A DNA stretch of 64,000 nt from Dehalococcoidia bacterium (GCA_030018455.1 JASEFU010000005.1:62001-126000), one strand, 5' to 3'; shown: positions 1-64,000, numbered from the stretch's first letter. Translations and numbers: made by a program. Notes: a model not told the origin generated them from the letters alone.

Positions 1-1
1 C

Positions 2-2137
2 TATGTGACCGCCGCCAACGGGCCGTTCCTCGGCAGCACGGGACGCATCGTCGACTGCGACCCGCCGAGCCTTGCCAGCAACTACGTCCGGCTCATCTGC
101 CGCACCCTGGGCGCCGAGCCCGATGGCCCGTCCGGGACCGGCATACTGTCGACCGTCTCCCTTCGCGGTATCAGGGAGGGGATCGGCATGATGAACCTTG
201 CCGACATGGTGCTGGCGGACATCGCCGCCCACCCTATTCCCGCTGAGACGATGGGCGCGTCGGTAGTTGTGGTCCCGGCGCCCACGCCCACGCCGACCGC
301 CACCGTGACACCGGGACCCAGCCCGACGCCGTCGATAACGCCTACGCCCAGCAACACGCCGCCCCCCACGGCTACACCGACGGTGGGGCCGACGCGCACG
401 CCGACGCCGACGCCCGGGCCGGTGACCGTCAAGATCGATCCGGCTTCCCAGAGGGCGACGGTGGGGAACCCGTTCTCGGTGGACGTGGTGGTGGAGAACG
501 TGGTCAATCTGGGCGCCTATGAGTTCCGGCTCGGCTTCGACCCCGCGATCGTGAGCTACATGAGCCTGGTCAACGGCCCCTTCCTCGGCAGTAGCGGCCG
601 CGTCGTGGACTGCTCTCCGCCTATCGTCGAGACCGACTCCGCTGCCATCGTCTGCCGCACGCTGGGCGCGGAACCGGACGGCCCGAGCGGGACGGGCGTG
701 CTGGCGACGGCAACTTTCCTGCCGGTCGCCACCGGCACAGCCTTCCTGGATATCAGAAACACAATCCTTGCCAGTCCGCGGGCGACGGTAATACCGGCGA
801 ACGAGCAGGACGGGTCGGTCGCTGTCGATCCGGCGCCTACGCCTACGCCCACGCTCACCTATACCCCCGGCCCTTCGCCCACGCCGACGTCGACACCCTC
901 GCCCACGGTCACGCGGACGCCTACCAGCACCCCCACCATCGGGCCGACGCCGACACGAACGCCAACGCCGGGCCCCGTCATCGTGAGGGTTGAGCCAGTG
1001 TGGCAGAGAGTGCCGGTGGGGACGCAGTTCACCGTCGATCTTGTGGTGGAGAACGTCATCAATCTGGGCGCGTATGAGTTCACGGTCGCATTCGACCCCA
1101 GCATTCTTCAATACGTTAGCGTGTCCAACGGGCCGTTCCTGGGGAGCAGCGGACGAAACGTCAACTGCCTGCCGCCGGAAAGCGACGGGGCAACGGTGAG
1201 GATGGTGTGCGTGACGTTGGGAGCGGAGCCGAACGGACCCAGCGGCACCGGCGTTCTGGCCACGATCAGGTTCCTTCCCATAGCCTTGGGAACGGGAATG
1301 ATCGATTTGAGGGAGGTGATCCTCACCGATCCCATGGCGAACGAGATCCCCGCCGGCCTTCAGGACGGTTCTGTGACCACCGAGCCGGCACACACTCCCA
1401 CACCGACCTCGCCTCCGACGAGCACTTATACGCCGGGGCCGAGCCCGACGCCGACCGTCACAGCGACGCCCGGCGGCCCCACGCTTACGCCCACCCCAAC
1501 GCCGACGCGCATCCCCGGACAGGCGCTGGTGAAGATCGACCCGGCGTCGCAGCAAGCGGCGCCCGGCGAGTACTTCGACGTGAACGTGCGCGTGGAGAAC
1601 GTCAACAACCTGGGCGCGTACGAGTTCACGCTCCAGTTTGATCCGCAGGTGATCAGCTACGTAACGGTAGCGAACGGAACATTCCTCGGCAGCAGCGGGA
1701 GATCGGTGTTCTGTCCTCCGCCCATCATCGACGTCGGCACCGTCCGCTTCGGCTGCGTCAGCTCCGACGGCTCGACCCCCGGCCCGAGCGGTTCGGGGCA
1801 GCTTGCCCAGATCGTCTTTCAGGCGGCGACGGAAGGGACGAGCCCGCTCAATTTCGTGATGGTGGCGCTGGCCGATCCCTGGGGCAACGATATTGGAGCC
1901 GGCGCAAGCGGAGGTTCGGTGACGGTGTCTTCCGGCTCGGTGCTGGCTGAGCCCGCCTTCCACATAGGGGTGCTGATGGCCGGAATCGGGCTTGCCGGCA
2001 GCGTCGGCCTGCTGATGCGCCGATCGGCTTCGGCGCCTCGCGGAAACCCGCTTTCCGCCGTTCGTCTGCCTGCCGCGGCGGAAAGCGCATTGAGAGCTGT
2101 AATGACCTTCGTGAGGTCGTTGTGGAAGAGAAGCTGA
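2..2137 (+). CDS. Multi-cohesin-like cell-surface protein (5' truncated by window edge)
   Basis: The reading frame is open at the left edge and enters in the middle of a repeat, so the true start lies outside the window. Four copies of one beta-sandwich-like module are visible (the first partial), at about residues 1-90, 142-277, 326-461 and 508-640 counting from the GTG at position 5. Each full copy carries VENV.NLGAYEF, FDP, Y..V.NG.FLGSSGR, a Cys shortly after, a second Cys, then GPSG.G.LA. This resembles the cohesin family, whose members bind dockerins or act as surface adhesins. Modules are separated by Thr-Pro stalks of 40-50 residues. A hydrophobic segment near residues 655-675 followed by Arg residues anchors the C-terminus. 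The two Cys per module could form a disulfide outside the cell. The stop overlaps the start of the next gene by 16 bases, implying co-transcription. Binding partner unknown. Confidence 0.8.
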   Translation, partial: YVTAANGPFLGSTGRIVDCDPPSLASNYVRLICRTLGAEPDGPSGTGILSTVSLRGIREGIGMMNLADMVLADIAAHPIPAETMGASVVVVPAPTPTPTATVTPGPSPTPSITPTPSNTPPPTATPTVGPTRTPTPTPGPVTVKIDPASQRATVGNPFSVDVVVENVVNLGAYEFRLGFDPAIVSYMSLVNGPFLGSSGRVVDCSPPIVETDSAAIVCRTLGAEPDGPSGTGVLATATFLPVATGTAFLDIRNTILASPRATVIPANEQDGSVAVDPAPTPTPTLTYTPGPSPTPTSTPSPTVTRTPTSTPTIGPTPTRTPTPGPVIVRVEPVWQRVPVGTQFTVDLVVENVINLGAYEFTVAFDPSILQYVSVSNGPFLGSSGRNVNCLPPESDGATVRMVCVTLGAEPNGPSGTGVLATIRFLPIALGTGMIDLREVILTDPMANEIPAGLQDGSVTTEPAHTPTPTSPPTSTYTPGPSPTPTVTATPGGPTLTPTPTPTRIPGQALVKIDPASQQAAPGEYFDVNVRVENVNNLGAYEFTLQFDPQVISYVTVANGTFLGSSGRSVFCPPPIIDVGTVRFGCVSSDGSTPGPSGSGQLAQIVFQAATEGTSPLNFVMVALADPWGNDIGAGASGGSVTVSSGSVLAEPAFHIGVLMAGIGLAGSVGLLMRRSASAPRGNPLSAVRLPAAAESALRAVMTFVRSLWKRS

Positions 2138-3726
2138 GGAAAGCGGGGAGAGCGCTTGTCGCGCGCTACATCGCCGCTGCAGAGACGGCGCGGTGGTGGC
2201 GCCTTTCATCGGGGAACAACACGAGACGGGAGAGGCGCCTGCGGCGGCTTCTCAGGAGAAACCTCAGGCGGCTGGTCAGTCTCTACTTCGCGCTGATTCG
2301 TGAGGGGTACGACGCCGCGCCGGCACTGAGGCGCAGGCTTTGGGGAGGGCTGGGGGGCGGCGGGACACTTGGAAAGAGCAGACTTTTCCCGGTCATCGTC
2401 CTGTCGTCGTGTGCGGCAATCATTGCGTTCTGGTCCGTGTCATCGTTCGTGCGCGGTTCGACCGCCACTGCGGCCGATCCGGTTGTCCTCTTCAAGAACC
2501 CATCTTCGGCTGACCTCTGGCTCTGCAATGAAGGGTCCGGCGATGGCCCCGGTCAGGGTGAAGTGGTGTTCACCGAGGAGGTGACGAACGTCGATAGCGG
2601 TCTCGGCTCCTTCGAATTCATGATCTTCTTCAGCAGGAACGTGGTCCGGGTCAGCGTTGAGGAGGGTCCCTTTTTAAGCAGCACAGGCCGGGAGACTCAG
2701 TGTCACAAGATCGATTTCGAGAACGCGGTGCGTTTCGGCTGCACGTCCACGGGCAGCGAACCCGGCCCAACGGGATCGGGGGTGCTCGCCTACATTACCG
2801 TCAGCCCGAACCCCGATCTGCGTTTGAGGCCCACTGCCAGGAACGGCGTGGTGCTTCGCCTGCTGAACGATTCCTGGCAAGCGGAGCTCTCGGACGTGAC
2901 GGGGGAACCCATCCCCATAGACAGCGTGCAGAGCGCCACCGTCCTCGTTCGGGCGCTTGAAGGCGACTTCAACTACGATTGCCGGGTGAACGTGTTCGAC
3001 GAACAGGCCGTCTCCGTCCGGTACGGCTCCTTCTTCGGTCTGCAACTCTACGATACCTTCTACGACGTGGAGCCGGCGATACCTGACTTCGATATCGACA
3101 TCAAGGACCTTCAGTTCGTGTACGGTAGGGACGGAAACCAGTGCGAAGAAAGGGAAGAGACTCCTACGCCGACGCCGACGTCCACGGGTACTCCCCTGAC
3201 ATCGACGCCGACTGCTACAGGCACGCCTCCGACATCGACGCCGACGTCCACGGGTACTCCCCCGACATCGACGCCGACGGCCACCGGCACGCCTCCGACA
3301 TCGACGCCGACGTCCACGGGTACTCCCCCGACATCGACGCCGACGGCCACCGGCACGCCCCCGACCGCAACACCAACGTCTGCCACGCCATCCGCGACGC
3401 CGACCTCCGTTGATCACACCCGGACGCCTGCTCCCACCGCCGGAACGTCTACGGCCACGCCGACCGCCACACAGAGCGCCGCCCCGGCGACGGTCACGCC
3501 TGCGCCTGCCGTCACTACTGCGCCGGAGACACCGGCCCCTGAAAGGACCACCGCTCCCACCGGACGCCAGCCCGGTGAGGCCGACGAATTGCCGGGTGCC
3601 GGCGTGGGGGCCGGTTCCGCCGGGCAGGCCTATCTTGGCTTGCTGGCCGGAGCGTTTCTCGTTGTCAGCGGCTGGGCGCTCATCGCAGCGGGCCTGCGGC
3701 GGGGGCAGACGCGCGGGGAAGAATAG
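2122..3726 (+). CDS. Cohesin-like plus dockerin-like membrane-anchored surface protein
   Basis: 534 residues, GTG start with GAGG five bases upstream, inside the end of the preceding gene. An unusual Arg-rich cytoplasmic N-terminus of about 87 residues precedes a membrane segment (about 88-108). A divergent module of the same cohesin-like family follows (EEGPFLSSTGR, Cys, Cys, PTGSGVLAY). At about residues 281-345 there is a dockerin-like pair of calcium loops: GDFNYDCRVNVFDEQ and, further on, PDFDIDIKDLQFVYGRDG. Dockerins bind cohesins, so the protein could link to itself or to its neighbours. A Thr-Pro stalk with exact repeats follows. The C-terminus has LPGAG (about 490), a hydrophobic stretch and a basic tail, resembling a sortase-type signal, though no sortase gene is in the window. 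The domain calls rest on motif resemblance only. Confidence 0.75.
   Translation: MEEKLRKAGRALVARYIAAAETARWWRLSSGNNTRRERRLRRLLRRNLRRLVSLYFALIREGYDAAPALRRRLWGGLGGGGTLGKSRLFPVIVLSSCAAIIAFWSVSSFVRGSTATAADPVVLFKNPSSADLWLCNEGSGDGPGQGEVVFTEEVTNVDSGLGSFEFMIFFSRNVVRVSVEEGPFLSSTGRETQCHKIDFENAVRFGCTSTGSEPGPTGSGVLAYITVSPNPDLRLRPTARNGVVLRLLNDSWQAELSDVTGEPIPIDSVQSATVLVRALEGDFNYDCRVNVFDEQAVSVRYGSFFGLQLYDTFYDVEPAIPDFDIDIKDLQFVYGRDGNQCEEREETPTPTPTSTGTPLTSTPTATGTPPTSTPTSTGTPPTSTPTATGTPPTSTPTSTGTPPTSTPTATGTPPTATPTSATPSATPTSVDHTRTPAPTAGTSTATPTATQSAAPATVTPAPAVTTAPETPAPERTTAPTGRQPGEADELPGAGVGAGSAGQAYLGLLAGAFLVVSGWALIAAGLRRGQTRGEE
3175..3369 (+). repeat. Tandem 33/66-bp repeat encoding Thr-Pro stalk
   Basis: About six copies of a 33-base unit encode (T)STPT(S/A)TGTPP. 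The units alternate, so a 66-base higher-order period is visible at 3181, 3247 and 3313, nearly identical at DNA level. It lies in frame within the stalk of the dockerin-like protein and probably varies in copy number between strains. Confidence 0.85.
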
Positions 3727-3751
3727 ATGATATGTCTACCGTCGCCGGAGC

Positions 3752-3777
3752 GTTATCATCTTGAGGTTGCCCGCGTT
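3752..3777 (+). promoter_or_regulatory. Weak match to putative ECF promoter motif
   Basis: GTTATCATCT, an 11-base gap, then GCGTT. This matches 7 of 10 bases of the upstream half and all of the downstream half of the motif seen before the ECF sigma gene and before the lipoprotein at 59791, with the same gap. It ends 53 bases before the ATG of the cohesin-like gene. Tentative. Confidence 0.3.
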
Positions 3778-3830
3778 TCCCAATATCATCTTAACTACCT
3801 GTCAAACGACCGCAGGAAGAGGTGACCAGC

Positions 3831-4538
3831 ATGAAGAATAGGCGCTATGGCGGCAGCCTGATGAAAGCGGCGGCACTGGGGTTCGTGCTCATGCTCGGTG
3901 CCCTCGGCACGGTCTCTGCCCAAGATGTCAAGCCGCGGGTGCTCGTGGAGGCGCCCGGGGAAGAGATAGAGATCAAAGAGGGGGGACCAAACTTCCAGGT
4001 GAACATCCTGGTGGAAAACGTCGAGAATCTGGCCGCCTTTCAGTTCAGCCTCTCCTACGACCCTTCGATTCTCAAGTACGTAGAAGTGAAGGAAGGGACC
4101 TTTCTCGGGAGCGGCGGGCGAGAGCCGAAGTGCCTCGATCCTCGCGTTGAGCCCGGCGATCCGGAAGTGCTCAGGTTCAATTGCGTGACAATGGGCTCGC
4201 CCGTTTCCCTGGGCGGCCCTGCAGGGCCCAGCGGCTCTGGTGTGCTGGCGACGGTGACCTTCTCGCCGGTCGGAGGAGGGACAGCCGCGCTTGAGCTTCT
4301 TGAGGGACGCCTTGTCGCAGCGGAAATCGACGAAGAAGAAATGCCCGTTGAGTTGGAAACGACGATTGCAAACGCCACTGTGGAAGTGATCCCACTCCCG
4401 ACTCCCACGCCGGCGGAGGGAGGATCGTCCGGGCTGGGGGGCATCTCGTGGTTCGTTCTGGGGCCGATCATAGGGATCGGCGTTGTCCTTGTTGCGGGCG
4501 CCGCGGCCTTCACGCTGGCGCGGAGAAGAGAGCCGTAG
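3831..4538 (+). CDS. Single cohesin-domain exported protein
   Basis: 235 residues. The ATG at 3831 is chosen because AGGAAGAGG sits eight bases upstream; an in-frame GTG at 3822 overlaps that ribosome-binding site. A signal peptide (about 1-29, ending VSA-QD) is followed by one cohesin-like module at about 35-180: LVENVENLAAFQFSLSYDPS, LKYVEVKEGTFLGSGGR, the two conserved Cys, and GPSGSGVLATVTFSP. A short Pro-Thr linker and a C-terminal membrane segment with RRR follow. It is the minimal version of the module found in the two preceding genes and may be a membrane-bound receptor for the dockerin-like pair. A promoter-like element just upstream suggests separate transcription. Confidence 0.8.
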   Translation: MKNRRYGGSLMKAAALGFVLMLGALGTVSAQDVKPRVLVEAPGEEIEIKEGGPNFQVNILVENVENLAAFQFSLSYDPSILKYVEVKEGTFLGSGGREPKCLDPRVEPGDPEVLRFNCVTMGSPVSLGGPAGPSGSGVLATVTFSPVGGGTAALELLEGRLVAAEIDEEEMPVELETTIANATVEVIPLPTPTPAEGGSSGLGGISWFVLGPIIGIGVVLVAGAAAFTLARRREP

Positions 4539-4710
4539 GGCAGCCCGCTATTTCGTGAGCCATCATGCCGAGGAGAAAGCGCGTCTCTGTGCCTTCTCCT
4601 CCTGACATTCGACGCCGCTTCCGCAGCGGGACGCCTCTTCGATTGCGCTTCGCCGCCCAAGGGAACGGGAAGCTCGATCCGGCCAGCAGGCCTCTTTCGC
4701 CTTCCCCAAG

Positions 4711-4736
4711 GTTAACTTTTCTCCGACATGTGCGTT
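4711..4736 (+). promoter_or_regulatory. Putative autoregulatory ECF promoter
   Basis: GTTAACTTTT at 4711-4720, an 11-base gap, then GCGTT at 4732-4736. The same arrangement occurs at 59612-59637 before a lipoprotein gene. ECF promoters commonly have an AAC-containing -35 and a CGT-containing -10 element, and ECF sigma genes often control themselves. The sigma gene starts 94 bases downstream. The rest of 4539-4829 shows no gene. Confidence 0.45.
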
Positions 4737-4829
4737 GTATCATGTGAAATCATGGCGGTAGACGGACCGGCTGGCGGCCGATATTATGTGGGTATTAGAA
4801 AGAGCTTCCAACTGGATGGGAGTTGACGG

Positions 4830-5423
4830 TTGGAGTTCATTTCCACCGCCGCATCTTCATCGGCCGAAGTCCAGCAGGAGACTATCGAAAGGGCCAAGAA
4901 GGGCGACCAGCAGGCCCTCGGGGAAATCTATGACTGGTATCTGCCGCGGGTCTATCGGTATGTGCTGGCGCGGGTGGGGAGCGTAGTCGAGGCGGAAGAC
5001 CTTACGGAAGACATATTCCTGCGGATGCTAGGGGCCATGAAGGAGTACCGGCTGCAGAATATACCCTTTTCGGCGTGGCTGTTTCGCATTGCGCACAACC
5101 ACCTTGTCAGCCATTTCCGGAAGAGCGCCGTGCGCGGCTTTCCGGTCATGGTCGACGACAGCTTCGCCGACACGCGACCCGGCCCGGCGGCGGCGGTGGA
5201 GCAGCGGCTCACGATGGAGGACGTGGTGCGGGCGGCCCGGAAGCTGCCGGAGGCGCAACGAGAGATAATCGCGCTGCGGTTTGCCGTCGGACTTTCCATC
5301 GCGGAGACGGCGCAGGTGCTGGGAAAGCGCGAGGGCAACGTGAAATCGCTCCAGCACAAGGCGGTAACAAAGCTGCAGCAGATGCTGATAGGCAAGCGAG
5401 AGCACCTGAGGGCAGAGGCGTAG
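4830..5423 (+). CDS. ECF-type RNA polymerase sigma factor
   Basis: 197 residues, TTG start with GGGAG eight bases upstream. Region 2 spans about 22-92 (EIYDWYLPRVYRYVLARVG, ED.TEDIFLRML, FSAWLFRIAHN), binding core polymerase and the -10 element. Region 4 spans about 130-185 (LPEAQREIIALRF, LSIAETAQVLGKREGNVKSLQHKA), a helix-turn-helix reading the -35 element. There is no region 3, as expected for ECF factors. The next gene begins one base after the stop and encodes a membrane protein with a DUF5667 domain, a frequent partner of such sigma factors in Chloroflexota and possibly an anti-sigma-like regulator. A promoter-like motif repeated elsewhere in the window lies upstream. Confidence 0.92.
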   Translation: MEFISTAASSSAEVQQETIERAKKGDQQALGEIYDWYLPRVYRYVLARVGSVVEAEDLTEDIFLRMLGAMKEYRLQNIPFSAWLFRIAHNHLVSHFRKSAVRGFPVMVDDSFADTRPGPAAAVEQRLTMEDVVRAARKLPEAQREIIALRFAVGLSIAETAQVLGKREGNVKSLQHKAVTKLQQMLIGKREHLRAEA

Positions 5424-5424
5424 C

Positions 5425-6942
5425 TTGGGCAAGTTCGAAGACCATCTGAACGAGTGCTTGACGGCGCTGCTGAACGGGGAGCGCACGGTCGAGGAGTGTC
5501 TTGCGCTCTACCCGGAGGAGGCGCGGCGCCTGGAGCCACTGCTTAGGACGGGCCTTTCCTTGAAGGGGGCGCTGCAGGTCGAGCCACGCGCGGCATTCGC
5601 CGAAGCGGCAAGAGGGCGGCTCCTGGAGATGAGCGGTCAAAGCCTCAGCGACGCCTTGAACGCCGGCCCCCGGCCCTCGTTCGCAAGGGCGGCGCGGCAG
5701 CGCTTCCTCGCGGCGGCGCAAAAGATGTTCGAGGCGCGGCAGCGCTGGCGGTTCCCTCTGCCCGCACCGTCGTTGCGCGCGCTGAGCGTCACCGTGTCCG
5801 CAGTTGTCATCGTCTTCTTCAGCCTCGGGACGTTCCTTGTCGCCACCTCCGGCGACGCGCTGCCGGGCGACTGGCGCTACCCGGTCAAGAGAGCGTCCGA
5901 GAACGTGCGAATGACCTTCACCTTCGATGGCGACGCCCGCCGCGACCTACGGCTTAGCCTGGCTTCCGAACGACTTTCGGAGATAGAGGAACTCGCGAAG
6001 AGGGGCCGCAGCATTGACGCGGGCCTCCTGAAAGACCTGCGAGGACAGACGGCATCCGCTCTCGGCAGTCTGAATGCCTCCCAGATCCAGCCGGAGAAGG
6101 CGAAGGAAATCGTCGAGCTGGCGAAGAAACAAAAAGAAGTGCTGGCCAGCGTTCAGCCACTGGTGGCGCCGGAAGACCAGGAGTTGCTGAAGGCGGCAGA
6201 GGAGACCTCCGATGCGGCCTACGTGAAAGCGGCGCAAGCGATGGCGCTCGCCCTATTCGAGGAGAAGAGCGGCGCGGCGGCCAAAGAGGTGCAAGAAAAG
6301 AAGGAGGAGTCTCCTGTCGAGTCGAAGTTGAAGGAGGCGCAGGAAGGCACGGACATGCCTATCGCGCCTGTGCCGGCGGAGGGCGGGAGCACGGCCGAGG
6401 CGCCGTCAGAGACGCTTTCGCCGGAGCCGCCGGAGGCCGCTGCATCGCCGCCGCTGGCCGTGATCGAGCACGGCGTGGACGAGGGCGGCGTCACGTGGAC
6501 GTGGGACCGCGTGGTCATAGGGAGGTTCTCTGTTAAGGTGCCCGGCGAGGGAAGCGGCTGGCACTTCGTCGGTTTCGATTTCTCCGGCGACAACACCGCT
6601 CCCGCTCCCAACATGCTCCGGCTCGCGAACGCGGACAACACGGCGGTCGTCGTCATCAACCCTCGCAGCGGCGACACCTTCTGGTACCAGTACAAGGACG
6701 GCCTGTTCGACGAATTCATCGTGCGGGTAGCGGTCAGCGGCGATGTATGGCAGGCGAGTCCCGAGGCGCTCTCTGCCTTCCACGCCACGAACGGCCTCAT
6801 CGTAATGGAAATCGTCAACTCGATAGAGATCGAGCCTCCGCCCACGGCGACGCCCGCGCCGGCCGCCACTTCGACGCCGGAAGGGACGGCCACGGTCGCC
6901 GCCGAGGGCTCGACCACAGCGAGCCCACGTCCCTCGCCATAA
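5425..6942 (+). CDS. DUF5667 membrane protein, putative sigma-factor partner
   Basis: 505 residues, TTG start one base after the sigma factor stop, so translation is probably coupled. The N-terminal 110 residues are cytoplasmic and resemble small regulatory domains (LNECLTALLNGERTVEECLALYPEEA, then two FA.AAR.R motifs). One membrane segment lies at about 117-138. DUF5667 follows at about 145-230 (GDALPGDWRYPVKRASENVRM, then a Ser/Glu/Arg-rich helix typical of the family). The extracellular remainder has a Glu/Lys-rich coil, an unrecognised beta-rich domain at about 345-465 (WTWDRVVIGRFSVKVPGEGSGWHFV) and a Thr-Pro tail. The topology, an inside domain, one membrane span and a large outside sensor, fits an anti-sigma-like sensor; no zinc anti-sigma HxxxCxxC motif is seen. 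Function is inferred from context. Confidence 0.75.
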   Translation: MGKFEDHLNECLTALLNGERTVEECLALYPEEARRLEPLLRTGLSLKGALQVEPRAAFAEAARGRLLEMSGQSLSDALNAGPRPSFARAARQRFLAAAQKMFEARQRWRFPLPAPSLRALSVTVSAVVIVFFSLGTFLVATSGDALPGDWRYPVKRASENVRMTFTFDGDARRDLRLSLASERLSEIEELAKRGRSIDAGLLKDLRGQTASALGSLNASQIQPEKAKEIVELAKKQKEVLASVQPLVAPEDQELLKAAEETSDAAYVKAAQAMALALFEEKSGAAAKEVQEKKEESPVESKLKEAQEGTDMPIAPVPAEGGSTAEAPSETLSPEPPEAAASPPLAVIEHGVDEGGVTWTWDRVVIGRFSVKVPGEGSGWHFVGFDFSGDNTAPAPNMLRLANADNTAVVVINPRSGDTFWYQYKDGLFDEFIVRVAVSGDVWQASPEALSAFHATNGLIVMEIVNSIEIEPPPTATPAPAATSTPEGTATVAAEGSTTASPRPSP

Positions 6943-7049
6943 GAGCCGCTCCGGCTCGGGCCCCGGCCTTCCGCCAACGCCTCTTCTCCCCCCCCCGATG
7001 CCGATCGAGAATTCCGCAGAAACTGTTCGCGTAACCGCTTAGCGAGGGG

Positions 7050-7068
7050 TTGACAAAAGGTGTATAAT
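7050..7068 (+). promoter_or_regulatory. Promoter with TATAAT and close TTGACA
   Basis: TATAAT at 7063-7068 is a perfect -10 element preceded by TG. TTGACA sits only seven bases upstream; the normal -35 place holds the weaker TTAGCG at 7039-7044 (18-base spacing). Transcription would begin near 7075 and read into the RNA below. Confidence 0.65.
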
Positions 7069-7074
7069 CCCGTC

Positions 7075-7258
7075 GCTTAGACGACAGGGCTTAGCCCGAA
7101 AATTTCGTCCACCTCGTTGGAACGGGGTGTGGTTCCCCCAGGGGGCAGCGGAGCAGGCAACATGGTGGCGGGGGTTGTCTGCGGGGATGCCCGACTGCTT
7201 CTGTCTGAGTCGGAATGAAGCCGGCCAATCAGAGGTTTGGTCGGCTTTTGCTTTTTCT
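7075..7258 (+). ncRNA. Structured non-coding RNA candidate (about 185 nt)
   Basis: There is no open frame between a strong -10 element and a strong intrinsic terminator. Several pairings can be drawn: CTTAGAC near the 5' end with GTCTGAG near 7203-7209; GGGC with GCCC inside it; a nine-pair stem GCAGGCAAC/GTTGTCTGC around 7154-7181; and a hairpin CCACCTCGTT..AACGGGGTGTGG. The nested 5'-3' pairing and length are compatible with 6S RNA, but no diagnostic sequence was recognised. It could also be a riboswitch-type leader of the gene at 7586, ending at its terminator. tmRNA, SRP RNA and RNase P were not supported. Gap 6943-7049 shows nothing else. Confidence 0.5.
7218..7256 (+). terminator. Intrinsic terminator
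   Basis: AAGCCGGCCAA pairs with TTGGTCGGCTT (11 pairs, one G-U) around an eight-base loop and is followed by TTGCTTTTTC. It closes the RNA that starts near 7075. Confidence 0.85.
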
Positions 7259-7585
7259 CATCTGTGACCCGCTTTCGAATCGGACGAGTGAATCTTCACT
7301 GTCGGCTCGGCGGGCGGCGGAGTAGAAGGTAGGGCTCGATCAGCGTATAAGACCAGACACGGGAAAAGGCCCCGGTGGCGGCATCCACCGAGGCCAGAGC
7401 TAAGGAATGCGGGCGCACACCCTAGCCTTTTCTATTCTATTTGTCGGCCGAGTAGGGAGTCAAACGTAATCGGTTGTCGACCGGAAAGGAGGTGACGGCG
7501 AGATAACTGCGGCGGGGAGGGAGACCCTGCCGAAAGAATCACCAGGACGGACCTACCGGAGGAAGCGAAAGGAGAACAAGGAAGG
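7259..7585 (+). other. Long non-coding leader before exported repeat protein
   Basis: No plausible gene. It holds an imperfect hairpin (GGCCCCGGTGG/CCACCGAGGCC, about 7366-7393), a weaker hairpin GCTAAGG/CCCTAGC followed by a T-rich run, and a perfect Shine-Dalgarno-like AAAGGAGGTGA near 7485 that is not followed by a usable start. A second ribosome-binding site directly precedes the gene at 7586. No known riboswitch was recognised. Confidence 0.4.
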
Positions 7586-8338
7586 ATGAAGAATCTGGCT
7601 CTCGTGATCGCGCTGGCCGTCCTCATCGGGGCGCTTGCCTCAGCGGGTGCCGGTGACGTGGCAGCGCACCAAGGATTCGAGAACTGCGCTTTCGGCAACG
7701 TTGCGGACGATGACGGTGATACGCTTGTCAACGATGGATGTCCGGTAGTCGGGACTCAGGGAGAAGACTTGAACCAGTGCGCCGCATGGAACACGTGGGA
7801 CGATGACGGCGATACGGTTGCTAACGATGGCTGCTTTGGTGGCCCACCGGCAGCGGGCGCGAAAGGCCAGCCGGAGGTGACCAATGCCTGCGCCAATGCC
7901 ACGGACGATGACAATATGGACGGCATGATCAACGACGGTTGTCCCGCTTTCGCTGCCCCAGAAGTCGCATGCCAGGACAACCAAGACAACGATGGCGACG
8001 GGCGAATTAATGACGGCTGTCCCGCCGTGGGCAACATGAGCGAAGGCTGCGCAGGCGTGATCGGGCCGCCATTCCCGGTGTTGGACATAAACCAGTGCGA
8101 CGAGCCTCCGGGAGCTGCCGTGGACGACGACGGCGACGGAGCAGGCCCGTGGCCTGACACGCAACTGAATGACGGATGTCCTTCGCCGGTCGGCGGCGTG
8201 CAAGCGCTCCCGGATGCTCCCACCGACGCCGGTTCGGGCAACACAACGTTCTACGCCGCGGTTTCAGCGGCCGGGCTGCTGGCCCTGGTGGCCGTGACGG
8301 GGAGCGGCTGGTATGCAAGGAGGCGCTCGCTGAGATAG
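7586..8338 (+). CDS. Exported protein with acidic DDDGD/NDGCP repeats
   Basis: 250 residues, ATG with AAGGAAGG upstream. A signal peptide (about 1-26) is followed by five or six repeats of the type A.DDDGDT.VNDGCP, spaced 25-45 residues. Asp-rich loops of this kind in thrombospondin type-3 and related proteins bind calcium, and each repeat also ends in Cys, so disulfides are likely outside the cell. The C-terminus reads VGGVQALPD, a linker, one hydrophobic segment and YARRRSLR, closely like the C-termini of the proteins at 9194 and 13077. A caspase-fold membrane protein follows 18 bases downstream. The exact function is unknown; a calcium-dependent surface or matrix protein is the best guess. 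Confidence 0.7.
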   Translation: MKNLALVIALAVLIGALASAGAGDVAAHQGFENCAFGNVADDDGDTLVNDGCPVVGTQGEDLNQCAAWNTWDDDGDTVANDGCFGGPPAAGAKGQPEVTNACANATDDDNMDGMINDGCPAFAAPEVACQDNQDNDGDGRINDGCPAVGNMSEGCAGVIGPPFPVLDINQCDEPPGAAVDDDGDGAGPWPDTQLNDGCPSPVGGVQALPDAPTDAGSGNTTFYAAVSAAGLLALVAVTGSGWYARRRSLR

Positions 8339-8356
8339 ACGGTTAGAGTCACCAAC

Positions 8357-9184
8357 ATGGGTCGCCAAAGGAGAGTCAAGAGGCGGCCGTCGAGACGTCA
8401 GTTTTCGAGACGCCGCGGGGGAGTGATCGCGATTGCCGCCGCCGCCATCGCGGTCGCGGCGATTGCGGTCGGCGCGTTGCTGTTGCGGTCGGACTCCGCT
8501 GAACAATCCGCCTTGTCCGCCGCCATCGTCGACCAGCTCAGCCTGACGGCTCCCAACCCATCGTTCGCTGAGGAGGCCGGCGAGCTGCTGACGAACGCGG
8601 GCTACGAGGTCGACTACGTCCCCGGCGATGAGACGACGGTAGAGTTCTACCGCTACCTCCCGGCTAGGAAATACGACATCGTGCTCTTCCGCAATCACGC
8701 AGCGCGCCGCCCTGATGTTTTGGCCGCGCGCCTGCCCGATGAGGCGGCGCTGTTTACGTCTGAGGCGTACGACAGGAACCGGTACATCGAGGACCAGGAC
8801 TCGCTTCGCCTGGTCAAGGTCAGCTATCCCGGCGCTGAGGAGGTGTTCTTCGGGATCAGGTCCGACTTCATCGTCTCCCGGATGGAGGGCGACTTCGGCG
8901 GCGCACTGATCGTCCTGATGGGGTGCGACGGGCTCACCACCGATCGCACGGCGGCGGCGTTCGTGGCGAAGGGGGCGGGAGCGGTCATCGGCTGGGACGG
9001 CCTGGTCACCGCCGACCACACGGACAAGGCGACGGCGAGCCTGTTGCGCCATCTGCTGATTGAAGGGCTGACGGCCGAAGAGGCGGTGGAAGCGGCGGCG
9101 AGCGAGGTCGGGCCTGACCCCGCGTACGGCAGCACAGTAAAGGTTGTATCAGTCGCCGCGCATTCTGGCGGGACCCCAAATTAG
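8357..9184 (+). CDS. Membrane-anchored caspase-fold (CHAT/C25-like) protein
   Basis: 275 residues. The Arg-rich N-terminus and one membrane segment (about 24-44) place the rest outside. The domain has the order expected of caspase-fold peptidases: a beta-strand ending in the candidate catalytic His (YDIVLFRNH, His114), another ending in the candidate catalytic Cys (LIVLMGCDG, Cys190), then FVAKGAGAVIGWDGLV and T.EEAVEAA, which resemble the conserved end of CHAT domains. A paralogue with the same His and Cys lies at 15741. CHAT and C25 families are cysteine peptidases; activity here is inferred from motif order only. It sits between two exported proteins, so cleavage or processing of surface proteins is possible. 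Confidence 0.6.
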   Translation: MGRQRRVKRRPSRRQFSRRRGGVIAIAAAAIAVAAIAVGALLLRSDSAEQSALSAAIVDQLSLTAPNPSFAEEAGELLTNAGYEVDYVPGDETTVEFYRYLPARKYDIVLFRNHAARRPDVLAARLPDEAALFTSEAYDRNRYIEDQDSLRLVKVSYPGAEEVFFGIRSDFIVSRMEGDFGGALIVLMGCDGLTTDRTAAAFVAKGAGAVIGWDGLVTADHTDKATASLLRHLLIEGLTAEEAVEAAASEVGPDPAYGSTVKVVSVAAHSGGTPN

Positions 9185-9193
9185 GAGGCGATG

Positions 9194-9850
9194 ATGAGAA
9201 TAGTCCAGATTGTCTGCGCAGCCCTCATCGCGGCAGGGATGATGGGATCGTCCGGCATGCAGGCTTTCGCTGTCACGCCGACTCCCTCCCTCACCCCGAC
9301 GAATACGGCTCCCCCACCGCCTACTCCCACTCGGACTCCCACCCCCACCCCTACCCCTACCCCTTCCCCCTCCGTGACCCCTACTCCCACGAATACGCCG
9401 GTCTCAGGCGTCTTCTGCTATTGTCTGGCTAAAGACATTGTTCCGACCGGCAGTGGCACAATCGTGAATGTCCCTTCTCAGTCGGAATTCTGCAGCCCAG
9501 ACTGCTACTATCTCCACACAGAAGTCACCGTCACAGCATACGGCATTGCGGGGTATGGCTGGTCGTCGTGGTCGGGGACTGACAACAATTTGGCCAACCC
9601 GACCACAGTGACAATGAGTTGGGCCAAAATCGTGACGGCCTACTTCGTATTGTTACCCACGCCTACGCCCCCGCCTCCGCCTCCACCCCCGTTATCGGTG
9701 GGCGGCATGCAGGCTGTGCCGGAACCGCTTGCCGATGCAAATCGCGGCCCTCCGGCGCTGCCCCTTGTCGCGACGGGCGGGGGAACACTCGCTGCAGCCG
9801 CAGTGGCCGCACTGGGGGGTCTGTATGTGCGGAGGCGTCACTTGCGTTAG
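9194..9850 (+). CDS. Exported protein with InlB-like repeat and Thr-Pro stalk
   Basis: 218 residues. The ATG at 9194 lies five bases after AGGAGG; the adjacent ATG at 9191 is too close to it. Signal peptide (about 1-27), then a Thr-Pro stalk of 40 residues, then one divergent InlB B-repeat-like domain (VPTGSGTI, CSPDCYYLHTEVTVTAYG, YGWSSWSGTDNN..NPTTVTM, KIVTAYF). Such domains are small beta folds common in surface proteins. Extra Cys residues suggest disulfides. The C-terminus has VGGMQAVPEP, a hydrophobic stretch and YVRRRHLR, the same anchor type as the proteins at 7586 and 13077. Function unknown; probably a surface-exposed structural or adhesive protein. Confidence 0.7.
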   Translation: MRIVQIVCAALIAAGMMGSSGMQAFAVTPTPSLTPTNTAPPPPTPTRTPTPTPTPTPSPSVTPTPTNTPVSGVFCYCLAKDIVPTGSGTIVNVPSQSEFCSPDCYYLHTEVTVTAYGIAGYGWSSWSGTDNNLANPTTVTMSWAKIVTAYFVLLPTPTPPPPPPPPLSVGGMQAVPEPLADANRGPPALPLVATGGGTLAAAAVAALGGLYVRRRHLR

Positions 9851-9887
9851 GCCGAAAGTGAATCGCGCAAGAAAGAATCTCTTGTTC

Positions 9888-11483
9888 TCAGAGACCGCTG
9901 AGGGCGGGGAAGGCGATGGTGAAGGCTGAGCCGCGGCCCGGCTCGCTCGCCGCCGACACCGTTCCCCCCTGCGCCTCCGCAAGCTTCTTGACTATCGCCA
10001 GCCCCAGCCCGCTGCCGCTTCCGCGTGCCCGCGCCGCGTCGACCCGGTAGAAGCGGTCGAAGATGCGCGGCAGGTGCTCGGCGGCGATGCCGGGCCCCGT
10101 GTCCTCGACGCTCAGCGTGACACTCCCGCCGGACGCGCCGGCCCGCACCGTCACGCGGCCGCCCTTCGGCGTGTGCTTGAGGGCGTTGTCAAGCAAGTTG
10201 CCGACGATCTGGAGCGTGCGCTCGCGGTCGACCAGCGCCGCCGGGAGCGGCTGGGCCTCCAGATCGAGCGTGACCCCCGCCTGCTGCGCCTGCGGCAGCG
10301 CCCGCGTGACCGCCTGTCGCGCCAGCTCGGCGAGGTCGGTGGGGGCGCGCTCCAGCCGCAGCTCGCCCGATTCGGCGAGGGCGATGTCGCGGAGGTCGGT
10401 GATGAGCTTGCTAAGCAGGGCGGCCTCGTCGCGGATGACGGCCGCGTGCTCCTGGTCGGCGGGGATGACGCCGTCGATAAAGCCCTGCGCCGTGCCCTGG
10501 ATGACGGCAAGCGGGGAGCGCAGCTCGTGGGCGATGTCGGCGAGGAGGCGGCGCCGCGTCTCGCGGTCGCTTTCAAGGGCGGCCGCCATCTGGTTGAACG
10601 ACAGGGCGAGGTCGGCGGCCTCAGAGGGCGACGTCAGGTCGACGCGGTGCCCGAAGTCCCCGGCGGCGATCCTGCGGGCGGCGACCGCCAGGCGGCGGAG
10701 CGGCCGCGTGAACCCGTTGACGAGCGCTACGGCCAGCAGCGCGGCGATGGCGAGAGCGGAGAGCCCGCCCGCGAGAAGGGCAAGCCTTATCCTATCGAGG
10801 AAATCGCTGACACCCTGTTCGAGGAATGTGCCGCCGCCGGAGTAGACCACCAGCGTACCCACGCGCTCGCCGTCCAGCAGGACAGGGATGCTCTCGGTCT
10901 CGCGGCCCTGTCCCTGCGCGCTTGCTTCCAACTCCGCGCCCATCGCCGGCGCGACGTAGGCCGTGTCTTCGCTTCCCCCGTACCAGTCACCATCGCCGGC
11001 GCCTTCCGGCGCGCCCTGCTGCCGCTGTTCCGTCTGGCCGCCCGGGCCCATGGGCGCGTCGCCGGGGGCAGTCTCGCCTCCCGACGTCGAGCCTTGTCCG
11101 CGGCCGGGGCCCTGCCCGTCGCCCTGCCCGTCGCCGGGCGTCTGGCCATCACCGGGACCGGTCTCGCCGCCGGGGCCGCCGGGACCCCTGCCGGGCGAAG
11201 AATCGGCGACGGCGGCGCCTTGGGCGTCGAGGAGCTGGACGCGGCCCCCCGGGCTGGGCACCGACGATATGACGGACTCGACGCCCTCCCAGCTCCCCTG
11301 GGCCGCGTAGTAATCGCCCAGGTTCTCCACGAGCGTTTCCACGTAGGCGGCGTCGACGCTGGAGCGATACGAATCGAACTCGCGCGTGGCCGTTCGTTCG
11401 GCGATGACGGCTGCGATACCCACGGCGAGGGCGACAATGAAGATAAAGGAAAGGGCAAGACGGAGTCGCAGGCTACGAAGCAT
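9888..11483 (-). CDS. Sensor histidine kinase (BaeS/PhoR-like)
   Basis: 531 residues. First membrane segment at about 11-28, an extracytoplasmic region to about 215, second membrane segment about 231-255, HAMP 256-308, HisKA with IAHELRSPL carrying the phosphorylated His, and an ATPase domain with N box (DNALKH), DTGPGIA and GSGLGLAIVKKL. It autophosphorylates on His and passes phosphate to the regulator encoded just upstream, which its start overlaps by 11 bases. The sensor region is unusual: about 90 residues of it are a low-complexity Gly/Pro/Asp/Gln stretch that looks disordered or wall-spanning. The signal sensed is unknown. Confidence 0.92.
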   Translation of the reverse strand: MLRSLRLRLALSFIFIVALAVGIAAVIAERTATREFDSYRSSVDAAYVETLVENLGDYYAAQGSWEGVESVISSVPSPGGRVQLLDAQGAAVADSSPGRGPGGPGGETGPGDGQTPGDGQGDGQGPGRGQGSTSGGETAPGDAPMGPGGQTEQRQQGAPEGAGDGDWYGGSEDTAYVAPAMGAELEASAQGQGRETESIPVLLDGERVGTLVVYSGGGTFLEQGVSDFLDRIRLALLAGGLSALAIAALLAVALVNGFTRPLRRLAVAARRIAAGDFGHRVDLTSPSEAADLALSFNQMAAALESDRETRRRLLADIAHELRSPLAVIQGTAQGFIDGVIPADQEHAAVIRDEAALLSKLITDLRDIALAESGELRLERAPTDLAELARQAVTRALPQAQQAGVTLDLEAQPLPAALVDRERTLQIVGNLLDNALKHTPKGGRVTVRAGASGGSVTLSVEDTGPGIAAEHLPRIFDRFYRVDAARARGSGSGLGLAIVKKLAEAQGGTVSAASEPGRGSAFTIAFPALSGL

Positions 11484-12162
11484 CTCCCGCCTCCAGTCGG
11501 TAGCCGACGCCGTGCACCGTTACCACGTACTTCGGGCGGCGCGGGTCGGGCTCCAGTTTCTGCCGCAGGTTCTTTATGTGGCTGTCGATGGCGCGCTCGT
11601 ACCCCTCGTAGCTGTCGCCCTGCACCGCCTCCAGCAGTTGCAGGCGCGTGTAGACGACGCCGGGGTGGCGGGCCATCGTGTGGAGAATGGCGAACTCGGT
11701 GGGAGTGAGGTGGACGCGTCGCTCCCCCAGTCGCACCTCGTGGCGGCTGGGGTCGATGAAGAGCGGGCCGAGCGTGAGCGGCGCCCGCGGCTCGGCGGGA
11801 CGCGCCCGTCGCAGGATGGCGCGAACACGCGCAAGCAGCTCCTTCGGCTCGAAGGGCTTGACCACGTAGTCGTCGGCGCCCAGCTCGAGGCCGACCACTT
11901 TGTCGACGGGGTCGTCGCGGGCGGTGAGCATGATCACCGGCACGTCGGACGACTGCCGGAGCGAGCGCATGACGTCCCACCCGGATATTTCGGGCAGCAT
12001 GAGGTCGAGGATGAGGAGCGACGGCTTCTCGCGCCTCGCCGCTTCGAGGGCGCTGCGGCCGTCGAACGCCGCGGCCACGCGATAGCCGTCCTTCTCCAGG
12101 TAGGCGCGGACGATCTCGACCATGTGCTTGTCGTCGTCGACAACCAGTATCTTCTCTTTCAT
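11473..12162 (-). CDS. OmpR-family response regulator
   Basis: 229 residues. Receiver domain with acidic pocket (VVDDDKH), phosphoacceptor Asp in LLILDLMLPE, conserved T and K (MLTARD, VVKPFEPKEL). C-terminal winged helix (LTPTEFAILHTMARHPGVVYTR, IDSHIKNLRQKLEPDP, VHGVGYRLE). It is the partner of the histidine kinase downstream (11-base overlap) and diverges from the exported protein gene at 12413. The shared intergenic region has tandem direct repeats 11 bases apart, the usual spacing for OmpR-family sites, suggesting it controls itself and the divergent gene. Confidence 0.95.
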   Translation of the reverse strand: MKEKILVVDDDKHMVEIVRAYLEKDGYRVAAAFDGRSALEAARREKPSLLILDLMLPEISGWDVMRSLRQSSDVPVIMLTARDDPVDKVVGLELGADDYVVKPFEPKELLARVRAILRRARPAEPRAPLTLGPLFIDPSRHEVRLGERRVHLTPTEFAILHTMARHPGVVYTRLQLLEAVQGDSYEGYERAIDSHIKNLRQKLEPDPRRPKYVVTVHGVGYRLEAGDAS

Positions 12163-12219
12163 GTTGCCTCCGCTGCTATCTGTTGAGGCCGCGCTCGGCG
12201 CCGCCGCCGTCTCTCATCA

Positions 12220-12324
12220 CACATAGTCTACGCGAAATATGTGCAGGATTCTTGGAGGAATTGTGGAGATTTCCCCTTTTTCCGCTTCCCGGGCGGGGCC
12301 TCAATCTCCATGCGATCTCCATCC
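12220..12324. promoter_or_regulatory. Divergent control region with 11-bp direct repeats
   Basis: ATCTCCAT occurs at 12304-12311 and 12315-12322, a period of 11 bases. On the other strand ATCTCCACAAT and TCCTCCAAGAA (about 12250-12270) repeat the same core with the same period. An inverted repeat CACATA..TATGTG spans 12220-12243. OmpR-family regulators bind tandem half-sites at 10-11-base spacing, so this is the likely operator between the regulator gene and the gene at 12413. Confidence 0.5.
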
Positions 12325-12412
12325 TGTTTCCACTGCCCTTACACACGCCGCCGCTAAGCTGAAAGTGGATGCGGGAGGACCGCAAGAGCACACAGAGTAA
12401 GGAGGAAGAGTG

Positions 12413-12961
12413 ATGGGAAAGAGACTGGCTGTAGTGGGCGGCGCGATCGCGGCGGTGGCCGTGGGCGTCTTGCTCTTCGGGACGGTGTTCGCGGCCGGGC
12501 CGGGACCCAACGCGGGCAACGGGGTCGACATCGGCGGGAGGGACATACCGGTGGCCGTGGCGTCGGAGCTGACGGGGCTAACGGAGGAGCAACTGCTCGC
12601 CGAGCTCGAAGGCGGCACGACTATCCCGGCGCTGCTGGAGGAGAAGGGGATCGACCTTTCGGTCTTCCACCAGGAGGTAGCGGAGGCGCGCCAGGCGGCG
12701 GTAGACGCGGCGGTGGCGGCAGGCACGCTCACGCAGGAGCAGGCGCAGCGCATGCTGGAGCGCATGGAGCAGAACCAGGCCTCGCCGGGCCCGCACGGAC
12801 CGCAGTACGGTGAAGGCCGGCAGCTCGGCGAGTGCGACGGCGACGGCGAGCAGCACCGCTACGGCTCCGCTTCGGTTGCGGCGGCTGGCAAGAGCTGGGG
12901 TGAGCCTGGCGAAGGCACGGGCCCCGGCCTCGAGCACCGCTACGGCGGCTCGACCCGGTAG
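12413..12961 (+). CDS. Small exported protein, probable two-component target
   Basis: 182 residues. The ATG at 12413 is preceded at seven bases by GGAGG; the adjacent GTG at 12410 is less well placed. Signal peptide about 1-28. The middle (about 45-120) is helical: PVAVASELTGLTEEQLLAEL, TIPALLEEKGID, AAVAAGTLTQEQAQRMLERM. This resembles the short secreted helical proteins often found next to two-component systems in Chloroflexota and Firmicutes. The tail is rich in Gly, Glu and His with two EHRYG/QHRYG copies, possibly metal binding. It diverges from the response regulator gene and ends at a strong terminator, so it is transcribed alone. Confidence 0.65.
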   Translation: MGKRLAVVGGAIAAVAVGVLLFGTVFAAGPGPNAGNGVDIGGRDIPVAVASELTGLTEEQLLAELEGGTTIPALLEEKGIDLSVFHQEVAEARQAAVDAAVAAGTLTQEQAQRMLERMEQNQASPGPHGPQYGEGRQLGECDGDGEQHRYGSASVAAAGKSWGEPGEGTGPGLEHRYGGSTR

Positions 12962-12985
12962 GCTTTCGAGCCATCGGTTGAATGG

Positions 12986-13022
12986 GGAGAGAGGCGGAGA
13001 ACGCCTCTCTTCTCTCTTTTTC
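12986..13022 (+). terminator. Intrinsic terminator
   Basis: AGAGAGGCG pairs with CGCCTCTCT around GAGAA and is followed by TCTCTCTTTTT. It lies 25 bases after the stop of the small exported protein. Confidence 0.85.
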
Positions 13023-13046
13023 GTGGGGTATTCTGCGCCGATCTTG

Positions 13047-13065
13047 TTGACAGAAGGCATACAAT
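13047..13065 (+). promoter_or_regulatory. Promoter with TTGACA seven bases before TACAAT
   Basis: TTGACA at 13047-13052 and TACAAT at 13060-13065, seven bases apart, as at 7050. No good -35 exists at normal spacing. Transcription would start near 13072, leaving almost no leader before the ATG at 13077. Confidence 0.45.
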
Positions 13066-13076
13066 GGTGAGGCTGA

Positions 13077-14102
13077 ATGCGGGGGTACCCCAAAGTGGGC
13101 TGTTTTCGCCGTCTTCTTTTGCCTGCGCTATCGATTGCGCTGGCGCTGCTCGCAGCCGCGCCTGCCGCCGGCGCCGACGGGCAGCGGTACCGCGATGAGG
13201 TTTTCGACTCCGTGCTCGTCACGAGCGATATCGCGTACGGCGAGGCGATCGACGAGCACGGCGAGCTCGAGACGCTCTACCTCGATCTGTACGAGCCGGA
13301 GGGCGACGCGGCGACGGGGCGCCCCGCGCTCGTCTGGATTCACGGCGGCGGCTTCACTGGCGGCGACAAGGCGGACTCGCTGCACGTCGAGATTGCGACC
13401 CGCTTCGCAAAACGCGGTTACGTGGCGGCGTCGATCAACTACCGTCTGCGCGAGGGCGAATACTTCGAGCCGAACGACCCGGAGCTGCCGCTGGCCATCG
13501 CCGACGCGCAGCACGACGCCCAGGCAGCCGTGCGCTGGCTGAGGGCGAACGCCGCCTCCTACCGGATCGACCCCGGGCGCATCGCCGTCGGCGGCAGCTC
13601 GGCGGGGGCCGTCACCTCCCTCTACGTCACGTACAACTCGAGCGACCCCGGCGACAGCGGGAACCCCGGCTACCCGTCAGATGTTTCCGCGGGCGTCTCC
13701 GTCTCCGGCGCCATGGCCCCGCTGCTGATCGAGGCGGGGGAGCCGCCGGCGATGATGGTGCACGGCGTCGAAGACACGCGCGTCCCCTACGACCTAGCGC
13801 TTCAGGTGGTGGCGCGGGCGCAGGCGGTTGGGGTTACAGTGGAGTTCCACCCGCTGGATGGCATTGGGCACGGCGTGTGGACGCTGTACAAGGAGCCCGT
13901 CATCGCCTGGATGTCCGACTTCCTCTACCGGCAGGTCGCGTCACCCCCCGTCGGGGGCTTGGCGGAGCCGGCAGCGCTGCCGGCGGAGTGCGAAACATCG
14001 GTGCCGTTCGCGCCGATCGCCGCTGCCGCGGGGCTCGGCGGAGGCCTGCTCCTTGCCGTCGCATCCGTTGCCTTGCACAAACGGCTGTTTCGCTCCTCCT
14101 GA
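13077..14102 (+). CDS. Exported alpha/beta-hydrolase (carboxylesterase-like)
   Basis: 341 residues. Signal peptide (about 1-33, ending AAGA). The hydrolase domain has the oxyanion-hole motif HGGGF, the nucleophile elbow GGSSAG, a candidate acid residue in HGVEDTRVP and the catalytic His in GIGHGVW, so the full Ser-Asp-His triad of the esterase/lipase family is present. Esterase or acyl-hydrolase activity on an unknown substrate outside the cell is expected. The C-terminus carries VGGLAEPAALP, a hydrophobic segment and a basic tail (HKRLF), the same anchor pattern as the proteins at 7586 and 9194. The following propeller gene starts 55 bases downstream in the same direction. Confidence 0.85.
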   Translation: MRGYPKVGCFRRLLLPALSIALALLAAAPAAGADGQRYRDEVFDSVLVTSDIAYGEAIDEHGELETLYLDLYEPEGDAATGRPALVWIHGGGFTGGDKADSLHVEIATRFAKRGYVAASINYRLREGEYFEPNDPELPLAIADAQHDAQAAVRWLRANAASYRIDPGRIAVGGSSAGAVTSLYVTYNSSDPGDSGNPGYPSDVSAGVSVSGAMAPLLIEAGEPPAMMVHGVEDTRVPYDLALQVVARAQAVGVTVEFHPLDGIGHGVWTLYKEPVIAWMSDFLYRQVASPPVGGLAEPAALPAECETSVPFAPIAAAAGLGGGLLLAVASVALHKRLFRSS

Positions 14103-14156
14103 TCGTCGGCTACAATGTCGGCGCCGTCATGACGGCAGCAGTGAAAGGCATTCGAA

Positions 14157-15725
14157 GTGAAGTGGCTCCCTATCCGCGCCGCAATCATCGCCGCCGTCGC
14201 GGCCCTTGTCGTCGCCCTCGCCTCGGCCCAGGCGCTGCCGACCACGCGGGTGAGCGTGAGCAGCGAGGGGCTGGAGGGCAACGGCAGGAGCTTCGAGCCC
14301 GCGATCAGCGGCGACGGTCGCTTCGTCGCCTTTCAGTCGTGGGCGTCGAATCTGGTCGAAGGGGACACCAACGTCTGCCGCGTGTTCCCGACGTTCGACA
14401 CCGGCAACTGCCCGGACATCTTCGTTCACGACCGCGAGACGGGCACGACGGAGCGCGTCAACGTAAGCAGCGCAGGCGAGCAGGCGAACAGCTGGAGCTA
14501 CAACCCCGACGTCAGCGGCGACGGGCGCTTCGTGAGCTTCGTCTCGGGGGCGTCGAACCTGGTGGAGGACGACACGAACGTTTCCTTCTATCCGGACGGG
14601 ATGCCCTACCCGATGGAAGACGTCTTCGTGCGTGACCGCGAGACCGGACGGACGGCGCGCGTCAGCGTCGGCAGCGATGGCGCTCAGGCGAACGGGCCGA
14701 GCGACCGCGCCGCGATCAGCGACGACGGCCGCTACGTCGCCTTCCTCTCGACCGCCGACAACCTGGTGTCGGGCGACACGAACGGCCAGCGCGACGTCTT
14801 CCGCCACGATCTGCAGACCGGCGAGACGCTCCGCGTGAACGTCAACAGCGCTGGCGTCGAGGCGAACGGCTGGAGCTACCACGTCACCATCAGCGCCGAC
14901 GGCCGCTTTGTCGGGTTCAGCTCCAGCGCTTCGAACCTCGTCGCCCCTCCCGAGGCGGAGATGGACATCGACGCGTTCCTGTGGGACGCGGAAAGCGGCC
15001 GCGTGGAACTGATCAGCGCGCCGAGCGGCACGGAACCAGCGGGCCCCTACGGCGAAGCGCCGTTCGTAAGCGCCGACGGGAGATGGGCGGTATTCAGCAG
15101 CGGCAACCCGAACCTCGTTCCCAGCGCAGATATGATCGAGGACGTCTTTCTGCGCGACAGGCTGACCGGCGAGACGCGTCGGATTAGCCTGACGATGGAC
15201 GGGCGGGAGGCGGGCTCGGCGAGCTTTGTCATGGGGCTCACGTCCGACGGTCGCTTCGCCGTCTATCGCACCGCCTCGCCCGCCATCGTCCCCGGCGACA
15301 CGAACGACCGCGAGGACGTCTTCGTCTGGGACAGGCTGACCGGGCAGACGGTGCGGGCGAGTGTGGACAGCGCCGGCCGTGAGGCGAACGGGCACAGTGA
15401 GATGGCGGAAATCAGTGACGACGGCCGCATCGTCGCCTTCCAGTCCGACGCGACCAATCTTGTCCCCGCGGACACCAACGGCGCCACCGATGTCTTTGCC
15501 CGCGAGATCGTAGTCTCTCCGGCGCCTTCGCCCACGCCTACGGCCGTCGCGACCCCAACGGCGCCGCCGGCAACCCCGGTCGCGCCCCCGCCCACGGGGG
15601 ACGGACCGGGCGCCGCGGAGACTCCGTTCAATAGATTGGGACAGGGGCTCGTCGCTCTCGTCGCGGCGTGGTTGCTCGTAACGGCGGTGGGAGCGACGCT
15701 GAGCCGCAGACATCGCCCGCGGTAG
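14157..15725 (+). CDS. Exported TolB-like seven-bladed beta-propeller protein
   Basis: 522 residues, GTG start with GAAAGG upstream. Signal peptide (about 1-25). Seven repeats contain (S/D).DGR(F/Y)VAF.S..SNLV..DTN....DVF..DR.TG.T.RVSV, the PD40/TolB-type blade, giving a complete seven-bladed propeller. A Thr-Pro linker and one C-terminal membrane segment with SRRHRPR anchor it. Such propellers bind proteins or sugars at the cell surface; no catalytic residues are evident. It lies between an exported esterase and a caspase-fold protein whose start is 15 bases after its stop, so the last two are probably co-transcribed. The ligand is unknown. Confidence 0.85.
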   Translation: MKWLPIRAAIIAAVAALVVALASAQALPTTRVSVSSEGLEGNGRSFEPAISGDGRFVAFQSWASNLVEGDTNVCRVFPTFDTGNCPDIFVHDRETGTTERVNVSSAGEQANSWSYNPDVSGDGRFVSFVSGASNLVEDDTNVSFYPDGMPYPMEDVFVRDRETGRTARVSVGSDGAQANGPSDRAAISDDGRYVAFLSTADNLVSGDTNGQRDVFRHDLQTGETLRVNVNSAGVEANGWSYHVTISADGRFVGFSSSASNLVAPPEAEMDIDAFLWDAESGRVELISAPSGTEPAGPYGEAPFVSADGRWAVFSSGNPNLVPSADMIEDVFLRDRLTGETRRISLTMDGREAGSASFVMGLTSDGRFAVYRTASPAIVPGDTNDREDVFVWDRLTGQTVRASVDSAGREANGHSEMAEISDDGRIVAFQSDATNLVPADTNGATDVFAREIVVSPAPSPTPTAVATPTAPPATPVAPPPTGDGPGAAETPFNRLGQGLVALVAAWLLVTAVGATLSRRHRPR

Positions 15726-15740
15726 GGCGGAGGTTCCGGC

Positions 15741-16592
15741 ATGGCTCCTTCCGCACCGGGTGGAAAGGCCACGCGCGGACCCCGAAGGCGCCGCTTCTCG
15801 TGGCTGCCCGGAGCCCTTTTCCCCGTCGTCGCCGTCATCGCCGCCGTTGCCCTTGCGCTCTTTTTCGCCCGCAGCGAGGAGTCGACCTATCGGGCGGTCA
15901 TCGTCGACCAGCTTGCGCTCACGGAGCCGAACGCTGCTTTTGTCGCGAACGTCACGGGAATGCTCGAGCGCGCAGGCTACGAGGTCGACTACGTCCCCGG
16001 CGAAGAGGTAACGGTCGACTTCTACCGCGGGCTGCCGTCGCGGGGGTATGAGCTGTTGGTGCTGCGCGTCCACACGGCAAGGTTCGAGGAGGAGAGCCTG
16101 ACGATGCCCGACCCGGAGAAGAAGCAGGAGCTGCTGCAGACGTTCGGGCAGGACGTCTTCCTGTTCACCTCCGAGCCGTACGACCAGTCGAAGTACGCGC
16201 AGGAGCGGGAGCGGCGGCAGTTGTTCGCGGTGCGCTACCGGCAGGGCGGCGACGAGCGGTACTTCGGGGTGACGCCGCACTTCGTCCAGTCGACGATGCG
16301 CGGCGATTTCGGCGGCGCGACAATAGTGCTGATGGGCTGCGACGGCCTCCTGTTCGATAACACGCCGCGGGCGCTGGTGGAGCGGGGAGCGAAGGCGGTC
16401 ATCGGCTGGGACGGGCTGGTATCGGGGGCGCACACGGACGCGGCGGCGGAGGCGCTGCTGCGTCACTTGCTGGAGGGCGCAACACTGGGGCAGGCGGTGC
16501 AGAAGACGATGTCGGAAGTGGGGCGGGAGCCGGCGTACGGGAACTCGCTGCGCGTCTACCCGCAGGCCGCCGCCGTCGAGACCATTCGCTAG
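15741..16592 (+). CDS. Second membrane-anchored caspase-fold (CHAT/C25-like) protein
   Basis: 283 residues, clear paralogue of the protein at 8357 along its whole length. Basic N-terminus, one membrane segment (about 26-47), then AVIVDQLALTEPN, a strand ending in the candidate catalytic His (ELLVLRVH, His111), a strand ending in candidate Cys (IVLMGCDG, Cys200) and the CHAT-like end (LVERGAKAVIGWDGLVSGAHTD, LGQAVQKTMSEVG). Conservation of His and Cys in both copies supports a real active site. It follows the propeller gene closely. Whether it is a peptidase and what it cleaves are unknown. Confidence 0.6.
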   Translation: MAPSAPGGKATRGPRRRRFSWLPGALFPVVAVIAAVALALFFARSEESTYRAVIVDQLALTEPNAAFVANVTGMLERAGYEVDYVPGEEVTVDFYRGLPSRGYELLVLRVHTARFEEESLTMPDPEKKQELLQTFGQDVFLFTSEPYDQSKYAQERERRQLFAVRYRQGGDERYFGVTPHFVQSTMRGDFGGATIVLMGCDGLLFDNTPRALVERGAKAVIGWDGLVSGAHTDAAAEALLRHLLEGATLGQAVQKTMSEVGREPAYGNSLRVYPQAAAVETIR

Positions 16593-16631
16593 CGGTTCGC
16601 GGAATACGACCCCTGCATTTGCCCGTGGCCC

Positions 16632-16677
16632 CGGCGGGCAAGCCTGCTCGCCTGAGGCGGGATGCCCGCCCTATTAC
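16632..16677. repeat. REP-like palindrome, copy A
   Basis: GGCGGGCAAGCCTGCTCGCC followed by GAGGCGGGATGCCCGCCCTATTA. It lies between two convergent genes. It is one of four copies of the GGCGGGC..GCCCGCCCTA family in the window and may act as a terminator for either strand. Confidence 0.7.
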
Positions 16678-16686
16678 AGCGCGGTC

Positions 16687-19600
16687 CTATTCGGTGAGGC
16701 GTCGGTAGAGGGTGGGCAGGCGGTCGGGCAGGGCCTCGATGTCGCCCAGGACCTCGTAGTCGATCTCCTCGCACATCTGGCCCAGGTAGTCGTGTCCCTC
16801 CTTGTCCACCGTCAGACAGAACGGCACGATGCCCTTTCGCTTCGCCTCCAGCAGCGCCTGGTGCGTGTCGTGAATGGCGTACTCGCGCTCCGTGCGGTCG
16901 CGCCCGTAGCCGTGGTCCTGTGGCCGGCCGTCGGAGACGAGGAAGAGGATGCGAACCTTCGCCTCGTAGCCTTCCAGCTTCGACGTCGCGTGGCGGATCG
17001 CCGGCCCCATGCGCGTAGAGCGGATCGGCGCCACCTTATCGATGCGCGCGCGCACCTGCTCGGCGAGCGGCTCGTCGAGGTCCTTGAGCACGTAGAACTC
17101 GACGTTCTCGCGCCCGTAGCCGGAAAAGCCGTAAATGCCGTACGCGTCGCCTATCGCTTCGAGGGCGCTGATCAGGAGGACGATGCTCTCCTTTTCGAGG
17201 TCGATGATCCGTTTGGGCGGGCTGAGAATCGCTTGCGCCTTGCGCTGCGCCAGCCACTCGTAGTAGCGGCGGGGGTCGTCTCCGAAGTCCTCCTCGGCGT
17301 ACTTCTGCTTCCGCTTCTCGATCTCCTCGTCCGTCGAAGCGCTCATATCGAGCAGGAAGGCGACGGCGACCTGCCGCTCGATCTTGTTGCGACGCCAGTA
17401 GACCTTGTCGGTGAAGCTATGGCCCGTGCGCCGCTCCGTCAGGTAATCGATAACGAGGTCGATGTCGAAGTCCTCGCCGTCGTGGAGCCGCTTGATCTTG
17501 CGGAAGAGCTCGGGACGGAGCTGCTCGAACTGCTTGCGCGTTTTGGCGGCGAGTCCGCTGTAGCGCTGTAGCGTCTCTTCGTAGTACGTCTGCTCCCCCT
17601 CTTCGAGAGGACGCTGGAGCACGCGGCACCAGCGCGGCCTGTAGTCGGAGGCGCGGAAGTCCCACTCATCGTACCAAAAGACCTCCGGCTCGGCCGATGA
17701 TGTCTGCTCTTCCTCGACGACGCCGTCGACGGGCTGGCCGTCCTTCATCTCGAGCTTCTGATCGGGGATAGGGGTGCCCGCCTCCTTCTCGAGGTTGGTG
17801 AGGAAGAGGCCGACGGTCGACGACAGGTCGCCCTCGGCCATGGCGCCGATGCTTATTTCGACGCTCTTTTCGAGAAGCTCCTTCAGTTGCTCTGGAGTGA
17901 GCGGCGCCAGCCCTTCCGGCGCCTCGACGCCTTCCTGAAGGCGAAGCCGCATAAGGAGCTGGACGAGCTCCGGCTTGAAGTCGCCGCGGAACTCGACGGG
18001 CTGCGGGCTCTCGTACTCCTCTTCGGTGCCCGTGGGCAGCGGCGTGCCGGAGGCGTCCGCGCTGCCCTTCGGCTTCATGAGCATGAACTCCATGCTCTCT
18101 TCGTCCATGAGCTCCCAGTCCAACCCGTCGATGTCCTGGACGCTGAGGTTGGGCAGGCGGGATGTCAGCTCGTAGAGTCTGAGGGCCGCCTCAGCCGAGT
18201 CCTCGACGCGGGCCTGCGGTTGGCGGACGGCGTGCAGCAGGCGCAGCCCTTCGATCATAAACGCCTCGAGCGAGCGCGGCCAGAGCATCGTGTGGGCGCC
18301 GTCGATGCTGGCGCGGACCAGGTTTTCGAGGAACGCCTGGCGCAGCGGCAGGCCGGGCAGAGGAGGGCGGCGCGCCAGCTCGCGCTGCTGGACGAGACGC
18401 CAGGAGCGGCGTATTCCCGGGTACTCGCGCGTCAGCAGGAAATCGACGCGGGCGTCCTCCGTGATCGTGAACAGGTCGGCGGCAAGGCGGCGGTCCGGAA
18501 AGAGGTCGAAGAAGCGTTCCATATCGGTGAGCGGCGCGGTGTCCTTGGAGCGCTTCGTGGGCCGCCCGCTCTTCAGCCGCCGTCGTCGCGAGGAGAAGAT
18601 GTTCCCCCTGCGCTTGAAGTTGAAGAGGAAGCTGCCGAACTCGAGGTGGCCCGCCTGGTGGGTCGCGTACACCTTGTAGACGGCGAAGTTTTCTTTCTTG
18701 CTCTCGAACTCTTCGATGGTGGGAGGGAGATAGACCGCCGTCCCCTCGGTGGAAGGCAGCTCCGAGGCGACCCAGCCAATCCCTTTCTCGGCCAGCGAAC
18801 TCGAGGGATGGATACAGACGTTGGCTCCTGTCAGCGCCTTGCAGTAGAGGCGGAGGATGTCGCTCACGCGGGACAGGTCGACGCGATGAGAGAGGCGCTC
18901 GAGGACCTCCTCGCCCTTGCCCGACTGCAAGCGGAAGAACGCTTCGCCGCCTTCCCGGGTTTCGCGCAATATTCGGGTTCCCGCCGCGTGCCACTGGCCG
19001 AGGCTTTCGGCGTCGATGCGCGCGAGGACCTCCGGTCCGCTCTTCAGGAACTCCATGGCTGCGATCGGTGAACTGGCGGCGAGGTCTTCCGCCATGGAGA
19101 GGAGCCGCGGATGCTCGTGGCCCTCGACGCGGCCGAGCGCTGCTGCCGCCTCTGCGAATAGCTGGTACGAGCGCGGCCCGACGGCGTCGGCGACGCTTCC
19201 GGCGAGTTGCATGAAGCGCGCGCGATGAGCGGCCTCGACGTTCTTCACCAGATTCGGGCCGTTCTCGCAGTAGTTGCGCGCGTCCGCCCAGCTCGACCTG
19301 ACTATCGCGTGCGCGAGCTCGACGAACCCCTTCCTGTCGGCCGGTTCCAGTTCGGAGAAGAGGCGGGGCATCGCCTCCAGACAGCTCCCTGCGAGTTCAT
19401 AGGACCTCTCAGCGAGGATTTCGATGAGTCCCTGGACGTGCTGGAGCTCTGCCACCCTCACCGAATCGAGAAGTCGGGCAGTAATGGAGAAGAAAAGCGA
19501 AGCCAGAGAGACCGATTTCCAGTTTCCCTGGTAGAGACGGCGCCCCATGGCGGCCCAATGATCGAGTTCGGCGAGGGAGAGCCGGCCCGCGCACTCCGGC

Positions 19601-19920
19601 CCTGCCTGAAAGTAGGCGGCGGCGATAATAGAAGAGTGGTCTGCCAGCTCCCGCCCTATGCGGGTCCAGCGACGAAGAGCGTCGAACGGCACAATGCGGA
19701 TGACCTTCGGGCTGGCCCGAAAGTACTCGATGGCGGCTTCCCACGAGCGGAGCGACTGGCCGGCGAGGGCGATGCCTTCTTCGGCCCAGGTCCTGAGTTG
19801 CTCAGGGGAGAGGCGACCGGCCATCTCGCCGGCAGCCAAACGGATCTCTTTCGGCAGGCTCGCTGAGAAATCGGCGAGGCGTCTCTCGTACTCCCTTAGC
19901 TCCTGCTCCCTGTCGTCCAC
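16687..19920 (-). CDS. NorD/CbbO-like VWA-domain protein
   Basis: 1,077 residues from a GTG at 19920, chosen because the longer frame would run into the preceding cyclophilin gene. The N-terminal 380 residues are helical repeats of about 45 residues (AIEYFRASPKVI..., AAAYFQAGPE..., AMEFLKSGPEVL). A middle region has ATHQAGHLEFGSF, resembling the degenerate metal site seen in NorD proteins. The C-terminal von Willebrand A domain keeps the metal site (FLLDMSAST ... SDGRPQDHGYG). NorD and CbbO work with a MoxR-type ATPase (NorQ/CbbQ) to activate metalloenzymes; that ATPase is encoded three genes upstream here. Neither Rubisco nor nitric oxide reductase is nearby, so the client is unknown. Confidence 0.85.
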   Translation of the reverse strand: MDDREQELREYERRLADFSASLPKEIRLAAGEMAGRLSPEQLRTWAEEGIALAGQSLRSWEAAIEYFRASPKVIRIVPFDALRRWTRIGRELADHSSIIAAAYFQAGPECAGRLSLAELDHWAAMGRRLYQGNWKSVSLASLFFSITARLLDSVRVAELQHVQGLIEILAERSYELAGSCLEAMPRLFSELEPADRKGFVELAHAIVRSSWADARNYCENGPNLVKNVEAAHRARFMQLAGSVADAVGPRSYQLFAEAAAALGRVEGHEHPRLLSMAEDLAASSPIAAMEFLKSGPEVLARIDAESLGQWHAAGTRILRETREGGEAFFRLQSGKGEEVLERLSHRVDLSRVSDILRLYCKALTGANVCIHPSSSLAEKGIGWVASELPSTEGTAVYLPPTIEEFESKKENFAVYKVYATHQAGHLEFGSFLFNFKRRGNIFSSRRRRLKSGRPTKRSKDTAPLTDMERFFDLFPDRRLAADLFTITEDARVDFLLTREYPGIRRSWRLVQQRELARRPPLPGLPLRQAFLENLVRASIDGAHTMLWPRSLEAFMIEGLRLLHAVRQPQARVEDSAEAALRLYELTSRLPNLSVQDIDGLDWELMDEESMEFMLMKPKGSADASGTPLPTGTEEEYESPQPVEFRGDFKPELVQLLMRLRLQEGVEAPEGLAPLTPEQLKELLEKSVEISIGAMAEGDLSSTVGLFLTNLEKEAGTPIPDQKLEMKDGQPVDGVVEEEQTSSAEPEVFWYDEWDFRASDYRPRWCRVLQRPLEEGEQTYYEETLQRYSGLAAKTRKQFEQLRPELFRKIKRLHDGEDFDIDLVIDYLTERRTGHSFTDKVYWRRNKIERQVAVAFLLDMSASTDEEIEKRKQKYAEEDFGDDPRRYYEWLAQRKAQAILSPPKRIIDLEKESIVLLISALEAIGDAYGIYGFSGYGRENVEFYVLKDLDEPLAEQVRARIDKVAPIRSTRMGPAIRHATSKLEGYEAKVRILFLVSDGRPQDHGYGRDRTEREYAIHDTHQALLEAKRKGIVPFCLTVDKEGHDYLGQMCEEIDYEVLGDIEALPDRLPTLYRRLTE

Positions 19921-19954
19921 CGCTTCACCAGACCCCCGCGTTTGAGCGCCGCTG

Positions 19955-20719
19955 CTATTGCCCCTCCTGGATGACGATCTCCAGTATCTTGTCACCGGGG
20001 GTCGCATCCCGCTGAGGATTGTGGGGCGTCAACGACTCCAGGACGTCGAGTCCTGACGTTACCTCGCCGAAGATTGTATACTGGCCGTCGAGCTCAGGCG
20101 CTTCCTCGAACACGATGAAGAACTGACTTCCGCTCACCGGGGTGCCGCGGCCGCCACTCGACATACCGACGGTCCCTGCCAGGAACTTGCGGTCGCTGAG
20201 CTCCTCCGGTATGAAGTATCCCGGCCCGCCGCGGACCGGGTCGTAGAAACCGCGCTCGGAGGGGTCTCCCGCCTGCGCGAAGGGGTGCGGGATTCCCTCC
20301 GGCAGCGGCTTTTGTGCTACGCGGAAGAAGGTGAGGCCGTCGTAGAAGCCGGAGCAGGCAAGAAACACGAAGTTGTTGACGGTGTAGGGGGCGATATCCG
20401 GCAGGAGCTTGATGATGATGTCGCCCTTTTCCGTGCGTATGGTCGCGGAGTAGGAGAGGTTGGGGTCGATTATCATCGGGGGCATGCTTGACCACTGCCG
20501 CTGGTTGGTCTTCAGGCAGAGAGAGGCGAAATCGGCCGTCCTGGTGGGAATGGGGCCTTCAGGCGCGGGCACAGTGGCGAAGGGTGTGGCCCGAATCTGG
20601 GTGCCGCCTCCCGACTTCACTACAATCTTGTCGCTGTTGTCGCTGCCGCAGGCGGTCCACGCGAGGGTGGCAGTGAGCGCAACTGCGGCGAGTGTCGCGG
20701 GCGAGAGGAGTCTTCTCAT
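19955..20719 (-). CDS. Cyclophilin-type peptidyl-prolyl isomerase lipoprotein
   Basis: 254 residues. Signal peptide with lipobox LAWTAC, so lipid-anchored outside the membrane. The cyclophilin domain begins near residue 90 (ATIRTEKGDIIIKLLPDIAPYTVNNFVFLACSGFYDG) and includes F-R-V near the active site, GGRGTPVSGSQFFIVFEEAPELDGQYTIFGEVTSG. It is somewhat diverged (AQKPLPEGIP replaces part of the usual FHRV.PGF.IQGGD). It catalyses proline isomerisation in exported proteins. It is the second of two tandem paralogues, 59 bases after the first, and 34 bases before the NorD-like gene. Confidence 0.9.
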   Translation of the reverse strand: MRRLLSPATLAAVALTATLAWTACGSDNSDKIVVKSGGGTQIRATPFATVPAPEGPIPTRTADFASLCLKTNQRQWSSMPPMIIDPNLSYSATIRTEKGDIIIKLLPDIAPYTVNNFVFLACSGFYDGLTFFRVAQKPLPEGIPHPFAQAGDPSERGFYDPVRGGPGYFIPEELSDRKFLAGTVGMSSGGRGTPVSGSQFFIVFEEAPELDGQYTIFGEVTSGLDVLESLTPHNPQRDATPGDKILEIVIQEGQ

Positions 20720-20778
20720 TTCACCCTCCTCAATTTGAGAATAGCTCCCCCTGCATGAAAAACGCGCACAAAACGCGT

Positions 20779-21480
20779 CTATTTCTCTTCGACCGTTATC
20801 TCCAGCACCTTGTCGCCGGCGAACTGCGGGTTTTCCTCCGGGTTACGCGGGGTTATGCTTTCCACAACGTCCATGCCGGCGGTCACCTGTCCGAACACGG
20901 TGTAGCGTCCGTTCAGGCGCGGCTGCGGCTCCAGACAGATGAAGAACTGGCTGCCGTTGGTGTTCGGGCCGCGGTTGGCCATGCCCAGCGTGCCCTTCTC
21001 GAAGCCGCGGCTGCTTATCTCGTCCTGTATCACGTAGCCGGGGCCGCCGCCGCCCGTTCCCGTGGGGTCGCCGGTCTGGGCGACGAAGCCGGGCAACACA
21101 CGGTGGAAGGTGACGCCGTCGTAGAAGCCTTTGCAGGCGAGAAAGACGAAGTTGTTGACGGTGACGGGCGCCACATCCGGAAAGAGTTCGACCGTGATGT
21201 CGCCCTTCTCGGTCTTGATAACGGCGGTGTAGCTTTTCGCCGGGTCGATTATGGTCGGCGGCGGGGCGGTGAACTGCTTCTCGCCCGACTTCTGGCAAGC
21301 CTCGGCGAAGCTCATGACCCGCGTGGGCAGAGGTGCCGACGTGGGCTGCTCGGTTGCCGCTTGCGAAGGCGTATCTACGGGCTGCGACTGCCCGTCTCCG
21401 TCCTCGTCTCCGCAGGCCAGGATGGCGAGCGATACGATGGCGCCGCCGAGGACAAGCGCTCTGATTAAGGTGTGTTTCAT
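20779..21480 (-). CDS. Cyclophilin-type peptidyl-prolyl isomerase lipoprotein
   Basis: 233 residues from the ATG at 21480, where MKHTLIRAL starts a lipoprotein signal with lipobox LAILAC; the upstream extension lacks any signal and overlaps the previous gene. Cyclophilin domain from about residue 65: AVIKTEKGDITVELFPDVAPVTVNNFVFLA, then FHRVLPGFVAQTGDPTGTGGGGPGY, GTLGMANRGPNTNGSQFFICL and LNGRYTVFGQVTAGMDVV. The active-site residues of the family are retained, unlike in its downstream paralogue, so this copy is more likely fully active. It starts 11 bases after the CbbQ-like gene. Confidence 0.92.
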   Translation of the reverse strand: MKHTLIRALVLGGAIVSLAILACGDEDGDGQSQPVDTPSQAATEQPTSAPLPTRVMSFAEACQKSGEKQFTAPPPTIIDPAKSYTAVIKTEKGDITVELFPDVAPVTVNNFVFLACKGFYDGVTFHRVLPGFVAQTGDPTGTGGGGPGYVIQDEISSRGFEKGTLGMANRGPNTNGSQFFICLEPQPRLNGRYTVFGQVTAGMDVVESITPRNPEENPQFAGDKVLEITVEEK

Positions 21481-21491
21481 TCCCCGCTTCC

Positions 21492-22391
21492 TTACTCGAA
21501 TATGGACGAGACGACCTCTTCGATGCTGCGCTGCAATTCGATGTCGTCGGTCAGCGCCCACACGACCGCCGACTGGCAGGCCTGGAGGGGCTCGATGCCC
21601 CTGGCCATCAGCTTGCCCGCGTAGATGAGGAGCCGCGTGCTCACCCCTTCTGCCAGGCCGTGCTCCTTCAGGTTGCGCACCTTCTCGCCCAGCTTCGCGA
21701 GGTCGGCGGCGATGTCCTCCGATATTTGCGCCTCGTGGGCGATGATCTGCGTCTCCTGCTCGCGGCTCGGGTAACCGAACTCGATGGCGATGAAGCGCTG
21801 GCGGGTGCTGTGCTTGAGGTCTTTCAGCACGCTTTGGTAACCAGGGTTATACGATATGACGAGCAGAAATCCGGGCGCCGCCTCGACAATCTGTCCGCGC
21901 TTCTCGATGGGCAGGATGCGGCGGTGATCGGTCAGAGGGTGGATGAGGACGGTGGTGTCTTTGCGCGCCTCAACGACCTCGTCGAGGTAGCAAATCGCTC
22001 CCGCCTTGACTGCGCGCGTGAGGGGGCCGTCGATCCAGCGCGTCTCTTCGCCCTCGAGCAGATAGCGGCCGACGAGGTCGCTGGCGGTGAGGTCCTCGTG
22101 GCAGGCGACGGTGACGAGGGGAAGGCCGTGGACCTTCTCGTTCCGACCCGCGTTGGTGACGTCTTTGATGATGGTGAGCGGCCTTCCCAGCCTCCAGGCC
22201 ATGTACTCGATGAAGCGTGTCTTGCCAGAGCCGGTGGGGCCTTTGAGGAGGACGGGTATCTGCTGCTCGAAGGCGGCGGTGAAGAGAGGGACCTCGTCGT
22301 TGACGGGGAGATAATAGGGCTCCTCGAAGGCGTAGTACTCTTCGATGGCGTACTGGCGATAGTTCTGCTCTTCCACTCGTTGCTCGACCAC
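21492..22391 (-). CDS. CbbQ/NirQ/NorQ-family MoxR AAA+ ATPase
   Basis: 299 residues, GTG start two bases after the coaE stop. Walker A GPTGSGKT at about 52, Walker B with [11 protein letters not shown], sensor and arginine regions ([22 protein letters not shown]) and the CbbQ C-terminal helical domain. The start [34 protein letters not shown] is typical of the CbbQ/NirQ/GpvN group. These ATPases form rings and, with a VWA partner, remodel or load metal into client enzymes. The NorD-like partner is encoded downstream in the same operon, separated by two cyclophilin genes, an unusual interruption. Confidence 0.93.
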
Positions 22392-22393
22392 GA

Positions 22394-23020
22394 CTAAGTT
22401 ACCTCTTTGCGGCTACCCGCCCTTATCCGACGCTGCAGCTCCTGCCAGAGTTCCTCGACCCGCTGCTTGAGCTCCTCGATACTCCCGTTGTTCTCGATTA
22501 TCACGTCGGCGCGGCGCCGGCGCTCCTCGTTGCTGAGCTGCGAACGTATGCGCGCGTCGGCCTGCTCCGCCGACATCCCCTTCGTCTCCATCAGCCGCTG
22601 CCGGGTCACCCGCGGCGACGCGAGCACCACCCACACCTCGTCGGCGAGCGGCCGCCAGCCCGCCTCGATGAGTACGGCCGCTTCCAGAACGGCGACGGCG
22701 GTCCCGCGCGACCGCAGCGCTTCCAGATCCTGCGCCATCATCTTTGCCATCTCCGGCCAGACGATGGCGTTCAGGCGCTCACGCTGCCTCGGATCGGCGA
22801 ATACGCGCTGTCCCAGCTTCGCGCGGTCGATCTCACCGTTCTCGTCGAGTACCTCTCGGCCGAAACTGGCGACCACGCGTTCGTAGACGGGGGTGCCCTT
22901 GCGATAGGACCGGTGTCCCACCTCGTCGGCATTGACGAGGGCGGCGCCCTTTTCAGCGAGCATCCTGGCGACAAGGCTCTTGCCGCTGCCGATGCCGCCG
23001 GTAAGTCCGATTGTTATCAT
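22394..23020 (-). CDS. coaE: Dephospho-CoA kinase
   Basis: 208 residues, the usual length. N-terminal [11 protein letters not shown] (P-loop), NADEVGH, and the conserved region [23 protein letters not shown]. It phosphorylates dephospho-CoA in the last step of coenzyme A synthesis, in the cytoplasm. It is the first gene of the operon that continues with the CbbQ-like ATPase. A promoter lies about 64 bases upstream, and a terminator-like hairpin stands between that promoter and the start codon. The ribosome-binding site is weak (GGACGG). Confidence 0.95.
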
Positions 23021-23028
23021 GCCCGTCC

Positions 23029-23060
23029 AAAAAAGGCGCCCTTCTCGGGAAGGGCCCGCC
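23029..23060 (-). terminator. Terminator-like hairpin in the coaE leader
   Basis: On the minus strand GGCGGGCCCTT, loop CCCGAG, AAGGGCGCC, then six T, ending nine bases before the coaE start codon. No minus-strand gene lies upstream to be terminated, so it may attenuate the operon. Confidence 0.6.
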
Positions 23061-23083
23061 GACTCACCGGGTGCTTTACGGTA

Positions 23084-23113
23084 ATTCTAAGCGGACTTCC
23101 GATAGGCGGTCAA
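23084..23113 (-). promoter_or_regulatory. coaE operon promoter
   Basis: On the minus strand TTGACC, 18-base spacer, TAGAAT. The predicted start near 23077 gives a leader of about 57 bases containing the terminator-like hairpin. The rest of 23114-23448 has no gene. Confidence 0.6.
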
Positions 23114-23207
23114 GTTGGGGAGGGAGGGGGTGGCCTGTCTGCGGATAGGGACAGATAAGCAGATGCGAGGGGCAGCCGCCGCGATGGCGGTTCGATGATC
23201 CACGTAG

Positions 23208-23231
23208 CCGAGGCTTCCCAGCCTCGGCCGG
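23208..23231. repeat. Palindromic repeat CCGAGGCTTCCCAGCCTCGG
   Basis: Perfect eight-pair hairpin with TCCC loop. GGCTTCCCAGCCTCGGCCGG recurs with one change at 27928-27947, so it is a dispersed element. Confidence 0.6.
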
Positions 23232-23466
23232 TAACGGCCCCACCAAATTGAGGCGGCTGGCAAGCTTCGGAACGCGGTGGAGCCTGCAGCCGGTGCACGG
23301 GTGGGGAACGGATGCGAGGGGGCGCGTTCATGCCGTATCGCGCTGCGCTTCAATGGGGACAGGCTGATCAAGATGGCGGAAGTAGGGTAACATACTTGTA
23401 GGAGCGCGCTCCCGCGCTCGTCGAATAGATGGGTCCCTTTCGTCAAGAATGGAGGGCAACGAGCAG

Positions 23467-23661
23467 ATGACAGCGGAGGCGAGTCGAGAGGCGGTGGCGT
23501 TCGAGCCACACGATATCATGGAGCTGGCCCAGATTATCGTCGATCACGATGAGAAGGCCGCCTACGAGTTTCTGAAAGAGCGCGTCTACAAGCGGATTGT
23601 CTCCGCCCAGGCGATGCGTATAGAGCACGCTAAGCGGGGCCGTCATCTCGATCTGGACTGA
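23467..23661 (+). CDS. Small conserved-looking hypothetical protein
   Basis: 64 residues from the ATG at 23467, which follows GGAGGG by ten bases; an in-frame ATG at 23449 has no ribosome-binding site. Charged and helical: MELAQIIVDHDEKAAYEFLKE, then RVYKRIVSAQAMRIEHAKRG. No signal peptide, membrane segment or metal motif. It precedes the DUF364 gene by 59 bases in the same direction, suggesting a link. Function not recognised. Confidence 0.55.
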   Translation: MTAEASREAVAFEPHDIMELAQIIVDHDEKAAYEFLKERVYKRIVSAQAMRIEHAKRGRHLDLD

Positions 23662-23720
23662 GTGGTCTGAGCGCGGCAGCGGAAGGGGTCGCGCGCCCTC
23701 TGCTGCCTGGCCGTGAAGCT

Positions 23721-24437
23721 GTGGCTATACTTGCGGAAATCATCGAGACGCTGACCTCCGACGCCGCCGTGCGCGAGTTGCGCGCTGGCCCCTACTGGGT
23801 CGCCGTTTGGAGCCGCTACTGCGGCCTCGCCTCCACGCTTGCCGACCCTACTCGAATAGATGTCGAAAAGCTCGAACTCGCGTCCGCGCGGTCGCTCGCC
23901 CAGATGGCAGTCTCGCCCGTGTGGAAGGAGGCCGGCATCGGCATCGCGGCGATAAACTCGCTGCTGGAGGTCGATGAGACGCGTTGCCGGGACCTGAACG
24001 CGCGCGACCTGCTTATGGAGCGGGGCGCCGGGAAGAGGGTGGCGCTGGTGGGGCACTTCCCGTTCGTTCCCCAGCTCCGCGATGCCGTCGGCGAGCTTTC
24101 AGTGCTGGAGCTGCAGCCGCGGCCGGGCGATCTACCGGCATCGGAGGCCCCGCGCGTAGTCCCGGAAGCGGACGTTGTCGCCATCACCGGGACGGCTCTG
24201 GTGAACGGGACGATGGAAGACCTTCTCGGCTACTGCCGCCCGCAGAGCCTGGTGGTGCTGCTGGGACCAACGGTGCCCCTCTCGCCGGTGCTGTTCGACT
24301 ACGGCGTGGACGTGATATGCGGTACGCGTGTCATCGATCCGCCAGCCATTCTCGCGCAGGTGGAGGCGGGCAGGAGTTACCGCGAGATGACCGGCGTGCG
24401 CATGCTGGCGATGCAGCGCGACGCGCAGGCGGGCTGA
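23721..24437 (+). CDS. DUF364-family protein (putative metal-chelate related)
   Basis: 238 residues, GTG start. The C-terminal half matches the DUF364 pattern: KRVALVGHFPFV, LRDAVGELSVLELQPRPGDLP, PEADVVAITGTALVNGTMEDLL, VVLLGPTVPLSP.LFDYGVDVICGTRVIDP. The N-terminal part matches the companion domain DUF4213 (ASTLADP, ASINSLLE-like AAINSLLEVDE). Members are Rossmann-like proteins proposed to handle metals or metal cofactors; no reaction is established. The preceding 64-residue protein may be a partner. Cytoplasmic. Confidence 0.8.
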   Translation: MAILAEIIETLTSDAAVRELRAGPYWVAVWSRYCGLASTLADPTRIDVEKLELASARSLAQMAVSPVWKEAGIGIAAINSLLEVDETRCRDLNARDLLMERGAGKRVALVGHFPFVPQLRDAVGELSVLELQPRPGDLPASEAPRVVPEADVVAITGTALVNGTMEDLLGYCRPQSLVVLLGPTVPLSPVLFDYGVDVICGTRVIDPPAILAQVEAGRSYREMTGVRMLAMQRDAQAG

Positions 24438-24528
24438 AGCCGGCTGCGCTCCCAAAGTCCCTATGTCTCAGAAGCTGTTGTTGCCGATAATTCCCTAGGG
24501 GACGCGGATTGCTGTCTCGGGGTGAACT

Positions 24529-25539
24529 GTGTCCGATGGTGCTTTGTCTGAAGGTGTGGCTCCCCGCGTAGTGCGCCACGCCTGTCTTGAGCTGGTGCGT
24601 GCGCTCCGGCAGATGCACGCGGCCCCAACTTCGGGCGCGCTGGCAGATGCTCTGCAGTCGCTCGTTGCCCCTGCCATCGGCGCCTCTGTAGCGTGCGTTC
24701 TTCTCGATGACGGTAGCGGCATGCTGGCGTTGTTATCAGGGGAGAGGGAGTCCGTGTCCGAGTTGTCGGCGCTGCGGCTGAGAGTTGCCGAAAAAGGGCC
24801 GGTGAGCGACCTCCTCGTAAGCGGTGAGATGATCATCTCCGACAGTCCGGCCGATGTGCTCGGCGACGCTGCCCCCGCCGTGCCCGCTCGTCGCATCATG
24901 CTCTGCCGTCTCGAATGGGAGGAAGAGAAGCTGGGCGTCGTCCTCTTCGGTGACGAGGGCGACGGCATGGATCTGGAGTTGTGTCCGGAGGTGGCGGGAC
25001 ACCTGTCGCTGGCGCTCGTTCGCTTGCGGGCGGCGCGAAGGACGTACCGGTACGGGGGCATCGACCCGATCCGCTGGATGTTCGACCGGGAGTGGTTCGA
25101 GGCGCGTCTCGAGGAGGAGACGGCGCGGTCGAGGCGCTACGGCCATCCGCTGGCCCTGCTGCTCCTCAGCTTCCAGAACCTGGACGAGATGGTGGAAAAG
25201 GGGGGGCGGCAGCAAAGCGAGGTGTTCCTGCGACGTCTGGCCGCCGTGATACGCGGCGAGATCAGGACTCACGACGTGTTGGCGGCGTTCGGCGACGCCG
25301 GGGTCGCAGTCCTCTTGCCCGAGACAACGCGGTCCGCCGCTGTCGCCATCCGACACCGCATTGCGTCGCGAGTCCTCCAACTGAGGCCCGCCGGCCCCGA
25401 CGTCGCCGGCTGGAGACCCGATCTTCTCGTCGGGCTGGCGGCCTACCCGGAGGACGGGGACTCGGCCGGAGCCCTGATTGCCGCCGCAGAGTCGAGCCTG
25501 GCCCGCACCGGGCACGAAGAGCTGGAGAAGCCGGCCTGA
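24529..25539 (+). CDS. GAF protein with degenerate GGDEF domain
   Basis: 336 residues, GTG start after GGGGTGA. About residues 20-165 look like a GAF sensor domain (VAPAIGASVACVLLDDGSGMLALLSGE ... KLGVVLFGDE). About 178-330 follow the diguanylate cyclase fold (WFEARLEEETARSRRYGHPLALLLLSFQNLDEM ... VFLRRLAAVIRGEIRTHDVLAAFGDAGVAVLLPET ... GLAAYPEDG), but the catalytic GGDEF loop reads FGDAG. It therefore cannot be expected to make cyclic di-GMP and is more likely a receptor or protein-interaction domain. No membrane segment. Regulatory target unknown. Confidence 0.8.
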   Translation: MSDGALSEGVAPRVVRHACLELVRALRQMHAAPTSGALADALQSLVAPAIGASVACVLLDDGSGMLALLSGERESVSELSALRLRVAEKGPVSDLLVSGEMIISDSPADVLGDAAPAVPARRIMLCRLEWEEEKLGVVLFGDEGDGMDLELCPEVAGHLSLALVRLRAARRTYRYGGIDPIRWMFDREWFEARLEEETARSRRYGHPLALLLLSFQNLDEMVEKGGRQQSEVFLRRLAAVIRGEIRTHDVLAAFGDAGVAVLLPETTRSAAVAIRHRIASRVLQLRPAGPDVAGWRPDLLVGLAAYPEDGDSAGALIAAAESSLARTGHEELEKPA

Positions 25540-25697
25540 GGCGGGTCGGGCCGCGCCTTTCTGCCTGACAGAAGTGTCCAACAAAGGAAACGCGCAGAGG
25601 ATGGCCGCGCCCTCCGCATCCCTCTATAATTGGAGGCCGGGCCGCCTGCGTGGAGACCAGCCGGACTTGCGGCCTTCTGAGCAGGGAGTGTCGAAAC

Positions 25698-27080
25698 ATG
25701 AGCAAGCAGCAGAAGAAGCTCGTAGTCATCGGCGGGGGCGCCGCGGGAATGAGCGCCGCGACGACAGCACGGCGCCTTCGCCCCGATTGGCAGATCACCG
25801 TCCTGGAACGCGGTTCGCACGTCTCCTTCATACTCTGCGGTCTGCCCTATTTCATCTGCAACACCGTCAAAGACCTCGAAAGCCTCGTCGTCTACACGCC
25901 GGAGTACTTCCGGAAGGAGCGCGATATCGATGTGCGTATCCGGCATGAGGTGCGGCGCATCGATTCCCGCGAGCAGGTCGTAGAGGCTCTGGCAGTGGAC
26001 ACACGCGAGAAAGAGACGCTGCGCTACGACAGCCTTGTCATCGCCGCAGGCGCCAATGCCGTCCGCCCCAATATCCCCGGTATCGGTCTGAGGGGCGTCT
26101 TCACGCTGCGTTCGCTCGAGAGCGGGGTACAGATCAAGGACTATCTTAAGACGCGGCGGGTACGCAGGGCAGCCCTCATCGGCGGCGGCTATATCGGGCT
26201 GGAGATGGCGGAAGCGATGCGCACTCTGGGGCTGCGGGCCGCAATCGTCGAGGCGACGGACTCATTGATGCCCGGGAGCGAGCCGGAGATCGCGCAGCTC
26301 ATCGAGGAGGAGGTCAGACGCCACCAGGTCGAGGTGCGGAAGCAACAACTCGCGCTGCGCTTTGAGCCCGACGCCACGGGCGCGGTACAGAGGGTGGTGA
26401 CCGACCAGGGGGAGCTTCCGGCGGAAATAGTGATCGTTGCCGTCGGCGCAAGCCCGGACGCGAGCGTGGCCCGGGAAGGCGGCGTCGCCCTGGGCGAGAC
26501 CCGCGCCATCGCTGTCGATGAAAGGATGCGCACCAACGTCCCGAACATTTACGCTGCCGGCGATTGCGCCGAGACGCGTCATCTGATAACGGGCAAGGCG
26601 ATGTACGTGCCGCTGGGCACCACGGCGAACAAGCAGGGGCGCGTCGCGGGAGAAAATGCGGTTGGGGGCGACGCCACGTTCGCAGGCGTGGTCGGAAGCT
26701 CCGCCGTCAAGGTGTTCGACCTCGAAGTCGCGCGGACGGGGCTTTCGGAGGAACAGGCTAAGACGCACGGCTTTGATGCCGTGGCCGCCACCGGACAGTT
26801 CCCATCGCGCGCCCGCTTCTATCCCGGCGCGAAGACGGTGACCGGAAAGCTGGTGGCGGAAAGAGGAAGCGGCCGGCTCCTGGGAGCCCAGATGGCGGGG
26901 AACGACGGCGGCACGGTGGCCAAGCGGCTCGACGTGGCAGCCGTTGCCCTTCACGCCGGGATGACCGTGAGCGATCTCCTCCGCCTCGACCTCAATTACG
27001 CGCCTCCCTTCGCCGCCGCTTTCGAGGGGATACAGGCGGTCGCCCAGGCCTTGCAGCGCCGGCTGGAACGCGAGGAGTAG
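25698..27080 (+). CDS. FAD-dependent NADH oxidase / CoA-disulfide reductase family protein
   Basis: 460 residues from the ATG at 25698 (GGGAG nine bases upstream). FAD-binding GGGAAGMSAA at the N-terminus, the family Cys in SFILCGLPYFI, NAD-binding GGGYIGLEMAE at about 162, second FAD motif (NIYAAGDCAET) and a C-terminal dimerisation domain (YAPPFAAAFEGIQ). The redox-active Cys near residue 43 is characteristic of CoA-disulfide reductases, NADH oxidases and NADH peroxidases, which reduce disulfides, oxygen or peroxide with NAD(P)H. The exact substrate cannot be told from sequence. A TATAAT box lies about 70 bases upstream. Stands alone, convergent with the PAP2 gene. Confidence 0.9.
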   Translation: MSKQQKKLVVIGGGAAGMSAATTARRLRPDWQITVLERGSHVSFILCGLPYFICNTVKDLESLVVYTPEYFRKERDIDVRIRHEVRRIDSREQVVEALAVDTREKETLRYDSLVIAAGANAVRPNIPGIGLRGVFTLRSLESGVQIKDYLKTRRVRRAALIGGGYIGLEMAEAMRTLGLRAAIVEATDSLMPGSEPEIAQLIEEEVRRHQVEVRKQQLALRFEPDATGAVQRVVTDQGELPAEIVIVAVGASPDASVAREGGVALGETRAIAVDERMRTNVPNIYAAGDCAETRHLITGKAMYVPLGTTANKQGRVAGENAVGGDATFAGVVGSSAVKVFDLEVARTGLSEEQAKTHGFDAVAATGQFPSRARFYPGAKTVTGKLVAERGSGRLLGAQMAGNDGGTVAKRLDVAAVALHAGMTVSDLLRLDLNYAPPFAAAFEGIQAVAQALQRRLEREE

Positions 27081-27084
27081 CCCC

Positions 27085-27777
27085 TCAGAGACGCCGCAGG
27101 CCGAGCGTATACAGCAGAAGGTCCTCGATTTCGCGCATCATAGCGTCGAGGCCTAGCAGCGGCAGCAACAGGGTGAAGCCCCACGCGTACCCGCCCACGA
27201 TGTCGCTCGGCCAGTGGACGCCGACGTACACGTTAGCCCATCCCACGAGGGCGAGCACGGCCACCGATGCCGCAAGAAGCGCAGTCCTCGCGGCCCTCAA
27301 ACGCAAGTCCAGCGAGACGTAAAAGAGAAAGCCGTAGAAGAACGCGCCGCTCATCACGTGGCCGGCGGGGAAGCTGTCGCTGGAGAAGCCGGCCCGTATA
27401 TCCACCATGTCGGCGGGCGGGCGCGGCCTGTCAACGATCTCCTTCAGCCCCCATTGCAGGAGCGGTAGGACGATGAGCCCTACAGCAAGGAGGACCGCGA
27501 GCCGCCGCCGTCGGAAGAACCAGAGCGCGACGGCGGTGACGACGCCCAGCCCGATGACGACCTGCGTCGTCGTCATCAGGCGGATGAAGCGGGAGAGCGG
27601 CAGGCCGGGCACGGGAGGGTCCTGAATGCGCCGCAGGATGTCGAGATCGCCGGGGAGGCGGTCGTTGAGGGTGGCGAGGGCTGTGAGGGCGATAGCGCCG
27701 GCGAAGAGGGCCAGCCAGACCGGCCCCCAGAAGAACAGGACTCTGCGGAAGAGGTAGACGACGATTCCGTATCGCAA
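27085..27777 (-). CDS. PAP2-family membrane phosphatase
   Basis: 230 residues, TTG start preceded by GAGGATGAG. Five or six membrane segments. The three phosphatase motifs are present: KEIVDRPRP, SDSFPAGHV (in place of the usual PSGH) and VGVHWPSDIVGG with the catalytic His. Members remove phosphate from lipid phosphates such as undecaprenyl pyrophosphate or phosphatidic acid at the outer face of the membrane. Convergent with the flavoprotein gene, four bases between stops. Confidence 0.9.
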   Translation of the reverse strand: MRYGIVVYLFRRVLFFWGPVWLALFAGAIALTALATLNDRLPGDLDILRRIQDPPVPGLPLSRFIRLMTTTQVVIGLGVVTAVALWFFRRRRLAVLLAVGLIVLPLLQWGLKEIVDRPRPPADMVDIRAGFSSDSFPAGHVMSGAFFYGFLFYVSLDLRLRAARTALLAASVAVLALVGWANVYVGVHWPSDIVGGYAWGFTLLLPLLGLDAMMREIEDLLLYTLGLRRL

Positions 27778-27848
27778 CTCATCCTCAGTCTAGCACAACC
27801 CCCCGATGCGGCATCAGCAGCGCGGCCAACTGGCGCCATCGCTGGTCC

Positions 27849-27875
27849 GTCAACGGATGGAGAAACGGATAAGCG
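27849..27875 (+). repeat. Dispersed repeat GTCAACGGAT..AAACGGATAAGCG, copy 1
   Basis: Related sequences occur at 55249, 57433 (minus) and 57517 (minus). The 355-base gap 27778-28132 holds this copy, the GGCTTTCCAGCCTCGGCCGG element at 27928 and the promoter below, but no gene. Confidence 0.5.
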
Positions 27876-28010
27876 AACACAAGGGGCGGCGTGCAGGACG
27901 AGGAATCGACCTGTTTGACGCAGGCAGGGCTTTCCAGCCTCGGCCGGCCGAGCTCGCCTGCAGACCACGAAGCGCGCGCGGAGCCGTCCCGCGCTCTTTC
28001 GTCCCGCTTC

Positions 28011-28039
28011 TTGGACTATTGCAGCGTTAGGTGTAGAAT
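28011..28039 (+). promoter_or_regulatory. Promoter of peptide-binding protein gene
   Basis: TTGGAC at 28011-28016, a 17-base spacer and TAGAAT at 28034-28039. The gene starts 93 bases downstream. Confidence 0.65.
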
Positions 28040-28132
28040 TGGAGCGCCTCGGAGGGTAAGGGCTTGCTCGGGGCAAGTCGAACGATGTCCGAGGTCTCGA
28101 GGGAAAGTCAGGCGTCCTAGAGGAGAGGCGAA

Positions 28133-29791
28133 ATGCAGGACTCAAACTACTGGCAGCGTTTTTCCAGGAAGCGCCTATCCAGGCGAAAGATGCTCACCGT
28201 GGGCGCTGCGGGAGCGGGGGCGGCCGCCCTCGCGCTCAGCGGCTGCGGTGGCGATGACGGCGGAGAGGAGCCCGCCGGCCAGACGCCGCGCGCCGAGGAA
28301 ACGCCTCAGCCCGGCGGCAACATGATAATCGGCCTCGGATCCGACCCGGGACACCTCGACGAGCAGGAGTGCGTGACCTGTTACTGGATCGCCAGTCAGT
28401 TCAACGGCTTCCTGCACCACATTAACCTCCGCACTCAGGAAATGATGCTCCAGATGGCGGAGAGCTTCGAGCAGCCGGACAACACGACGTACATCTGGAA
28501 ACTGAAGCCCGGGATCAAGTTCCACGACGTCGATCCCGTGTTCGGGCGTGAGGTAACGGCCGAAGACTGCGTCTACAGCTTCACGCGCAGGCGGGACGAC
28601 CCTGCCTCCCAGAACGACAAGCAGCTCCTGCGCGATTTCACCGCCGGCTGGGAGGCTGTCGACACGTACACCTTCAAGCTGACGACGAAGGCGCCCTACC
28701 GCCCGGCGATCGACGAGCTCGGGAACCCCTCGTATCCCATAATCCCTCACGAGGCGGTGGAGAAGTTCGGCAGCCTGGCGCAGAACCCCGTGGGCTGCGG
28801 CCCCTACATACTAGATAAGTTCGTCCGCAGCGAAAGCGTGGTCATGCACAAGAACCCGGACTACTTCATCCCCGGCCGTCCGTACCTCGACTCGCGCGAG
28901 TGGGTGATAATCCTCGACTATTCGACGCTGCTGCAGGCGTTCAAGACAAAACAGCACGACTACAACGGCGCCCTGCTCGACAAGCTGAAAGTGGAAGAGC
29001 TGCAGAAGATCAACGGCGTGGTCGTCATAGAGGCGCCGAACTTCTGGCGGCACACGCTGCTGCTTCGGGTCGATAGGCCGCCCTTGAACGACAAGCGCGT
29101 CTGGGAGGCGATAGACCTGGCAGTCGACCGCGACGACCTCATCAACAAGATGGCGTTCGGCGAGGGAAAGTACACGGGCCCCGTGCCCGCCGACCTGGAG
29201 TACTACTCGCTGCCGCAGGACGAGCTGCGCGACTTCTACAAGGTGGACTTGCAGAAGGCAAAGCAGCTTCTCTCCGCCGCAGGCTACGAGGACGGCTTCG
29301 ACCTCTTCACGCCCGTGGAGAACGTCACCGACATGACGAAGTGCGCGGAGGTGGTGAAGGAGCAGCTTGCGAAGATAGGCGTCAGGACCAACCTCGAGGT
29401 CAAAGAGCTCGGGGTATACCTGTCGCAGCATCTCTACGCGAGCGAATTCGAGGCAACCTGGTACTACAACCTGCCCTACGTGGAGCCTGATAGGCCTCTG
29501 TGCCAGTGGTACAGCAAAGGACAGGCAGGCTTTTCCTTCTCCAAGTACAGCAACCCCAAGATGGACGAGTGGGTGGAGAAGGAAAGGGCGGAGTTCGACA
29601 ACGAGAAGCGGCGCCAGATCATCCTCGACGCCCAGCGCGAAATGATCCGCGAGCACGGGCCCCAGATCAACACTTACATCCCCCAGGCCTGGGCGGCGTA
29701 CTGGGACTGGGTGCACGGCCCGGAGACGACGATAGACATCGGCGCGTGGGGCTACCTCGGCATCGATGTCTGGATGACGCCTCGCACATAA
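28133..29791 (+). CDS. ABC-transporter substrate-binding lipoprotein, peptide type (SBP family 5)
   Basis: 552 residues. The N-terminus has a twin-arginine motif (SRRKMLTVGAAG) followed by a lipobox-like LALSGC, so a Tat-exported lipoprotein. The body follows the dipeptide/oligopeptide-binding family: YIWKLKPGIKFHD, EVTAEDCVYSFTRR, NPVGCGPYILDKF, RVWEAIDLAVDRDDLI, AKQLLSAAGYEDGFDL, EKRRQIILDAQREMI. It would bind peptides or other small ligands for an ABC importer, but no permease or ATPase is nearby. The next gene is a paralogue of equal length. Two Cys near the start of the mature protein (ECVTCYW) are unusual. Confidence 0.92.
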   Translation: MQDSNYWQRFSRKRLSRRKMLTVGAAGAGAAALALSGCGGDDGGEEPAGQTPRAEETPQPGGNMIIGLGSDPGHLDEQECVTCYWIASQFNGFLHHINLRTQEMMLQMAESFEQPDNTTYIWKLKPGIKFHDVDPVFGREVTAEDCVYSFTRRRDDPASQNDKQLLRDFTAGWEAVDTYTFKLTTKAPYRPAIDELGNPSYPIIPHEAVEKFGSLAQNPVGCGPYILDKFVRSESVVMHKNPDYFIPGRPYLDSREWVIILDYSTLLQAFKTKQHDYNGALLDKLKVEELQKINGVVVIEAPNFWRHTLLLRVDRPPLNDKRVWEAIDLAVDRDDLINKMAFGEGKYTGPVPADLEYYSLPQDELRDFYKVDLQKAKQLLSAAGYEDGFDLFTPVENVTDMTKCAEVVKEQLAKIGVRTNLEVKELGVYLSQHLYASEFEATWYYNLPYVEPDRPLCQWYSKGQAGFSFSKYSNPKMDEWVEKERAEFDNEKRRQIILDAQREMIREHGPQINTYIPQAWAAYWDWVHGPETTIDIGAWGYLGIDVWMTPRT

Positions 29792-29911
29792 TTCACGCGC
29801 GGCAAGCCGGAGAAACGTCCGGCGGCTCCATCTTGACCGGTTGGGCTGCCGGACTTATTCTTGCCCATGCTTCAAACATCCGTGTCCCGTTGGAAAGGGA
29901 AGGCACCCGAG

Positions 29912-31567
29912 ATGTCCGAGTACTGGGAGCGTCTTAACAAGCGGCGGATATCACGGCGAACGGCGCTCAGGGCCGGCGCCGCTGCGATGGGGCTCGCGGG
30001 CGCGGCGCTGGCCGGCTGCGGCGACGATGGTGGGCGGACGCCCGCCGGGGAAAGCCCGGCGGCGGAACAGACGCCGCAGTACGGCGGCAACCAGGTGATC
30101 GGTCTGCCCGCCGACCCCGGCGGCCTCGATGTCCAGCAGAGCGTCACCGGCTACTGGGTTTCCGGCAACTTCAACGGCTACCTCCACAGCGTGAACCTCG
30201 ACGACCAGAAGGTCTATCCGCAGATGGCGGAGAAGGTGGAGCACGTCGATGAGGTGACCTACGTCTGGACCCTGCGACGCGGCATCAGGTTCCATGACAT
30301 CGACCCCACGTTCGGGCGCGAGGTCACGTCTGAAGATGTACTGTTCAGTATGGAGCGCCGCCGCGACGACCCCTCGATAATGAACGACAAGCAACTCCTG
30401 CGCGACTACACGGCGAGCATGGAAGCGCCGGACCCTTACACCTTCCGTCTCGTCAACACGCGGCCCTACGCCCCCGCTCTCGATGAGATAGGCAACCCCA
30501 GCTACGCAATCATCCCTCGCGAGGCCATCGAAAAGTGGGGCGACCTATCGCAGCACCCCGTGGGCTGCGGCGCCTTCATCCTCGAAGAGTACGCGAAGGC
30601 TGAGCGGGTGAAGGTGCGCAAGAACCCCGACTTCTACATGGAGGGACGCCCTTTCCTCGATTCCATAGACTGGGCGTTGATCCCGGATGTTTCCACGCTG
30701 TACCAGGCCTTCCGGACAAAGCAGCACGATTCCTGCGGGGCGACGCTCGATAAGTTGAAGGTCGAAGAACTGCAGAAGACCCCGGGAGTCATCGTGCGCG
30801 ACTCGCCCAACTACTGGACCCGCTGCCTGTTGCTGCGCGTCGACAAGCCGCCGTTCACCGACAGGCGCCTCTGGCAGGCGGTCGACCTGGCGGTGGACCG
30901 GCAGGACCTCATCGACAAGATGGCGTTCGGGGAGGGCAGGTTCAACGGGCCGGTGTCGCCCTATCTGGAGTACTGGTGTCTGCCCCAGGAAGAGGTGCGC
31001 GAGTTCTATAAGACTGATATCGCAGAGGCGAAGCGGCTCATGGCGGCGGCGGGCTACGAAGACGGGCTCGAGGTCGACGCGCCGGTGATGAACACCGCCA
31101 ATCTGACCAAGGACGCCGAGATCGTCAGGGAACATCTGGCGAAGATCGGCATCAGGCTGAACATACAGGTGAGGGACATCGCCGTGCTCCTGGCGCAACA
31201 CCTGTACGCGGGCAACTTCCAGATGCTGTGGTTCTACAATCTGCCGTACGTCGAGCCTGACCGGCCGCTCTGTCAGTGGTTCAGCAAGGGGATCGCCGGC
31301 CTCAGCTTCACCGGCTACTACAGCGAAGAGATGGACAACTGGATCTGGCGCGAGCGATCGGAGTTCGACCCCGAGAAGCGGCGCGAGATAGTGCTGGCTG
31401 CGCAGCGGGCGATGATGCGGGAGCACGGCCCCCAGATCAACACCTATACTCCCCGTGGATGGGCGGCCCGCTGGGACTGGGTGCACACGCTGCGCGAGGG
31501 CACCGGAGTCGGGCTGACAAGCCGCAACTTCCTCGGCATCGATACGTGGATGACCGCCCGGCACTAG
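29912..31567 (+). CDS. ABC-transporter substrate-binding lipoprotein, peptide type (paralogue)
   Basis: 551 residues from the ATG at 29912, which aligns with the start of the upstream paralogue (MSEYWERLNKRRISRR against MQDSNYWQRFSRKRLSRR). Twin-arginine motif ISRRTALRAG and lipobox LAGC. It shares most family blocks with the gene at 28133 (KPPFTDRRLWQAVDLAVDRQDLIDKMAFGEG, YVEPDRPLCQWFSKG, REHGPQINTYTP). The ECVTCYW motif of the first copy is absent here (QQSVTGYW), so the ligand may differ. 120 bases separate the two genes. No transporter subunits are encoded in the window. Confidence 0.92.
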   Translation: MSEYWERLNKRRISRRTALRAGAAAMGLAGAALAGCGDDGGRTPAGESPAAEQTPQYGGNQVIGLPADPGGLDVQQSVTGYWVSGNFNGYLHSVNLDDQKVYPQMAEKVEHVDEVTYVWTLRRGIRFHDIDPTFGREVTSEDVLFSMERRRDDPSIMNDKQLLRDYTASMEAPDPYTFRLVNTRPYAPALDEIGNPSYAIIPREAIEKWGDLSQHPVGCGAFILEEYAKAERVKVRKNPDFYMEGRPFLDSIDWALIPDVSTLYQAFRTKQHDSCGATLDKLKVEELQKTPGVIVRDSPNYWTRCLLLRVDKPPFTDRRLWQAVDLAVDRQDLIDKMAFGEGRFNGPVSPYLEYWCLPQEEVREFYKTDIAEAKRLMAAAGYEDGLEVDAPVMNTANLTKDAEIVREHLAKIGIRLNIQVRDIAVLLAQHLYAGNFQMLWFYNLPYVEPDRPLCQWFSKGIAGLSFTGYYSEEMDNWIWRERSEFDPEKRREIVLAAQRAMMREHGPQINTYTPRGWAARWDWVHTLREGTGVGLTSRNFLGIDTWMTARH

Positions 31568-31644
31568 AACCTTCGCCGCTTGCGGCGGCGGACCGGGCGT
31601 CCCAGGAGCGTAACACGTCGAAGGGCGAAATGAAAGGAGTATCC

Positions 31645-32094
31645 GTGAGGCCCCTGGAGCCGCGCGACGTCGCCGCCTGCGAACGGATACTGCGCAGCCT
31701 TCCCGAGTGGTTCGCCTTCGAGGAGGCGGTGGCGCGTTACATGCGCGACCTCGAATCGCTGCCCGGGTTCGTGGCCGTCGACGGCGACGAGGTGATCGGC
31801 TTCCTCGCGCTGCGGCATCACAACCCACTGTCGAGCGAGGTCCACGTGATGGCCGTCCGCCGAGAATGCCACCGTCGGGGAGTGGGAGCGGCGCTGATGA
31901 GGACGGCGGAAGAGGCGCTGGCGGGAAAAGTCCGCCTGCTGCACGTGAAGACGCTAGGGCCCTCTCATCACGATGAAGGCTACAAGCGCACGAGGGCCTT
32001 CTACGCAGCTATGGGCTTCGTTCCTCTCGAAGAGACGACGGCATACTGGGGGGAAAGCCAGCCCACGCTTGTTATGGTGAAACCGCTCCCGTAG
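31645..32094 (+). CDS. GNAT-family N-acetyltransferase
   Basis: 149 residues. GTG at 31645 is chosen because AAAGGAG ends five bases upstream; an ATG at 31630 is also in frame. Acetyl-CoA binding motif VMAVRRECHRRGVGAALMRTAEE, earlier VAVDGDEVIGFLALR, and the C-terminal THH-like HHDEGYKRTRAFYAAMGFVPLEE. The enzyme moves an acetyl group from acetyl-CoA to an amine; the acceptor is unknown. Follows the binding-protein gene by 77 bases and precedes the GMC gene by 34. Confidence 0.88.
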   Translation: MRPLEPRDVAACERILRSLPEWFAFEEAVARYMRDLESLPGFVAVDGDEVIGFLALRHHNPLSSEVHVMAVRRECHRRGVGAALMRTAEEALAGKVRLLHVKTLGPSHHDEGYKRTRAFYAAMGFVPLEETTAYWGESQPTLVMVKPLP

Positions 32095-32128
32095 TAGGGG
32101 GCGCGGACTCAGGTCAGGAGGAGCGTGC

Positions 32129-33505
32129 ATGGCCCGCGAGACTGTGACGCAAGAGGTCGACGCGGCGGTTATCGGCTCGGGGCCGGGCGGCGCGACCGTC
32201 GCCCGCGAGCTGGCACGGGCGGGAGTCCGCGTGGCGCTCCTCGAGAGGGGCAAGGACTACCGCCGCCGCTTCTACTACGGCAGCCACCTGGGAGCGCTGA
32301 TCTACGCTGACCGGCGCAGTCTCCTGTTCACGGAAGAAGGGTTGAACGTTGTCCGGCCCATCATGACGGGCGGCGCCACGAACATGTTCTGCGGTTGCGC
32401 GGCGGAGCCGCCGGGCTGGCTGAAAGAACGTTACGGCGTGGACCTGGAAGAGGAGGCCCGGAAGACCATCGGAGAGCTGGCGATACAGCCTCTGCCCGAT
32501 GAACTACTCGGCGAGGGCTCGCGCACGGTGATGGAGGCAGCACAGGAGCTCGGTTATAACTGGCAGCCTCTCCCGAAGTTCATGAGCCCGCAGGGCCGCC
32601 GCTTCAGTTGCGGGGCAAAGTGCATGCTCGGCTGCCGCTGCGGCGCGAAGTGGACGGCGAACGAGTACATCGACGAGGCGGTCGCGAACGGGTGCAAACT
32701 CGTCACGGGGGCGCAGGTGGACGAGGTCGTCATCGAGGGCGGACGGGCCGGCGGCGTGCGCGGCAAGGTCGCCGGCCGGCCGTTCGAGTTGCGGGCAAAA
32801 GTGGTGGTCGTCTGCGCAGGCGGCATCGGCACGCCGCTCATCCTCCAGCGGTCGGGCATCCCTGAGGCGGGACAAGGCATGGCGATGGACCCGACGGTGA
32901 TGGTGTACGGCGTCTGGAAGGGCCGCGGCACGGCTTTCGAGCCCCCGATGTCGGTCGGCTACAGCGACCGGGAGCACGGGTATATGCTGAGCACCCTAAT
33001 CGACCCCTGGGCGCTCTACCCGATCATGGCCACGCTGAAAGGGCTCCGGCGCGCCTTTAGCTGGCGCAACTACCGCCGCACAGTCGGCGTGATGATCAAA
33101 GTGACCGACGAAGTATCGGGGTCGGTTTCGATGGAAAAGCGGCTGCGAATCAGCAAGCCGATGACCGAGCGCGACAGGGAGCGTCTTGACCACGCGACGG
33201 GCGTTGCCACCCGCATCCTCGTCAAGGCGGGGTGCGAAGCCGGTTCCATCTTCGTTTCGCCTCTTCGCGGCACGCACCCCAGCGCGACCGTCCGCCTGGG
33301 CGAGCTGGTGGACAAGGACTTGCAGACGTCGGTCAACGGCCTCTACGTCTGCGATGCCAGCGTCTTTCCGCAGGCCCTGGGACAGCCGACGGTGCTTACG
33401 ATTATCTCTTTCGCCCGGCGTCTCAGCTGCCACCTCCTCGAAGGCGCGCTCTCCAAGGAACGGTCGGCGCCGGCCGCGTCCAAACATCGTAATGCGTCTG
33501 TTTGA
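32129..33505 (+). CDS. GMC-family FAD oxidoreductase
   Basis: 458 residues. FAD-binding AVIGSGPGGATVARELARAG at the start, TGGATNMFCG, a Cys-rich block FSCGAKCMLGCRCGAKWTANEY, VVVCAGGIGTPLILQRSG, and the C-terminal GMC signature THPSATVRLGELVDKDL ... LYVCDASVFPQALGQPTVLTI. Members oxidise alcohols, sugars or sterols using FAD. The Cys block is common in gluconate-dehydrogenase-like and long-chain alcohol oxidase members. Substrate not predictable. The stop codon lies within the -35 element of the following MarR gene. Confidence 0.88.
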   Translation: MARETVTQEVDAAVIGSGPGGATVARELARAGVRVALLERGKDYRRRFYYGSHLGALIYADRRSLLFTEEGLNVVRPIMTGGATNMFCGCAAEPPGWLKERYGVDLEEEARKTIGELAIQPLPDELLGEGSRTVMEAAQELGYNWQPLPKFMSPQGRRFSCGAKCMLGCRCGAKWTANEYIDEAVANGCKLVTGAQVDEVVIEGGRAGGVRGKVAGRPFELRAKVVVVCAGGIGTPLILQRSGIPEAGQGMAMDPTVMVYGVWKGRGTAFEPPMSVGYSDREHGYMLSTLIDPWALYPIMATLKGLRRAFSWRNYRRTVGVMIKVTDEVSGSVSMEKRLRISKPMTERDRERLDHATGVATRILVKAGCEAGSIFVSPLRGTHPSATVRLGELVDKDLQTSVNGLYVCDASVFPQALGQPTVLTIISFARRLSCHLLEGALSKERSAPAASKHRNASV

Positions 33506-33530
33506 CACACGGGTGTGCGGGTGCAATACT
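33502..33530 (+). promoter_or_regulatory. Promoter and candidate operator of marR-type gene
   Basis: TTGACA at 33502-33507, 17-base spacer, AATACT at 33525-33530. The spacer starts with the palindrome CACAC-GG-GTGTG (33506-33517), a plausible site for the MarR-type protein encoded downstream. Confidence 0.6.
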
Positions 33531-33674
33531 GGCTCATCCGAAGATCGGACGCCAGCCAGGCCTGCGGCCGGCCGTTGCGACAATCCTACCTCCCGGCGTC
33601 GTTCCGGCCTGCGCTGCGTGCCGATGCGCGTGGTGGACAGGGCGCGATGGCAGAAGGCAGGAAAGCAGTCGACG

Positions 33675-34118
33675 ATGGCCCCTGTGCCGGCTGACAGGGA
33701 GGAATGGGCCGCCGTCTACACGGCGTTCGCCATCCTGCGAAAAGAAACGCAGCGCGTGTTCTCCCGCTGGGGGATTACAACGCCTCAGGCCACGGTGCTG
33801 GCCCTCCTCGCCGAGGCGAAGACTCCGCTCACAGTGAGCCGGCTTGCCCAGTTGATGATGCATGAGGTGCCCAGCATCAGCAGCATCATCGACCGAATGT
33901 CCGACGCGGGCATGGTGGAGCGGGTCAAGGACAATAGCGACCGGCGGGTGACGCGAATCAGACTGACGAATAAGGGCCGGAAGCTGCACGATTCCGTCCG
34001 GGTGGCTGCGGTACAGGTGAGCGAAGAGCTGTTCGGCGTCCTCTCGAACGAGGAGAGGGCGGAGCTGAAGGAGTTGCTGCAGCGGTTCCGGCGGCGCAAC
34101 ATGCAGCGGTTGCGCTGA
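33675..34118 (+). CDS. MarR-family transcriptional regulator
   Basis: 147 residues from the ATG at 33675, the normal MarR length; longer in-frame starts at 33486 or 33624 add an unlike segment. Winged helix core: TTPQATVLALLAEAKTPLTVSRLAQLMMHEVPSISSIIDRMSDAGMVERVKDNSDRRVTRIRLT with the DRR wing. MarR dimers repress genes and release DNA on binding small phenolic or oxidised ligands. An inverted repeat in its promoter suggests autoregulation; nearby candidates for control are the GMC oxidoreductase and GNAT genes. Confidence 0.9.
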   Translation: MAPVPADREEWAAVYTAFAILRKETQRVFSRWGITTPQATVLALLAEAKTPLTVSRLAQLMMHEVPSISSIIDRMSDAGMVERVKDNSDRRVTRIRLTNKGRKLHDSVRVAAVQVSEELFGVLSNEERAELKELLQRFRRRNMQRLR

Positions 34119-34133
34119 GCGGTTGCGTCCGGT

Positions 34134-34847
34134 TCAGCGGCCTCCCAGGAGGACGCCGAGATCGGGGCTGATTATCCCATCCACACCCAGCGCCGTCACG
34201 CGCTCCGCTTCTCCCAGATCATAGACTGCCCAGCAAATGATCTCCACGCCTCGATCACGCAAGAAGCCGGCGGTCGACTTGTCGAGAAGTCCGGCGTGGA
34301 CCGATACGCGACGGATGGGGTCGCCCGCCTCGAGGCGACGGGCCAGGTCGCGCCAGCGGCCGCGGTCTCCCACCGAGTAGTAGAGCGCGTACTCCGGCGT
34401 CAGCCTCTGCGCTTCGTCGAGAAGGGCCCAGTCGCCGCACAGCCACACCGTCTCCGACAGATCGGGGCCGCGTAGTAGCCGCGCCAGGGCTTCGGCGAAT
34501 GCGGGGACGTCCGCTTGCCGCCGGGGAGGCTTGAGGTCGAGCAGCAGGCGGCACCTGCCGGACGCCATCGCCAGAAGCTCCTCCAGCGGCAGGGGGTCGG
34601 GATCGACGCGCGCGTGCCAGGGGCCGAGCGCGATGTCCCATCGCGGCGTCAGTGGGAGATGGCGCGGGCGGCGCCCCAGCAGGACGGGCAGGAGGGGGAG
34701 ACGGCGGTCGTGGCGCATCCACAGGCGTCCGCGGCCCAGGCGCACGTCGCCTTCTATCATCTCGATGCCGCGGTCCAGCGCCAGCCGCACCAGCTCGCGG
34801 CGGTTGCCGAAACCGTGCGCGATGCGCATAGGGCCGCCGGGCATCAA
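34134..34847 (-). CDS. Glycerophosphodiester phosphodiesterase-like protein
   Basis: 237 residues. GDPD signature positions: AHGFGN (for HRGxxx), EMIEGDVR (metal-binding Glu and Asp), MRHDRRL (His), RLLLDLKPP, and the end GVDGIISPDLGVL like the family GVDGIITDxP. The first motif lacks the Arg of HRG, so activity is uncertain. GDPD enzymes split glycerophosphodiesters to glycerol-3-phosphate and an alcohol. 34 bases downstream of the GtrA-glycosyltransferase gene, in the same direction, so part of an envelope-glycan or lipid operon. Confidence 0.75.
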   Translation of the reverse strand: MMPGGPMRIAHGFGNRRELVRLALDRGIEMIEGDVRLGRGRLWMRHDRRLPLLPVLLGRRPRHLPLTPRWDIALGPWHARVDPDPLPLEELLAMASGRCRLLLDLKPPRRQADVPAFAEALARLLRGPDLSETVWLCGDWALLDEAQRLTPEYALYYSVGDRGRWRDLARRLEAGDPIRRVSVHAGLLDKSTAGFLRDRGVEIICWAVYDLGEAERVTALGVDGIISPDLGVLLGGR

Positions 34848-34881
34848 AGTCCCTTCAAGCTGAACCGGTTGCGCGAGGGCG

Positions 34882-36063
34882 TTACACCGGCCTCAGGAAC
34901 AAGCGCCAGATGACGGCCGCCATCTCGATGCCCACACTGAGCGAGGCCTTCGATTGCCCTGCCTTCCGGTCTTCGAACGTAATGGGCACTTCGATGAGGG
35001 GAATGCCCAACCGCCAGGCCAGATAATTCATCTCGACCTGGAAGGCGAAGCCGGTGGAGCGGACCGAGTCGAGCGGGAGGGCGGCGAGGGCGGCGCGGCC
35101 CCAGCACTTGAAGCCGCCGGTGGCGTCGCTGACAGGGACCCGCAGCAGGATGCGGGCGGCAAGGCTGGCGGCGCGGCCCACCAAGATTCTGCGCAGGGGC
35201 CAGCCCGGGGTCGACCCACCAAATACGTATCGTGAGCCTATCACCACGTTGCCGCCGGTCGCCGCTGCGGCGAGACGGGGAAGGTCGCCGGGGTCGTGCG
35301 AGAAGTCGCTGTCCATCTGGAAGATGAGGTCGGCCCCCAGCTCAAGCGCCCTCCGGAAGCCGGCGACATAGGCGCTGCCGAGGCCCAGTTTCTCGGGACG
35401 GCTGATCAAGTGGACGCGCGGCTCATCGCGCGCTATCGCCGCCACGATATCGCCCGTGCCGTCGGGCGACGAGTCGTCGATCACCAGCGCCTCGTACTCG
35501 CTGCCCAGCGAAAGGACCCGTTCGAGCAGCCGTCGGATGTTGGCGCTTTCGTTGTAAGTGGGCAAGACGACGACGCGCTTTCCTGAGAGCCCGGGCGCGG
35601 TAGCCAAGCCGGACGCGGGAACGAAAACGGGCGGGGGCGCAGCGCGCCACGTCCATGAGGCGCTCACTGTGAAGTTGATGCCGGACGCGACGGCGATCGC
35701 TATGAGGTTCGCAGGGAGGTAGTGGACATCCGCTGCTGAGGTGAGCAGCATGAAAAGGCTCAGGTTCACGGCCGCCGCCGTCGCCGCCGTGGCGTGGAAC
35801 GCGAAGGCGCGCGTCCACCAAGGGCGCATCCTCCGGCCGGCGCCGAATGTCCAGATGTCGTTGAGCGCGAAGTTGCTGCAGATCGAGGTCTCGACGGCGA
35901 GCGCCGCCGCCGGCAGGGGCGCGAGGCCCAGGCGGCCGTGCAGGAGCCAGAGCGTGGCCATGTTCACGCCCACGCCGCTCAGGCCGACGAGGAGAAAGCG
36001 GACCGGTCGGGGAATGGGGACGTCTTCGCAACGCCGCCACCAGCGAAGAAGCGCCGTCTTCAT
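34882..36063 (-). CDS. GtrA-like membrane domain fused to family 2 glycosyltransferase
   Basis: 393 residues. Residues about 20-140 form a GtrA-like domain of four membrane segments (RFLLVGLSGVGVNMATLWLL, SNFALNDIWTF). Residues about 168-393 are a dolichyl-phosphate-mannose-synthase-like transferase: VVVLPTYNESANI, ALVIDDSSPDGTGD, LGLGSAYVAGFRRAL, FQMDSDFSHDPGDLP, and ATGGFKCWGR. It likely loads a sugar onto polyprenyl phosphate and flips it. GtrA is N-terminal here, the reverse of the more common fusion order. Its start overlaps the upstream family 39 gene by four bases, which would use the lipid-linked sugar. Confidence 0.9.
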   Translation of the reverse strand: MKTALLRWWRRCEDVPIPRPVRFLLVGLSGVGVNMATLWLLHGRLGLAPLPAAALAVETSICSNFALNDIWTFGAGRRMRPWWTRAFAFHATAATAAAVNLSLFMLLTSAADVHYLPANLIAIAVASGINFTVSASWTWRAAPPPVFVPASGLATAPGLSGKRVVVLPTYNESANIRRLLERVLSLGSEYEALVIDDSSPDGTGDIVAAIARDEPRVHLISRPEKLGLGSAYVAGFRRALELGADLIFQMDSDFSHDPGDLPRLAAAATGGNVVIGSRYVFGGSTPGWPLRRILVGRAASLAARILLRVPVSDATGGFKCWGRAALAALPLDSVRSTGFAFQVEMNYLAWRLGIPLIEVPITFEDRKAGQSKASLSVGIEMAAVIWRLFLRPV

Positions 36064-37658
36064 CGCGTACGCTCTCCTTCGACCTCTGTCTGCGCCGGCG
36101 GGCGGGAAGCCGCGGCGTCGACGCGAAGGTACAACTCAGCATACTCGACCCGGCCCGCGTAGCGATAGTGGGCGTCGAGGTGCTGCTTCAGCTCGGCCGG
36201 AGGGCCCGACTGACAGCCCTCGAACTCGCGGTCCGACGGCTCGCACTTGAAGGTCAGCAGGACGAGCTTCGGGCGTCGCAGCTCGAGGTCGCGCACGACC
36301 TCCGTCATCATCGAGGGGTAGATGCCGTAGGCGCGGTTGTGCACCCAGCGGCTGGCGGGACGGCGGTCGGCGAGGAAGTAGATGTCGCTCTGGCGCCCGA
36401 ACTCGTAAACGTAGTCGTCCGGCGCGGTGAGGGCGGCGACGTCGTCGGCGATGACCTCGGCGTCCAGCGAACGATGGGCGTAGTCGGTGTAAGTGTACTG
36501 GACGAGGAAGCGGTCGTCGGCGCCGGGCCGAGCGTAGAGGAAGAGGGAGACGCCGGCGACGACGACGGCGCAGGCCGCGAGCGCGTAGCCCTGCCATCGC
36601 CTGTCCTTGCGCCAGCCGTCGATGACGGAGTCGAGGCCGACGGCGCCGAGGACGGCGGCCGCAGGGAGCAGCCCCACGTTATAGTGCGGCGACGTCTTCC
36701 CCAGCAGGTGCGTCGCGAGCTCCGAGGAGACGGCAAAGGTGAGAAGAAGCCCGGCGACGCGGTCGCGACGCTGCCAGAGGCGCAGCCCGCCGAAAACGGC
36801 GAGCGCCCAGAGGAAGAGTCCGCCGAAAAGGGGCGGCGGGTTTAGCAGCAGCGGAGGCAGCAGCTTTGTATAGAAGGCATAGTCGCTGGAGAAGAGGAAG
36901 TTGAGGTGCACCGTGGCGTACCAGAGGTCATCGAGGGCGCCGTGGGCGCAGAAATAGGCGGCGAGCGGGGCCAGGCCGAGCGCCGCGCCGGAGCCGAGGA
37001 GCAGCAGCGACCGCAAGCGCTGCGTCCGCTCATCCGGGTTGCGCGCGGCAAGGACGGCCAGCCACAGAGCGTAGCCCGCCAGCGGGAGCGCCGCCGCCTG
37101 TTTCGTCAGGACGGCGAAGGTGGTGAAGAGGCCCGCGGGAAGGAACCACCACTCGCTGCCGCCGGCGCCCCTCACGACCGCCCAGAAGCCGGCGGCGAGG
37201 GGAAGCAGCATGAGAATCTCGGCGTTGGCGTTCGCCTGGAGGAAGGGGTTGGCGAAGGCGAGGGCGAAGAGCAGCGCCGCCAGCAGGCCGCGTCGAGGGC
37301 CGAGCAGGATGCGCGCCGAGTCCCAGACGAAGGGCAGCGCCGCCGCCGCCGCCAAAGCGGCGAGCAGCCGCGGGGCGACGACCGTCTCCCCGAAGAGCTT
37401 AAATGCCCCCGCGTACCAGAGGTACAGGACGGGCGGTTTGTTGTCCCAGAGGTCGCGGTAGGGGATGGAGCCGTCGAGCCAGCCGCGGGCGATGACGCCG
37501 TAGAGTCCCTGGTCGCGCTCGAAGGGAGCGTTGAAGAGGGGCATCAGGAAGAGGACGGGCAGCAACGAGAGGGCGATGAGGAGCGCCAAGAGAAGTAGGG
37601 CCCGTCGCAGCCCAGGGCTCCAGAGGCGCTCAACGGCCATCGACGCCTGCAACTCCAT
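36060..37658 (-). CDS. Family 39-type membrane glycosyltransferase
   Basis: 532 residues with about ten or more membrane segments. The first outside loop has FNAPFERDQGLYGVIARGWLDGSIPYRDLWDNKPP, matching the ArnT/PMT family, which uses polyprenyl-phosphate sugars and has acidic catalytic residues in this loop. A soluble C-terminal part follows (EVIADDVAALTAPDDYVYEFGRQSDIYFLADRRPASRW), common in Chloroflexota members. It would transfer a sugar to protein or lipid at the cell surface. Overlaps the GtrA-GT2 gene (ATGA), which may supply the donor. Confidence 0.85.
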   Translation of the reverse strand: MELQASMAVERLWSPGLRRALLLLALLIALSLLPVLFLMPLFNAPFERDQGLYGVIARGWLDGSIPYRDLWDNKPPVLYLWYAGAFKLFGETVVAPRLLAALAAAAALPFVWDSARILLGPRRGLLAALLFALAFANPFLQANANAEILMLLPLAAGFWAVVRGAGGSEWWFLPAGLFTTFAVLTKQAAALPLAGYALWLAVLAARNPDERTQRLRSLLLLGSGAALGLAPLAAYFCAHGALDDLWYATVHLNFLFSSDYAFYTKLLPPLLLNPPPLFGGLFLWALAVFGGLRLWQRRDRVAGLLLTFAVSSELATHLLGKTSPHYNVGLLPAAAVLGAVGLDSVIDGWRKDRRWQGYALAACAVVVAGVSLFLYARPGADDRFLVQYTYTDYAHRSLDAEVIADDVAALTAPDDYVYEFGRQSDIYFLADRRPASRWVHNRAYGIYPSMMTEVVRDLELRRPKLVLLTFKCEPSDREFEGCQSGPPAELKQHLDAHYRYAGRVEYAELYLRVDAAASRPPAQTEVEGERTR

Positions 37659-37783
37659 GTCGCCTCTCCCCCGGGTCCGTCCTCGTGTGCGACCTGGAAA
37701 CGGGCCGGGGCGTCGCGAGGGTCTAATCGCAATCTAGCAGCCGCCGCATGGCTCGTCAAGGACGCGACAGGCAGCCCCCGCCA

Positions 37784-38218
37784 CTACTTAACGACGATGG
37801 TTACAGCGAACGTCTTCTCTGCTTTCGTGCCGCCTTCCCACGGCTGGCTGTATTCGAGGGTCAGCGTGCTGGCGCCCTCCGCCGCGGCCTTGAACGTCCA
37901 CTCCTCGTGGCCGCCTGCGCCTACCAGGGGCTCGCCGCCCGACTCCTGGGGCTCGACGTACACGTGGTCGACCGGCGTGACGGCCGCCTCGTCCGTGTTG
38001 CCGGCTAGCTGCCACTGGAACCCCGTGGTCGCGTTCGACTCAAGGGTCAGCTTTATGACGTCGCCGGGCGCCGCCTCGATCTGCTTTCCAGACTGCGAGT
38101 AGTCCACGGCGATCTCCCGCCCGCCCTTGTCGTCGCCGCCGGCCTGCGTCCAGCCTATCGCCCCGCCGACAGCGGCGAGCAGCACCAGAATTGCTACGAT
38201 TACCAGTTGCTTCTTCAC
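37784..38218 (-). CDS. Exported chagasin-type (I42) cysteine protease inhibitor
   Basis: 144 residues from a GTG at 38218 with AAAGGAGG nine bases upstream. An N-terminal membrane or signal segment (about 5-24) precedes an I42 domain: IKLTLESNATTGFQWQL (NPTTG-like loop), LVGAGGHEEWTF (GxGG loop) and LTLEYSQPWEG (RPW-like loop, Arg changed to Gln). These three loops plug papain-type cysteine proteases. The window also encodes two exported caspase-fold proteins, but chagasins act on papain-like enzymes, so a functional link is only speculative. Stands alone. Confidence 0.85.
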   Translation of the reverse strand: MKKQLVIVAILVLLAAVGGAIGWTQAGGDDKGGREIAVDYSQSGKQIEAAPGDVIKLTLESNATTGFQWQLAGNTDEAAVTPVDHVYVEPQESGGEPLVGAGGHEEWTFKAAAEGASTLTLEYSQPWEGGTKAEKTFAVTIVVK

Positions 38219-38496
38219 GTGTAGGTCCTCCTTTTCCCTTCCGGCTTTTGCTTCCACCCCCTTAGACGCCATGGGACGCCGCTTTGTTCCGCACGGCAAG
38301 GGCGATGCGGCAAGCGGGAAGCCGGGGCAACTTGAAAGCGGGTGAGACGGGCGCCGGGGAGTCCGGGAAGTCGCTAACGACGGGGAGCGGTTGCGGTGAT
38401 CAGGCGTCACTGCGGCGGGGAAAAGGAGCCCACTAGCACCGCAGCAACTCCCCGCCGTCTACAGTATCGGCGGTTGCGGCGAAAGCTGAAGCGGCG

Positions 38497-39393
38497 TCAG
38501 GGCGCGCAGCCGCCGGGCACGGCGCTAAGGTGCGAGGCTGCATGGTAGGAGCTGCGGACGAGCGGACCCGACTCGACATGGAGGAATCCGGCCTCCTCCG
38601 CTTCGCGTCGCAGCTCATCGAACTCAGCGGGAGGGTAGAAGCGGACGACCGGCAACTGCTTCGCGCCCGGCCGCAGGTACTGGCCGATGGTGAGGACATC
38701 GCAGCCGGCCGCCCGGAGGTCGCCGAAGACTTCGCGCAGCTCCTCCCTGCTTTCGCCCAGCCCGACCATCAGCCCGCTTTTGGTTAGCGCGCCGCTCTCT
38801 CTGCTCCGGCGCAGCAGCTCCAGCGAGCGCGTGTAGTGCGCCTGGGGCCGGACCTCTCGATAGAGCCTCGGCACGGTCTCCACGTTGTGATTGAGGATAT
38901 CGGGGTGGGCTTCGAGGACATGCGTCAGCGCCCGCTGGTCGCCCCGGAAGTCCGGTACCAGCACTTCGACGGTCGTGCCCGGTGAGACTTCGCGGATCGA
39001 ATCGATCACGGCAGCGAAGACAGAAGCGCCGCCGTCCGGGAGGTCGTCGCGTGTGACCGAGGTGACGACGGCGTGACGCAGGCCGAAGAGGCGCACCGTC
39101 TCGGCGACGCGCCGCGGCTCCTCGCCGTCGAGGGCGGCGGGACGGCCCTTCCGGATGCCGCAGAAGCGGCAGGCGCGGGTGCAGACGTCGCCGAGGATGA
39201 GGAATGTCGCCGTCCCCGACTCAAAGCACTCGCCGATGTTGGGGCAGCCGGCCTCCTCGCAGACGGTGTGGAGCGCCGACCGTCGCAGCAGCGCTTGCAG
39301 GCGTAAGTAGTTCGGCCCGCCGGGGGCGCGCACCTTCAGCCATCCGGGCAGGCGGCGCGGCGCTGCCGCCCCGGGGGAATCGCCTTCTTTCAT
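38497..39393 (-). CDS. lipA: Lipoyl synthase
   Basis: 298 residues. Radical-SAM cluster motif [10 protein letters not shown], the auxiliary cluster Cys motif [13 protein letters not shown], and the C-terminal serine ligand in VRSSYHA. It inserts two sulfur atoms into octanoyl groups on lipoate-dependent enzymes such as pyruvate dehydrogenase or the glycine cleavage H protein. ATG start. No lipB is adjacent. Divergent from the atypical response regulator at 39507. The 278-base gap 38219-38496 shows no gene. Confidence 0.96.
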
Positions 39394-39506
39394 GTCTGCC
39401 TCACGCTCATGATATCAGGTTTTGCCGCCGTCCGTCCGAAGTAATATCCGGCGGGACAACGCTTCTGCTATACTGTTGGCGCAATAGCGAACATGCGAGC
39501 GAGGTA

Positions 39507-40169
39507 GTGCAGAGGATACTTGTCGTCGGGGGCGGCGAAAGCAGCGAGGAGATAGCGCGACAGCTCACGGACGCGGGGTACGACGTCGAGCTCTGCCGCG
39601 CCGCCCTCCTCCCGAAAGTGCTGGCGTCGAAGGCGTCGCCGACGGCGCTTGTCTTCGACCTCTCGCAAGTCGAAGGCCCCGCGGCCCGCGAACTTCTGCC
39701 GCCGGAAGAAGGCAGGGACCGCGTGCCGGTCATCGCGGTGCTGGGCGAGGCGCATGTCCTGCTGAACGAGAACAATCTCGCCGCGAGCGACTTCGTATTG
39801 TACCCGCTGCGGCCGGGCGAGCTGGCGGCGCGCCTGCGACGGCTCATCGGCAGGCCGGAGGAGGCGCCGGCGGACGTGGTAAGGCAGGGGGCGCTCCTGA
39901 TCGATACGGCGAGCTATCGCGTGTACGTGGAGGGCGCGCTGATCGACCTGACATACAAGGAATACGAGCTGCTCCGCTTTCTGGCCACTCACCCCGACCA
40001 CGTCTTCACGCGGGAAGCCCTTCTCGACAAGGTGTGGGGGTACGACTTCTACGGGGGCGCCCGCACCGTCGACGTGCACATACGGCGGCTGCGCAGCAAG
40101 CTGGAGCACGGCGGCCACACGTTCATAGAGACGGTGCGGAGCGTGGGCTACCGCTTCCACGCCTCCTGA
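39507..40169 (+). CDS. Atypical OmpR-type response regulator with degenerate receiver
   Basis: 220 residues from a GTG at 39507 (GAGG just upstream, tight spacing). The receiver-like domain starts ILVVGGGES where normal receivers have ILVVDDD, and the conserved Lys is lost (FVLYPLRPGEL for VxKPF). An Asp remains in ALVFDLSQ. Without the acidic pocket and Lys, phosphorylation is unlikely. The C-terminal winged helix is intact: LTYKEYELLRFLATHPDHVFTREALLDKVWGYDF, VDVHIRRLRSKLE, IETVRSVGYRF. It probably binds DNA constitutively or through another ligand. No kinase gene is adjacent. Confidence 0.88.
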   Translation: MQRILVVGGGESSEEIARQLTDAGYDVELCRAALLPKVLASKASPTALVFDLSQVEGPAARELLPPEEGRDRVPVIAVLGEAHVLLNENNLAASDFVLYPLRPGELAARLRRLIGRPEEAPADVVRQGALLIDTASYRVYVEGALIDLTYKEYELLRFLATHPDHVFTREALLDKVWGYDFYGGARTVDVHIRRLRSKLEHGGHTFIETVRSVGYRFHAS

Positions 40170-40194
40170 CGCCTTTCGTCGCACCAGATGGGCC

Positions 40195-40223
40195 TTGACG
40201 GGCGGCAGGGAGCAGCCTAGAAT
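40195..40223 (+). promoter_or_regulatory. Promoter of SWIM-finger gene
   Basis: TTGACG at 40195-40200, 17-base spacer, TAGAAT at 40218-40223, giving a leader of about 110 bases before the ATG at 40343. Confidence 0.6.
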
Positions 40224-40342
40224 GTAATCGGTCGGAGGGAAGAGCCGCGGTGAGTGGCGTTACTCCAACTGAATACGTGGGCTTCTGAGGCATCGGCAGG
40301 TAGTGTCCGGTGCCTTTTTGACTGCCCGAGCAGGAGAGTGAA

Positions 40343-40588
40343 ATGAACTCCAGCCTCATCGGCAAGATCGAGAAGGCCAAGCGCTACGCGCAGGAGCGGC
40401 ACCGGCTGCGTTTCAACAGCTTTGCCGTCGATTTCCAGGGGGAGAACTCCTCCCACCACGTGACGTTCGAAGACGGGCGCTGGCGCTGCACGTGCGATTT
40501 CTTTGCCGGACGGGGGCTATGCTCGCACACGATGGCGCTGGAGCGGATCCTGGAGGGGATGTTGCCCCGGGAGGCGCTGACAAGCTAA
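40343..40588 (+). CDS. Small SWIM zinc-finger protein
   Basis: 81 residues. The pattern RCTCDFFAGRGLCSHTMALERIL gives CxC-x8-CxH, the zinc ligands of a SWIM finger. The rest is a basic N-terminal helix (KIEKAKRYAQERHRLRF) and a short beta region (HHVTFEDGRWRC). SWIM domains bind DNA or proteins and are usually part of larger proteins such as helicases; here the finger is nearly the whole protein. AGGAGAG provides a ribosome-binding site. Has its own promoter; no partner gene is evident. Confidence 0.82.
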   Translation: MNSSLIGKIEKAKRYAQERHRLRFNSFAVDFQGENSSHHVTFEDGRWRCTCDFFAGRGLCSHTMALERILEGMLPREALTS

Positions 40589-40607
40589 GACTGTAGACGG
40601 GAGGCTG

Positions 40608-41585
40608 CTAGCCGCCGTAGCCGTTCGGGTGCGCCTGGTGCCACAGCCAGGCGCTTTCGATTATCTCCGCCAGCTCCGTAAAGCGCGGTTGCCAACCCAG
40701 CTCGCTGCGCGCCCGGTCGGAGCTTGCGACGAGGGCCGCGGGGTCGCCCTCGCGGCGCGGCGCCTCCCTGACGGCTATCGTGCGGCCGGTAACGCGCTGC
40801 GCCGTCTCCACCACCTCGCGGTTGGAGAAGCCCTGCCCGCTGCCCACGTTGTAGACGGCGCTCCCCGCCTCACAGCGTTCCAACGCCAGGAAATGCGCCT
40901 GCGCCAGGTCGGAGACGTGGACGTAGTCGCGGATGCACGTGCCGTCAGGCGTCGGGTAGTCCGTGCCGTAGAGATCCACGGCGTCGCGCTGCCCGAGCGC
41001 AGCCTGCAACACGACGGGGATGAGATGGGTCTCCGGGCGGTGGTCTTCGCCCAGGCGGTCGGTGGCCCCAGCGGCGTTGAAGTAACGCAGGGAGACGTAA
41101 CGGAGGCCGCACTGCGAGTCGTACCAGCGCAGGAGCCGCTCCACCACCGCCTTCGATTCGCCGTACGGGTTGAGCGGGGCGAGCGGCGCGTCCTCCGGTA
41201 TCGGCACCGACGGGGGGTCGCCGTAAACGCCGGCGCTGGAACTGAATACAAAGCGCATGACGCCGTGCGACACCATGCTGTTGAGGAGATTGATGACGTT
41301 GGAGACGTTGTTCTGGAAGTACTTGCCCGGCTCCTGCATCGACTCGCCGGCCGCGATGAAGCCGCCGTAGTAGACCACGCCGTCGAAGCGGCGGCGGGCG
41401 AAGACGTCGTTAAGCAGGGCCTGGTCCGCGAGGTCGCCGACGACAAGCTCTGCGCCCGGGGAGACTGCCTCCACGTGCCCGGTGACCAGGCTGTCGTAGA
41501 CGACAACCTGGTGGCCGGAATCGAGAAGCTCCGCGACGGTGACGCTGCCGATGTACCCGGCGCCGCCTACAACCAGGACGTTCAT
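40608..41585 (-). CDS. galE: UDP-glucose 4-epimerase
   Basis: 325 residues from the ATG at 41585, which overlaps the fabF stop in ATGA; the longer frame is an extension into fabF. NAD-binding GGAGYIGS, the catalytic Ser and YxxxK (FSSSAGVYG, NPYGESK), and the family blocks RYFNAAGA, GTDYPTPDGTCIRDYVHVSDLA and YNVGSGQGFSN. It interconverts UDP-glucose and UDP-galactose, supplying sugars for cell-surface glycans. Translationally coupled to fabF, an unusual pairing. Confidence 0.95.
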   Translation of the reverse strand: MNVLVVGGAGYIGSVTVAELLDSGHQVVVYDSLVTGHVEAVSPGAELVVGDLADQALLNDVFARRRFDGVVYYGGFIAAGESMQEPGKYFQNNVSNVINLLNSMVSHGVMRFVFSSSAGVYGDPPSVPIPEDAPLAPLNPYGESKAVVERLLRWYDSQCGLRYVSLRYFNAAGATDRLGEDHRPETHLIPVVLQAALGQRDAVDLYGTDYPTPDGTCIRDYVHVSDLAQAHFLALERCEAGSAVYNVGSGQGFSNREVVETAQRVTGRTIAVREAPRREGDPAALVASSDRARSELGWQPRFTELAEIIESAWLWHQAHPNGYGG

Positions 41586-42847
41586 CCCTCGAACTTCCGG
41601 AAGACGAGACAGGCGTTCTGCCCGCCGAAGCCGAAGCTGTTCTTGAGGATGACCCGCACGTCGGCCTTGCGCGCGCCCTCCGGCACGTAGTCGAGGTCGC
41701 ACTCGGGGTCGGGGTGCTCCCGGTTGATGGTGGGATGGATGGTCTGGCTCAGGAGTGTCTGAACGCAGGCCACCGACTCCAGCGCGCCGGCGCCGCCCAG
41801 CACGTGGCCGATCATCGACTTCGTGGAGCTGATAGGGACCTTGTAGGCCTGCTCGCCGAAGAGCGCCTTGATCGCCCTGGTTTCCGCGGCGTCGTTCAGC
41901 GGCGTCGACGTTCCGTGGGCGTTTATGTAGCTCACCTCGGCCGGCGTCACGCCTGCGTCCTCAAGCGCCCAGCGCATCGCGCGGAGCGCCCCGTCGCCGT
42001 CTTCGCAGGGGGCAACGATGTGGAAGGCGTCGGCGCTGGCGCCGTAGCCGGCAAGCTCCGCCAGGATGGGGGCGCCCCGCTTCTGCGCGTGCTCCAGGCT
42101 TTCGAGCACGAGTATCGCCGCGCCTTCGGCGCACACGAAGCCGTCGCGTTCGGCGTCGAAGGGGCGGCTTGCCTTTTCAGGCTCGTCGTTCCGTGTCGAG
42201 AGGGCGCGCATCACGCAGAAGGAGGCCAGTCCGAGCTCGCTTATGCCCGCCTCGGTGCCGCCCGTCACCATGACGTCGGCCTTGCCGCGGCGGACGACTT
42301 CCAGCGCCTCGCCGATGGCCTGAGTGGAAGCGGCGCAGGCGGTGATCGCCGTGTTGTTGTAGCCTTTCAGGCCGAACTGGATGGCCACCTGGGCGGCGGC
42401 CATATTGGGCAGCATCTTCGGAATGTAGAAGGGGTCCATGCGCATGCCGCCCTTCTCGACCAGCGTGCGCATCGCCTCCTCCGTGTTGGGGAAGCCGCCG
42501 TTGCCGTTCCCGAGGACAGCGCCGATCCGGCTGCGGTCTTCCTTCTCGAGGTCGAGCGCCGCCGCTTCGATTGCCTGGCGGGCCGCCGCCACCGCAAGCT
42601 GCGTAAAGCGCGCCATCCGCCGCGCCTCCTTGCGGTCGATGTAATCGAGCGGGTCGAACCCCTTCACCTCGGCGTTGATTTGCGTCGGGTAGGCGCTTGC
42701 ATCGAACTTGGTTATCCGGGTGACGCCCGAGCGTCCGTTCACGCAGCCGTCCCAGAACGACTCCACCGTCAGCCCCAGGGGGGTTATCGCTCCTAGGCCG
42801 GTGACAACGACACGACGGACCGGACCGCTTCCTCTCATGTTCTCCAT
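41582..42847 (-). CDS. fabF: Beta-ketoacyl-ACP synthase II
   Basis: 421 residues. The catalytic triad is visible: Cys in TACAASTQAIGEAL, His in NAHGTSTPLND and His in KSMIGHVLGGAGA; the end NSFGFGGQNACLVF is typical. It condenses malonyl-ACP with acyl-ACP in fatty acid elongation. The start could be the ATG at 42847 or the one at 42838; the second has GGAG closer. No other fab genes are in the window. folC lies just upstream on the same strand (54-base gap). Confidence 0.96.
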   Translation of the reverse strand: MENMRGSGPVRRVVVTGLGAITPLGLTVESFWDGCVNGRSGVTRITKFDASAYPTQINAEVKGFDPLDYIDRKEARRMARFTQLAVAAARQAIEAAALDLEKEDRSRIGAVLGNGNGGFPNTEEAMRTLVEKGGMRMDPFYIPKMLPNMAAAQVAIQFGLKGYNNTAITACAASTQAIGEALEVVRRGKADVMVTGGTEAGISELGLASFCVMRALSTRNDEPEKASRPFDAERDGFVCAEGAAILVLESLEHAQKRGAPILAELAGYGASADAFHIVAPCEDGDGALRAMRWALEDAGVTPAEVSYINAHGTSTPLNDAAETRAIKALFGEQAYKVPISSTKSMIGHVLGGAGALESVACVQTLLSQTIHPTINREHPDPECDLDYVPEGARKADVRVILKNSFGFGGQNACLVFRKFEG

Positions 42848-42900
42848 CCTGTCTTGTGCGTCCTCTCTCGCGAGATTCTAATCGTCAGGTCTGCCCGGGT

Positions 42901-44229
42901 TCAAGCTCCGTGCTCCTCGATGCCGAGCAAATAGGCCCGCGCCTCGGCGACGACAAAGAGCGAGCCGGTGACGCAGATGAGGTCGTCGGGCCGGGCGAGG
43001 CCGCGGGCGGCGTCGACGGCAGCGCGCACGTCTTCCAGGACCAGCGTGGGCGCGTCGAGCGCGGCGAAAGCCGCCGCCACGTCGGACGCGGGCGCGCTCC
43101 TGGGGTGGGACGCCCGCGCGGCGATGACGGACGGCTCGAGCGGCGTTAGCTCGGCGGCGAAGGCGGCGGCGTCCTTGTCCTTCGAGAGGCCGGCGACGAG
43201 AATGCAGCGCGAGAACGAGAAGTCTTCCAGAAGCGTCTCCCGCAGCCGGCGCGCCGCTTCCGCGCTATGGGCGCCGTCGAGCACGAGCAGCGGGCGGCGT
43301 TCCACCACCTCGAGACGCCCCGGCCAGCGCACGCCCGCGAGGCCCCGGCGAACTTCCTCCGGCCCCGCGCGCACGCCGTACGGCGCCAGCGCTTCGACGG
43401 CGACCAGCGCTGTCGCGGCGTTCTCAAGCTGGTGGCGGCCCAGGAGCGGAAGCCGCGCTTCGTATGTCCGGACGGGGGTCTCAAGCCGGAAGTCCTGCCC
43501 GTCGAGGTCGTGCCCCAGGCGTTCGATGCGGCAGGTCTCCCCCGTATCGATCAGGGGTGCCCGTTGACGGCAACTGACGTCTCGTATCACTGCCGCCGCC
43601 GGCTCCGGCTGCCGCGCCATAACGACGACGGCGCCGGGGGTGATGATCCCCGCCTTCTCGCCTGCTATCTGCTCCACCGTGTCGCCGAGAATGTTCGTAT
43701 GCTCGAGCCCGATGGGCGTGATTACGCAGACCTCTTTCTTCTCCACCGCATTCGTGGAATCGAGGCGGCCTCCCAGGCCCGTCTCCATCACCTGGACATC
43801 CGCCTGCGTCCGCCGGTAGTGCATGAACGACATCGCCGTGAACAGGTCGAAGGTCACGAGCTCGCGCCTGGGGAAGGCAGCTTTTACCTGTTCGACGGCC
43901 GGCGGGAGCTCTCCGGCGAGGGCGGCGAAATCGTCGCGGTTAATTGAGTCGCCGTCGATCTGAATGCGCTCTCGGAAGCTGTGGAGGTGCGGGCTTATGA
44001 AGGCGCCGACCTTCAGGCCGCACTCGCTCAGTATGGTCGAGATCATGGCAGCGACGCTTCCCTTGCCTTTGCTGCCGGCAATATGGACGGTGAGCCGGCC
44101 AAGCTGCGGGTCGCCGACCTCGCGCAGGAGTCGCCGCATGGGCGCGAGATCGGTGCGTGTGCTGAAGCGGCCGCTGCGTTCGAAATCGGCGAAGCTCAGG
44201 AGGTAGGCGATTGCCTGTTCGTAGTCCAT
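42901..44229 (-). CDS. folC: Folylpolyglutamate synthase / dihydrofolate synthase
   Basis: 442 residues from the ATG at 44229 (MDYEQAIAYL); an ATG at 44247 is also possible. ATP-binding HIAGSKGKGSVAAM, SPHLHSFRERI, METGLGGRLDSTN, ITPIGLEHTNILGDT, and GRLEVVERRPLLVLDGAHS. It adds glutamate to folates and may also make dihydrofolate from dihydropteroate. Mur-ligase fold, cytoplasmic. Same strand as fabF and galE. Divergent from the FBP aldolase/phosphatase gene. Confidence 0.94.
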   Translation of the reverse strand: MDYEQAIAYLLSFADFERSGRFSTRTDLAPMRRLLREVGDPQLGRLTVHIAGSKGKGSVAAMISTILSECGLKVGAFISPHLHSFRERIQIDGDSINRDDFAALAGELPPAVEQVKAAFPRRELVTFDLFTAMSFMHYRRTQADVQVMETGLGGRLDSTNAVEKKEVCVITPIGLEHTNILGDTVEQIAGEKAGIITPGAVVVMARQPEPAAAVIRDVSCRQRAPLIDTGETCRIERLGHDLDGQDFRLETPVRTYEARLPLLGRHQLENAATALVAVEALAPYGVRAGPEEVRRGLAGVRWPGRLEVVERRPLLVLDGAHSAEAARRLRETLLEDFSFSRCILVAGLSKDKDAAAFAAELTPLEPSVIAARASHPRSAPASDVAAAFAALDAPTLVLEDVRAAVDAARGLARPDDLICVTGSLFVVAEARAYLLGIEEHGA

Positions 44230-44287
44230 GCTCCGGTGGTTACGCATAGTAGCATCGGATCCCTCCGCAGGCAAGGATGTCTGTCAT

Positions 44288-44317
44288 TTGACGCCCACTT
44301 GACACCGCTGCTACCAT
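44288..44317 (+). promoter_or_regulatory. Promoter of FBP aldolase/phosphatase gene
   Basis: TTGACG at 44288-44293 and TACCAT at 44312-44317, 18 bases apart. A second TTGACA at 44299-44304 is seven bases before the -10, as at 7050 and 13047. The two TTGAC copies are 11 bases apart. Confidence 0.5.
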
Positions 44318-44426
44318 TGGCCGTACAGGAAGAGTCTGATGGGGACGGGGACATCTCGCGCCATTTCTTGAGTGACCGCGGGTGTCCTGTTTTCTTGTCC
44401 GGCGCGGCGCCGCAAGGAGGTGAACA

Positions 44427-45521
44427 ATGATTACCGTTAGTGTCATCAAAGCAGACGTAGGCGGCTACGTAGGGCATTCCTCGATGCATCCCGACCTTAC
44501 GGAGTGCGCCAACCAGGGGCTCGACAAGGCCAGACAACAGGGCGTTCTCATCGATTTCCACGTCGACCGGTGCGGGGACGATCTCTTTCTGATCATGACT
44601 CACGACCACGGTGTGAACGACGAAGTGGTGCATTCCCTTGCCTGGGACATATTCCGCGCCTGCACTGAAGAAGCCAAGCGACTGAAGCTCTACGGCGCCG
44701 GCCAGGACCTGCTTGCCGAGGCGTTCTCCGGCAACATCCGCGGCATGGGGCCCGGCTCGGCGGAGATGGAGCTGGAGGAGCGGACCTCGGAGCCCCTTCT
44801 CATCTTTATGGCCGACAAGACATCGGCGGGCTCATTCAACCTGCCGCTGTTCAAGATGTTCGCCGACCCGTTCAACACGGCGGGCCTCGTCATCGCCGAG
44901 AACCTGCACGCGGGCTTTACGTTTGAGGTCCACGATATCGTAAACCATCGCAAGATACGTTTCCACGCGCCGGAAGAGATATACGATCTCCTAGTGTTCC
45001 TGGGTTCCCCCTCGCACTACGCCGTGAAGGCGGTGTACAGCAGGCGCAGCGGTGAGGTTGCCGCCGTCTCCAGCACCGACCGCCTTTCCCTTATCGCCGG
45101 GCGTTACGTCGGCAAAGACGACCCGACCTGCATCGTGCGCTCGCAGGGCGACTTCCCGGCGGTTGGAGAGGTGCTGGAGCCCTTCACTCTGCCGTTCCTG
45201 GTGGAAGGATGGATGAGGGGGTCGCACCAGGGCCCGCTCATGCCCTGCGCCGTCCATGACTCCAACCCCTCGCGCTTCGATGGGCCGCCCCGTATAGCCT
45301 GTCTCGGCTTCCAGCTAGCGAACGGGCGTCTTGTGGGGCCTCGCGACATGTTCGACGACCCCGGCTTCGACGAGGCGCGGCGCCAGGCCAATCTCATGGC
45401 CGACTACTTCCGCCGGCACGGCCCCTTTGAGCCGCATCGCCTGCCGCTGGAAGAGATGGAGTACACGACGATGCCGGCGGTGGCGAAGAAGCTGATGGAC
45501 CGCTGGGAGCCCCTCGAATAG
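44427..45521 (+). CDS. Archaeal-type bifunctional fructose-1,6-bisphosphate aldolase/phosphatase
   Basis: 364 residues, the family length, ATG after AAGGAGGTGA. Starts TVSVIKADVGGYVGHSS, with metal-binding and active-site blocks DFHVDRCGDDLFLIMTHDHG, YGAGQDLL, GNIRGMGPGSAEMELEER, MADKTSAGSFNLPLFKMFADPFNTAGL, EIYDLL and FDGPPRI...LGFQLANG. This single enzyme makes fructose-1,6-bisphosphate from triose phosphates and then removes a phosphate, driving gluconeogenesis one way. It is common in thermophilic archaea and deep-branching thermophilic bacteria. It suggests gluconeogenic or autotrophic growth and possibly a thermophilic lineage. Confidence 0.95.
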   Translation: MITVSVIKADVGGYVGHSSMHPDLTECANQGLDKARQQGVLIDFHVDRCGDDLFLIMTHDHGVNDEVVHSLAWDIFRACTEEAKRLKLYGAGQDLLAEAFSGNIRGMGPGSAEMELEERTSEPLLIFMADKTSAGSFNLPLFKMFADPFNTAGLVIAENLHAGFTFEVHDIVNHRKIRFHAPEEIYDLLVFLGSPSHYAVKAVYSRRSGEVAAVSSTDRLSLIAGRYVGKDDPTCIVRSQGDFPAVGEVLEPFTLPFLVEGWMRGSHQGPLMPCAVHDSNPSRFDGPPRIACLGFQLANGRLVGPRDMFDDPGFDEARRQANLMADYFRRHGPFEPHRLPLEEMEYTTMPAVAKKLMDRWEPLE

Positions 45522-45538
45522 GCCTCCGGCCACGACCA

Positions 45539-46150
45539 TTGCCACGTCTACTGCTCGCCACCAACAACCGCGGAAAAGTAACGGAATACCGCGCCCTGCT
45601 CGAAGACTGCGGCTGGGAGATCGTCACGCCTGCCGAGATCGGCCTCGCGCTCGAAGTCGAGGAGTCTGGTGCCGATTATGTCACCAATGCTAAGATCAAA
45701 GCGCAGGCGTTCGCGCAGGCGAGCGGGCTGCTCTCGCTGGCGGACGATTCGGGCCTCGAAATCGACGCTCTCGGCGGCAGGCCCGGCCCGCTTTCCGCCC
45801 GATACGCGGGAGATGCGGCAGACGATGAGGAGCGGGTCAGGAAGGTGCTGGCGGAGATGAAGGGCATCGAGCGGGCGCGGCGGAAGGCCCGCTTTCGCTG
45901 CGTTATAGCCCTCGCCGAGCCTTCCGGGAAGGTGCATTTCGCTGAGGGCGTGGCCGAGGGCGCGATCGCGGAGGAGCCGCGGGGAGAAAGAGGCTTCGGC
46001 TACGATCCCCTCTTTCTCCTACCCGAGCACGGCCGTACCCTCGCGGAGCTGCCGCTCTCTGAGAAGAACGCGGTCAGCCACCGCGGGCGGGCGGCGCGAA
46101 AAGCCTGCGCGATTCTGAAAGCGATGCTGAGTGAGCAGAGACGTGACTGA
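45539..46150 (+). CDS. rdgB: Non-canonical purine NTP pyrophosphatase (RdgB/HAM1)
   Basis: 203 residues, TTG start. LLATNNRGKVTEYRALL, the metal-binding LADDSGLEIDALGGRPGPLSARYAG, and GFGYDPLFLLPEHGRTLAEL...KNAVSHRGRAARK. It hydrolyses ITP, dITP and XTP to monophosphates, keeping damaged purines out of nucleic acids. Starts 17 bases after the aldolase/phosphatase gene and overlaps moaA by 20 bases. Confidence 0.95.
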   Translation: MPRLLLATNNRGKVTEYRALLEDCGWEIVTPAEIGLALEVEESGADYVTNAKIKAQAFAQASGLLSLADDSGLEIDALGGRPGPLSARYAGDAADDEERVRKVLAEMKGIERARRKARFRCVIALAEPSGKVHFAEGVAEGAIAEEPRGERGFGYDPLFLLPEHGRTLAELPLSEKNAVSHRGRAARKACAILKAMLSEQRRD

Positions 46151-47165
46151 GAACCCGGAACAAGCGCTTGTCGACGGCTACGGGAGGCGGATCAGCTACC
46201 TGCGCGTCTCTGTCACCGACCGCTGCAACCTGCGCTGCGTCTACTGCATGCCCGAACAGGGCATCGATCTCGCTCCCATGGCGGAGATCCTGAGCTATGA
46301 AGAGATACGGCGCGTCGTCGAGGTGGCGGCGCCCATGGGGCTGCGGCACGTGCGGCTGACCGGCGGCGAGCCGCTGGCGCGCAAAGGCGTCGTCGATCTT
46401 GTGCGGATGATTGCGGCTGTCCCGGGCATCGAAGAGGTGACGCTGACGACGAACGGGGTCTCGCTGGCTCGGCACGCGCACGCGCTGGCGGAGGCAGGAC
46501 TGCGGCGCGTCAACGTCAGCCTCGATACCTTCCGTCCCGACCGCTTTAAACAGATCACGCGCGTGGGGCGCTACGAGGACGTGATGGAAGGGATCGAGGC
46601 CGCCTCTGCAGCCGGTCTTCGCCCCATCAAGCTGAACGTCGTCCTCATTCCGTCGCTTAACGATGACGAGGCGCTGGATTTCGCGGCGTCGACTCTGGAC
46701 AAGGACTGGGAGGTGCGCTTCATCGAGCTCATGCCCTTCCTGCCGTCGGAGAGCTGCGCCCGCGATACCACGGGGTCGGCCGGGTACGTGCCGAACGAGG
46801 TCGTCAGGCGCCGGATAGAGGAGCATCTGGGGCCGCTGTTGCCCGCGGAGACCGAGACCGGCAACGGGCCGGCGGAATACTACCGGCTTGAGGGCGCCGC
46901 AGGCCGGATAGGGTTCATCAGCCCCCTCAGCGGCGAGGACTTCTGCTCCCGCTGCAATCGCCTCCGCCTCACGGCCGACGGGCGGCTGCGCCCCTGCCTC
47001 CTGACCGATCGCGAGGTGGACGTGAAGGCGGCGCTGCGCGGCGAAGGCGGCGACGACGCCGTCCGGCTGGCGATCCTGCGGGCGCTGGAGATAAAGCCCG
47101 ATTCCCACCACGTGAACGACGGCGACCGCCCCGTGCATCGCAGCATGATCGAGATCGGCGGCTAG
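46131..47165 (+). CDS. moaA: GTP 3',8-cyclase
   Basis: 344 residues, GTG start inside the end of rdgB. N-terminal radical-SAM cluster motif [14 protein letters not shown]-binding [11 protein letters not shown], the C-terminal cluster [19 protein letters not shown] and the terminal GlyGly needed for activity. Converts GTP to the cyclic intermediate in the first step of molybdenum cofactor synthesis. moaC, the next enzyme, is encoded 26 bases downstream. Confidence 0.96.
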
Positions 47166-47191
47166 GGCCTTCTGAGGGGCCGGTGGGAGAA

Positions 47192-47668
47192 ATGAGCAGA
47201 CTGAGCCACGTCGACGAGTCGGGTCGCGCCCGCATGGTGGACGTCACCTCCAAAGAAGAGACGTCTCGTGAGGCCACGGCCCGCGGCGAAGTCCGCATGA
47301 AGCCGGAGACGCTGGCGGCGATCCAATCAGGCGGCATAGCCAAGGGCGACGTGCTTGCCGTTGCCCGCGTGGCTGGCGTCATGGCGGCGAAGCGCGTCGA
47401 TGAGCTTATCCCGCTGTGTCATCCGCTTCTCCTCACCTCCGTCGATGTCCAGTTCGAGCCGGTCGAGGCGGAGGGACTGCTGGGCATCACCGCCACCGCG
47501 AAGGCTGAGGGGAAGACGGGCGTGGAGATGGAGGCGCTGACAGCAGTCGCCGTTGCCGCGCTTACGGTGTACGACATGTGCAAGGCAATCGACCGCGCAA
47601 TGCGGATCCAGTCCGTGCGGCTGGTGCGCAAGTCGGGCGGGAAGAGCGGCGAGATCGTCCTCGAATAG
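47192..47668 (+). CDS. moaC: Cyclic pyranopterin monophosphate synthase
   Basis: 158 residues from the ATG at 47192; a GTG at 47183 is in frame but overlaps the ribosome-binding site GGTGGGAG. Conserved [73 protein letters not shown], and KSGGKSG. It completes precursor Z formation with MoaA. Other Moco genes are not in the window. Confidence 0.96.
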
Positions 47669-47676
47669 AAGGAAGC

Positions 47677-47702
47677 CGGCCCGAAAGCCGGCCCCCGTTC
47701 AA
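47677..47702 (-). terminator. Terminator between convergent moaC and DsbA-like gene
   Basis: On the minus strand GGGGGCCGGC-TTTCGG-GCCGGC followed by TTCCTTCT, 16 bases after the DsbA-like stop. It may serve both strands. Confidence 0.6.
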
Positions 47703-47717
47703 CGTTCCCGGCGAGTC

Positions 47718-48512
47718 TTATTCAGCTTCTGCCAGCGCGGCGTCGATCACCTGCTTGAACGCCTCGAAGGGCTGCGCTCCGCCGAAATGCTTCCCGTTGA
47801 TGAAGAAGGCCGGCGTGCCGAAGCGGTCGAGGCCCGCTTCCTGGACCGCCTTCTGCGCTGCCGTCATGTCCTTCTCTACGTCGTCGGTCTTCTCCCCCGA
47901 GTCGAGGCAATCGTTGAACTCATTGGTGTTCAGGCCCAGGGAGGCGGCGTAGGACTTAAGGCTTTCGACGTCCAGCGCCGACTGGTTCTGGAACAGGAGG
48001 TCGTGGTACTCCCAGAACGCCCCCTGATCGTAGGCGCACTCGCTTGCCTCAGCGGCCTTTAACGCGTCGGGGTGTATCGACGTTAGCGGGAAATTCATGA
48101 ACACGAAGCGCACCCTGTCGCTGTATTCAGAGAGGATAGACGGCAACGTTTGCTGCGTAAACCGCGCGCAGTAGGGGCACTGAAAGTCGGAGAACTCGAC
48201 GATCATCACCTTTGCGTCGGCGGGGCCTTTCGCCGGATTGTCGTCGACATCGATAGTGACGGGCCCCGGCGTAACGGCCGGCGAAGGTGTGTTCTGCGGC
48301 GTCTGGCCGGGCGGGACTACTGCGCTGCCGCCGTTCCCTCCGCCGTCGTTCGTCCCGAATATGGGCCAGGCGTGGTTTATGCCTGCCGCCGCAGCGACGA
48401 CCGCCACTGCCGTCAGCAGGCTCACGAGGAAGGTAGCCCCTATATTCGGCGTCGGCCCGGATGGCGGCTGGCCCCCTCGCCTTGCGTGTGAAGACCCCGG
48501 TTCTGTTGTCAA
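47718..48512 (-). CDS. Membrane-anchored DsbA-like thiol oxidoreductase
   Basis: 264 residues from a TTG at 48512, chosen because AGGAGGT lies seven bases upstream; the longer frame has no ribosome-binding site. A short inside segment, one membrane span (about 28-48), a Gly/Pro linker, then a thioredoxin-fold domain with active site SDFQCPYCARF, cis-Pro region RFGTPAFFINGKHFGGAQPFE, and DALKAAEASECAYDQGAFWEYHDLLF. Forms or repairs disulfides in exported proteins, many of which in this window have paired Cys. Convergent with moaC. Confidence 0.92.
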   Translation of the reverse strand: MTTEPGSSHARRGGQPPSGPTPNIGATFLVSLLTAVAVVAAAAGINHAWPIFGTNDGGGNGGSAVVPPGQTPQNTPSPAVTPGPVTIDVDDNPAKGPADAKVMIVEFSDFQCPYCARFTQQTLPSILSEYSDRVRFVFMNFPLTSIHPDALKAAEASECAYDQGAFWEYHDLLFQNQSALDVESLKSYAASLGLNTNEFNDCLDSGEKTDDVEKDMTAAQKAVQEAGLDRFGTPAFFINGKHFGGAQPFEAFKQVIDAALAEAE

Positions 48513-48765
48513 CTTTCCGACCTCCTGACGCCTAAACGGAAAAACCGGCCGTTTGTTGCCGGTCCCTCCCAAGCAAGAGTCTCAAGTACTTTACAGAAGT
48601 CGTTCGGGCAGTGTCAACTGCTCGAAGAACAGGGCGAAAAGGGGTATGCTAATCGAGAGGCATCCTGTTCCCGATTGAGGCCGCCCCGACTGATCGAGCG
48701 GGTGCCCGCACAGCCCGTCCGTTCCGTAGCGCCAGCTTACCGGCTGGACCCATCGTGCCATTCGT

Positions 48766-50085
48766 ATGAACGACGCGCCGGAAGTGTTCCTGGAAGCGCG
48801 CAGGCCCGGCCTGCTGGGCGATCCCTCGTTTCTGCGGCTGCTGCAATCGCGCGCGATGGGGCAGGTGGCGCAAAACGCTCTGCTTTACGGGCTGCTCATC
48901 CTGATCGTCGAGGAGACGGGCTCCAGCATACACACCGTGCTCCTGGTTACCGCGGCCACGCTTCCTTCGATACTCTTCGGGATACCGGCGGGAGCCGTGG
49001 CCGAATGGTTGCCCCGCCGGGGGCTGATCGTCGCCGGCTATTTGCTCCGGGCCAGCATTGTGGGGGCGATGTTGTATTTCCGAGATGACGTCTGGGTGAT
49101 CTACGCGCTGCTCTTTGGCTTTTCGACGGTAGGACAGTTGACGGGGCCCGCCGAATCGGCGGCGATACCACAGATGGTGCGGCCGGAGCAGGTTGCGGCG
49201 GCCAACTCCTTCTTCGTTCTGTCGGTCATGGCAGGACAGGTGGGCGGCGCGATCATCATCGCTCCCTTCTTGCTCAAGATATTCGGAGACCGCGCCGTGC
49301 TGGCCGTGGCGGCGGCGATATTCGTTCTGGCGGCGATGCTGGCCACAGGGATCAGAGGGTTGCGGAGGCAGCTGATCCATTCCGGCGAGGCGAAGATGGG
49401 GGTAGTCCGCGCTCTTGCCGAAGGCTGGAGGGTGATCAATTCGAGTGACAGGGCGTTCATGGCGATGGTGTACCTGACGATCACGGCCGCGTTCGCCCGT
49501 TCGATCGCGGTGCTGGCGCCGCATTACACGAGAGACATCCTGAAGATAGCCACGGAGGATACTGTGTTCGTGGTGGCGCCGGCGGCAATCGGCGCGCTGC
49601 TGGCGCTGGGGTTGACGCCCCTCGTCGCGCGGCTGTTCGGCGCGAGCAAGGCGGCGGCGGCGGGCTTCGTGCTGCTGGCGCTGGGGTTGATCGGCCTCGG
49701 GCTGGTGGTCTACGTGCGCGATTTCGTGGTGTCGCACGTCGATCTGGGCATCAGTTTTCTCGAAGACCGGGTGGGCGTGTCGTCCGTCATCACGATGGCG
49801 ATGATCCTGGCCATCCCCGTAGGATTTGCGGTGACGATGGTGCAGGTGGCGTCGAAGGCCGTGCTGAACGGCGAGGCGCCCGCGGGGACGCAGGCGCGCG
49901 TGTTCGCCACCCAGAGCGCGCTGTCCGACGCGCTCGCGCTCGTGCCGCTGTTCGTGATCGGTACCGTAGCCGAGTTTGCGGGAGTGCGCGAGGTGCTGCT
50001 TGTGGCGGCTTCAGCGGGCCTAGCGGCGGCGGCGTATCTCTCGCTGCTGCGACGTCTGGCGAGCGCCGAACCGGCCCCGACCTGA
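48766..50085 (+). CDS. MFS transporter
   Basis: 439 residues, about 12 membrane segments, ATG start. Features of the enterobactin-exporter-like MFS_3 group: RSRAMGQVAQN-like SFLRLLQSRAMGQVAQNALLYGLLIL, LPSILFGIPAGAVAEWLPRRGLIVAGYLLRA (motif A region), and GPAESAAIPQMVRPEQVAAANSFFVLSVMAGQVGGAI. Likely a proton-driven exporter of an unknown compound. The 253-base gap before it (48513-48765) shows the promoter region of the divergent DsbA-like gene but no gene. Confidence 0.88.
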   Translation: MNDAPEVFLEARRPGLLGDPSFLRLLQSRAMGQVAQNALLYGLLILIVEETGSSIHTVLLVTAATLPSILFGIPAGAVAEWLPRRGLIVAGYLLRASIVGAMLYFRDDVWVIYALLFGFSTVGQLTGPAESAAIPQMVRPEQVAAANSFFVLSVMAGQVGGAIIIAPFLLKIFGDRAVLAVAAAIFVLAAMLATGIRGLRRQLIHSGEAKMGVVRALAEGWRVINSSDRAFMAMVYLTITAAFARSIAVLAPHYTRDILKIATEDTVFVVAPAAIGALLALGLTPLVARLFGASKAAAAGFVLLALGLIGLGLVVYVRDFVVSHVDLGISFLEDRVGVSSVITMAMILAIPVGFAVTMVQVASKAVLNGEAPAGTQARVFATQSALSDALALVPLFVIGTVAEFAGVREVLLVAASAGLAAAAYLSLLRRLASAEPAPT

Positions 50086-50178
50086 TTCCCCCGGTGTCGT
50101 CGCTTTGGTCTCGTCTCGGCGGGTGCGTCTTCAGAGCACGGTGTGCGGCGCGTCCTCCGCCGGCTCCGTTGTTCCTTG

Positions 50179-50208
50179 TGGACACCCCCCACGCGCTCCG
50201 TCTATAAT
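50179..50208 (+). promoter_or_regulatory. Transketolase operon promoter
   Basis: TGGACA at 50179-50184, 18-base spacer, TATAAT at 50203-50208. Reads into the two transketolase subunit genes. Confidence 0.6.
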
Positions 50209-50266
50209 TGGAGTGCATCTGCGGCGGCGGGCCGCTGATGCACATCCCGAAGGCAGGGTCCCCTTA

Positions 50267-51133
50267 TTGATTGCCGCTGCGACAATCGAAGACATCGAAG
50301 CCACGGCAAAACGGGTAAGACGTCACATCGTCAGGATGATCGCCGCGGCGGGCAGCGGTCATCCCGGGGGCTCGCTGTCGGCAGTCGAAATCCTCTGCGC
50401 CCTCTACTTCCGCGTTCTCAGGCACGATCCAGCGCAGCCCCTATGGCCTGACCGCGACCGCTTCATCCTGAGCAAGGGGCACGCCGCCCCGGCCCTCTAC
50501 GCCGTGCTGGCCGAGTCGGGCTATCTCCCGGTCGAAGAGCTGCTGACCCTGCGCAAGCTGGGTAGCCGCCTTCAGGGCCACACCTTCGCCTACTTCCCGC
50601 CCGGCGCCAACACGCTTTCGACGTGCATCCAGTCGATCCCGGGCGTGGAAGCGTGCGCGGGGTCGCTGGCGCAGGGGCTGTCGTTTGCCATCGGGCAGGC
50701 GCTTGCCGCCAGGCTCGATGGACGGGACTACCGCGCCTACTGCTTGCTCGGCGACGGTGAGCTCGATGAGGGCCAGGTGTGGGAAGCGGCGATGTCGGCC
50801 GCCCATCACAGGGTCGACAACCTCGTCGCCGTCGTCGACCGCAACCGCCTTCAAAACGATGGCTTCGTCGACGACATCATGCGCACGGACCCTCTGGACG
50901 CCAAGTGGCGCTCCTTCGGGTGGAATGTAGGCGAGGTGGAAGGGCATAATGTGAGAGAGCTGATCGCCGCCTTTGAGGCCGCGAAGGCCGTCAAGGGGAA
51001 GCCGAGCGTGATCATCGCCCACACCGTTAAAGGCAAGGGCGTTAGCTTCATGGAGAACAATCCAGAATTCCACGGGCGCGCTCCCAACAAAAAGGAGACA
51101 GAGAGAGCGCTCGCCGAGCTGGGCGGGGAGTGA
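50267..51133 (+). CDS. Transketolase, N-terminal subunit
   Basis: 288 residues from a TTG at 50267 (AGGG eight bases upstream). Thiamine diphosphate-binding half: HIVRMIAAAGSGHPGGSLSAVEILCALYF, SKGHAAPALYAVLAE, LGDGELDEGQVWEAAMSAAHHRVDNLVAVVDRNRLQNDG with the GDGxxxxG...N motif, and HTVKGKGVSFMEN. Split transketolases, with N and C halves on separate genes, occur in many archaea and anaerobic bacteria. It moves two-carbon units in the pentose phosphate pathway. The C-terminal half follows immediately. Confidence 0.94.
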   Translation: MIAAATIEDIEATAKRVRRHIVRMIAAAGSGHPGGSLSAVEILCALYFRVLRHDPAQPLWPDRDRFILSKGHAAPALYAVLAESGYLPVEELLTLRKLGSRLQGHTFAYFPPGANTLSTCIQSIPGVEACAGSLAQGLSFAIGQALAARLDGRDYRAYCLLGDGELDEGQVWEAAMSAAHHRVDNLVAVVDRNRLQNDGFVDDIMRTDPLDAKWRSFGWNVGEVEGHNVRELIAAFEAAKAVKGKPSVIIAHTVKGKGVSFMENNPEFHGRAPNKKETERALAELGGE

Positions 51134-51134
51134 G

Positions 51135-52109
51135 ATGACCGTCACGTCGACGTCCGCCGCGCTGGGAACGGCGGCGACCCGCGAGGCGCTGGGGCCGACC
51201 CTCATCAGATTGAGGGAGGAAGGGCTGGATATCGCCGTCGTCGATGCGGACCTCGGCTCCTCGACCACGGCGCGCCTCTTCGCCGCCGCCTACCCTGACC
51301 GCTTCTTCACGGTGGGCGTGGCGGAGCAGAATATGATCGGGATTGCGGCGGGGCTGGCGGCGGCGGGGAAGATCGCGGTTGCCAGCACGTTCGCCGTCTT
51401 CATGCCCGGCCGCTGCTTCGACCAGATCCGTCTGAGCGTCGCCCAGCCGCACCTCAACGTGAAACTTGTCGCCAGCCACGGCGGGATCACGGTGGGTGAA
51501 GACGGGGTCTCCGCCCACGCCATCGAGGACCTGTCGCTTATCTGTTCGCTGCCCGGGTTCGGCGTGATCGTCCCCGCTGACGTCGTGGAAGCGGCGCAGG
51601 CAATCGAGACCGCCGTCCGCAGCCAGGGCCCCTTCTACGTGCGCTGCACCCGCTCCAAAGTGCCCACAATCTACGACGATACGTACCGGTTCGCGTTCGG
51701 GAAGGCGCATCTCATGAGACCGGGCAAGGACGTAACGGTGATAGCTCTGGGCGTGATGGTGAAGGCGGCGCTCGACGCGGCGGCGCAGCTCGAGCAGGAA
51801 GGGATCGATTGCCGGGTGCTCAACATGGCCACGGTGCGTCCCCTCGACCGCGAAGCTATCATCGCTGCCGCGCGCGAGACAGGCGCAATCGTCACGGCGG
51901 AAGAGCACCTGGCGCATTGCGGCATGGGCGCGATGGTCTCGCAGGTGGTGGCGGCGTCTCATCCCGTGCCGATGGGCTTTGTCGGCGTGCAGGACCGCTA
52001 CGCCGAGTCCGGCCGCTGGGACGAGCTGCTCGAGAAGTATGGACTGACGGCGGAGGGCATCGCGCGGGAGGTGCGGTCGGTGCTCAAGCGCAAGAAGTCG
52101 GGACTATGA
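51135..52109 (+). CDS. Transketolase, C-terminal subunit
   Basis: 324 residues, ATG one base after the stop of the N-terminal subunit. Pyrimidine-binding and C-terminal domains: TREALGPTLIRL, DADLGSSTTARLF, FFTVGVAEQNMIGIAAGLAAAGKIAVASTFAVFM, ASHGGITVGEDGVSAHAIEDLSLI, TCRVLNMATVRPLD-type CRVLNMATVRPLDREAI. Forms the active enzyme with the upstream product. With the FBP aldolase/phosphatase at 44427 it supports sugar-phosphate synthesis. Overlaps the DUF362 gene in ATGA. Confidence 0.94.
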   Translation: MTVTSTSAALGTAATREALGPTLIRLREEGLDIAVVDADLGSSTTARLFAAAYPDRFFTVGVAEQNMIGIAAGLAAAGKIAVASTFAVFMPGRCFDQIRLSVAQPHLNVKLVASHGGITVGEDGVSAHAIEDLSLICSLPGFGVIVPADVVEAAQAIETAVRSQGPFYVRCTRSKVPTIYDDTYRFAFGKAHLMRPGKDVTVIALGVMVKAALDAAAQLEQEGIDCRVLNMATVRPLDREAIIAAARETGAIVTAEEHLAHCGMGAMVSQVVAASHPVPMGFVGVQDRYAESGRWDELLEKYGLTAEGIAREVRSVLKRKKSGL

Positions 52110-53212
52110 ACAGCACGTCGGCAGAGCGCTCCCCGCCGAAGCCTGTCGTCGCCGTCCTCTATACGGGCTCGGCGTCGGTGCTCGATGACATCGGCAAGGC
52201 GATGCGTCTGGCGGAGTACACGAAGCACCTGCCGCCTTCGATAGCTACGGTCCTGAAGATAAACATTTCATGGCAGCACTACTATCCCGCCTGCTCGACG
52301 ACGCCCTGGCAGCTCGAGGGCGTAATCCGCGCGCTTCAGCAGGACGGCTATCGGGAGCTGGTGCCGGCGCAGAACGGGACGGTCGTCGTCGACTCCCACA
52401 AGGGCGAGGTCAAGAACAAGCATAAGACAGTCCTCGACAAGTACGGCCTGACGAGCCTCCATCTCAACGATAAAGGCGTGCCCTGGGTGGACTACGAACC
52501 GAAGGGCGAGATGCTGGTCCTCGATAAGGTCTTTCCGGAGGGGCTCAAGATCCCGCAAGCGCTCATCGGCAAGAACATCATCCACATGCCCACGCTCAAG
52601 ACCCACGTCTTCACGACGATGACGGGGGCGATGAAGAACGCCTTCGGCGGGCTGCTGGGGTTCAAGCGGCACTGGACTCATTCCGTCATCCACGAGACCC
52701 TTGTCGATTTGCTCACGATCCAGCAGGAGATACACCCGGGAATCTTCGCCGTGATGGATGGCACGATTGCCGGCGACGGGCCGGGCCCCCGCACGATGCG
52801 CGCGCATGTGAAGAACCTCATCCTCACCAGCGCCGACCAGGTAGCTATTGACGCCGTCGCCGCCAAACTGATGGGGTTCGACCCGCTGTCGCTGAAATTC
52901 ATTCGCCTGGCGCATGAGCGCGGACTCGGCTGCGGCGACCCCGACAAGATCGAGGTAGTGGGGATGGACATCAGCGGCATCAACTTCGGCTTCCGCTCCG
53001 ACGAAAACAATTTCGCCAGCCGCGGTCAGAAGCTGATCTACTGGGGTCCGCTGAAGCCGTTCGAGAAGCTCCTCCTCCGTACCCCCATCGTCCCCTGGTC
53101 GTTTTTCGCTTCCAATCTGTATTACAATTACCTCTGGTATCCTCTGGTGGGGCGAAAGCGGGTAAAGCAGGCCCTCCAGACCGAATGGGGTAAGCTCTTC
53201 CAGAGCTACTAG
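52106..53212 (+). CDS. DUF362-family protein
   Basis: 368 residues, ATG overlapping the transketolase stop. Matches the DUF362 layout: VLKINISWQHYYPACSTTPWQLEGVIRAL, IPQALIGKNIIHMPTLKTHVFTTMTGAMKNAFGGLLG, FAVMDGTIAGDGPGPR, LTSADQVAIDAVAAKLMGFDPLSLKFIRLAHERGLG. DUF362 proteins often occur next to iron-sulfur domains, but no cluster motif is present here. A hydrophobic patch near the C-terminus (PWSFFASNLYYNYLWYPL) may touch the membrane. Biochemical role unknown. Confidence 0.85.
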   Translation: MNSTSAERSPPKPVVAVLYTGSASVLDDIGKAMRLAEYTKHLPPSIATVLKINISWQHYYPACSTTPWQLEGVIRALQQDGYRELVPAQNGTVVVDSHKGEVKNKHKTVLDKYGLTSLHLNDKGVPWVDYEPKGEMLVLDKVFPEGLKIPQALIGKNIIHMPTLKTHVFTTMTGAMKNAFGGLLGFKRHWTHSVIHETLVDLLTIQQEIHPGIFAVMDGTIAGDGPGPRTMRAHVKNLILTSADQVAIDAVAAKLMGFDPLSLKFIRLAHERGLGCGDPDKIEVVGMDISGINFGFRSDENNFASRGQKLIYWGPLKPFEKLLLRTPIVPWSFFASNLYYNYLWYPLVGRKRVKQALQTEWGKLFQSY

Positions 53213-53234
53213 ACCTCGAAAGGAAGCCTTCGCT

Positions 53235-54314
53235 TTGACCCTCAGCAACCTGCGGGGGAAGTTCATCATTTCGCTGCTCTTTGGAATGGCTGTTGCCGTC
53301 GGCCTGATGGCGTACGGCGATTTCGCGGAGATCATGGGCAGCCTGGAGGACTTCCGCTGGGAGCTGCTGCCTCTCCTGCTGGCCCTTTCGCTGGCGAACT
53401 ATCTCATCCGGTTTGTGAAGTGGCACTTTTACCTCGGTCAGATCGGGTTGAAGGACGTGCCGAAGTGGGACAGCTTCCTGGCCTTCTTCTCCGGCCTGGC
53501 GATGGTGATCACGCCCGGCAAGCTGGGCGAATGGCTGAAGAGCTATCTGTTGCAGGAGATGAACGGCCCGCCCTTCGTGCGGACGGCGCCCGTGCTTTTG
53601 GCGGAGCGCTTCACCGATGCGGTGGCGCTGCTGCTGCTGGCGGCTGCAGGGCTGATCATCTTCGGGGAGGCGTGGCAGGTATTCGTCATCGTTGCCGTGG
53701 CGTCGGTGGTGGCGATCATCGTAACACGCCACCGCCCGACGATGCGGGTCCTGTTGCGGTGGGCGGAAAGGGTTCCGTTTCTCCGCCGATTCGCGGTCCA
53801 TTTCGAGACCTTCTACGAGAGCACGTACACGCTGTTCAACCCCTGGAGCCTCATATTCACCACCGTGCTCAGCTTTGTCTCGTGGGCGGGGGAAGTAGTG
53901 GCGTTCTACTTCGTGCTGGTTGGGCTGGGGGTTGAGCCGAGCTGGATGCTGATGGTGCAGGCATCCTTCATCCTGCCGATCTCCACGCTTGCGGGGGCCG
54001 TGGTGCTCATTGCTCCCGGCGGACTGGGCGTCGCCGAGGGCGGGATCACGGGTCTCCTTCAGGTGATCGTCGAAGATATGAGCAAGAGCGTGGCCGCGCT
54101 CGCCACGCTGATAATCCGGTTCTCCACCCTGTGGTTCGGGGTGATAGTGGGACTCGTAGCGCTGGCGATTACGAGCCGCCGGCTGGCGATGGCGCCGCCA
54201 TCACGGGAGCCGCGGGCGGCCGTGGGAGGCGCTCCGGGGCAGGCGTCCGCGAGTCCCTTGAGCGCGGCCGAATCGCCGGGGGCTAATACCGACGGGAGAC
54301 GGATCTCCCCTTAA
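53235..54314 (+). CDS. UPF0104 / LPG-synthase-type integral membrane protein
   Basis: 359 residues, TTG start after GAAAGGAAG. About eight membrane segments, with the family blocks NYLIRFVKWHFYLGQIG, GLAMVITPGKLGEWLKSYLL, VLLAERFTDAVALLLLAA and APGGLGVAEGGITGLL. The family includes the flippase domain of lysylphosphatidylglycerol synthase and proteins that move lipids. The catalytic synthase domain of MprF is absent, so a lipid flippase or glycan-lipid role is more likely. 22 bases after the DUF362 gene. Confidence 0.87.
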   Translation: MTLSNLRGKFIISLLFGMAVAVGLMAYGDFAEIMGSLEDFRWELLPLLLALSLANYLIRFVKWHFYLGQIGLKDVPKWDSFLAFFSGLAMVITPGKLGEWLKSYLLQEMNGPPFVRTAPVLLAERFTDAVALLLLAAAGLIIFGEAWQVFVIVAVASVVAIIVTRHRPTMRVLLRWAERVPFLRRFAVHFETFYESTYTLFNPWSLIFTTVLSFVSWAGEVVAFYFVLVGLGVEPSWMLMVQASFILPISTLAGAVVLIAPGGLGVAEGGITGLLQVIVEDMSKSVAALATLIIRFSTLWFGVIVGLVALAITSRRLAMAPPSREPRAAVGGAPGQASASPLSAAESPGANTDGRRISP

Positions 54315-54317
54315 GAG

Positions 54318-55241
54318 ATGCTCGCTTCACGCGGCCGTCAGGCGTTCTTCGCCGACCTCGCCTCGCGCGCGGCCCTCCTCTCCCTGCTGTCCAACGCCGG
54401 CCTTATGGTGCTCAAGCTGGTGGTCGCCGTCATTACGGGGAGCGTTGCCGTGCTCTCGGACGGGATCGACAGCGCGGAGGACATGGTAGCATCCGCCTTT
54501 GTGCTGTGGAGCGTGCGCCTTTCGGCGAGGCCGGCCGACGAGGAGCACCCGTACGGTCATGGGGGGGCGGAGAGCATCGCGGCATCGGCTCAAGCGGTGT
54601 TGATCACGGCGGGCGCCGCGTTCATCGCCTATCAAGCGATACGGCGGCTGATCGTGGGCGAGGTGGAGATAGGAATCGGGCTGGGGCTTGCGGCGATGCT
54701 GGTGACCGGAGTGGTCAATTTGGGTGTCGTCTTATACGTGTCTCAAGCGGCGCGGCGTACGGGCTCGCTCGCCCTCCGCTCCGACGCCCGCCATCTGCTG
54801 GCGAACATCGCTCAGGCGCTGGCGGTCGTCCTTGCGCTCGTTCTCGTCGGGCTGACGGGCAGGAACGAGTTCGACGCGGCGGTGGCGCTGTTGCTGGCGG
54901 CGTACCTGCTGTGGACGGCGTGGGGCATATTCGCCGGCGCGTCGCAGCAGATTATGGACGTGCGTCTCCCGGAAGAAGAGGAGCGGGTTGTGCAGGAGAC
55001 GCTGGCGCGACACCCGGGCCAGGTGTTCGGCTATCACAAGCTGCGTAGCCGCCGGCTGGGACGCCACCGCTACGTGGAGCTGCACGTGGTCGTAGACCCG
55101 AAGCGAACGCTGGAAGAGGTGCACGCGCTGCTGGACAGCATCGAGGGGGAGATAAAGTCGGCGCTTGCGGACGCGGAGGTGACTATCCACGCGGAGCCGG
55201 ACGACGGGCGTCCGCGCCGCCCGCGGTCGGCTGGGCGGTGA
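54318..55241 (+). CDS. Cation diffusion facilitator transporter
   Basis: 307 residues, six membrane segments then a cytoplasmic domain. Metal-site motifs SDGIDSAEDMVAS (segment 2), HPYGHGGAES, and a second site in SDARHLLANIAQ (segment 5, D in place H/D set). The C-terminal domain (VFGYHKLRSRRLGRHRYVELHVVVDPKRTLEEVH...EVTIHAEPD) binds metal and drives dimerisation. Exports divalent metals such as zinc or manganese in exchange for protons. Starts three bases after the UPF0104-type gene. Confidence 0.93.
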   Translation: MLASRGRQAFFADLASRAALLSLLSNAGLMVLKLVVAVITGSVAVLSDGIDSAEDMVASAFVLWSVRLSARPADEEHPYGHGGAESIAASAQAVLITAGAAFIAYQAIRRLIVGEVEIGIGLGLAAMLVTGVVNLGVVLYVSQAARRTGSLALRSDARHLLANIAQALAVVLALVLVGLTGRNEFDAAVALLLAAYLLWTAWGIFAGASQQIMDVRLPEEEERVVQETLARHPGQVFGYHKLRSRRLGRHRYVELHVVVDPKRTLEEVHALLDSIEGEIKSALADAEVTIHAEPDDGRPRRPRSAGR

Positions 55242-55248
55242 GACTTTC

Positions 55249-55293
55249 CTGTTGACGGATAGAAACGGGTAGGCGGATTGCGCCCGACGCGCG
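55249..55293 (+). repeat. Dispersed repeat, copy 2
   Basis: CTGTTGACGGATAGAAACGG and onward to GGCGGATTGCGCCCGACGCGCGC. It aligns well with 57517-57562 read on the minus strand. Confidence 0.55.
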
Positions 55294-55351
55294 CTCTTCA
55301 AGGGAAAACGAGCGTCTGGCTTGTGCGACGTGGGCGCGGTGGGGGCGACGC

Positions 55352-55434
55352 GAGCGCCGGAGGCGCTCAGGGCTGTCGCCACAGGCGACAGCCCGCCCGC
55401 TTCGCGGGCGCGTCGCCCCGGCATGCTGCCGGGC
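55352..55434. repeat. Cluster of four perfect hairpins
   Basis: Side by side: GAGCGCC-GGA-GGCGCTC (55352-55368), GGGCTGTCGCC-ACA-GGCGACAGCCC (55370-55394), GCCCGC-TTC-GCGGGC (55395-55409) and GCCCCGGCA-TGC-TGCCGGGC (55415-55434). They lie between convergent genes in the gap 55242-55609, which holds no gene. Confidence 0.75.
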
Positions 55435-55481
55435 CCGGTGAGGCCGCGTACGGGGTTTGTGGTGGCGAAGGAGCGGTGAAA

Positions 55482-55506
55482 GGCGGGTAAGATGCCCGCC
55501 CTACTG
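55482..55506. repeat. REP-like palindrome, copy B
   Basis: GGCGGGTAAGATGCCCGCCC followed by TACTG. Confidence 0.7.
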
Positions 55507-55559
55507 TATCCGTTGGCCGCCGAGCCTCAGAGGCTGGGCTGTGGCAGAGGCGCGTCGAT

Positions 55560-55584
55560 GGCGGGCAGGATGCCCGCCCTATTG
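55560..55584. repeat. REP-like palindrome, copy C
   Basis: GGCGGGCAGGATGCCCGCCC followed by TATTG. 78 bases after copy B, same orientation. Confidence 0.7.
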
Positions 55585-55609
55585 TCGGGGCCCGTGGGGC
55601 TGGCGCCGG

Positions 55610-55954
55610 CTAGTCGCGGTAGCCGTTGCCGCCCGATTCCTCCTCTTCTTCCTCCTCTTCCTCCTCCTCGAACGGCTCCTCCTCCGAGTACACGCCCGTC
55701 TCGTGCCCTGCCCACACCGTCACCACGAAGTCCTCACGATAAGGGTCGTTGCTCATGACCAGCCGCTCGTCGATCTCGGTGATCAGCGCCTGCACGTCGT
55801 CTTCGGACAGCGTGTCGGGGACGCATAGCGTGGCATAGGCGGCGGTCGGCGTGTAGTGGATATCGACGCGTCCGATCTCGTCGTCGTCCGCTTCGATGAC
55901 ATAGCACTCGGAGTGCGGGGTCCGGCACTCGCGCTCGAAGTTGTAGTCCGGCAT
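55610..55954 (-). CDS. Small acidic hypothetical protein with poly-Glu tail
   Basis: 114 residues from the ATG at 55954, preceded at six bases by AAGGAGG. No signal peptide or membrane segment. The body (ECYVIEADDDEIGRVDIHYTP, ATLCVPDTLSEDDVQALITEIDERLV, EDFVVTVWAGHETGVYSE) looks like a small alpha/beta domain. The end has a run of eleven Glu residues and then GGNGYRD. Strong ribosome-binding site and position 17 bases after proA suggest a real gene in the same transcript. Function not recognised. Confidence 0.7.
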   Translation of the reverse strand: MPDYNFERECRTPHSECYVIEADDDEIGRVDIHYTPTAAYATLCVPDTLSEDDVQALITEIDERLVMSNDPYREDFVVTVWAGHETGVYSEEEPFEEEEEEEEEEESGGNGYRD

Positions 55955-55971
55955 GTCGTCCTCCTTGCGTC

Positions 55972-57258
55972 CTACAGGGGGCGTGTCTGCCCGTTGCCCA
56001 GGATAATCCACTTGTAAGTGGTGAGCTCTTTGAGCGCCATGGGGCCGCGGGCGTGCATCTTCTGCGTCGAAATCCCTATCTCCGCGCCGAGCCCGAACTG
56101 CGCGCCGTCGGTGAACTGCGTGCTCACGTTGTGGTAGACGGCCGCGGCGTCGACCTCCGACAGGAAGCGGCTCGCCGTCGGCCAGTCCTCGGTGATGATC
56201 GCTTCCGAGTGCCCGGAGCCGTACTTCGCGATGTGCTCCATCGCCTCGTCGACATCGCCGACGACGCGCACGGCGGCGATGAACGTGAGGAACTCCTTGC
56301 CGAAGTCCTCGGGCGACGCGGGGACGATCTTCCAGCCGCGGGCGCCGTTCGCTTTCTGGAGGATGCTGAGCGCCGTCGGGTCGCAGCGCATCTCGACGCC
56401 CTTCTCCGACCACTTCTCGGCGATGCGGGGGAGGAAGGTTTCGGCGACGTCGCGGTGGACGAGCAGCGTTTCGAGGGCGTTGCAGATTGTCGGGCGGCGC
56501 GTCTTGGCGTTGTGGACGACGTTCACCGCCATATCGAGGTCGGCCGCCTTGTCGACGTAGGTGTGGCAGACGCCGGCGGCGGCTGAGACGACGGGCATCG
56601 TGGCGTTCTCGCGCACCATGTTCACGAGGCCGGGCCCGCCGCGGGGGATGAGCAGGTCGATGACGTCGTTCATTTTCAGCATCTCGCGCACCAGCGCGCG
56701 GTCAAGCGATTCGACGAGCTGCATGGCGCCTTCGGGCACGCCCGCCTTCGTCGCCGCCTCCGACGCAATGCGGCCGAGCAGCGCGTTTGAGCGCGCGCAC
56801 TCCTCGCCGCCGCGCAGCAGCACCGCGTTGCCCGACTTGAGGCAGAGCGATGCGATATCGATGACGACGTTGGGCCGGCTTTCGAAGATGGCGCCGACGA
56901 CGCCTATGGGGACGCGCACCTTGCCGATGACGAGCCCGTTGGGGCGTATAGTAAGGTCGAACTTCTCGCCCACGGGGTCGGGGAGTTTAGCCACGTTGCG
57001 GGTATCGTCGGCGATGCCGGCGACGCGCGCGGGGTTGAGGGTCATGCGCTCGAGCATCTCGTCAGAGAGACCGTTGCGCTTGCCCTCGTCGTAGTCGGCC
57101 TGGTTAGCGGCGAGGATCTCCTTCTCGTTGGCGATGAGCGCGTCGGCGATAGCGTGGAGCGCCTGGTTCTTGACGTCGGTTGGGAGGGCGGCCATGCGGC
57201 GCGCGGTGGCTTTCGCGGCCTCGCCCTTAGTCCTGACCTCAGATGCGGTGACGGTCAT
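55972..57258 (-). CDS. proA: Gamma-glutamyl phosphate reductase
   Basis: 428 residues, ATG start. Aldehyde-dehydrogenase fold with the catalytic Cys in TICNALETLLVH, IGVVGAIFESRPNVVIDIASLCLKSGNAVLLRGG, IDLLIPRGG, and YGSGHSEAIITED...QFTDGAQFGLGAEIGIST. Reduces glutamyl-5-phosphate with NADPH in the second step of proline synthesis. proB, the first step, is encoded about 1.1 kb upstream on the same strand with a GNAT gene and repeats between them. Confidence 0.97.
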   Translation of the reverse strand: MTVTASEVRTKGEAAKATARRMAALPTDVKNQALHAIADALIANEKEILAANQADYDEGKRNGLSDEMLERMTLNPARVAGIADDTRNVAKLPDPVGEKFDLTIRPNGLVIGKVRVPIGVVGAIFESRPNVVIDIASLCLKSGNAVLLRGGEECARSNALLGRIASEAATKAGVPEGAMQLVESLDRALVREMLKMNDVIDLLIPRGGPGLVNMVRENATMPVVSAAAGVCHTYVDKAADLDMAVNVVHNAKTRRPTICNALETLLVHRDVAETFLPRIAEKWSEKGVEMRCDPTALSILQKANGARGWKIVPASPEDFGKEFLTFIAAVRVVGDVDEAMEHIAKYGSGHSEAIITEDWPTASRFLSEVDAAAVYHNVSTQFTDGAQFGLGAEIGISTQKMHARGPMALKELTTYKWIILGNGQTRPL

Positions 57259-57432
57259 CGTGGTGACTCCTCATTGGGATGATGCCCCCCAAGCATACAC
57301 CAACCGGCCGACCCTCTTCCACACTCTGAGACGTGGATCACGGATCAGCGTCGCCGCGCCGAGGCAAGGCTGCGCGGGCAGGGACCCGCCGGCGAGCAGA
57401 CGGGTGGCCCTGCCGTGCAGCACGTGACCGAG

Positions 57433-57469
57433 CGGTACCCGTTTATCCGTTCCTCCCATCCATTGACGG
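57433..57469 (-). repeat. Dispersed repeat, copy 3
   Basis: On the minus strand CCGTCAATGGATGGGAGGAA then CGGATAAACGGGTACCG, closely matching 27849-27875. The gap 57259-57585 holds copies 3 and 4 and no gene. Confidence 0.55.
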
Positions 57470-57516
57470 GAAGCAGGCCTTGTGGGGTAGAGACGCCCGA
57501 CCCTGCCGGGAGAAAG

Positions 57517-57562
57517 CGCGCCGAGCGCCATCCGCTTATCAACTTCCTAATCCGTTGACAGG
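57517..57562 (-). repeat. Dispersed repeat, copy 4
   Basis: On the minus strand CTGTCAACGGATTAGGAAGT then TGATAAGCGGATGGCGCTCGGCGCGC, matching copy 2 at 55249. Confidence 0.55.
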
Positions 57563-57585
57563 TAGCCGGGCTGGCAAGGCAGCGT

Positions 57586-58104
57586 CTAGTTCTCCTTCTC
57601 CAGCACAACGGAGGTTTCGATTTGGCGGGGCGGGATGGACCAGTAGCGACGCAGCAACTCCCGCCCCTCCTCCTCCCCCAGCAGGCGGAAGCCGTGACGC
57701 TCGTAGAAGCGGATCGCCCCCTTGTTCGCCGCCCACGTGCCCACGAGCAGCGTCCCCGCCTGTCCGGCAGGCAGGCCCGTCGTCGCCATCGACATCAGGT
57801 GGCGCAGCAGCCGCCCGCCGATGCCTTCGCGCTGTCGCCGCGGCAGCGTGTAGGCGTGCCGGATGAGGGTGACCGGCGCGGGCGCGGCGTCGGGCAGCGG
57901 CTGGTAGCCCATCACCGCGACCAGGCCGTCGGCGTCATCCCAGCCGAAGAACGTCATCGACGCCATCTCGCGCCGCAGCTCGTCGAGGGGCATGTAGGGC
58001 TCGTGCCAGCAGTCGTCAGGGATCACGCGTCTGTACGACTGCGCGGCCTCGTTGATGACGAGGAAGATGCGGTCGGTGTCCGCCGCGGTGCATTCACGGA
58101 TCAT
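57586..58104 (-). CDS. GNAT-family N-acetyltransferase
   Basis: 172 residues. N-terminal IRECTAADTDRIFLVINEAAQSYR, VAVMGYQPL, the acetyl-CoA loop AYTLPRRQREGIGGRLLRHLM, and the end LVGTWAANKGAIRFYERHGFRLLGEEEGRELLRRYW. Transfers acetyl from acetyl-CoA; acceptor unknown. It stands between proB and proA on the same strand but is separated from both by repeats, so a role in proline synthesis is not implied. Confidence 0.9.
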   Translation of the reverse strand: MIRECTAADTDRIFLVINEAAQSYRRVIPDDCWHEPYMPLDELRREMASMTFFGWDDADGLVAVMGYQPLPDAAPAPVTLIRHAYTLPRRQREGIGGRLLRHLMSMATTGLPAGQAGTLLVGTWAANKGAIRFYERHGFRLLGEEEGRELLRRYWSIPPRQIETSVVLEKEN

Positions 58105-58118
58105 GGGCTTGTTCGCCT

Positions 58119-58145
58119 GAGGCGGGCAAGATGCCCGCCCTATGA
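58119..58145. repeat. REP-like palindrome, copy D
   Basis: GAGGCGGGCAAGATGCCCGC then CCTAT, with CGCCTGAGGCGGG upstream as in copy A. Gap 58105-58351 has further inverted repeats but no gene. Confidence 0.7.
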
Positions 58146-58351
58146 GTTGCTGTCCCCGCGCACGGGGGAGTTCAGACCTGTCCGCCTGTGGCGGAGGGGT
58201 TCTCCCCTCTGCCGGGGGTTTCAGGGCCCGCCTGCCGACAGGCAGGGTGTCCCCCTGAAAATCGCTTCTTATATAACGCCTGTGGGCGGGTGGGTGGGAA
58301 GCGCGCGCGGCCGCTTGCGACGGGCGACGCCGCGAGAGGCGCCATGCGGCG

Positions 58352-59503
58352 CTAGAGCAAGACCAGGTTGCTCCGGTGCACCACCTCCGACCCGTAATCG
58401 TGGCCCAGCGTCTCCGCTATCCGGTCCGACCGCAGCCCGCGTATCGCCTCCACTTCATCGCGCGAATAGTTGACGATGCCGCAGGCGATCCGCTTGCCTT
58501 CGACGGTGCAGATATCGACCGCTTCCCCGCGCTCGAACGCGCCGTCGACTGCCTTCACGCCGGCGGGCAGCAGGCTCTTGTTCTGCTGCTGGAGCGCCCT
58601 CGCCGCCCCCGCGTCGACGGTTATGCGGCCGCGCACCGCCAGCCGCGACAGCATCCAGCGCTTGCGGCTCTCCATGCGGTCGACCTGCGACGGGAACAGC
58701 GTCCCCAGTTCCTCGCCGCGCGCCAGCCGGGGGAGAACGTCGCGCTCGCCGCCGCCGACGATGACGACGGTGGCGCCGCCGGCGACCGCGAGCTTCGCCG
58801 CCTCGATCTTCGTCGCCATGCCGCCCGTGCCGCGCGAGTCGGGCGAGGCGCCCCCCGCCAGCCGCTCGATCTCCTCGTCGATACGGTCGACGCGGGCAAT
58901 GAGCCGCGCCTGGCGGTCGAGACGGGGGTCAGCCGTGTACAGGCCGCCGGTGTCGGTGAGCATGACGAGCAAATCGGCGTCGACGAGGTTGGCGACCAGC
59001 GCCGAAAGGTTGTCGTTGTCGCCGATGCGCGCCCCCTCGATCTCTTCCACCGCGACCACGTCGTTCTCGTTCACGATGGGCACTGCGCGGAGCTCGAGGA
59101 GCGCGAGCAGCGTGTTGCGGGCGTTGAGGTAGCCGACCCTGTCCGAGAGGTCGCGGCGGCTCAGAAGCGCTTGGGCGATGGTAATGCCGTGCCACGAGAA
59201 GAGCTCGTCGTAGCACTGCATGAGGTGGCTCTGGCCGACGGCGGCGAGCACCTGTCGCGAGAGACCGTCACGCCGGTCGGGCGGGCAGTCGATCTGGTGG
59301 CGGCCGGCGGCAATCGCGCCCGACGTGACGAGGATGACCTCGGCGCCGGCCTGGTGCAGGCGCGCCACCTGCCCGACGAGCGCCGACATCACCTCAAGGT
59401 CAAGGCGGTCGGTACCGGCGGTAAGCAGGTTCGTCCCGAACTTGGCGACGATGCGCCGGTAGCGAAGGCTGTCCGCGTCGCTCTTGCGCTTTGTCACGTC
59501 CAT
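58352..59503 (-). CDS. proB: Glutamate 5-kinase
   Basis: 383 residues with kinase and C-terminal PUA domains. KFGTNLLTAG, VTSGAIAAGRHQI, the conserved QVLAAVGQSHLMQCYDELFSWHG, NENDVVAVEEIEGARIGDNDNLSALVA, GTGGMATKIEAAKLA, and PUA region LTVDAGAARAL-like ITVDAGAARALQQQNKSLLPAGVKAVDG. Phosphorylates glutamate in the first step of proline synthesis and is usually feedback-inhibited by proline. A promoter lies 28 bases upstream. Confidence 0.96.
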   Translation of the reverse strand: MDVTKRKSDADSLRYRRIVAKFGTNLLTAGTDRLDLEVMSALVGQVARLHQAGAEVILVTSGAIAAGRHQIDCPPDRRDGLSRQVLAAVGQSHLMQCYDELFSWHGITIAQALLSRRDLSDRVGYLNARNTLLALLELRAVPIVNENDVVAVEEIEGARIGDNDNLSALVANLVDADLLVMLTDTGGLYTADPRLDRQARLIARVDRIDEEIERLAGGASPDSRGTGGMATKIEAAKLAVAGGATVVIVGGGERDVLPRLARGEELGTLFPSQVDRMESRKRWMLSRLAVRGRITVDAGAARALQQQNKSLLPAGVKAVDGAFERGEAVDICTVEGKRIACGIVNYSRDEVEAIRGLRSDRIAETLGHDYGSEVVHRSNLVLL

Positions 59504-59530
59504 TCCCCGATCACTTAAGCATGCGACAGA

Positions 59531-59560
59531 ATTATAGCTTCTTGAGATACGCTCTCACAA
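59531..59560 (-). promoter_or_regulatory. proB promoter
   Basis: On the minus strand TTGTGA, 18-base spacer, TATAAT; 28 bases upstream of the start codon. Confidence 0.6.
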
Positions 59561-59611
59561 GGAAAGCGGTGAGGGGCCCCTCCACTACGGGACGGAACAG
59601 CTCTTGTAGGA

Positions 59612-59642
59612 GTTAACTTTTTTCAGGAGAAGGCGTTATAAG
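59612..59642 (+). promoter_or_regulatory. Promoter of lipoprotein gene; putative ECF-type
   Basis: GTTAACTTTT at 59612-59621, 11-base gap, GCGTT at 59633-59637, matching the element before the ECF sigma gene base for base in these parts. It can also be read as TTAACT-18-TATAAG for the housekeeping sigma. The gene starts about 150 bases downstream after a leader with two AAAGGAGG sites. Confidence 0.5.
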
Positions 59643-59790
59643 AAATGAGACTGCACGGCCGAGACCACACCGGGGAGGTTGAAACCCAGTCGAAAGGAGG
59701 AGCGGCGCCGTCTCTGTGAAATCGTGACTGCCCGACGGAACAAAGATAGCAGAGGAAAGACCAGTTCCAAGCGCCGGAAAGGAGGCACAC

Positions 59791-60510
59791 ATGAGGAAGC
59801 TATTCGTCGGACTGCTGGCCATAGTGGGGTTGCTCGCGGCGGGCTGCATCATCCAATTCGCCACCCTCTACAAAGATGACGCCGGCAGGACCCACTTCGT
59901 CGGCCTCGCCAGCAACCTGACCAACGCCGACGTGGTCGACGCCGTGGTCGAAGTCAGGTTCTACGACAGCTCGAATAACCTGCTCGACACCAGGTTCGTC
60001 AACCCCTGCACGCGAACGCTGCAGGACCACCAGTCGTCGCCCGTGGAGTCGATTCTCCCTCCGGGCGTGACGGCCAGCCGCACGGAGAACATCGTCCATC
60101 CCCTTACCTTCGGCACGAAGCTGGCGCCGGACATGGACGTATCGGATGTGAAGCTGCAAGTTGACGGCGACACCACCCACCTTACGGGTAAGGTCGAGAA
60201 CGACGACAGCAAGACGTTCTACGCCGTGCAGGTGTGCGCTGCCTTCTACGACGACGACGGGGATGTGGTGCGGGTCGGGCGCGTCTTCCTCGACCCGGCG
60301 AAGCTCTCGCGCGGCGCCACTGGCACGTTCGACATCGCTATTGAGGACATGCCGAGCGACGTGGAAGAGTACCAGCTCTGGGTGGATGCGACGGTGCGCA
60401 ACCCGACGGACGTGACCGCTCCCGTTGTGGTAGGCCCCAAGAACCTACCGGGAGCGGAGGCCACGGCAACGCCTACCGCCACGCCCGAACCGACGGCGAC
60501 GCCCGGGTAG
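59791..60510 (+). CDS. Lipoprotein with two FxLYD-like domains
   Basis: 239 residues, ATG after AAAGGAGG. Signal with lipobox LLAAGC. Two related beta domains follow: THFVGLASNLTNADVVDAVVEVRFYDSSNNLLDT and THLTGKVENDDSKTFYAVQVCAAFYDDDGDVV, each with the pattern of FxLYD proteins (a strand, N/D turn, VxxFYDxxGxxV). The tail is a short Thr-Pro linker. Found in many surface lipoproteins; no enzymatic role known. Its promoter motif matches that of the ECF sigma gene, so it may belong to an envelope response. Confidence 0.78.
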   Translation: MRKLFVGLLAIVGLLAAGCIIQFATLYKDDAGRTHFVGLASNLTNADVVDAVVEVRFYDSSNNLLDTRFVNPCTRTLQDHQSSPVESILPPGVTASRTENIVHPLTFGTKLAPDMDVSDVKLQVDGDTTHLTGKVENDDSKTFYAVQVCAAFYDDDGDVVRVGRVFLDPAKLSRGATGTFDIAIEDMPSDVEEYQLWVDATVRNPTDVTAPVVVGPKNLPGAEATATPTATPEPTATPG

Positions 60511-60535
60511 AGAACGACCAGGACAGCCGAGACTC

Positions 60536-60570
60536 GGAGGGGCAGGCTAGATACTGCCCCTCTCCTCTTC
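60536..60570 (+). terminator. Terminator between lipoprotein and ileS
   Basis: GGAGGGGCAG pairs with CTGCCCCTCT around GCTAGATA, followed by CCTCTTCTT. Lies between convergent genes. Confidence 0.75.
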
Positions 60571-60575
60571 TTCGA

Positions 60576-63500
60576 TCACGCTTTCCTGACCGCCAGGCGC
60601 ATTCGATGGCCGTCTACCGTGTGTTCCTCGCGATGGGCGTCCGGCGGCGCCTCCCCCTCGACCAGCTCGAGCGACAGCGTCTCCTGACGCACGTACTCGC
60701 CGAAGGCCGTCATCACCCGCCGCAGGTCGTCGCCATCGCGGTAGTAGGTGACGATGCGGTCGGCAATGTCGAAGGCGGCATTGCGACGCATCGTCTGGAG
60801 GCGGTGCACGATCTCGCGCGCCAGCCCCTCGTCGGCAAGCTCGGGCGTGATCTCGGTGGGGATCGCCACCAGGTAGCCGTACTCGGCGGCGGTCGCGAAG
60901 CCCTCGCGGTCGTGGGCCGCCACGTCGATCTCGCCCGGCTCCAGCGTCCACCTGCCGGCAACGACGGGCTCGCGGCGGGACAGCGCATCCGCAACGGCGC
61001 GTGAGTCGAGGCTTCGCAGCGCTTCACATATTTCGCCCAGCTCGCGCCCGTACTTTGGCCCGAGCGCTGCGCGATTGGACCGCACCTCGTACGATACGAA
61101 TTCGCTGTCGTCGTCGATCAGCGTCAGCTCTTTGACGTTCAGCTCTTCCTTGACCTGCCCGGCGAGACTCTGCACCGCTGCCTGTTCTGAGCGGGCGCGC
61201 ACTTTCACGAAGGCGCGGGCCAGCGGCTGCCTCACCTTGATGCCGGCCTTGCTTCGCGCCGACCGTCCCAGCCCCACCAGCCGCATGACGAGGCGGACTT
61301 CGCCGTCCAGCCGCTCGTCCACCAGCGACATGTCGGCGACGGGCCAATCGCAGAGGTGGACGCTTTCGGGCGCCGTTGCGTCGTGGGAGCGCACGAGGTT
61401 CTGGTACATCGCCTCAGCGAGGAAGGGCACGAACGGCGCGAGGAGCTTGGAGAGCGTCACCAGGCAGGTGTGCAACGTCTCGTAAGCCGTGCGCTTGTCG
61501 GCGTCGTCCTCGCTCTTCCAGAAGCGGCGGCGGCTGCGGCGCACGTACCAGTTCGAGAGATCCTCCACGAACGCCTCGATGTGCCGGGTTGCGGTCATCG
61601 AATCGAACTCTTCCAGCGCTACGGTGACGCGGTCGATGAGCTGGTTCAGGCCGGACAGTATCCAGCGATCGAGGTCGGCGGAGGCACGCGCGCCCGGGGC
61701 CGCGCCGGGCACGAAGCGGTCGATGTTGGCGTAGGTGACGAAGAAAGAGTAAGTGTTCCAGAGCGTGAGCACAAAGCCGCGACGGATCTCGTCGCCGCTG
61801 TGCCAGCCGAAGTTCAGGTTGGCCGTCGGGTTATGGCGCGCGAAGAGCCACCGCATGACGTCGACGCCCATGCGTTCGGCGGCGTCGTCGAACCAGATGG
61901 CGTTGCCCTTGCTCTTGTGCATCTCTTCGCCCTTTTCGTCGCGAAGGAGGGCGTAGCCGAAGCAGGCGCGGAAAGGCTCGCGGTCCTCGAGCACAGTGCT
62001 CATGGCGAGCAGCGAATAGAACCAGTTGCGGAACTGGCCGGGAAAGCTCTCCGATATCCAGTCGGCGGGGAACCACTCCTCCCAGTAGGCGCGGTTGTGC
62101 CGGTAGTGGAGCGTGGAATAGGGCACGATGCCGGCGTCGAGCCAGGGGTTGCCCACGTCAGGGATGCGGCCGACGAGGGCGCCGCACTTCGAGCAGCGGA
62201 TCTTCACGGCGTCGATCCACGGCCGGTGGGGCGAGTGCCCCTCGAACTCCTCCCAGCCCTCGACGGCGCGCTCGCGCAGTTCCTCGTCGCCGCCCATGAC
62301 CTCGACGTTGCCGCACTCGCGGCACTCGTAGATGGGCAGCGCGAGGCCGTAGTAGCGCTTTTTCGAGATCATCCAGTCTTCCATGTTCTGGAGCCAGTCG
62401 AGCTCGCGCGCCAGGCCAAACTCGGGGATCCAGCGGATCCTCTTGGTGACGGCGGCGATACGGTGGCGCAGCTCGTCCATGGAGATGAACCACTCATCCA
62501 CCAGGCGGAAGACAAGCTCGCTCTCGCAGCGCCAGCAAACGGGGTAGCGGTGGGTGTAGTCTTCGACACGATAGAGGATGCCCTTGCGGGCGAGGTCGTC
62601 GAAGACAGGCTGCGTAACGTCGGCGACGTTGCGGCCGCTGAGCCAGCCGAACCCGGGGAGGAAGTTGCCGGCTTCGTCGAGGGGTGCGATGACGGCCAGC
62701 CCGAAGTCCTTGCTCAGCAGGAAGTCCTCTTTGCCGGCGCCAGGCGCGATGTGGACGATTCCCGTTCCTTCCGTCTCGCTGACCTCCTCCCAGGGGACGA
62801 CCCGGTGCTCGACGCCATGCTGCGGCGGGAGCTCGTCGAAGGGGCCGCGATACTTCCAGCCGGCCATCTCCGCGCCCTTGAGCTCGCCCAGCACCTCGTA
62901 GCCGCCTTGCAGCACTCCGAGCGCCGCCTTCGCCAGATAGTACGTCTCGTCGCCCTGGCGCACGCGGACGTAGTCGAGATCGGGATGGACGGCGGCCGCG
63001 GTGTTGGAGGAGAGCGTCCAGGGCGTCGTCGTCCAGACTAGAAGGCTCTCCCTGTCGCGTCCTTCCAGAGGGAACTTGAGGTAGACGCTGGGGTGCGTCA
63101 GCTCGCGGTAGCCTTCGGTGACGATCTCGTGTTGCGAGAGGCCAGTGGCGCAGCGAGGGCACCAGGGCATCACGTCGTGGCCCTTGTAGAGCCAGCCTTC
63201 CTCGTGGCAACGCTTGAGGAAGTGCCAGATGGTGTAATTGTTCTCGTCGGAGAACGTGTAGTAAGAGTTGTCCCAGTCCATCCAGTAGCCGAGGCGGATC
63301 GACTGTTCGGTCTGGATGGCGGAGAAGCGGCGGACGCGGTCCTTGCACGCCTCTACAAACCGGTCGATGCCGAAGGCCTCGATGTCGCGCTTGGACTTGA
63401 ACCCCATCTCCCGCTCGACCTCGACCTCGATCCACAGCCCCTGGCAGTCGAAGCCGTTCTGGTAGCGCTGGCGGAAGCCCTGCATCGTCTTCAGGCGCTG

Positions 63501-63707
63501 GTAGATGTCCTTGTAGGTGCGCCCCCAGGCGTGGTGGACGCCCATCGGGTTGTTGGCGGTGATGGGGCCATCGATGAACGACCACTTCTGAGGGGACGCC
63601 TGGTTGCGGCGCAAGTACTTCTCGATCATTCCCTCCTCGCGCCACCAGCGCAGGATGTCGCGTTCGAGGGCCGGGAAGTCGACCTTTGCCGGGACCGGTC
63701 TAAACAT
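60576..63707 (-). CDS. ileS: Isoleucyl-tRNA synthetase
   Basis: 1,043 residues from the ATG at 63707 (MFRPVPAKVDFP), with GGAGAG upstream; the longer frame runs through the leader RNA. Class I synthetase: GVHHAWGRTYKD for the HIGH motif, an editing domain (LLVWTTTPWTLSSNTAAAV), MHKSKGNAIWFDD for KMSKS, and an anticodon-binding region. Sequence features such as YQNGFDCQGLWIEVEVEREMGFKSKRDIE are those of the second, eukaryote-like bacterial IleRS group, often mupirocin-resistant. Charges tRNA-Ile. Expression is predicted to be controlled by the T-box leader upstream. Confidence 0.97.
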   Translation of the reverse strand: MFRPVPAKVDFPALERDILRWWREEGMIEKYLRRNQASPQKWSFIDGPITANNPMGVHHAWGRTYKDIYQRLKTMQGFRQRYQNGFDCQGLWIEVEVEREMGFKSKRDIEAFGIDRFVEACKDRVRRFSAIQTEQSIRLGYWMDWDNSYYTFSDENNYTIWHFLKRCHEEGWLYKGHDVMPWCPRCATGLSQHEIVTEGYRELTHPSVYLKFPLEGRDRESLLVWTTTPWTLSSNTAAAVHPDLDYVRVRQGDETYYLAKAALGVLQGGYEVLGELKGAEMAGWKYRGPFDELPPQHGVEHRVVPWEEVSETEGTGIVHIAPGAGKEDFLLSKDFGLAVIAPLDEAGNFLPGFGWLSGRNVADVTQPVFDDLARKGILYRVEDYTHRYPVCWRCESELVFRLVDEWFISMDELRHRIAAVTKRIRWIPEFGLARELDWLQNMEDWMISKKRYYGLALPIYECRECGNVEVMGGDEELRERAVEGWEEFEGHSPHRPWIDAVKIRCSKCGALVGRIPDVGNPWLDAGIVPYSTLHYRHNRAYWEEWFPADWISESFPGQFRNWFYSLLAMSTVLEDREPFRACFGYALLRDEKGEEMHKSKGNAIWFDDAAERMGVDVMRWLFARHNPTANLNFGWHSGDEIRRGFVLTLWNTYSFFVTYANIDRFVPGAAPGARASADLDRWILSGLNQLIDRVTVALEEFDSMTATRHIEAFVEDLSNWYVRRSRRRFWKSEDDADKRTAYETLHTCLVTLSKLLAPFVPFLAEAMYQNLVRSHDATAPESVHLCDWPVADMSLVDERLDGEVRLVMRLVGLGRSARSKAGIKVRQPLARAFVKVRARSEQAAVQSLAGQVKEELNVKELTLIDDDSEFVSYEVRSNRAALGPKYGRELGEICEALRSLDSRAVADALSRREPVVAGRWTLEPGEIDVAAHDREGFATAAEYGYLVAIPTEITPELADEGLAREIVHRLQTMRRNAAFDIADRIVTYYRDGDDLRRVMTAFGEYVRQETLSLELVEGEAPPDAHREEHTVDGHRMRLAVRKA

Positions 63708-63717
63708 GACTTCTCTC

Positions 63718-64000
63718 CAATAAGAAACCCGTCCCAGCCAGGGACGGGCGATCATTACCCGCGGTACCACCCCGATTCTCGCCTCAGGCGAGCGCTTTCC
63801 GGGGCACGCGTTCATGCCCCCGTCCCTCTAACGTGGGACGAACCCGTCCGAGCCTACTTGTCCCTCGGCGGAAGGATGTTCGGTCGGCGGCTCAGGAGTG
63901 ATTTTCGGCCGGCGCCGCCGCGTCTCCCGGCGCTGCCGGGACCCCTCCCGGGGCGCTCACACCATACCGGACTCGCTGTCCGGCTCCACCGGCTTACTCG
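63718..64000 (-). promoter_or_regulatory. T-box leader of ileS with intrinsic terminator
   Basis: On the minus strand the T-box core GGGTGGTACCGCGGG (63759-63772) is followed by a terminator: CCCGTCCC and GGGACGGG (63728-63748, loop TGGCT) then TTTCTTATT. Uncharged tRNA-Ile would bind the leader and favour the antiterminator, allowing ileS transcription. A candidate specifier codon ATC lies at 63900-63902 (minus), followed by A; this assignment is tentative. The leader may extend beyond the window. Confidence 0.88.

Follow-up and report, generated by a model that had tools for sequence, protein, structure and literature searches.

The stretch of DNA analysed here (the window) is a 64,000-nucleotide segment of the 2.4-Mb genome of a Dehalococcoidia bacterium and contains two paralogous genes, W1 and W2, whose products are 46% identical. 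A first-pass annotation had described these two open reading frames as a pair of outward-facing, membrane-anchored caspase-fold proteins bracketing a two-component system, an esterase, a propeller, and InlB-like and acidic-repeat proteins. Both reading frames and all of the bracketed genes were recovered (Table 1). W1 and W2, however, were found to lie in two different operons that each encode surface proteins of their own, and a third paralogue is located on a different contig (C1; G000:C1:626260), so that the two are not to be regarded as a pair bracketing one surface locus. Genomes with the family contain between one and three dispersed copies, and the third copy, together with the many genomes that have a single copy, rules out the idea that the two flanking enzymes constitute one functional unit.

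Operon 1 consists of the genes for an acidic (D/N-rich) repeat protein, W1 and an InlB-repeat protein, separated by gaps of 18 and 6 bp, respectively. Operon 2 consists of the genes for an esterase, a propeller and W2, with the propeller gene ending 15 bp upstream of W2. Three proteins of the window, namely the acidic-repeat protein, the InlB-repeat protein and the esterase, end in a C-terminal tail with a VGG motif, and each of them is a likely substrate of the W-family enzyme. The two-component system between the operons, which had been taken as part of the same system, is probably unrelated to the enzymes, and its inclusion was not supported. The tail of the propeller has the form PPPTGDG-TM-RRHRPR and resembles LPXTG-type tails found elsewhere in related genomes; the propeller is perhaps the substrate of a classical sortase, five matches to which (PF04203) were detected in the window's genome. 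Since this protein ends in PPPTGDG rather than VGG, two sorting systems may serve operon 2. Upstream of operon 1 (window 4830-6942), an ECF-type sigma factor, assigned by reading of the sequence, is followed by a DUF5667 protein, and the two possibly form a regulator. A secreted DUF2680 protein lacking a VGG tail is encoded divergently at 12410-12961, adjoining the two-component system.

Table 1. Features of the W1/W2 locus in window coordinates.
Feature	Position	Strand	Description and evidence
Acidic (D/N-rich) repeat surface protein	7586..8338	+	Signal peptide; C-terminal VGG tail (PVGGVQALPDAP...TM...ARRRSLR) from tail scan; tail model E 8e-15
VGG-CTERM tail, acidic-repeat protein	8189..8335	+	Tail model match (G000:C5:70189-70335)
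W1, membrane-anchored clan CD cysteine peptidase (putative), proposed VGG-tail sorting enzyme	8357..9184	+	275 aa; H114, C190
W1 putative catalytic His114 codon	8696..8698	+	Invariant alignment column
W1 putative catalytic Cys190 codon	8924..8926	+	Invariant alignment column
InlB B-repeat surface protein	9191..9850	+	PF18998 E 5e-6; VGG tail (SVGGMQAVPEPL...TM...VRRRHLR), tail match E 1e-12
VGG-CTERM tail, InlB-repeat protein	9698..9847	+	Tail model match (G000:C5:71698-71847)
Two-component system	9888-12162	-	Between the two operons, opposite strand
Secreted alpha/beta-hydrolase, BD-FAE-type esterase	13077..14102	+	PF20434 E 3e-26; VGG tail (PVGGLAEPAALP...TM...HKRLFRSS), tail match E 9e-4
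VGG-CTERM tail, esterase	13950..14075	+	Model positions 1-40 (G000:C5:75950-76075)
PD40-repeat propeller surface protein	14157..15725	+	PF07676 E 3e-10; C-terminal anchor with PPPTGDG, not VGG (tail scan)
W2, membrane-anchored clan CD cysteine peptidase (putative), proposed VGG-tail sorting enzyme	15741..16592	+	283 aa; H111, C200
W2 putative catalytic His111 codon	16071..16073	+	Invariant alignment column
W2 putative catalytic Cys200 codon	16338..16340	+	Invariant alignment column

W1 and W2 each contain one hydrophobic segment (residues 23-41 and 25-43, respectively), preceded by an Arg/Lys cluster at a basic N terminus, and a C-terminal domain of ~235 residues. Because the Arg/Lys cluster precedes the hydrophobic segment, the positive-inside rule places the N terminus inside and the catalytic domain outside, a sequence-based prediction that agrees with the outward orientation proposed earlier. 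The VGG motif is predicted to share this outer side with the enzyme. An AlphaFold2 model of W2, obtained with 22 relatives in the input, showed a pLDDT of 89.7 and was compared with known structures by Foldseek and VIA-align, yielding Z values of 16.3 for SAVED-CHAT, 15.8 for RgpB, 14.7 for DdvA, 14.6 for separase, 13.8 for Craspase CHAT, and about 11-12 for legumain and caspases. The model of an archaeal member displayed the same fold (pLDDT 86.5; Z 16.9 / 15.7). The modelled fold of W2 is thus that of clan CD (caspase/CHAT/gingipain), with high confidence. In this model, H111 follows strand 105-108 (beta3) and C200 follows strand 194-197 (beta4); in clan CD enzymes, the His follows beta3 and the Cys follows beta4 (PMC4357240). 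In an alignment of relatives from Chloroflexota and archaea, in which some loci are counted twice, both residues were invariant in 85/85 sequences, as were D56, R109, T143, G216, W223 and D233 (W2 numbering). Candidate substrate-binding residues are Arg109, which precedes the His by two positions, and W223, in the loop that follows strand 5. The caspase fold and the His/Cys dyad of the first-pass annotation were therefore both borne out, as neither an unrelated fold nor a poorly conserved dyad was found.

At the sequence level, searches of Pfam, NCBIfam and the PDB with family members returned nothing above cut-off, and the PDB sequence matches were rejected as coincidental similarity to Rossmann- and flavodoxin-like chains. 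CHAT (PF12770) was the sole clan CD model to appear, matched weakly by 3/31 members (best E 0.013; W2 scored 14.4 bits against a cut-off of 24); the earlier description of the proteins as CHAT-like accordingly holds for the fold but not for the sequence, in which no member reaches the Pfam CHAT cut-off. Peptidase C14 (caspase, PF00656) was matched neither in the window's genome nor among the Pfam matches of the 31 members, and peptidase C25/PorU models were absent from the Pfam and NCBIfam results for these members, the likeness to PorU being one of fold only. Because no sequence match passes a cut-off, the family is considered an unnamed branch of clan CD, with putative peptidase activity.

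Considering that SAVED-CHAT and Craspase CHAT are among the closest folds and that conflict systems often contain clan CD proteases (PMC3482391), the family could be imagined to act in CHAT-type signalling or defence, with a surface protein sensing a trigger and its caspase-fold partner cleaving a downstream effector. Such a role is most improbable, given that the domain is predicted to lie outside the membrane, that no defence model is matched and no phage relatives are seen, that the partners are diverse hydrolases and adhesins with only the tail in common, and that a genome such as G012 may pair one enzyme with about 19-30 tail proteins. Viral relatives of the enzyme were looked for and not found, PHROG and PADLOC searches gave no match that counts, and the named BFVD matches near the top of the list were generic caspases; a phage or defence origin of the enzyme was rejected for lack of viral relatives and of any meaningful PHROG or PADLOC match.

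A scan of C-terminal anchors among the neighbours of the enzyme revealed a common tail layout, consisting of a VGG motif located about 12-25 residues before a transmembrane helix, a spacer, the helix itself and an Arg/Lys cluster predicted to be cytoplasmic, the VGG motif being on the outer side. The bearers of this tail are otherwise unrelated, and comprise lipase, esterase, FG-GAP, PD40, M28 peptidase, SGL, beta-helix and InlB/PKD proteins. Three subtypes were distinguished: a long tail (VGG[IV]AELPE, with a median of 23 residues to the helix), a short tail (VGGxxxPVDKLxLLAPW, 12 residues) and an archaeal VGGY tail (PVGGYSISL, 14 residues). When compared with NCBIfam release 20, for which cut-offs were not shown for every member, VGG tails produced weak scattered matches only, among them GVDTG_CTERM (E 8e-4; 8/20), LPXTG (E 0.002) and Loki-CTERM (E 0.009). 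With no curated match beyond these weak ones, VGG-CTERM is proposed to be a new tripartite C-terminal signal.

Co-occurrence in bacteria was assessed in 343 genomes of the window's class, using the long and short tails combined as the tail count per genome. The enzyme was scored as present in 31 genomes; 32 were listed, one of which (G153) showed a partial weak match and was left out. Enzyme and tail were found together in 29 genomes, the enzyme only in 2, the tail only in 11 and neither in 301 (Fisher p 9e-31), although phyletic p-values overstate such associations because the genomes are related, and the profile is biased because the tail models were built from enzyme-adjacent genes. The enzyme genomes contain 127 tails, versus 16 elsewhere, and the number per genome varies (19-30 in G012, 12 in G162, one in others). 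In the two enzyme-only genomes (G024 and G288), the enzyme is immediately flanked by an AGG-type variant or by a weaker form of the VGG tail. Among the tail-only genomes, G237 and G294 are not counted as real exceptions because their apparent tails lack VGG, leaving 9/11 as genuine exceptions, in which VGG tails occur with no detected enzyme (G009, G106, G141, G243, G277, G283, G197, G290 and G305). Completeness is 95% for G009, 94% for G305 and 63-87% for the remaining MAGs, and a search for a caspase-fold enzyme near the tails of these nine genomes found none; the enzyme may have been missed because the MAGs are incomplete or because it has diverged, or a second enzyme may exist. Enzyme and tail also vary together within families, as in family f3, where five genomes have both, two have neither and one has the tail only.

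Proximity was observed as well. A tail lies <=2 kb from 32/45 bacterial enzyme loci, compared with 0.5 expected, and the tails near the enzyme are nearly all on the same strand and mostly directly upstream. Within the neighbourhoods that were read, a tail was present on 10/21 enzyme-adjacent genes versus 5/174 other genes.

The archaeal sample comprised 201 genomes of the class to which the Bathyarchaeota chromosome CP070759 belongs. The enzyme is present in 81 of them, and tails at E < 1e-6 were detected in 32, of which 29 carry the enzyme (p 2e-10); 52/81 enzyme genomes lack a tail at this strict threshold, and many enzyme copies are located among metabolic genes. The cleanest test was provided by 40 archaeal loci that contributed to no tail model, since it is free of the circularity affecting the phyletic profile: a VGG-type tail was found on the gene immediately upstream in 15/40, mostly of the VGGY subtype, which is absent from the models (a spurious downstream "tail" at locus L242 is left out of the 15). 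In archaeal genomes with a single tail, that tail is mostly adjacent to the enzyme. Some archaeal arrangements are recorded here in their own right. In G440 (loci L230-L231), about 20-28 short-tail proteins are encoded, several of them clustered on contig C9 and none adjoining the enzyme. An enzyme subclade (L173-L176, L179, L182 and L186) has a conserved metabolic neighbourhood, with VGG tails elsewhere in the genome; one neighbour gene in this subclade, as read from the sequence, resembles homocysteine biosynthesis. The only strongly matching tail protein in a complete Bathyarchaeota chromosome (L039 7270-9792) has a DUF6345 domain (PF19872), of unknown function.

A single branch (SH-aLRT 97) of a 70-enzyme tree divides every long-tail user from every short-tail user; for some archaeal enzymes, the tail label comes from a distant tail of the same genome and not from a neighbouring gene. 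Because 12 bacterial short-tail enzymes are nested among the archaeal ones, the domain changes three times on this tree, whereas the tail subtype changes once. Enzyme clade thus predicts tail subtype across the bacteria-archaea boundary, and enzyme and signal appear to have crossed that boundary together. In view of MAG incompleteness, the limited reach of the genome search, kinship among the genomes, the 52 archaeal enzyme genomes with no strict tail and the copies among metabolic genes, additional tail types or functions are possible.

The match between enzyme clade and tail subtype also bears on whether VGG tails are ordinary substrates of sortase (C60) or exosortase/archaeosortase, with the caspase-fold protein acting otherwise on the same proteins. 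This explanation accounts neither for that match nor for the adjacency of the caspase-fold gene, and is improbable, even though sortases are present in most genomes of the order, LPXTG-like tails occur there too and some curated LPXTG models match the tails weakly (E 0.002). Sortase (PF04203) is found in many genomes devoid of VGG tails and is absent from G035, a 99% complete genome with the caspase-fold enzyme and three VGG tails, while exosortase (PF09721) is absent from every VGG genome searched. Sortase and exosortase are thus not supported as the VGG enzyme, as the distribution of neither follows VGG tails in the genomes searched.

Since the family is co-inherited with, and encoded beside, VGG-tailed surface proteins, the enzyme very probably cleaves this tail and may also attach the protein to the cell. 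W1 and W2 are thus likely to represent an unnamed clan CD cysteine peptidase family that serves as the dedicated sorting enzyme for the VGG-CTERM signal. The undescribed surface-processing system suspected in the first-pass annotation is supported in this sense, with comparative genomics pointing to the VGG tail as the likely substrate signal. Points that speak against the sorting reading include the nine VGG-tail genomes with no detected enzyme, the archaeal enzyme genomes with no strict tail, the archaeal copies among metabolic genes, and the immediate upstream neighbour of W2, which is the PPPTGDG propeller rather than a VGG protein.

We infer that the tail is cleaved, where this occurs and whether transpeptidation or hydrolysis ensues, along the following lines. 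A secreted VGG protein would be halted in the membrane by its tail, and the enzyme, tethered through its N-terminal helix and exposing the catalytic domain on the same outer face, would bind the VGG motif. Cys200 (Cys190 in W1), aided by His111 (His114 in W1), would attack the tail at the glycines or close to them, so that an acyl-enzyme forms and the helix is set free. An amine nucleophile of a lipid or glycan could then resolve the acyl-enzyme in a transpeptidation that anchors the protein, like that of sortase or PorU; alternatively, water would resolve it and the surface protein would be released. Transpeptidation by the W-family enzyme is moderately favoured.

Release from the cell could also be the enzyme's actual function. 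A regulated sheddase would recognise the membrane-proximal region and free surface proteins on cue, for example from the neighbouring two-component system, with no anchoring. Clan CD enzymes are mostly hydrolases (PMC4357240), a membrane-proximal motif and an outward active site would fit shedding, and the same linkage data apply. Nevertheless, the N-terminal anchor, the operon layout and the basic-ended tripartite tail match sorting systems whose substrates are retained at the surface (PMC3237569, PMC11980579), and an unsystematic look at the loci read showed no two-component system as a recurring neighbour, making a sheddase rather unlikely. A sorting protease is favoured in view of the PorU precedent and of the genomic pattern, since a single enzyme with numerous targets, or a two-gene cassette, is also seen with other sorting enzymes (PMC3237569, PMC11980579). 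A more specific form of the sorting reading is put forward tentatively: the enzyme may be a prokaryotic analogue of GPI transamidase, that is, a caspase-fold transamidase common to Chloroflexota and Bathyarchaeota-group archaea that moved across domains with its signal, cleaves VGG-CTERM and links the processed surface proteins to either a membrane lipid or a glycan.

In the literature covered, tripartite C-terminal signals with a known or proposed enzyme use sortase, exosortase/archaeosortase, rhomboid or CPBP enzymes. If the sorting reading is true, a caspase-fold enzyme would be an additional, unrelated solution for tripartite C-terminal sorting, and the ligase-type chemistry of clan CD (PorU, legumain ligases and GPI8) would extend to uncultured Chloroflexota and archaea. 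A function would also be given to a widespread unnamed family (81/201 archaeal genomes in one sample), and the surface proteomes of these uncultured groups would become readable from sequence. The hypothesis is directly testable through the tail and the enzyme.

How does the W family compare with known systems? No caspase-fold enzyme for a CTERM signal was found in the open-access literature. GPI transamidase (GPI8/PIG-K, family C13) is a caspase-fold transamidase whose target is a hydrophobic C-terminal signal adjoining small residues, and legumain, of the same family as GPI8, is matched by W2 and the archaeal member at Z 11-12. Unlike the W family, however, GPI transamidase is a eukaryotic multi-subunit complex of the ER that attaches GPI, and we know of no such partner or lipid for the W family. 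DdvA, among the best fold matches (Z 14.7 to W2), is a membrane protein with a solved structure containing a caspase-like domain. To our knowledge, DdvA has no C-terminal tail partner. It differs in being a 900-residue transmembrane anti-sigma factor, according to its PDB title.

Sortase (C60)/LPXTG, exosortase and archaeosortase with PEP- and PGF-CTERM, and myxosortase/MYXO-CTERM all share with the W family a dedicated enzyme and a motif-TM-basic tail, but their enzyme folds and motifs are unrelated. MrtJ and JDVT-CTERM form two-gene cassettes of enzyme plus target (PMC11980579). In the rhombosortase/GlyGly-CTERM system, pairing is many-to-one, with adjacency when there is one target only (PMC3237569); the W family is similar in its tripartite Gly-Gly signal, its many targets per enzyme and its adjacency for a single target. 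Rhombosortase is an intramembrane serine protease, whereas the W family is predicted to have a caspase fold with a Cys/His dyad and to act outside the membrane, and the position of VGG 12-25 residues before the helix is a further difference from GlyGly-CTERM.

PorU (PG0026), the T9SS C-terminal signal peptidase and sortase-like transpeptidase of family C25, resembles the W family as a surface clan CD cysteine enzyme acting on a C-terminal signal, and RgpB, from the same family as PorU, is among the best fold matches of both W2 and the archaeal member. PorU has been proposed to remove the T9SS C-terminal signal and transfer the product to A-LPS (PMC4560394). It acts on folded beta-sandwich CTDs of T9SS-exported proteins in Bacteroidota, in contrast to the W family of Chloroflexota and archaea, for which the proposed signal combines a short VGG motif, a transmembrane helix and a basic end, and the enzyme itself is small and TM-anchored.
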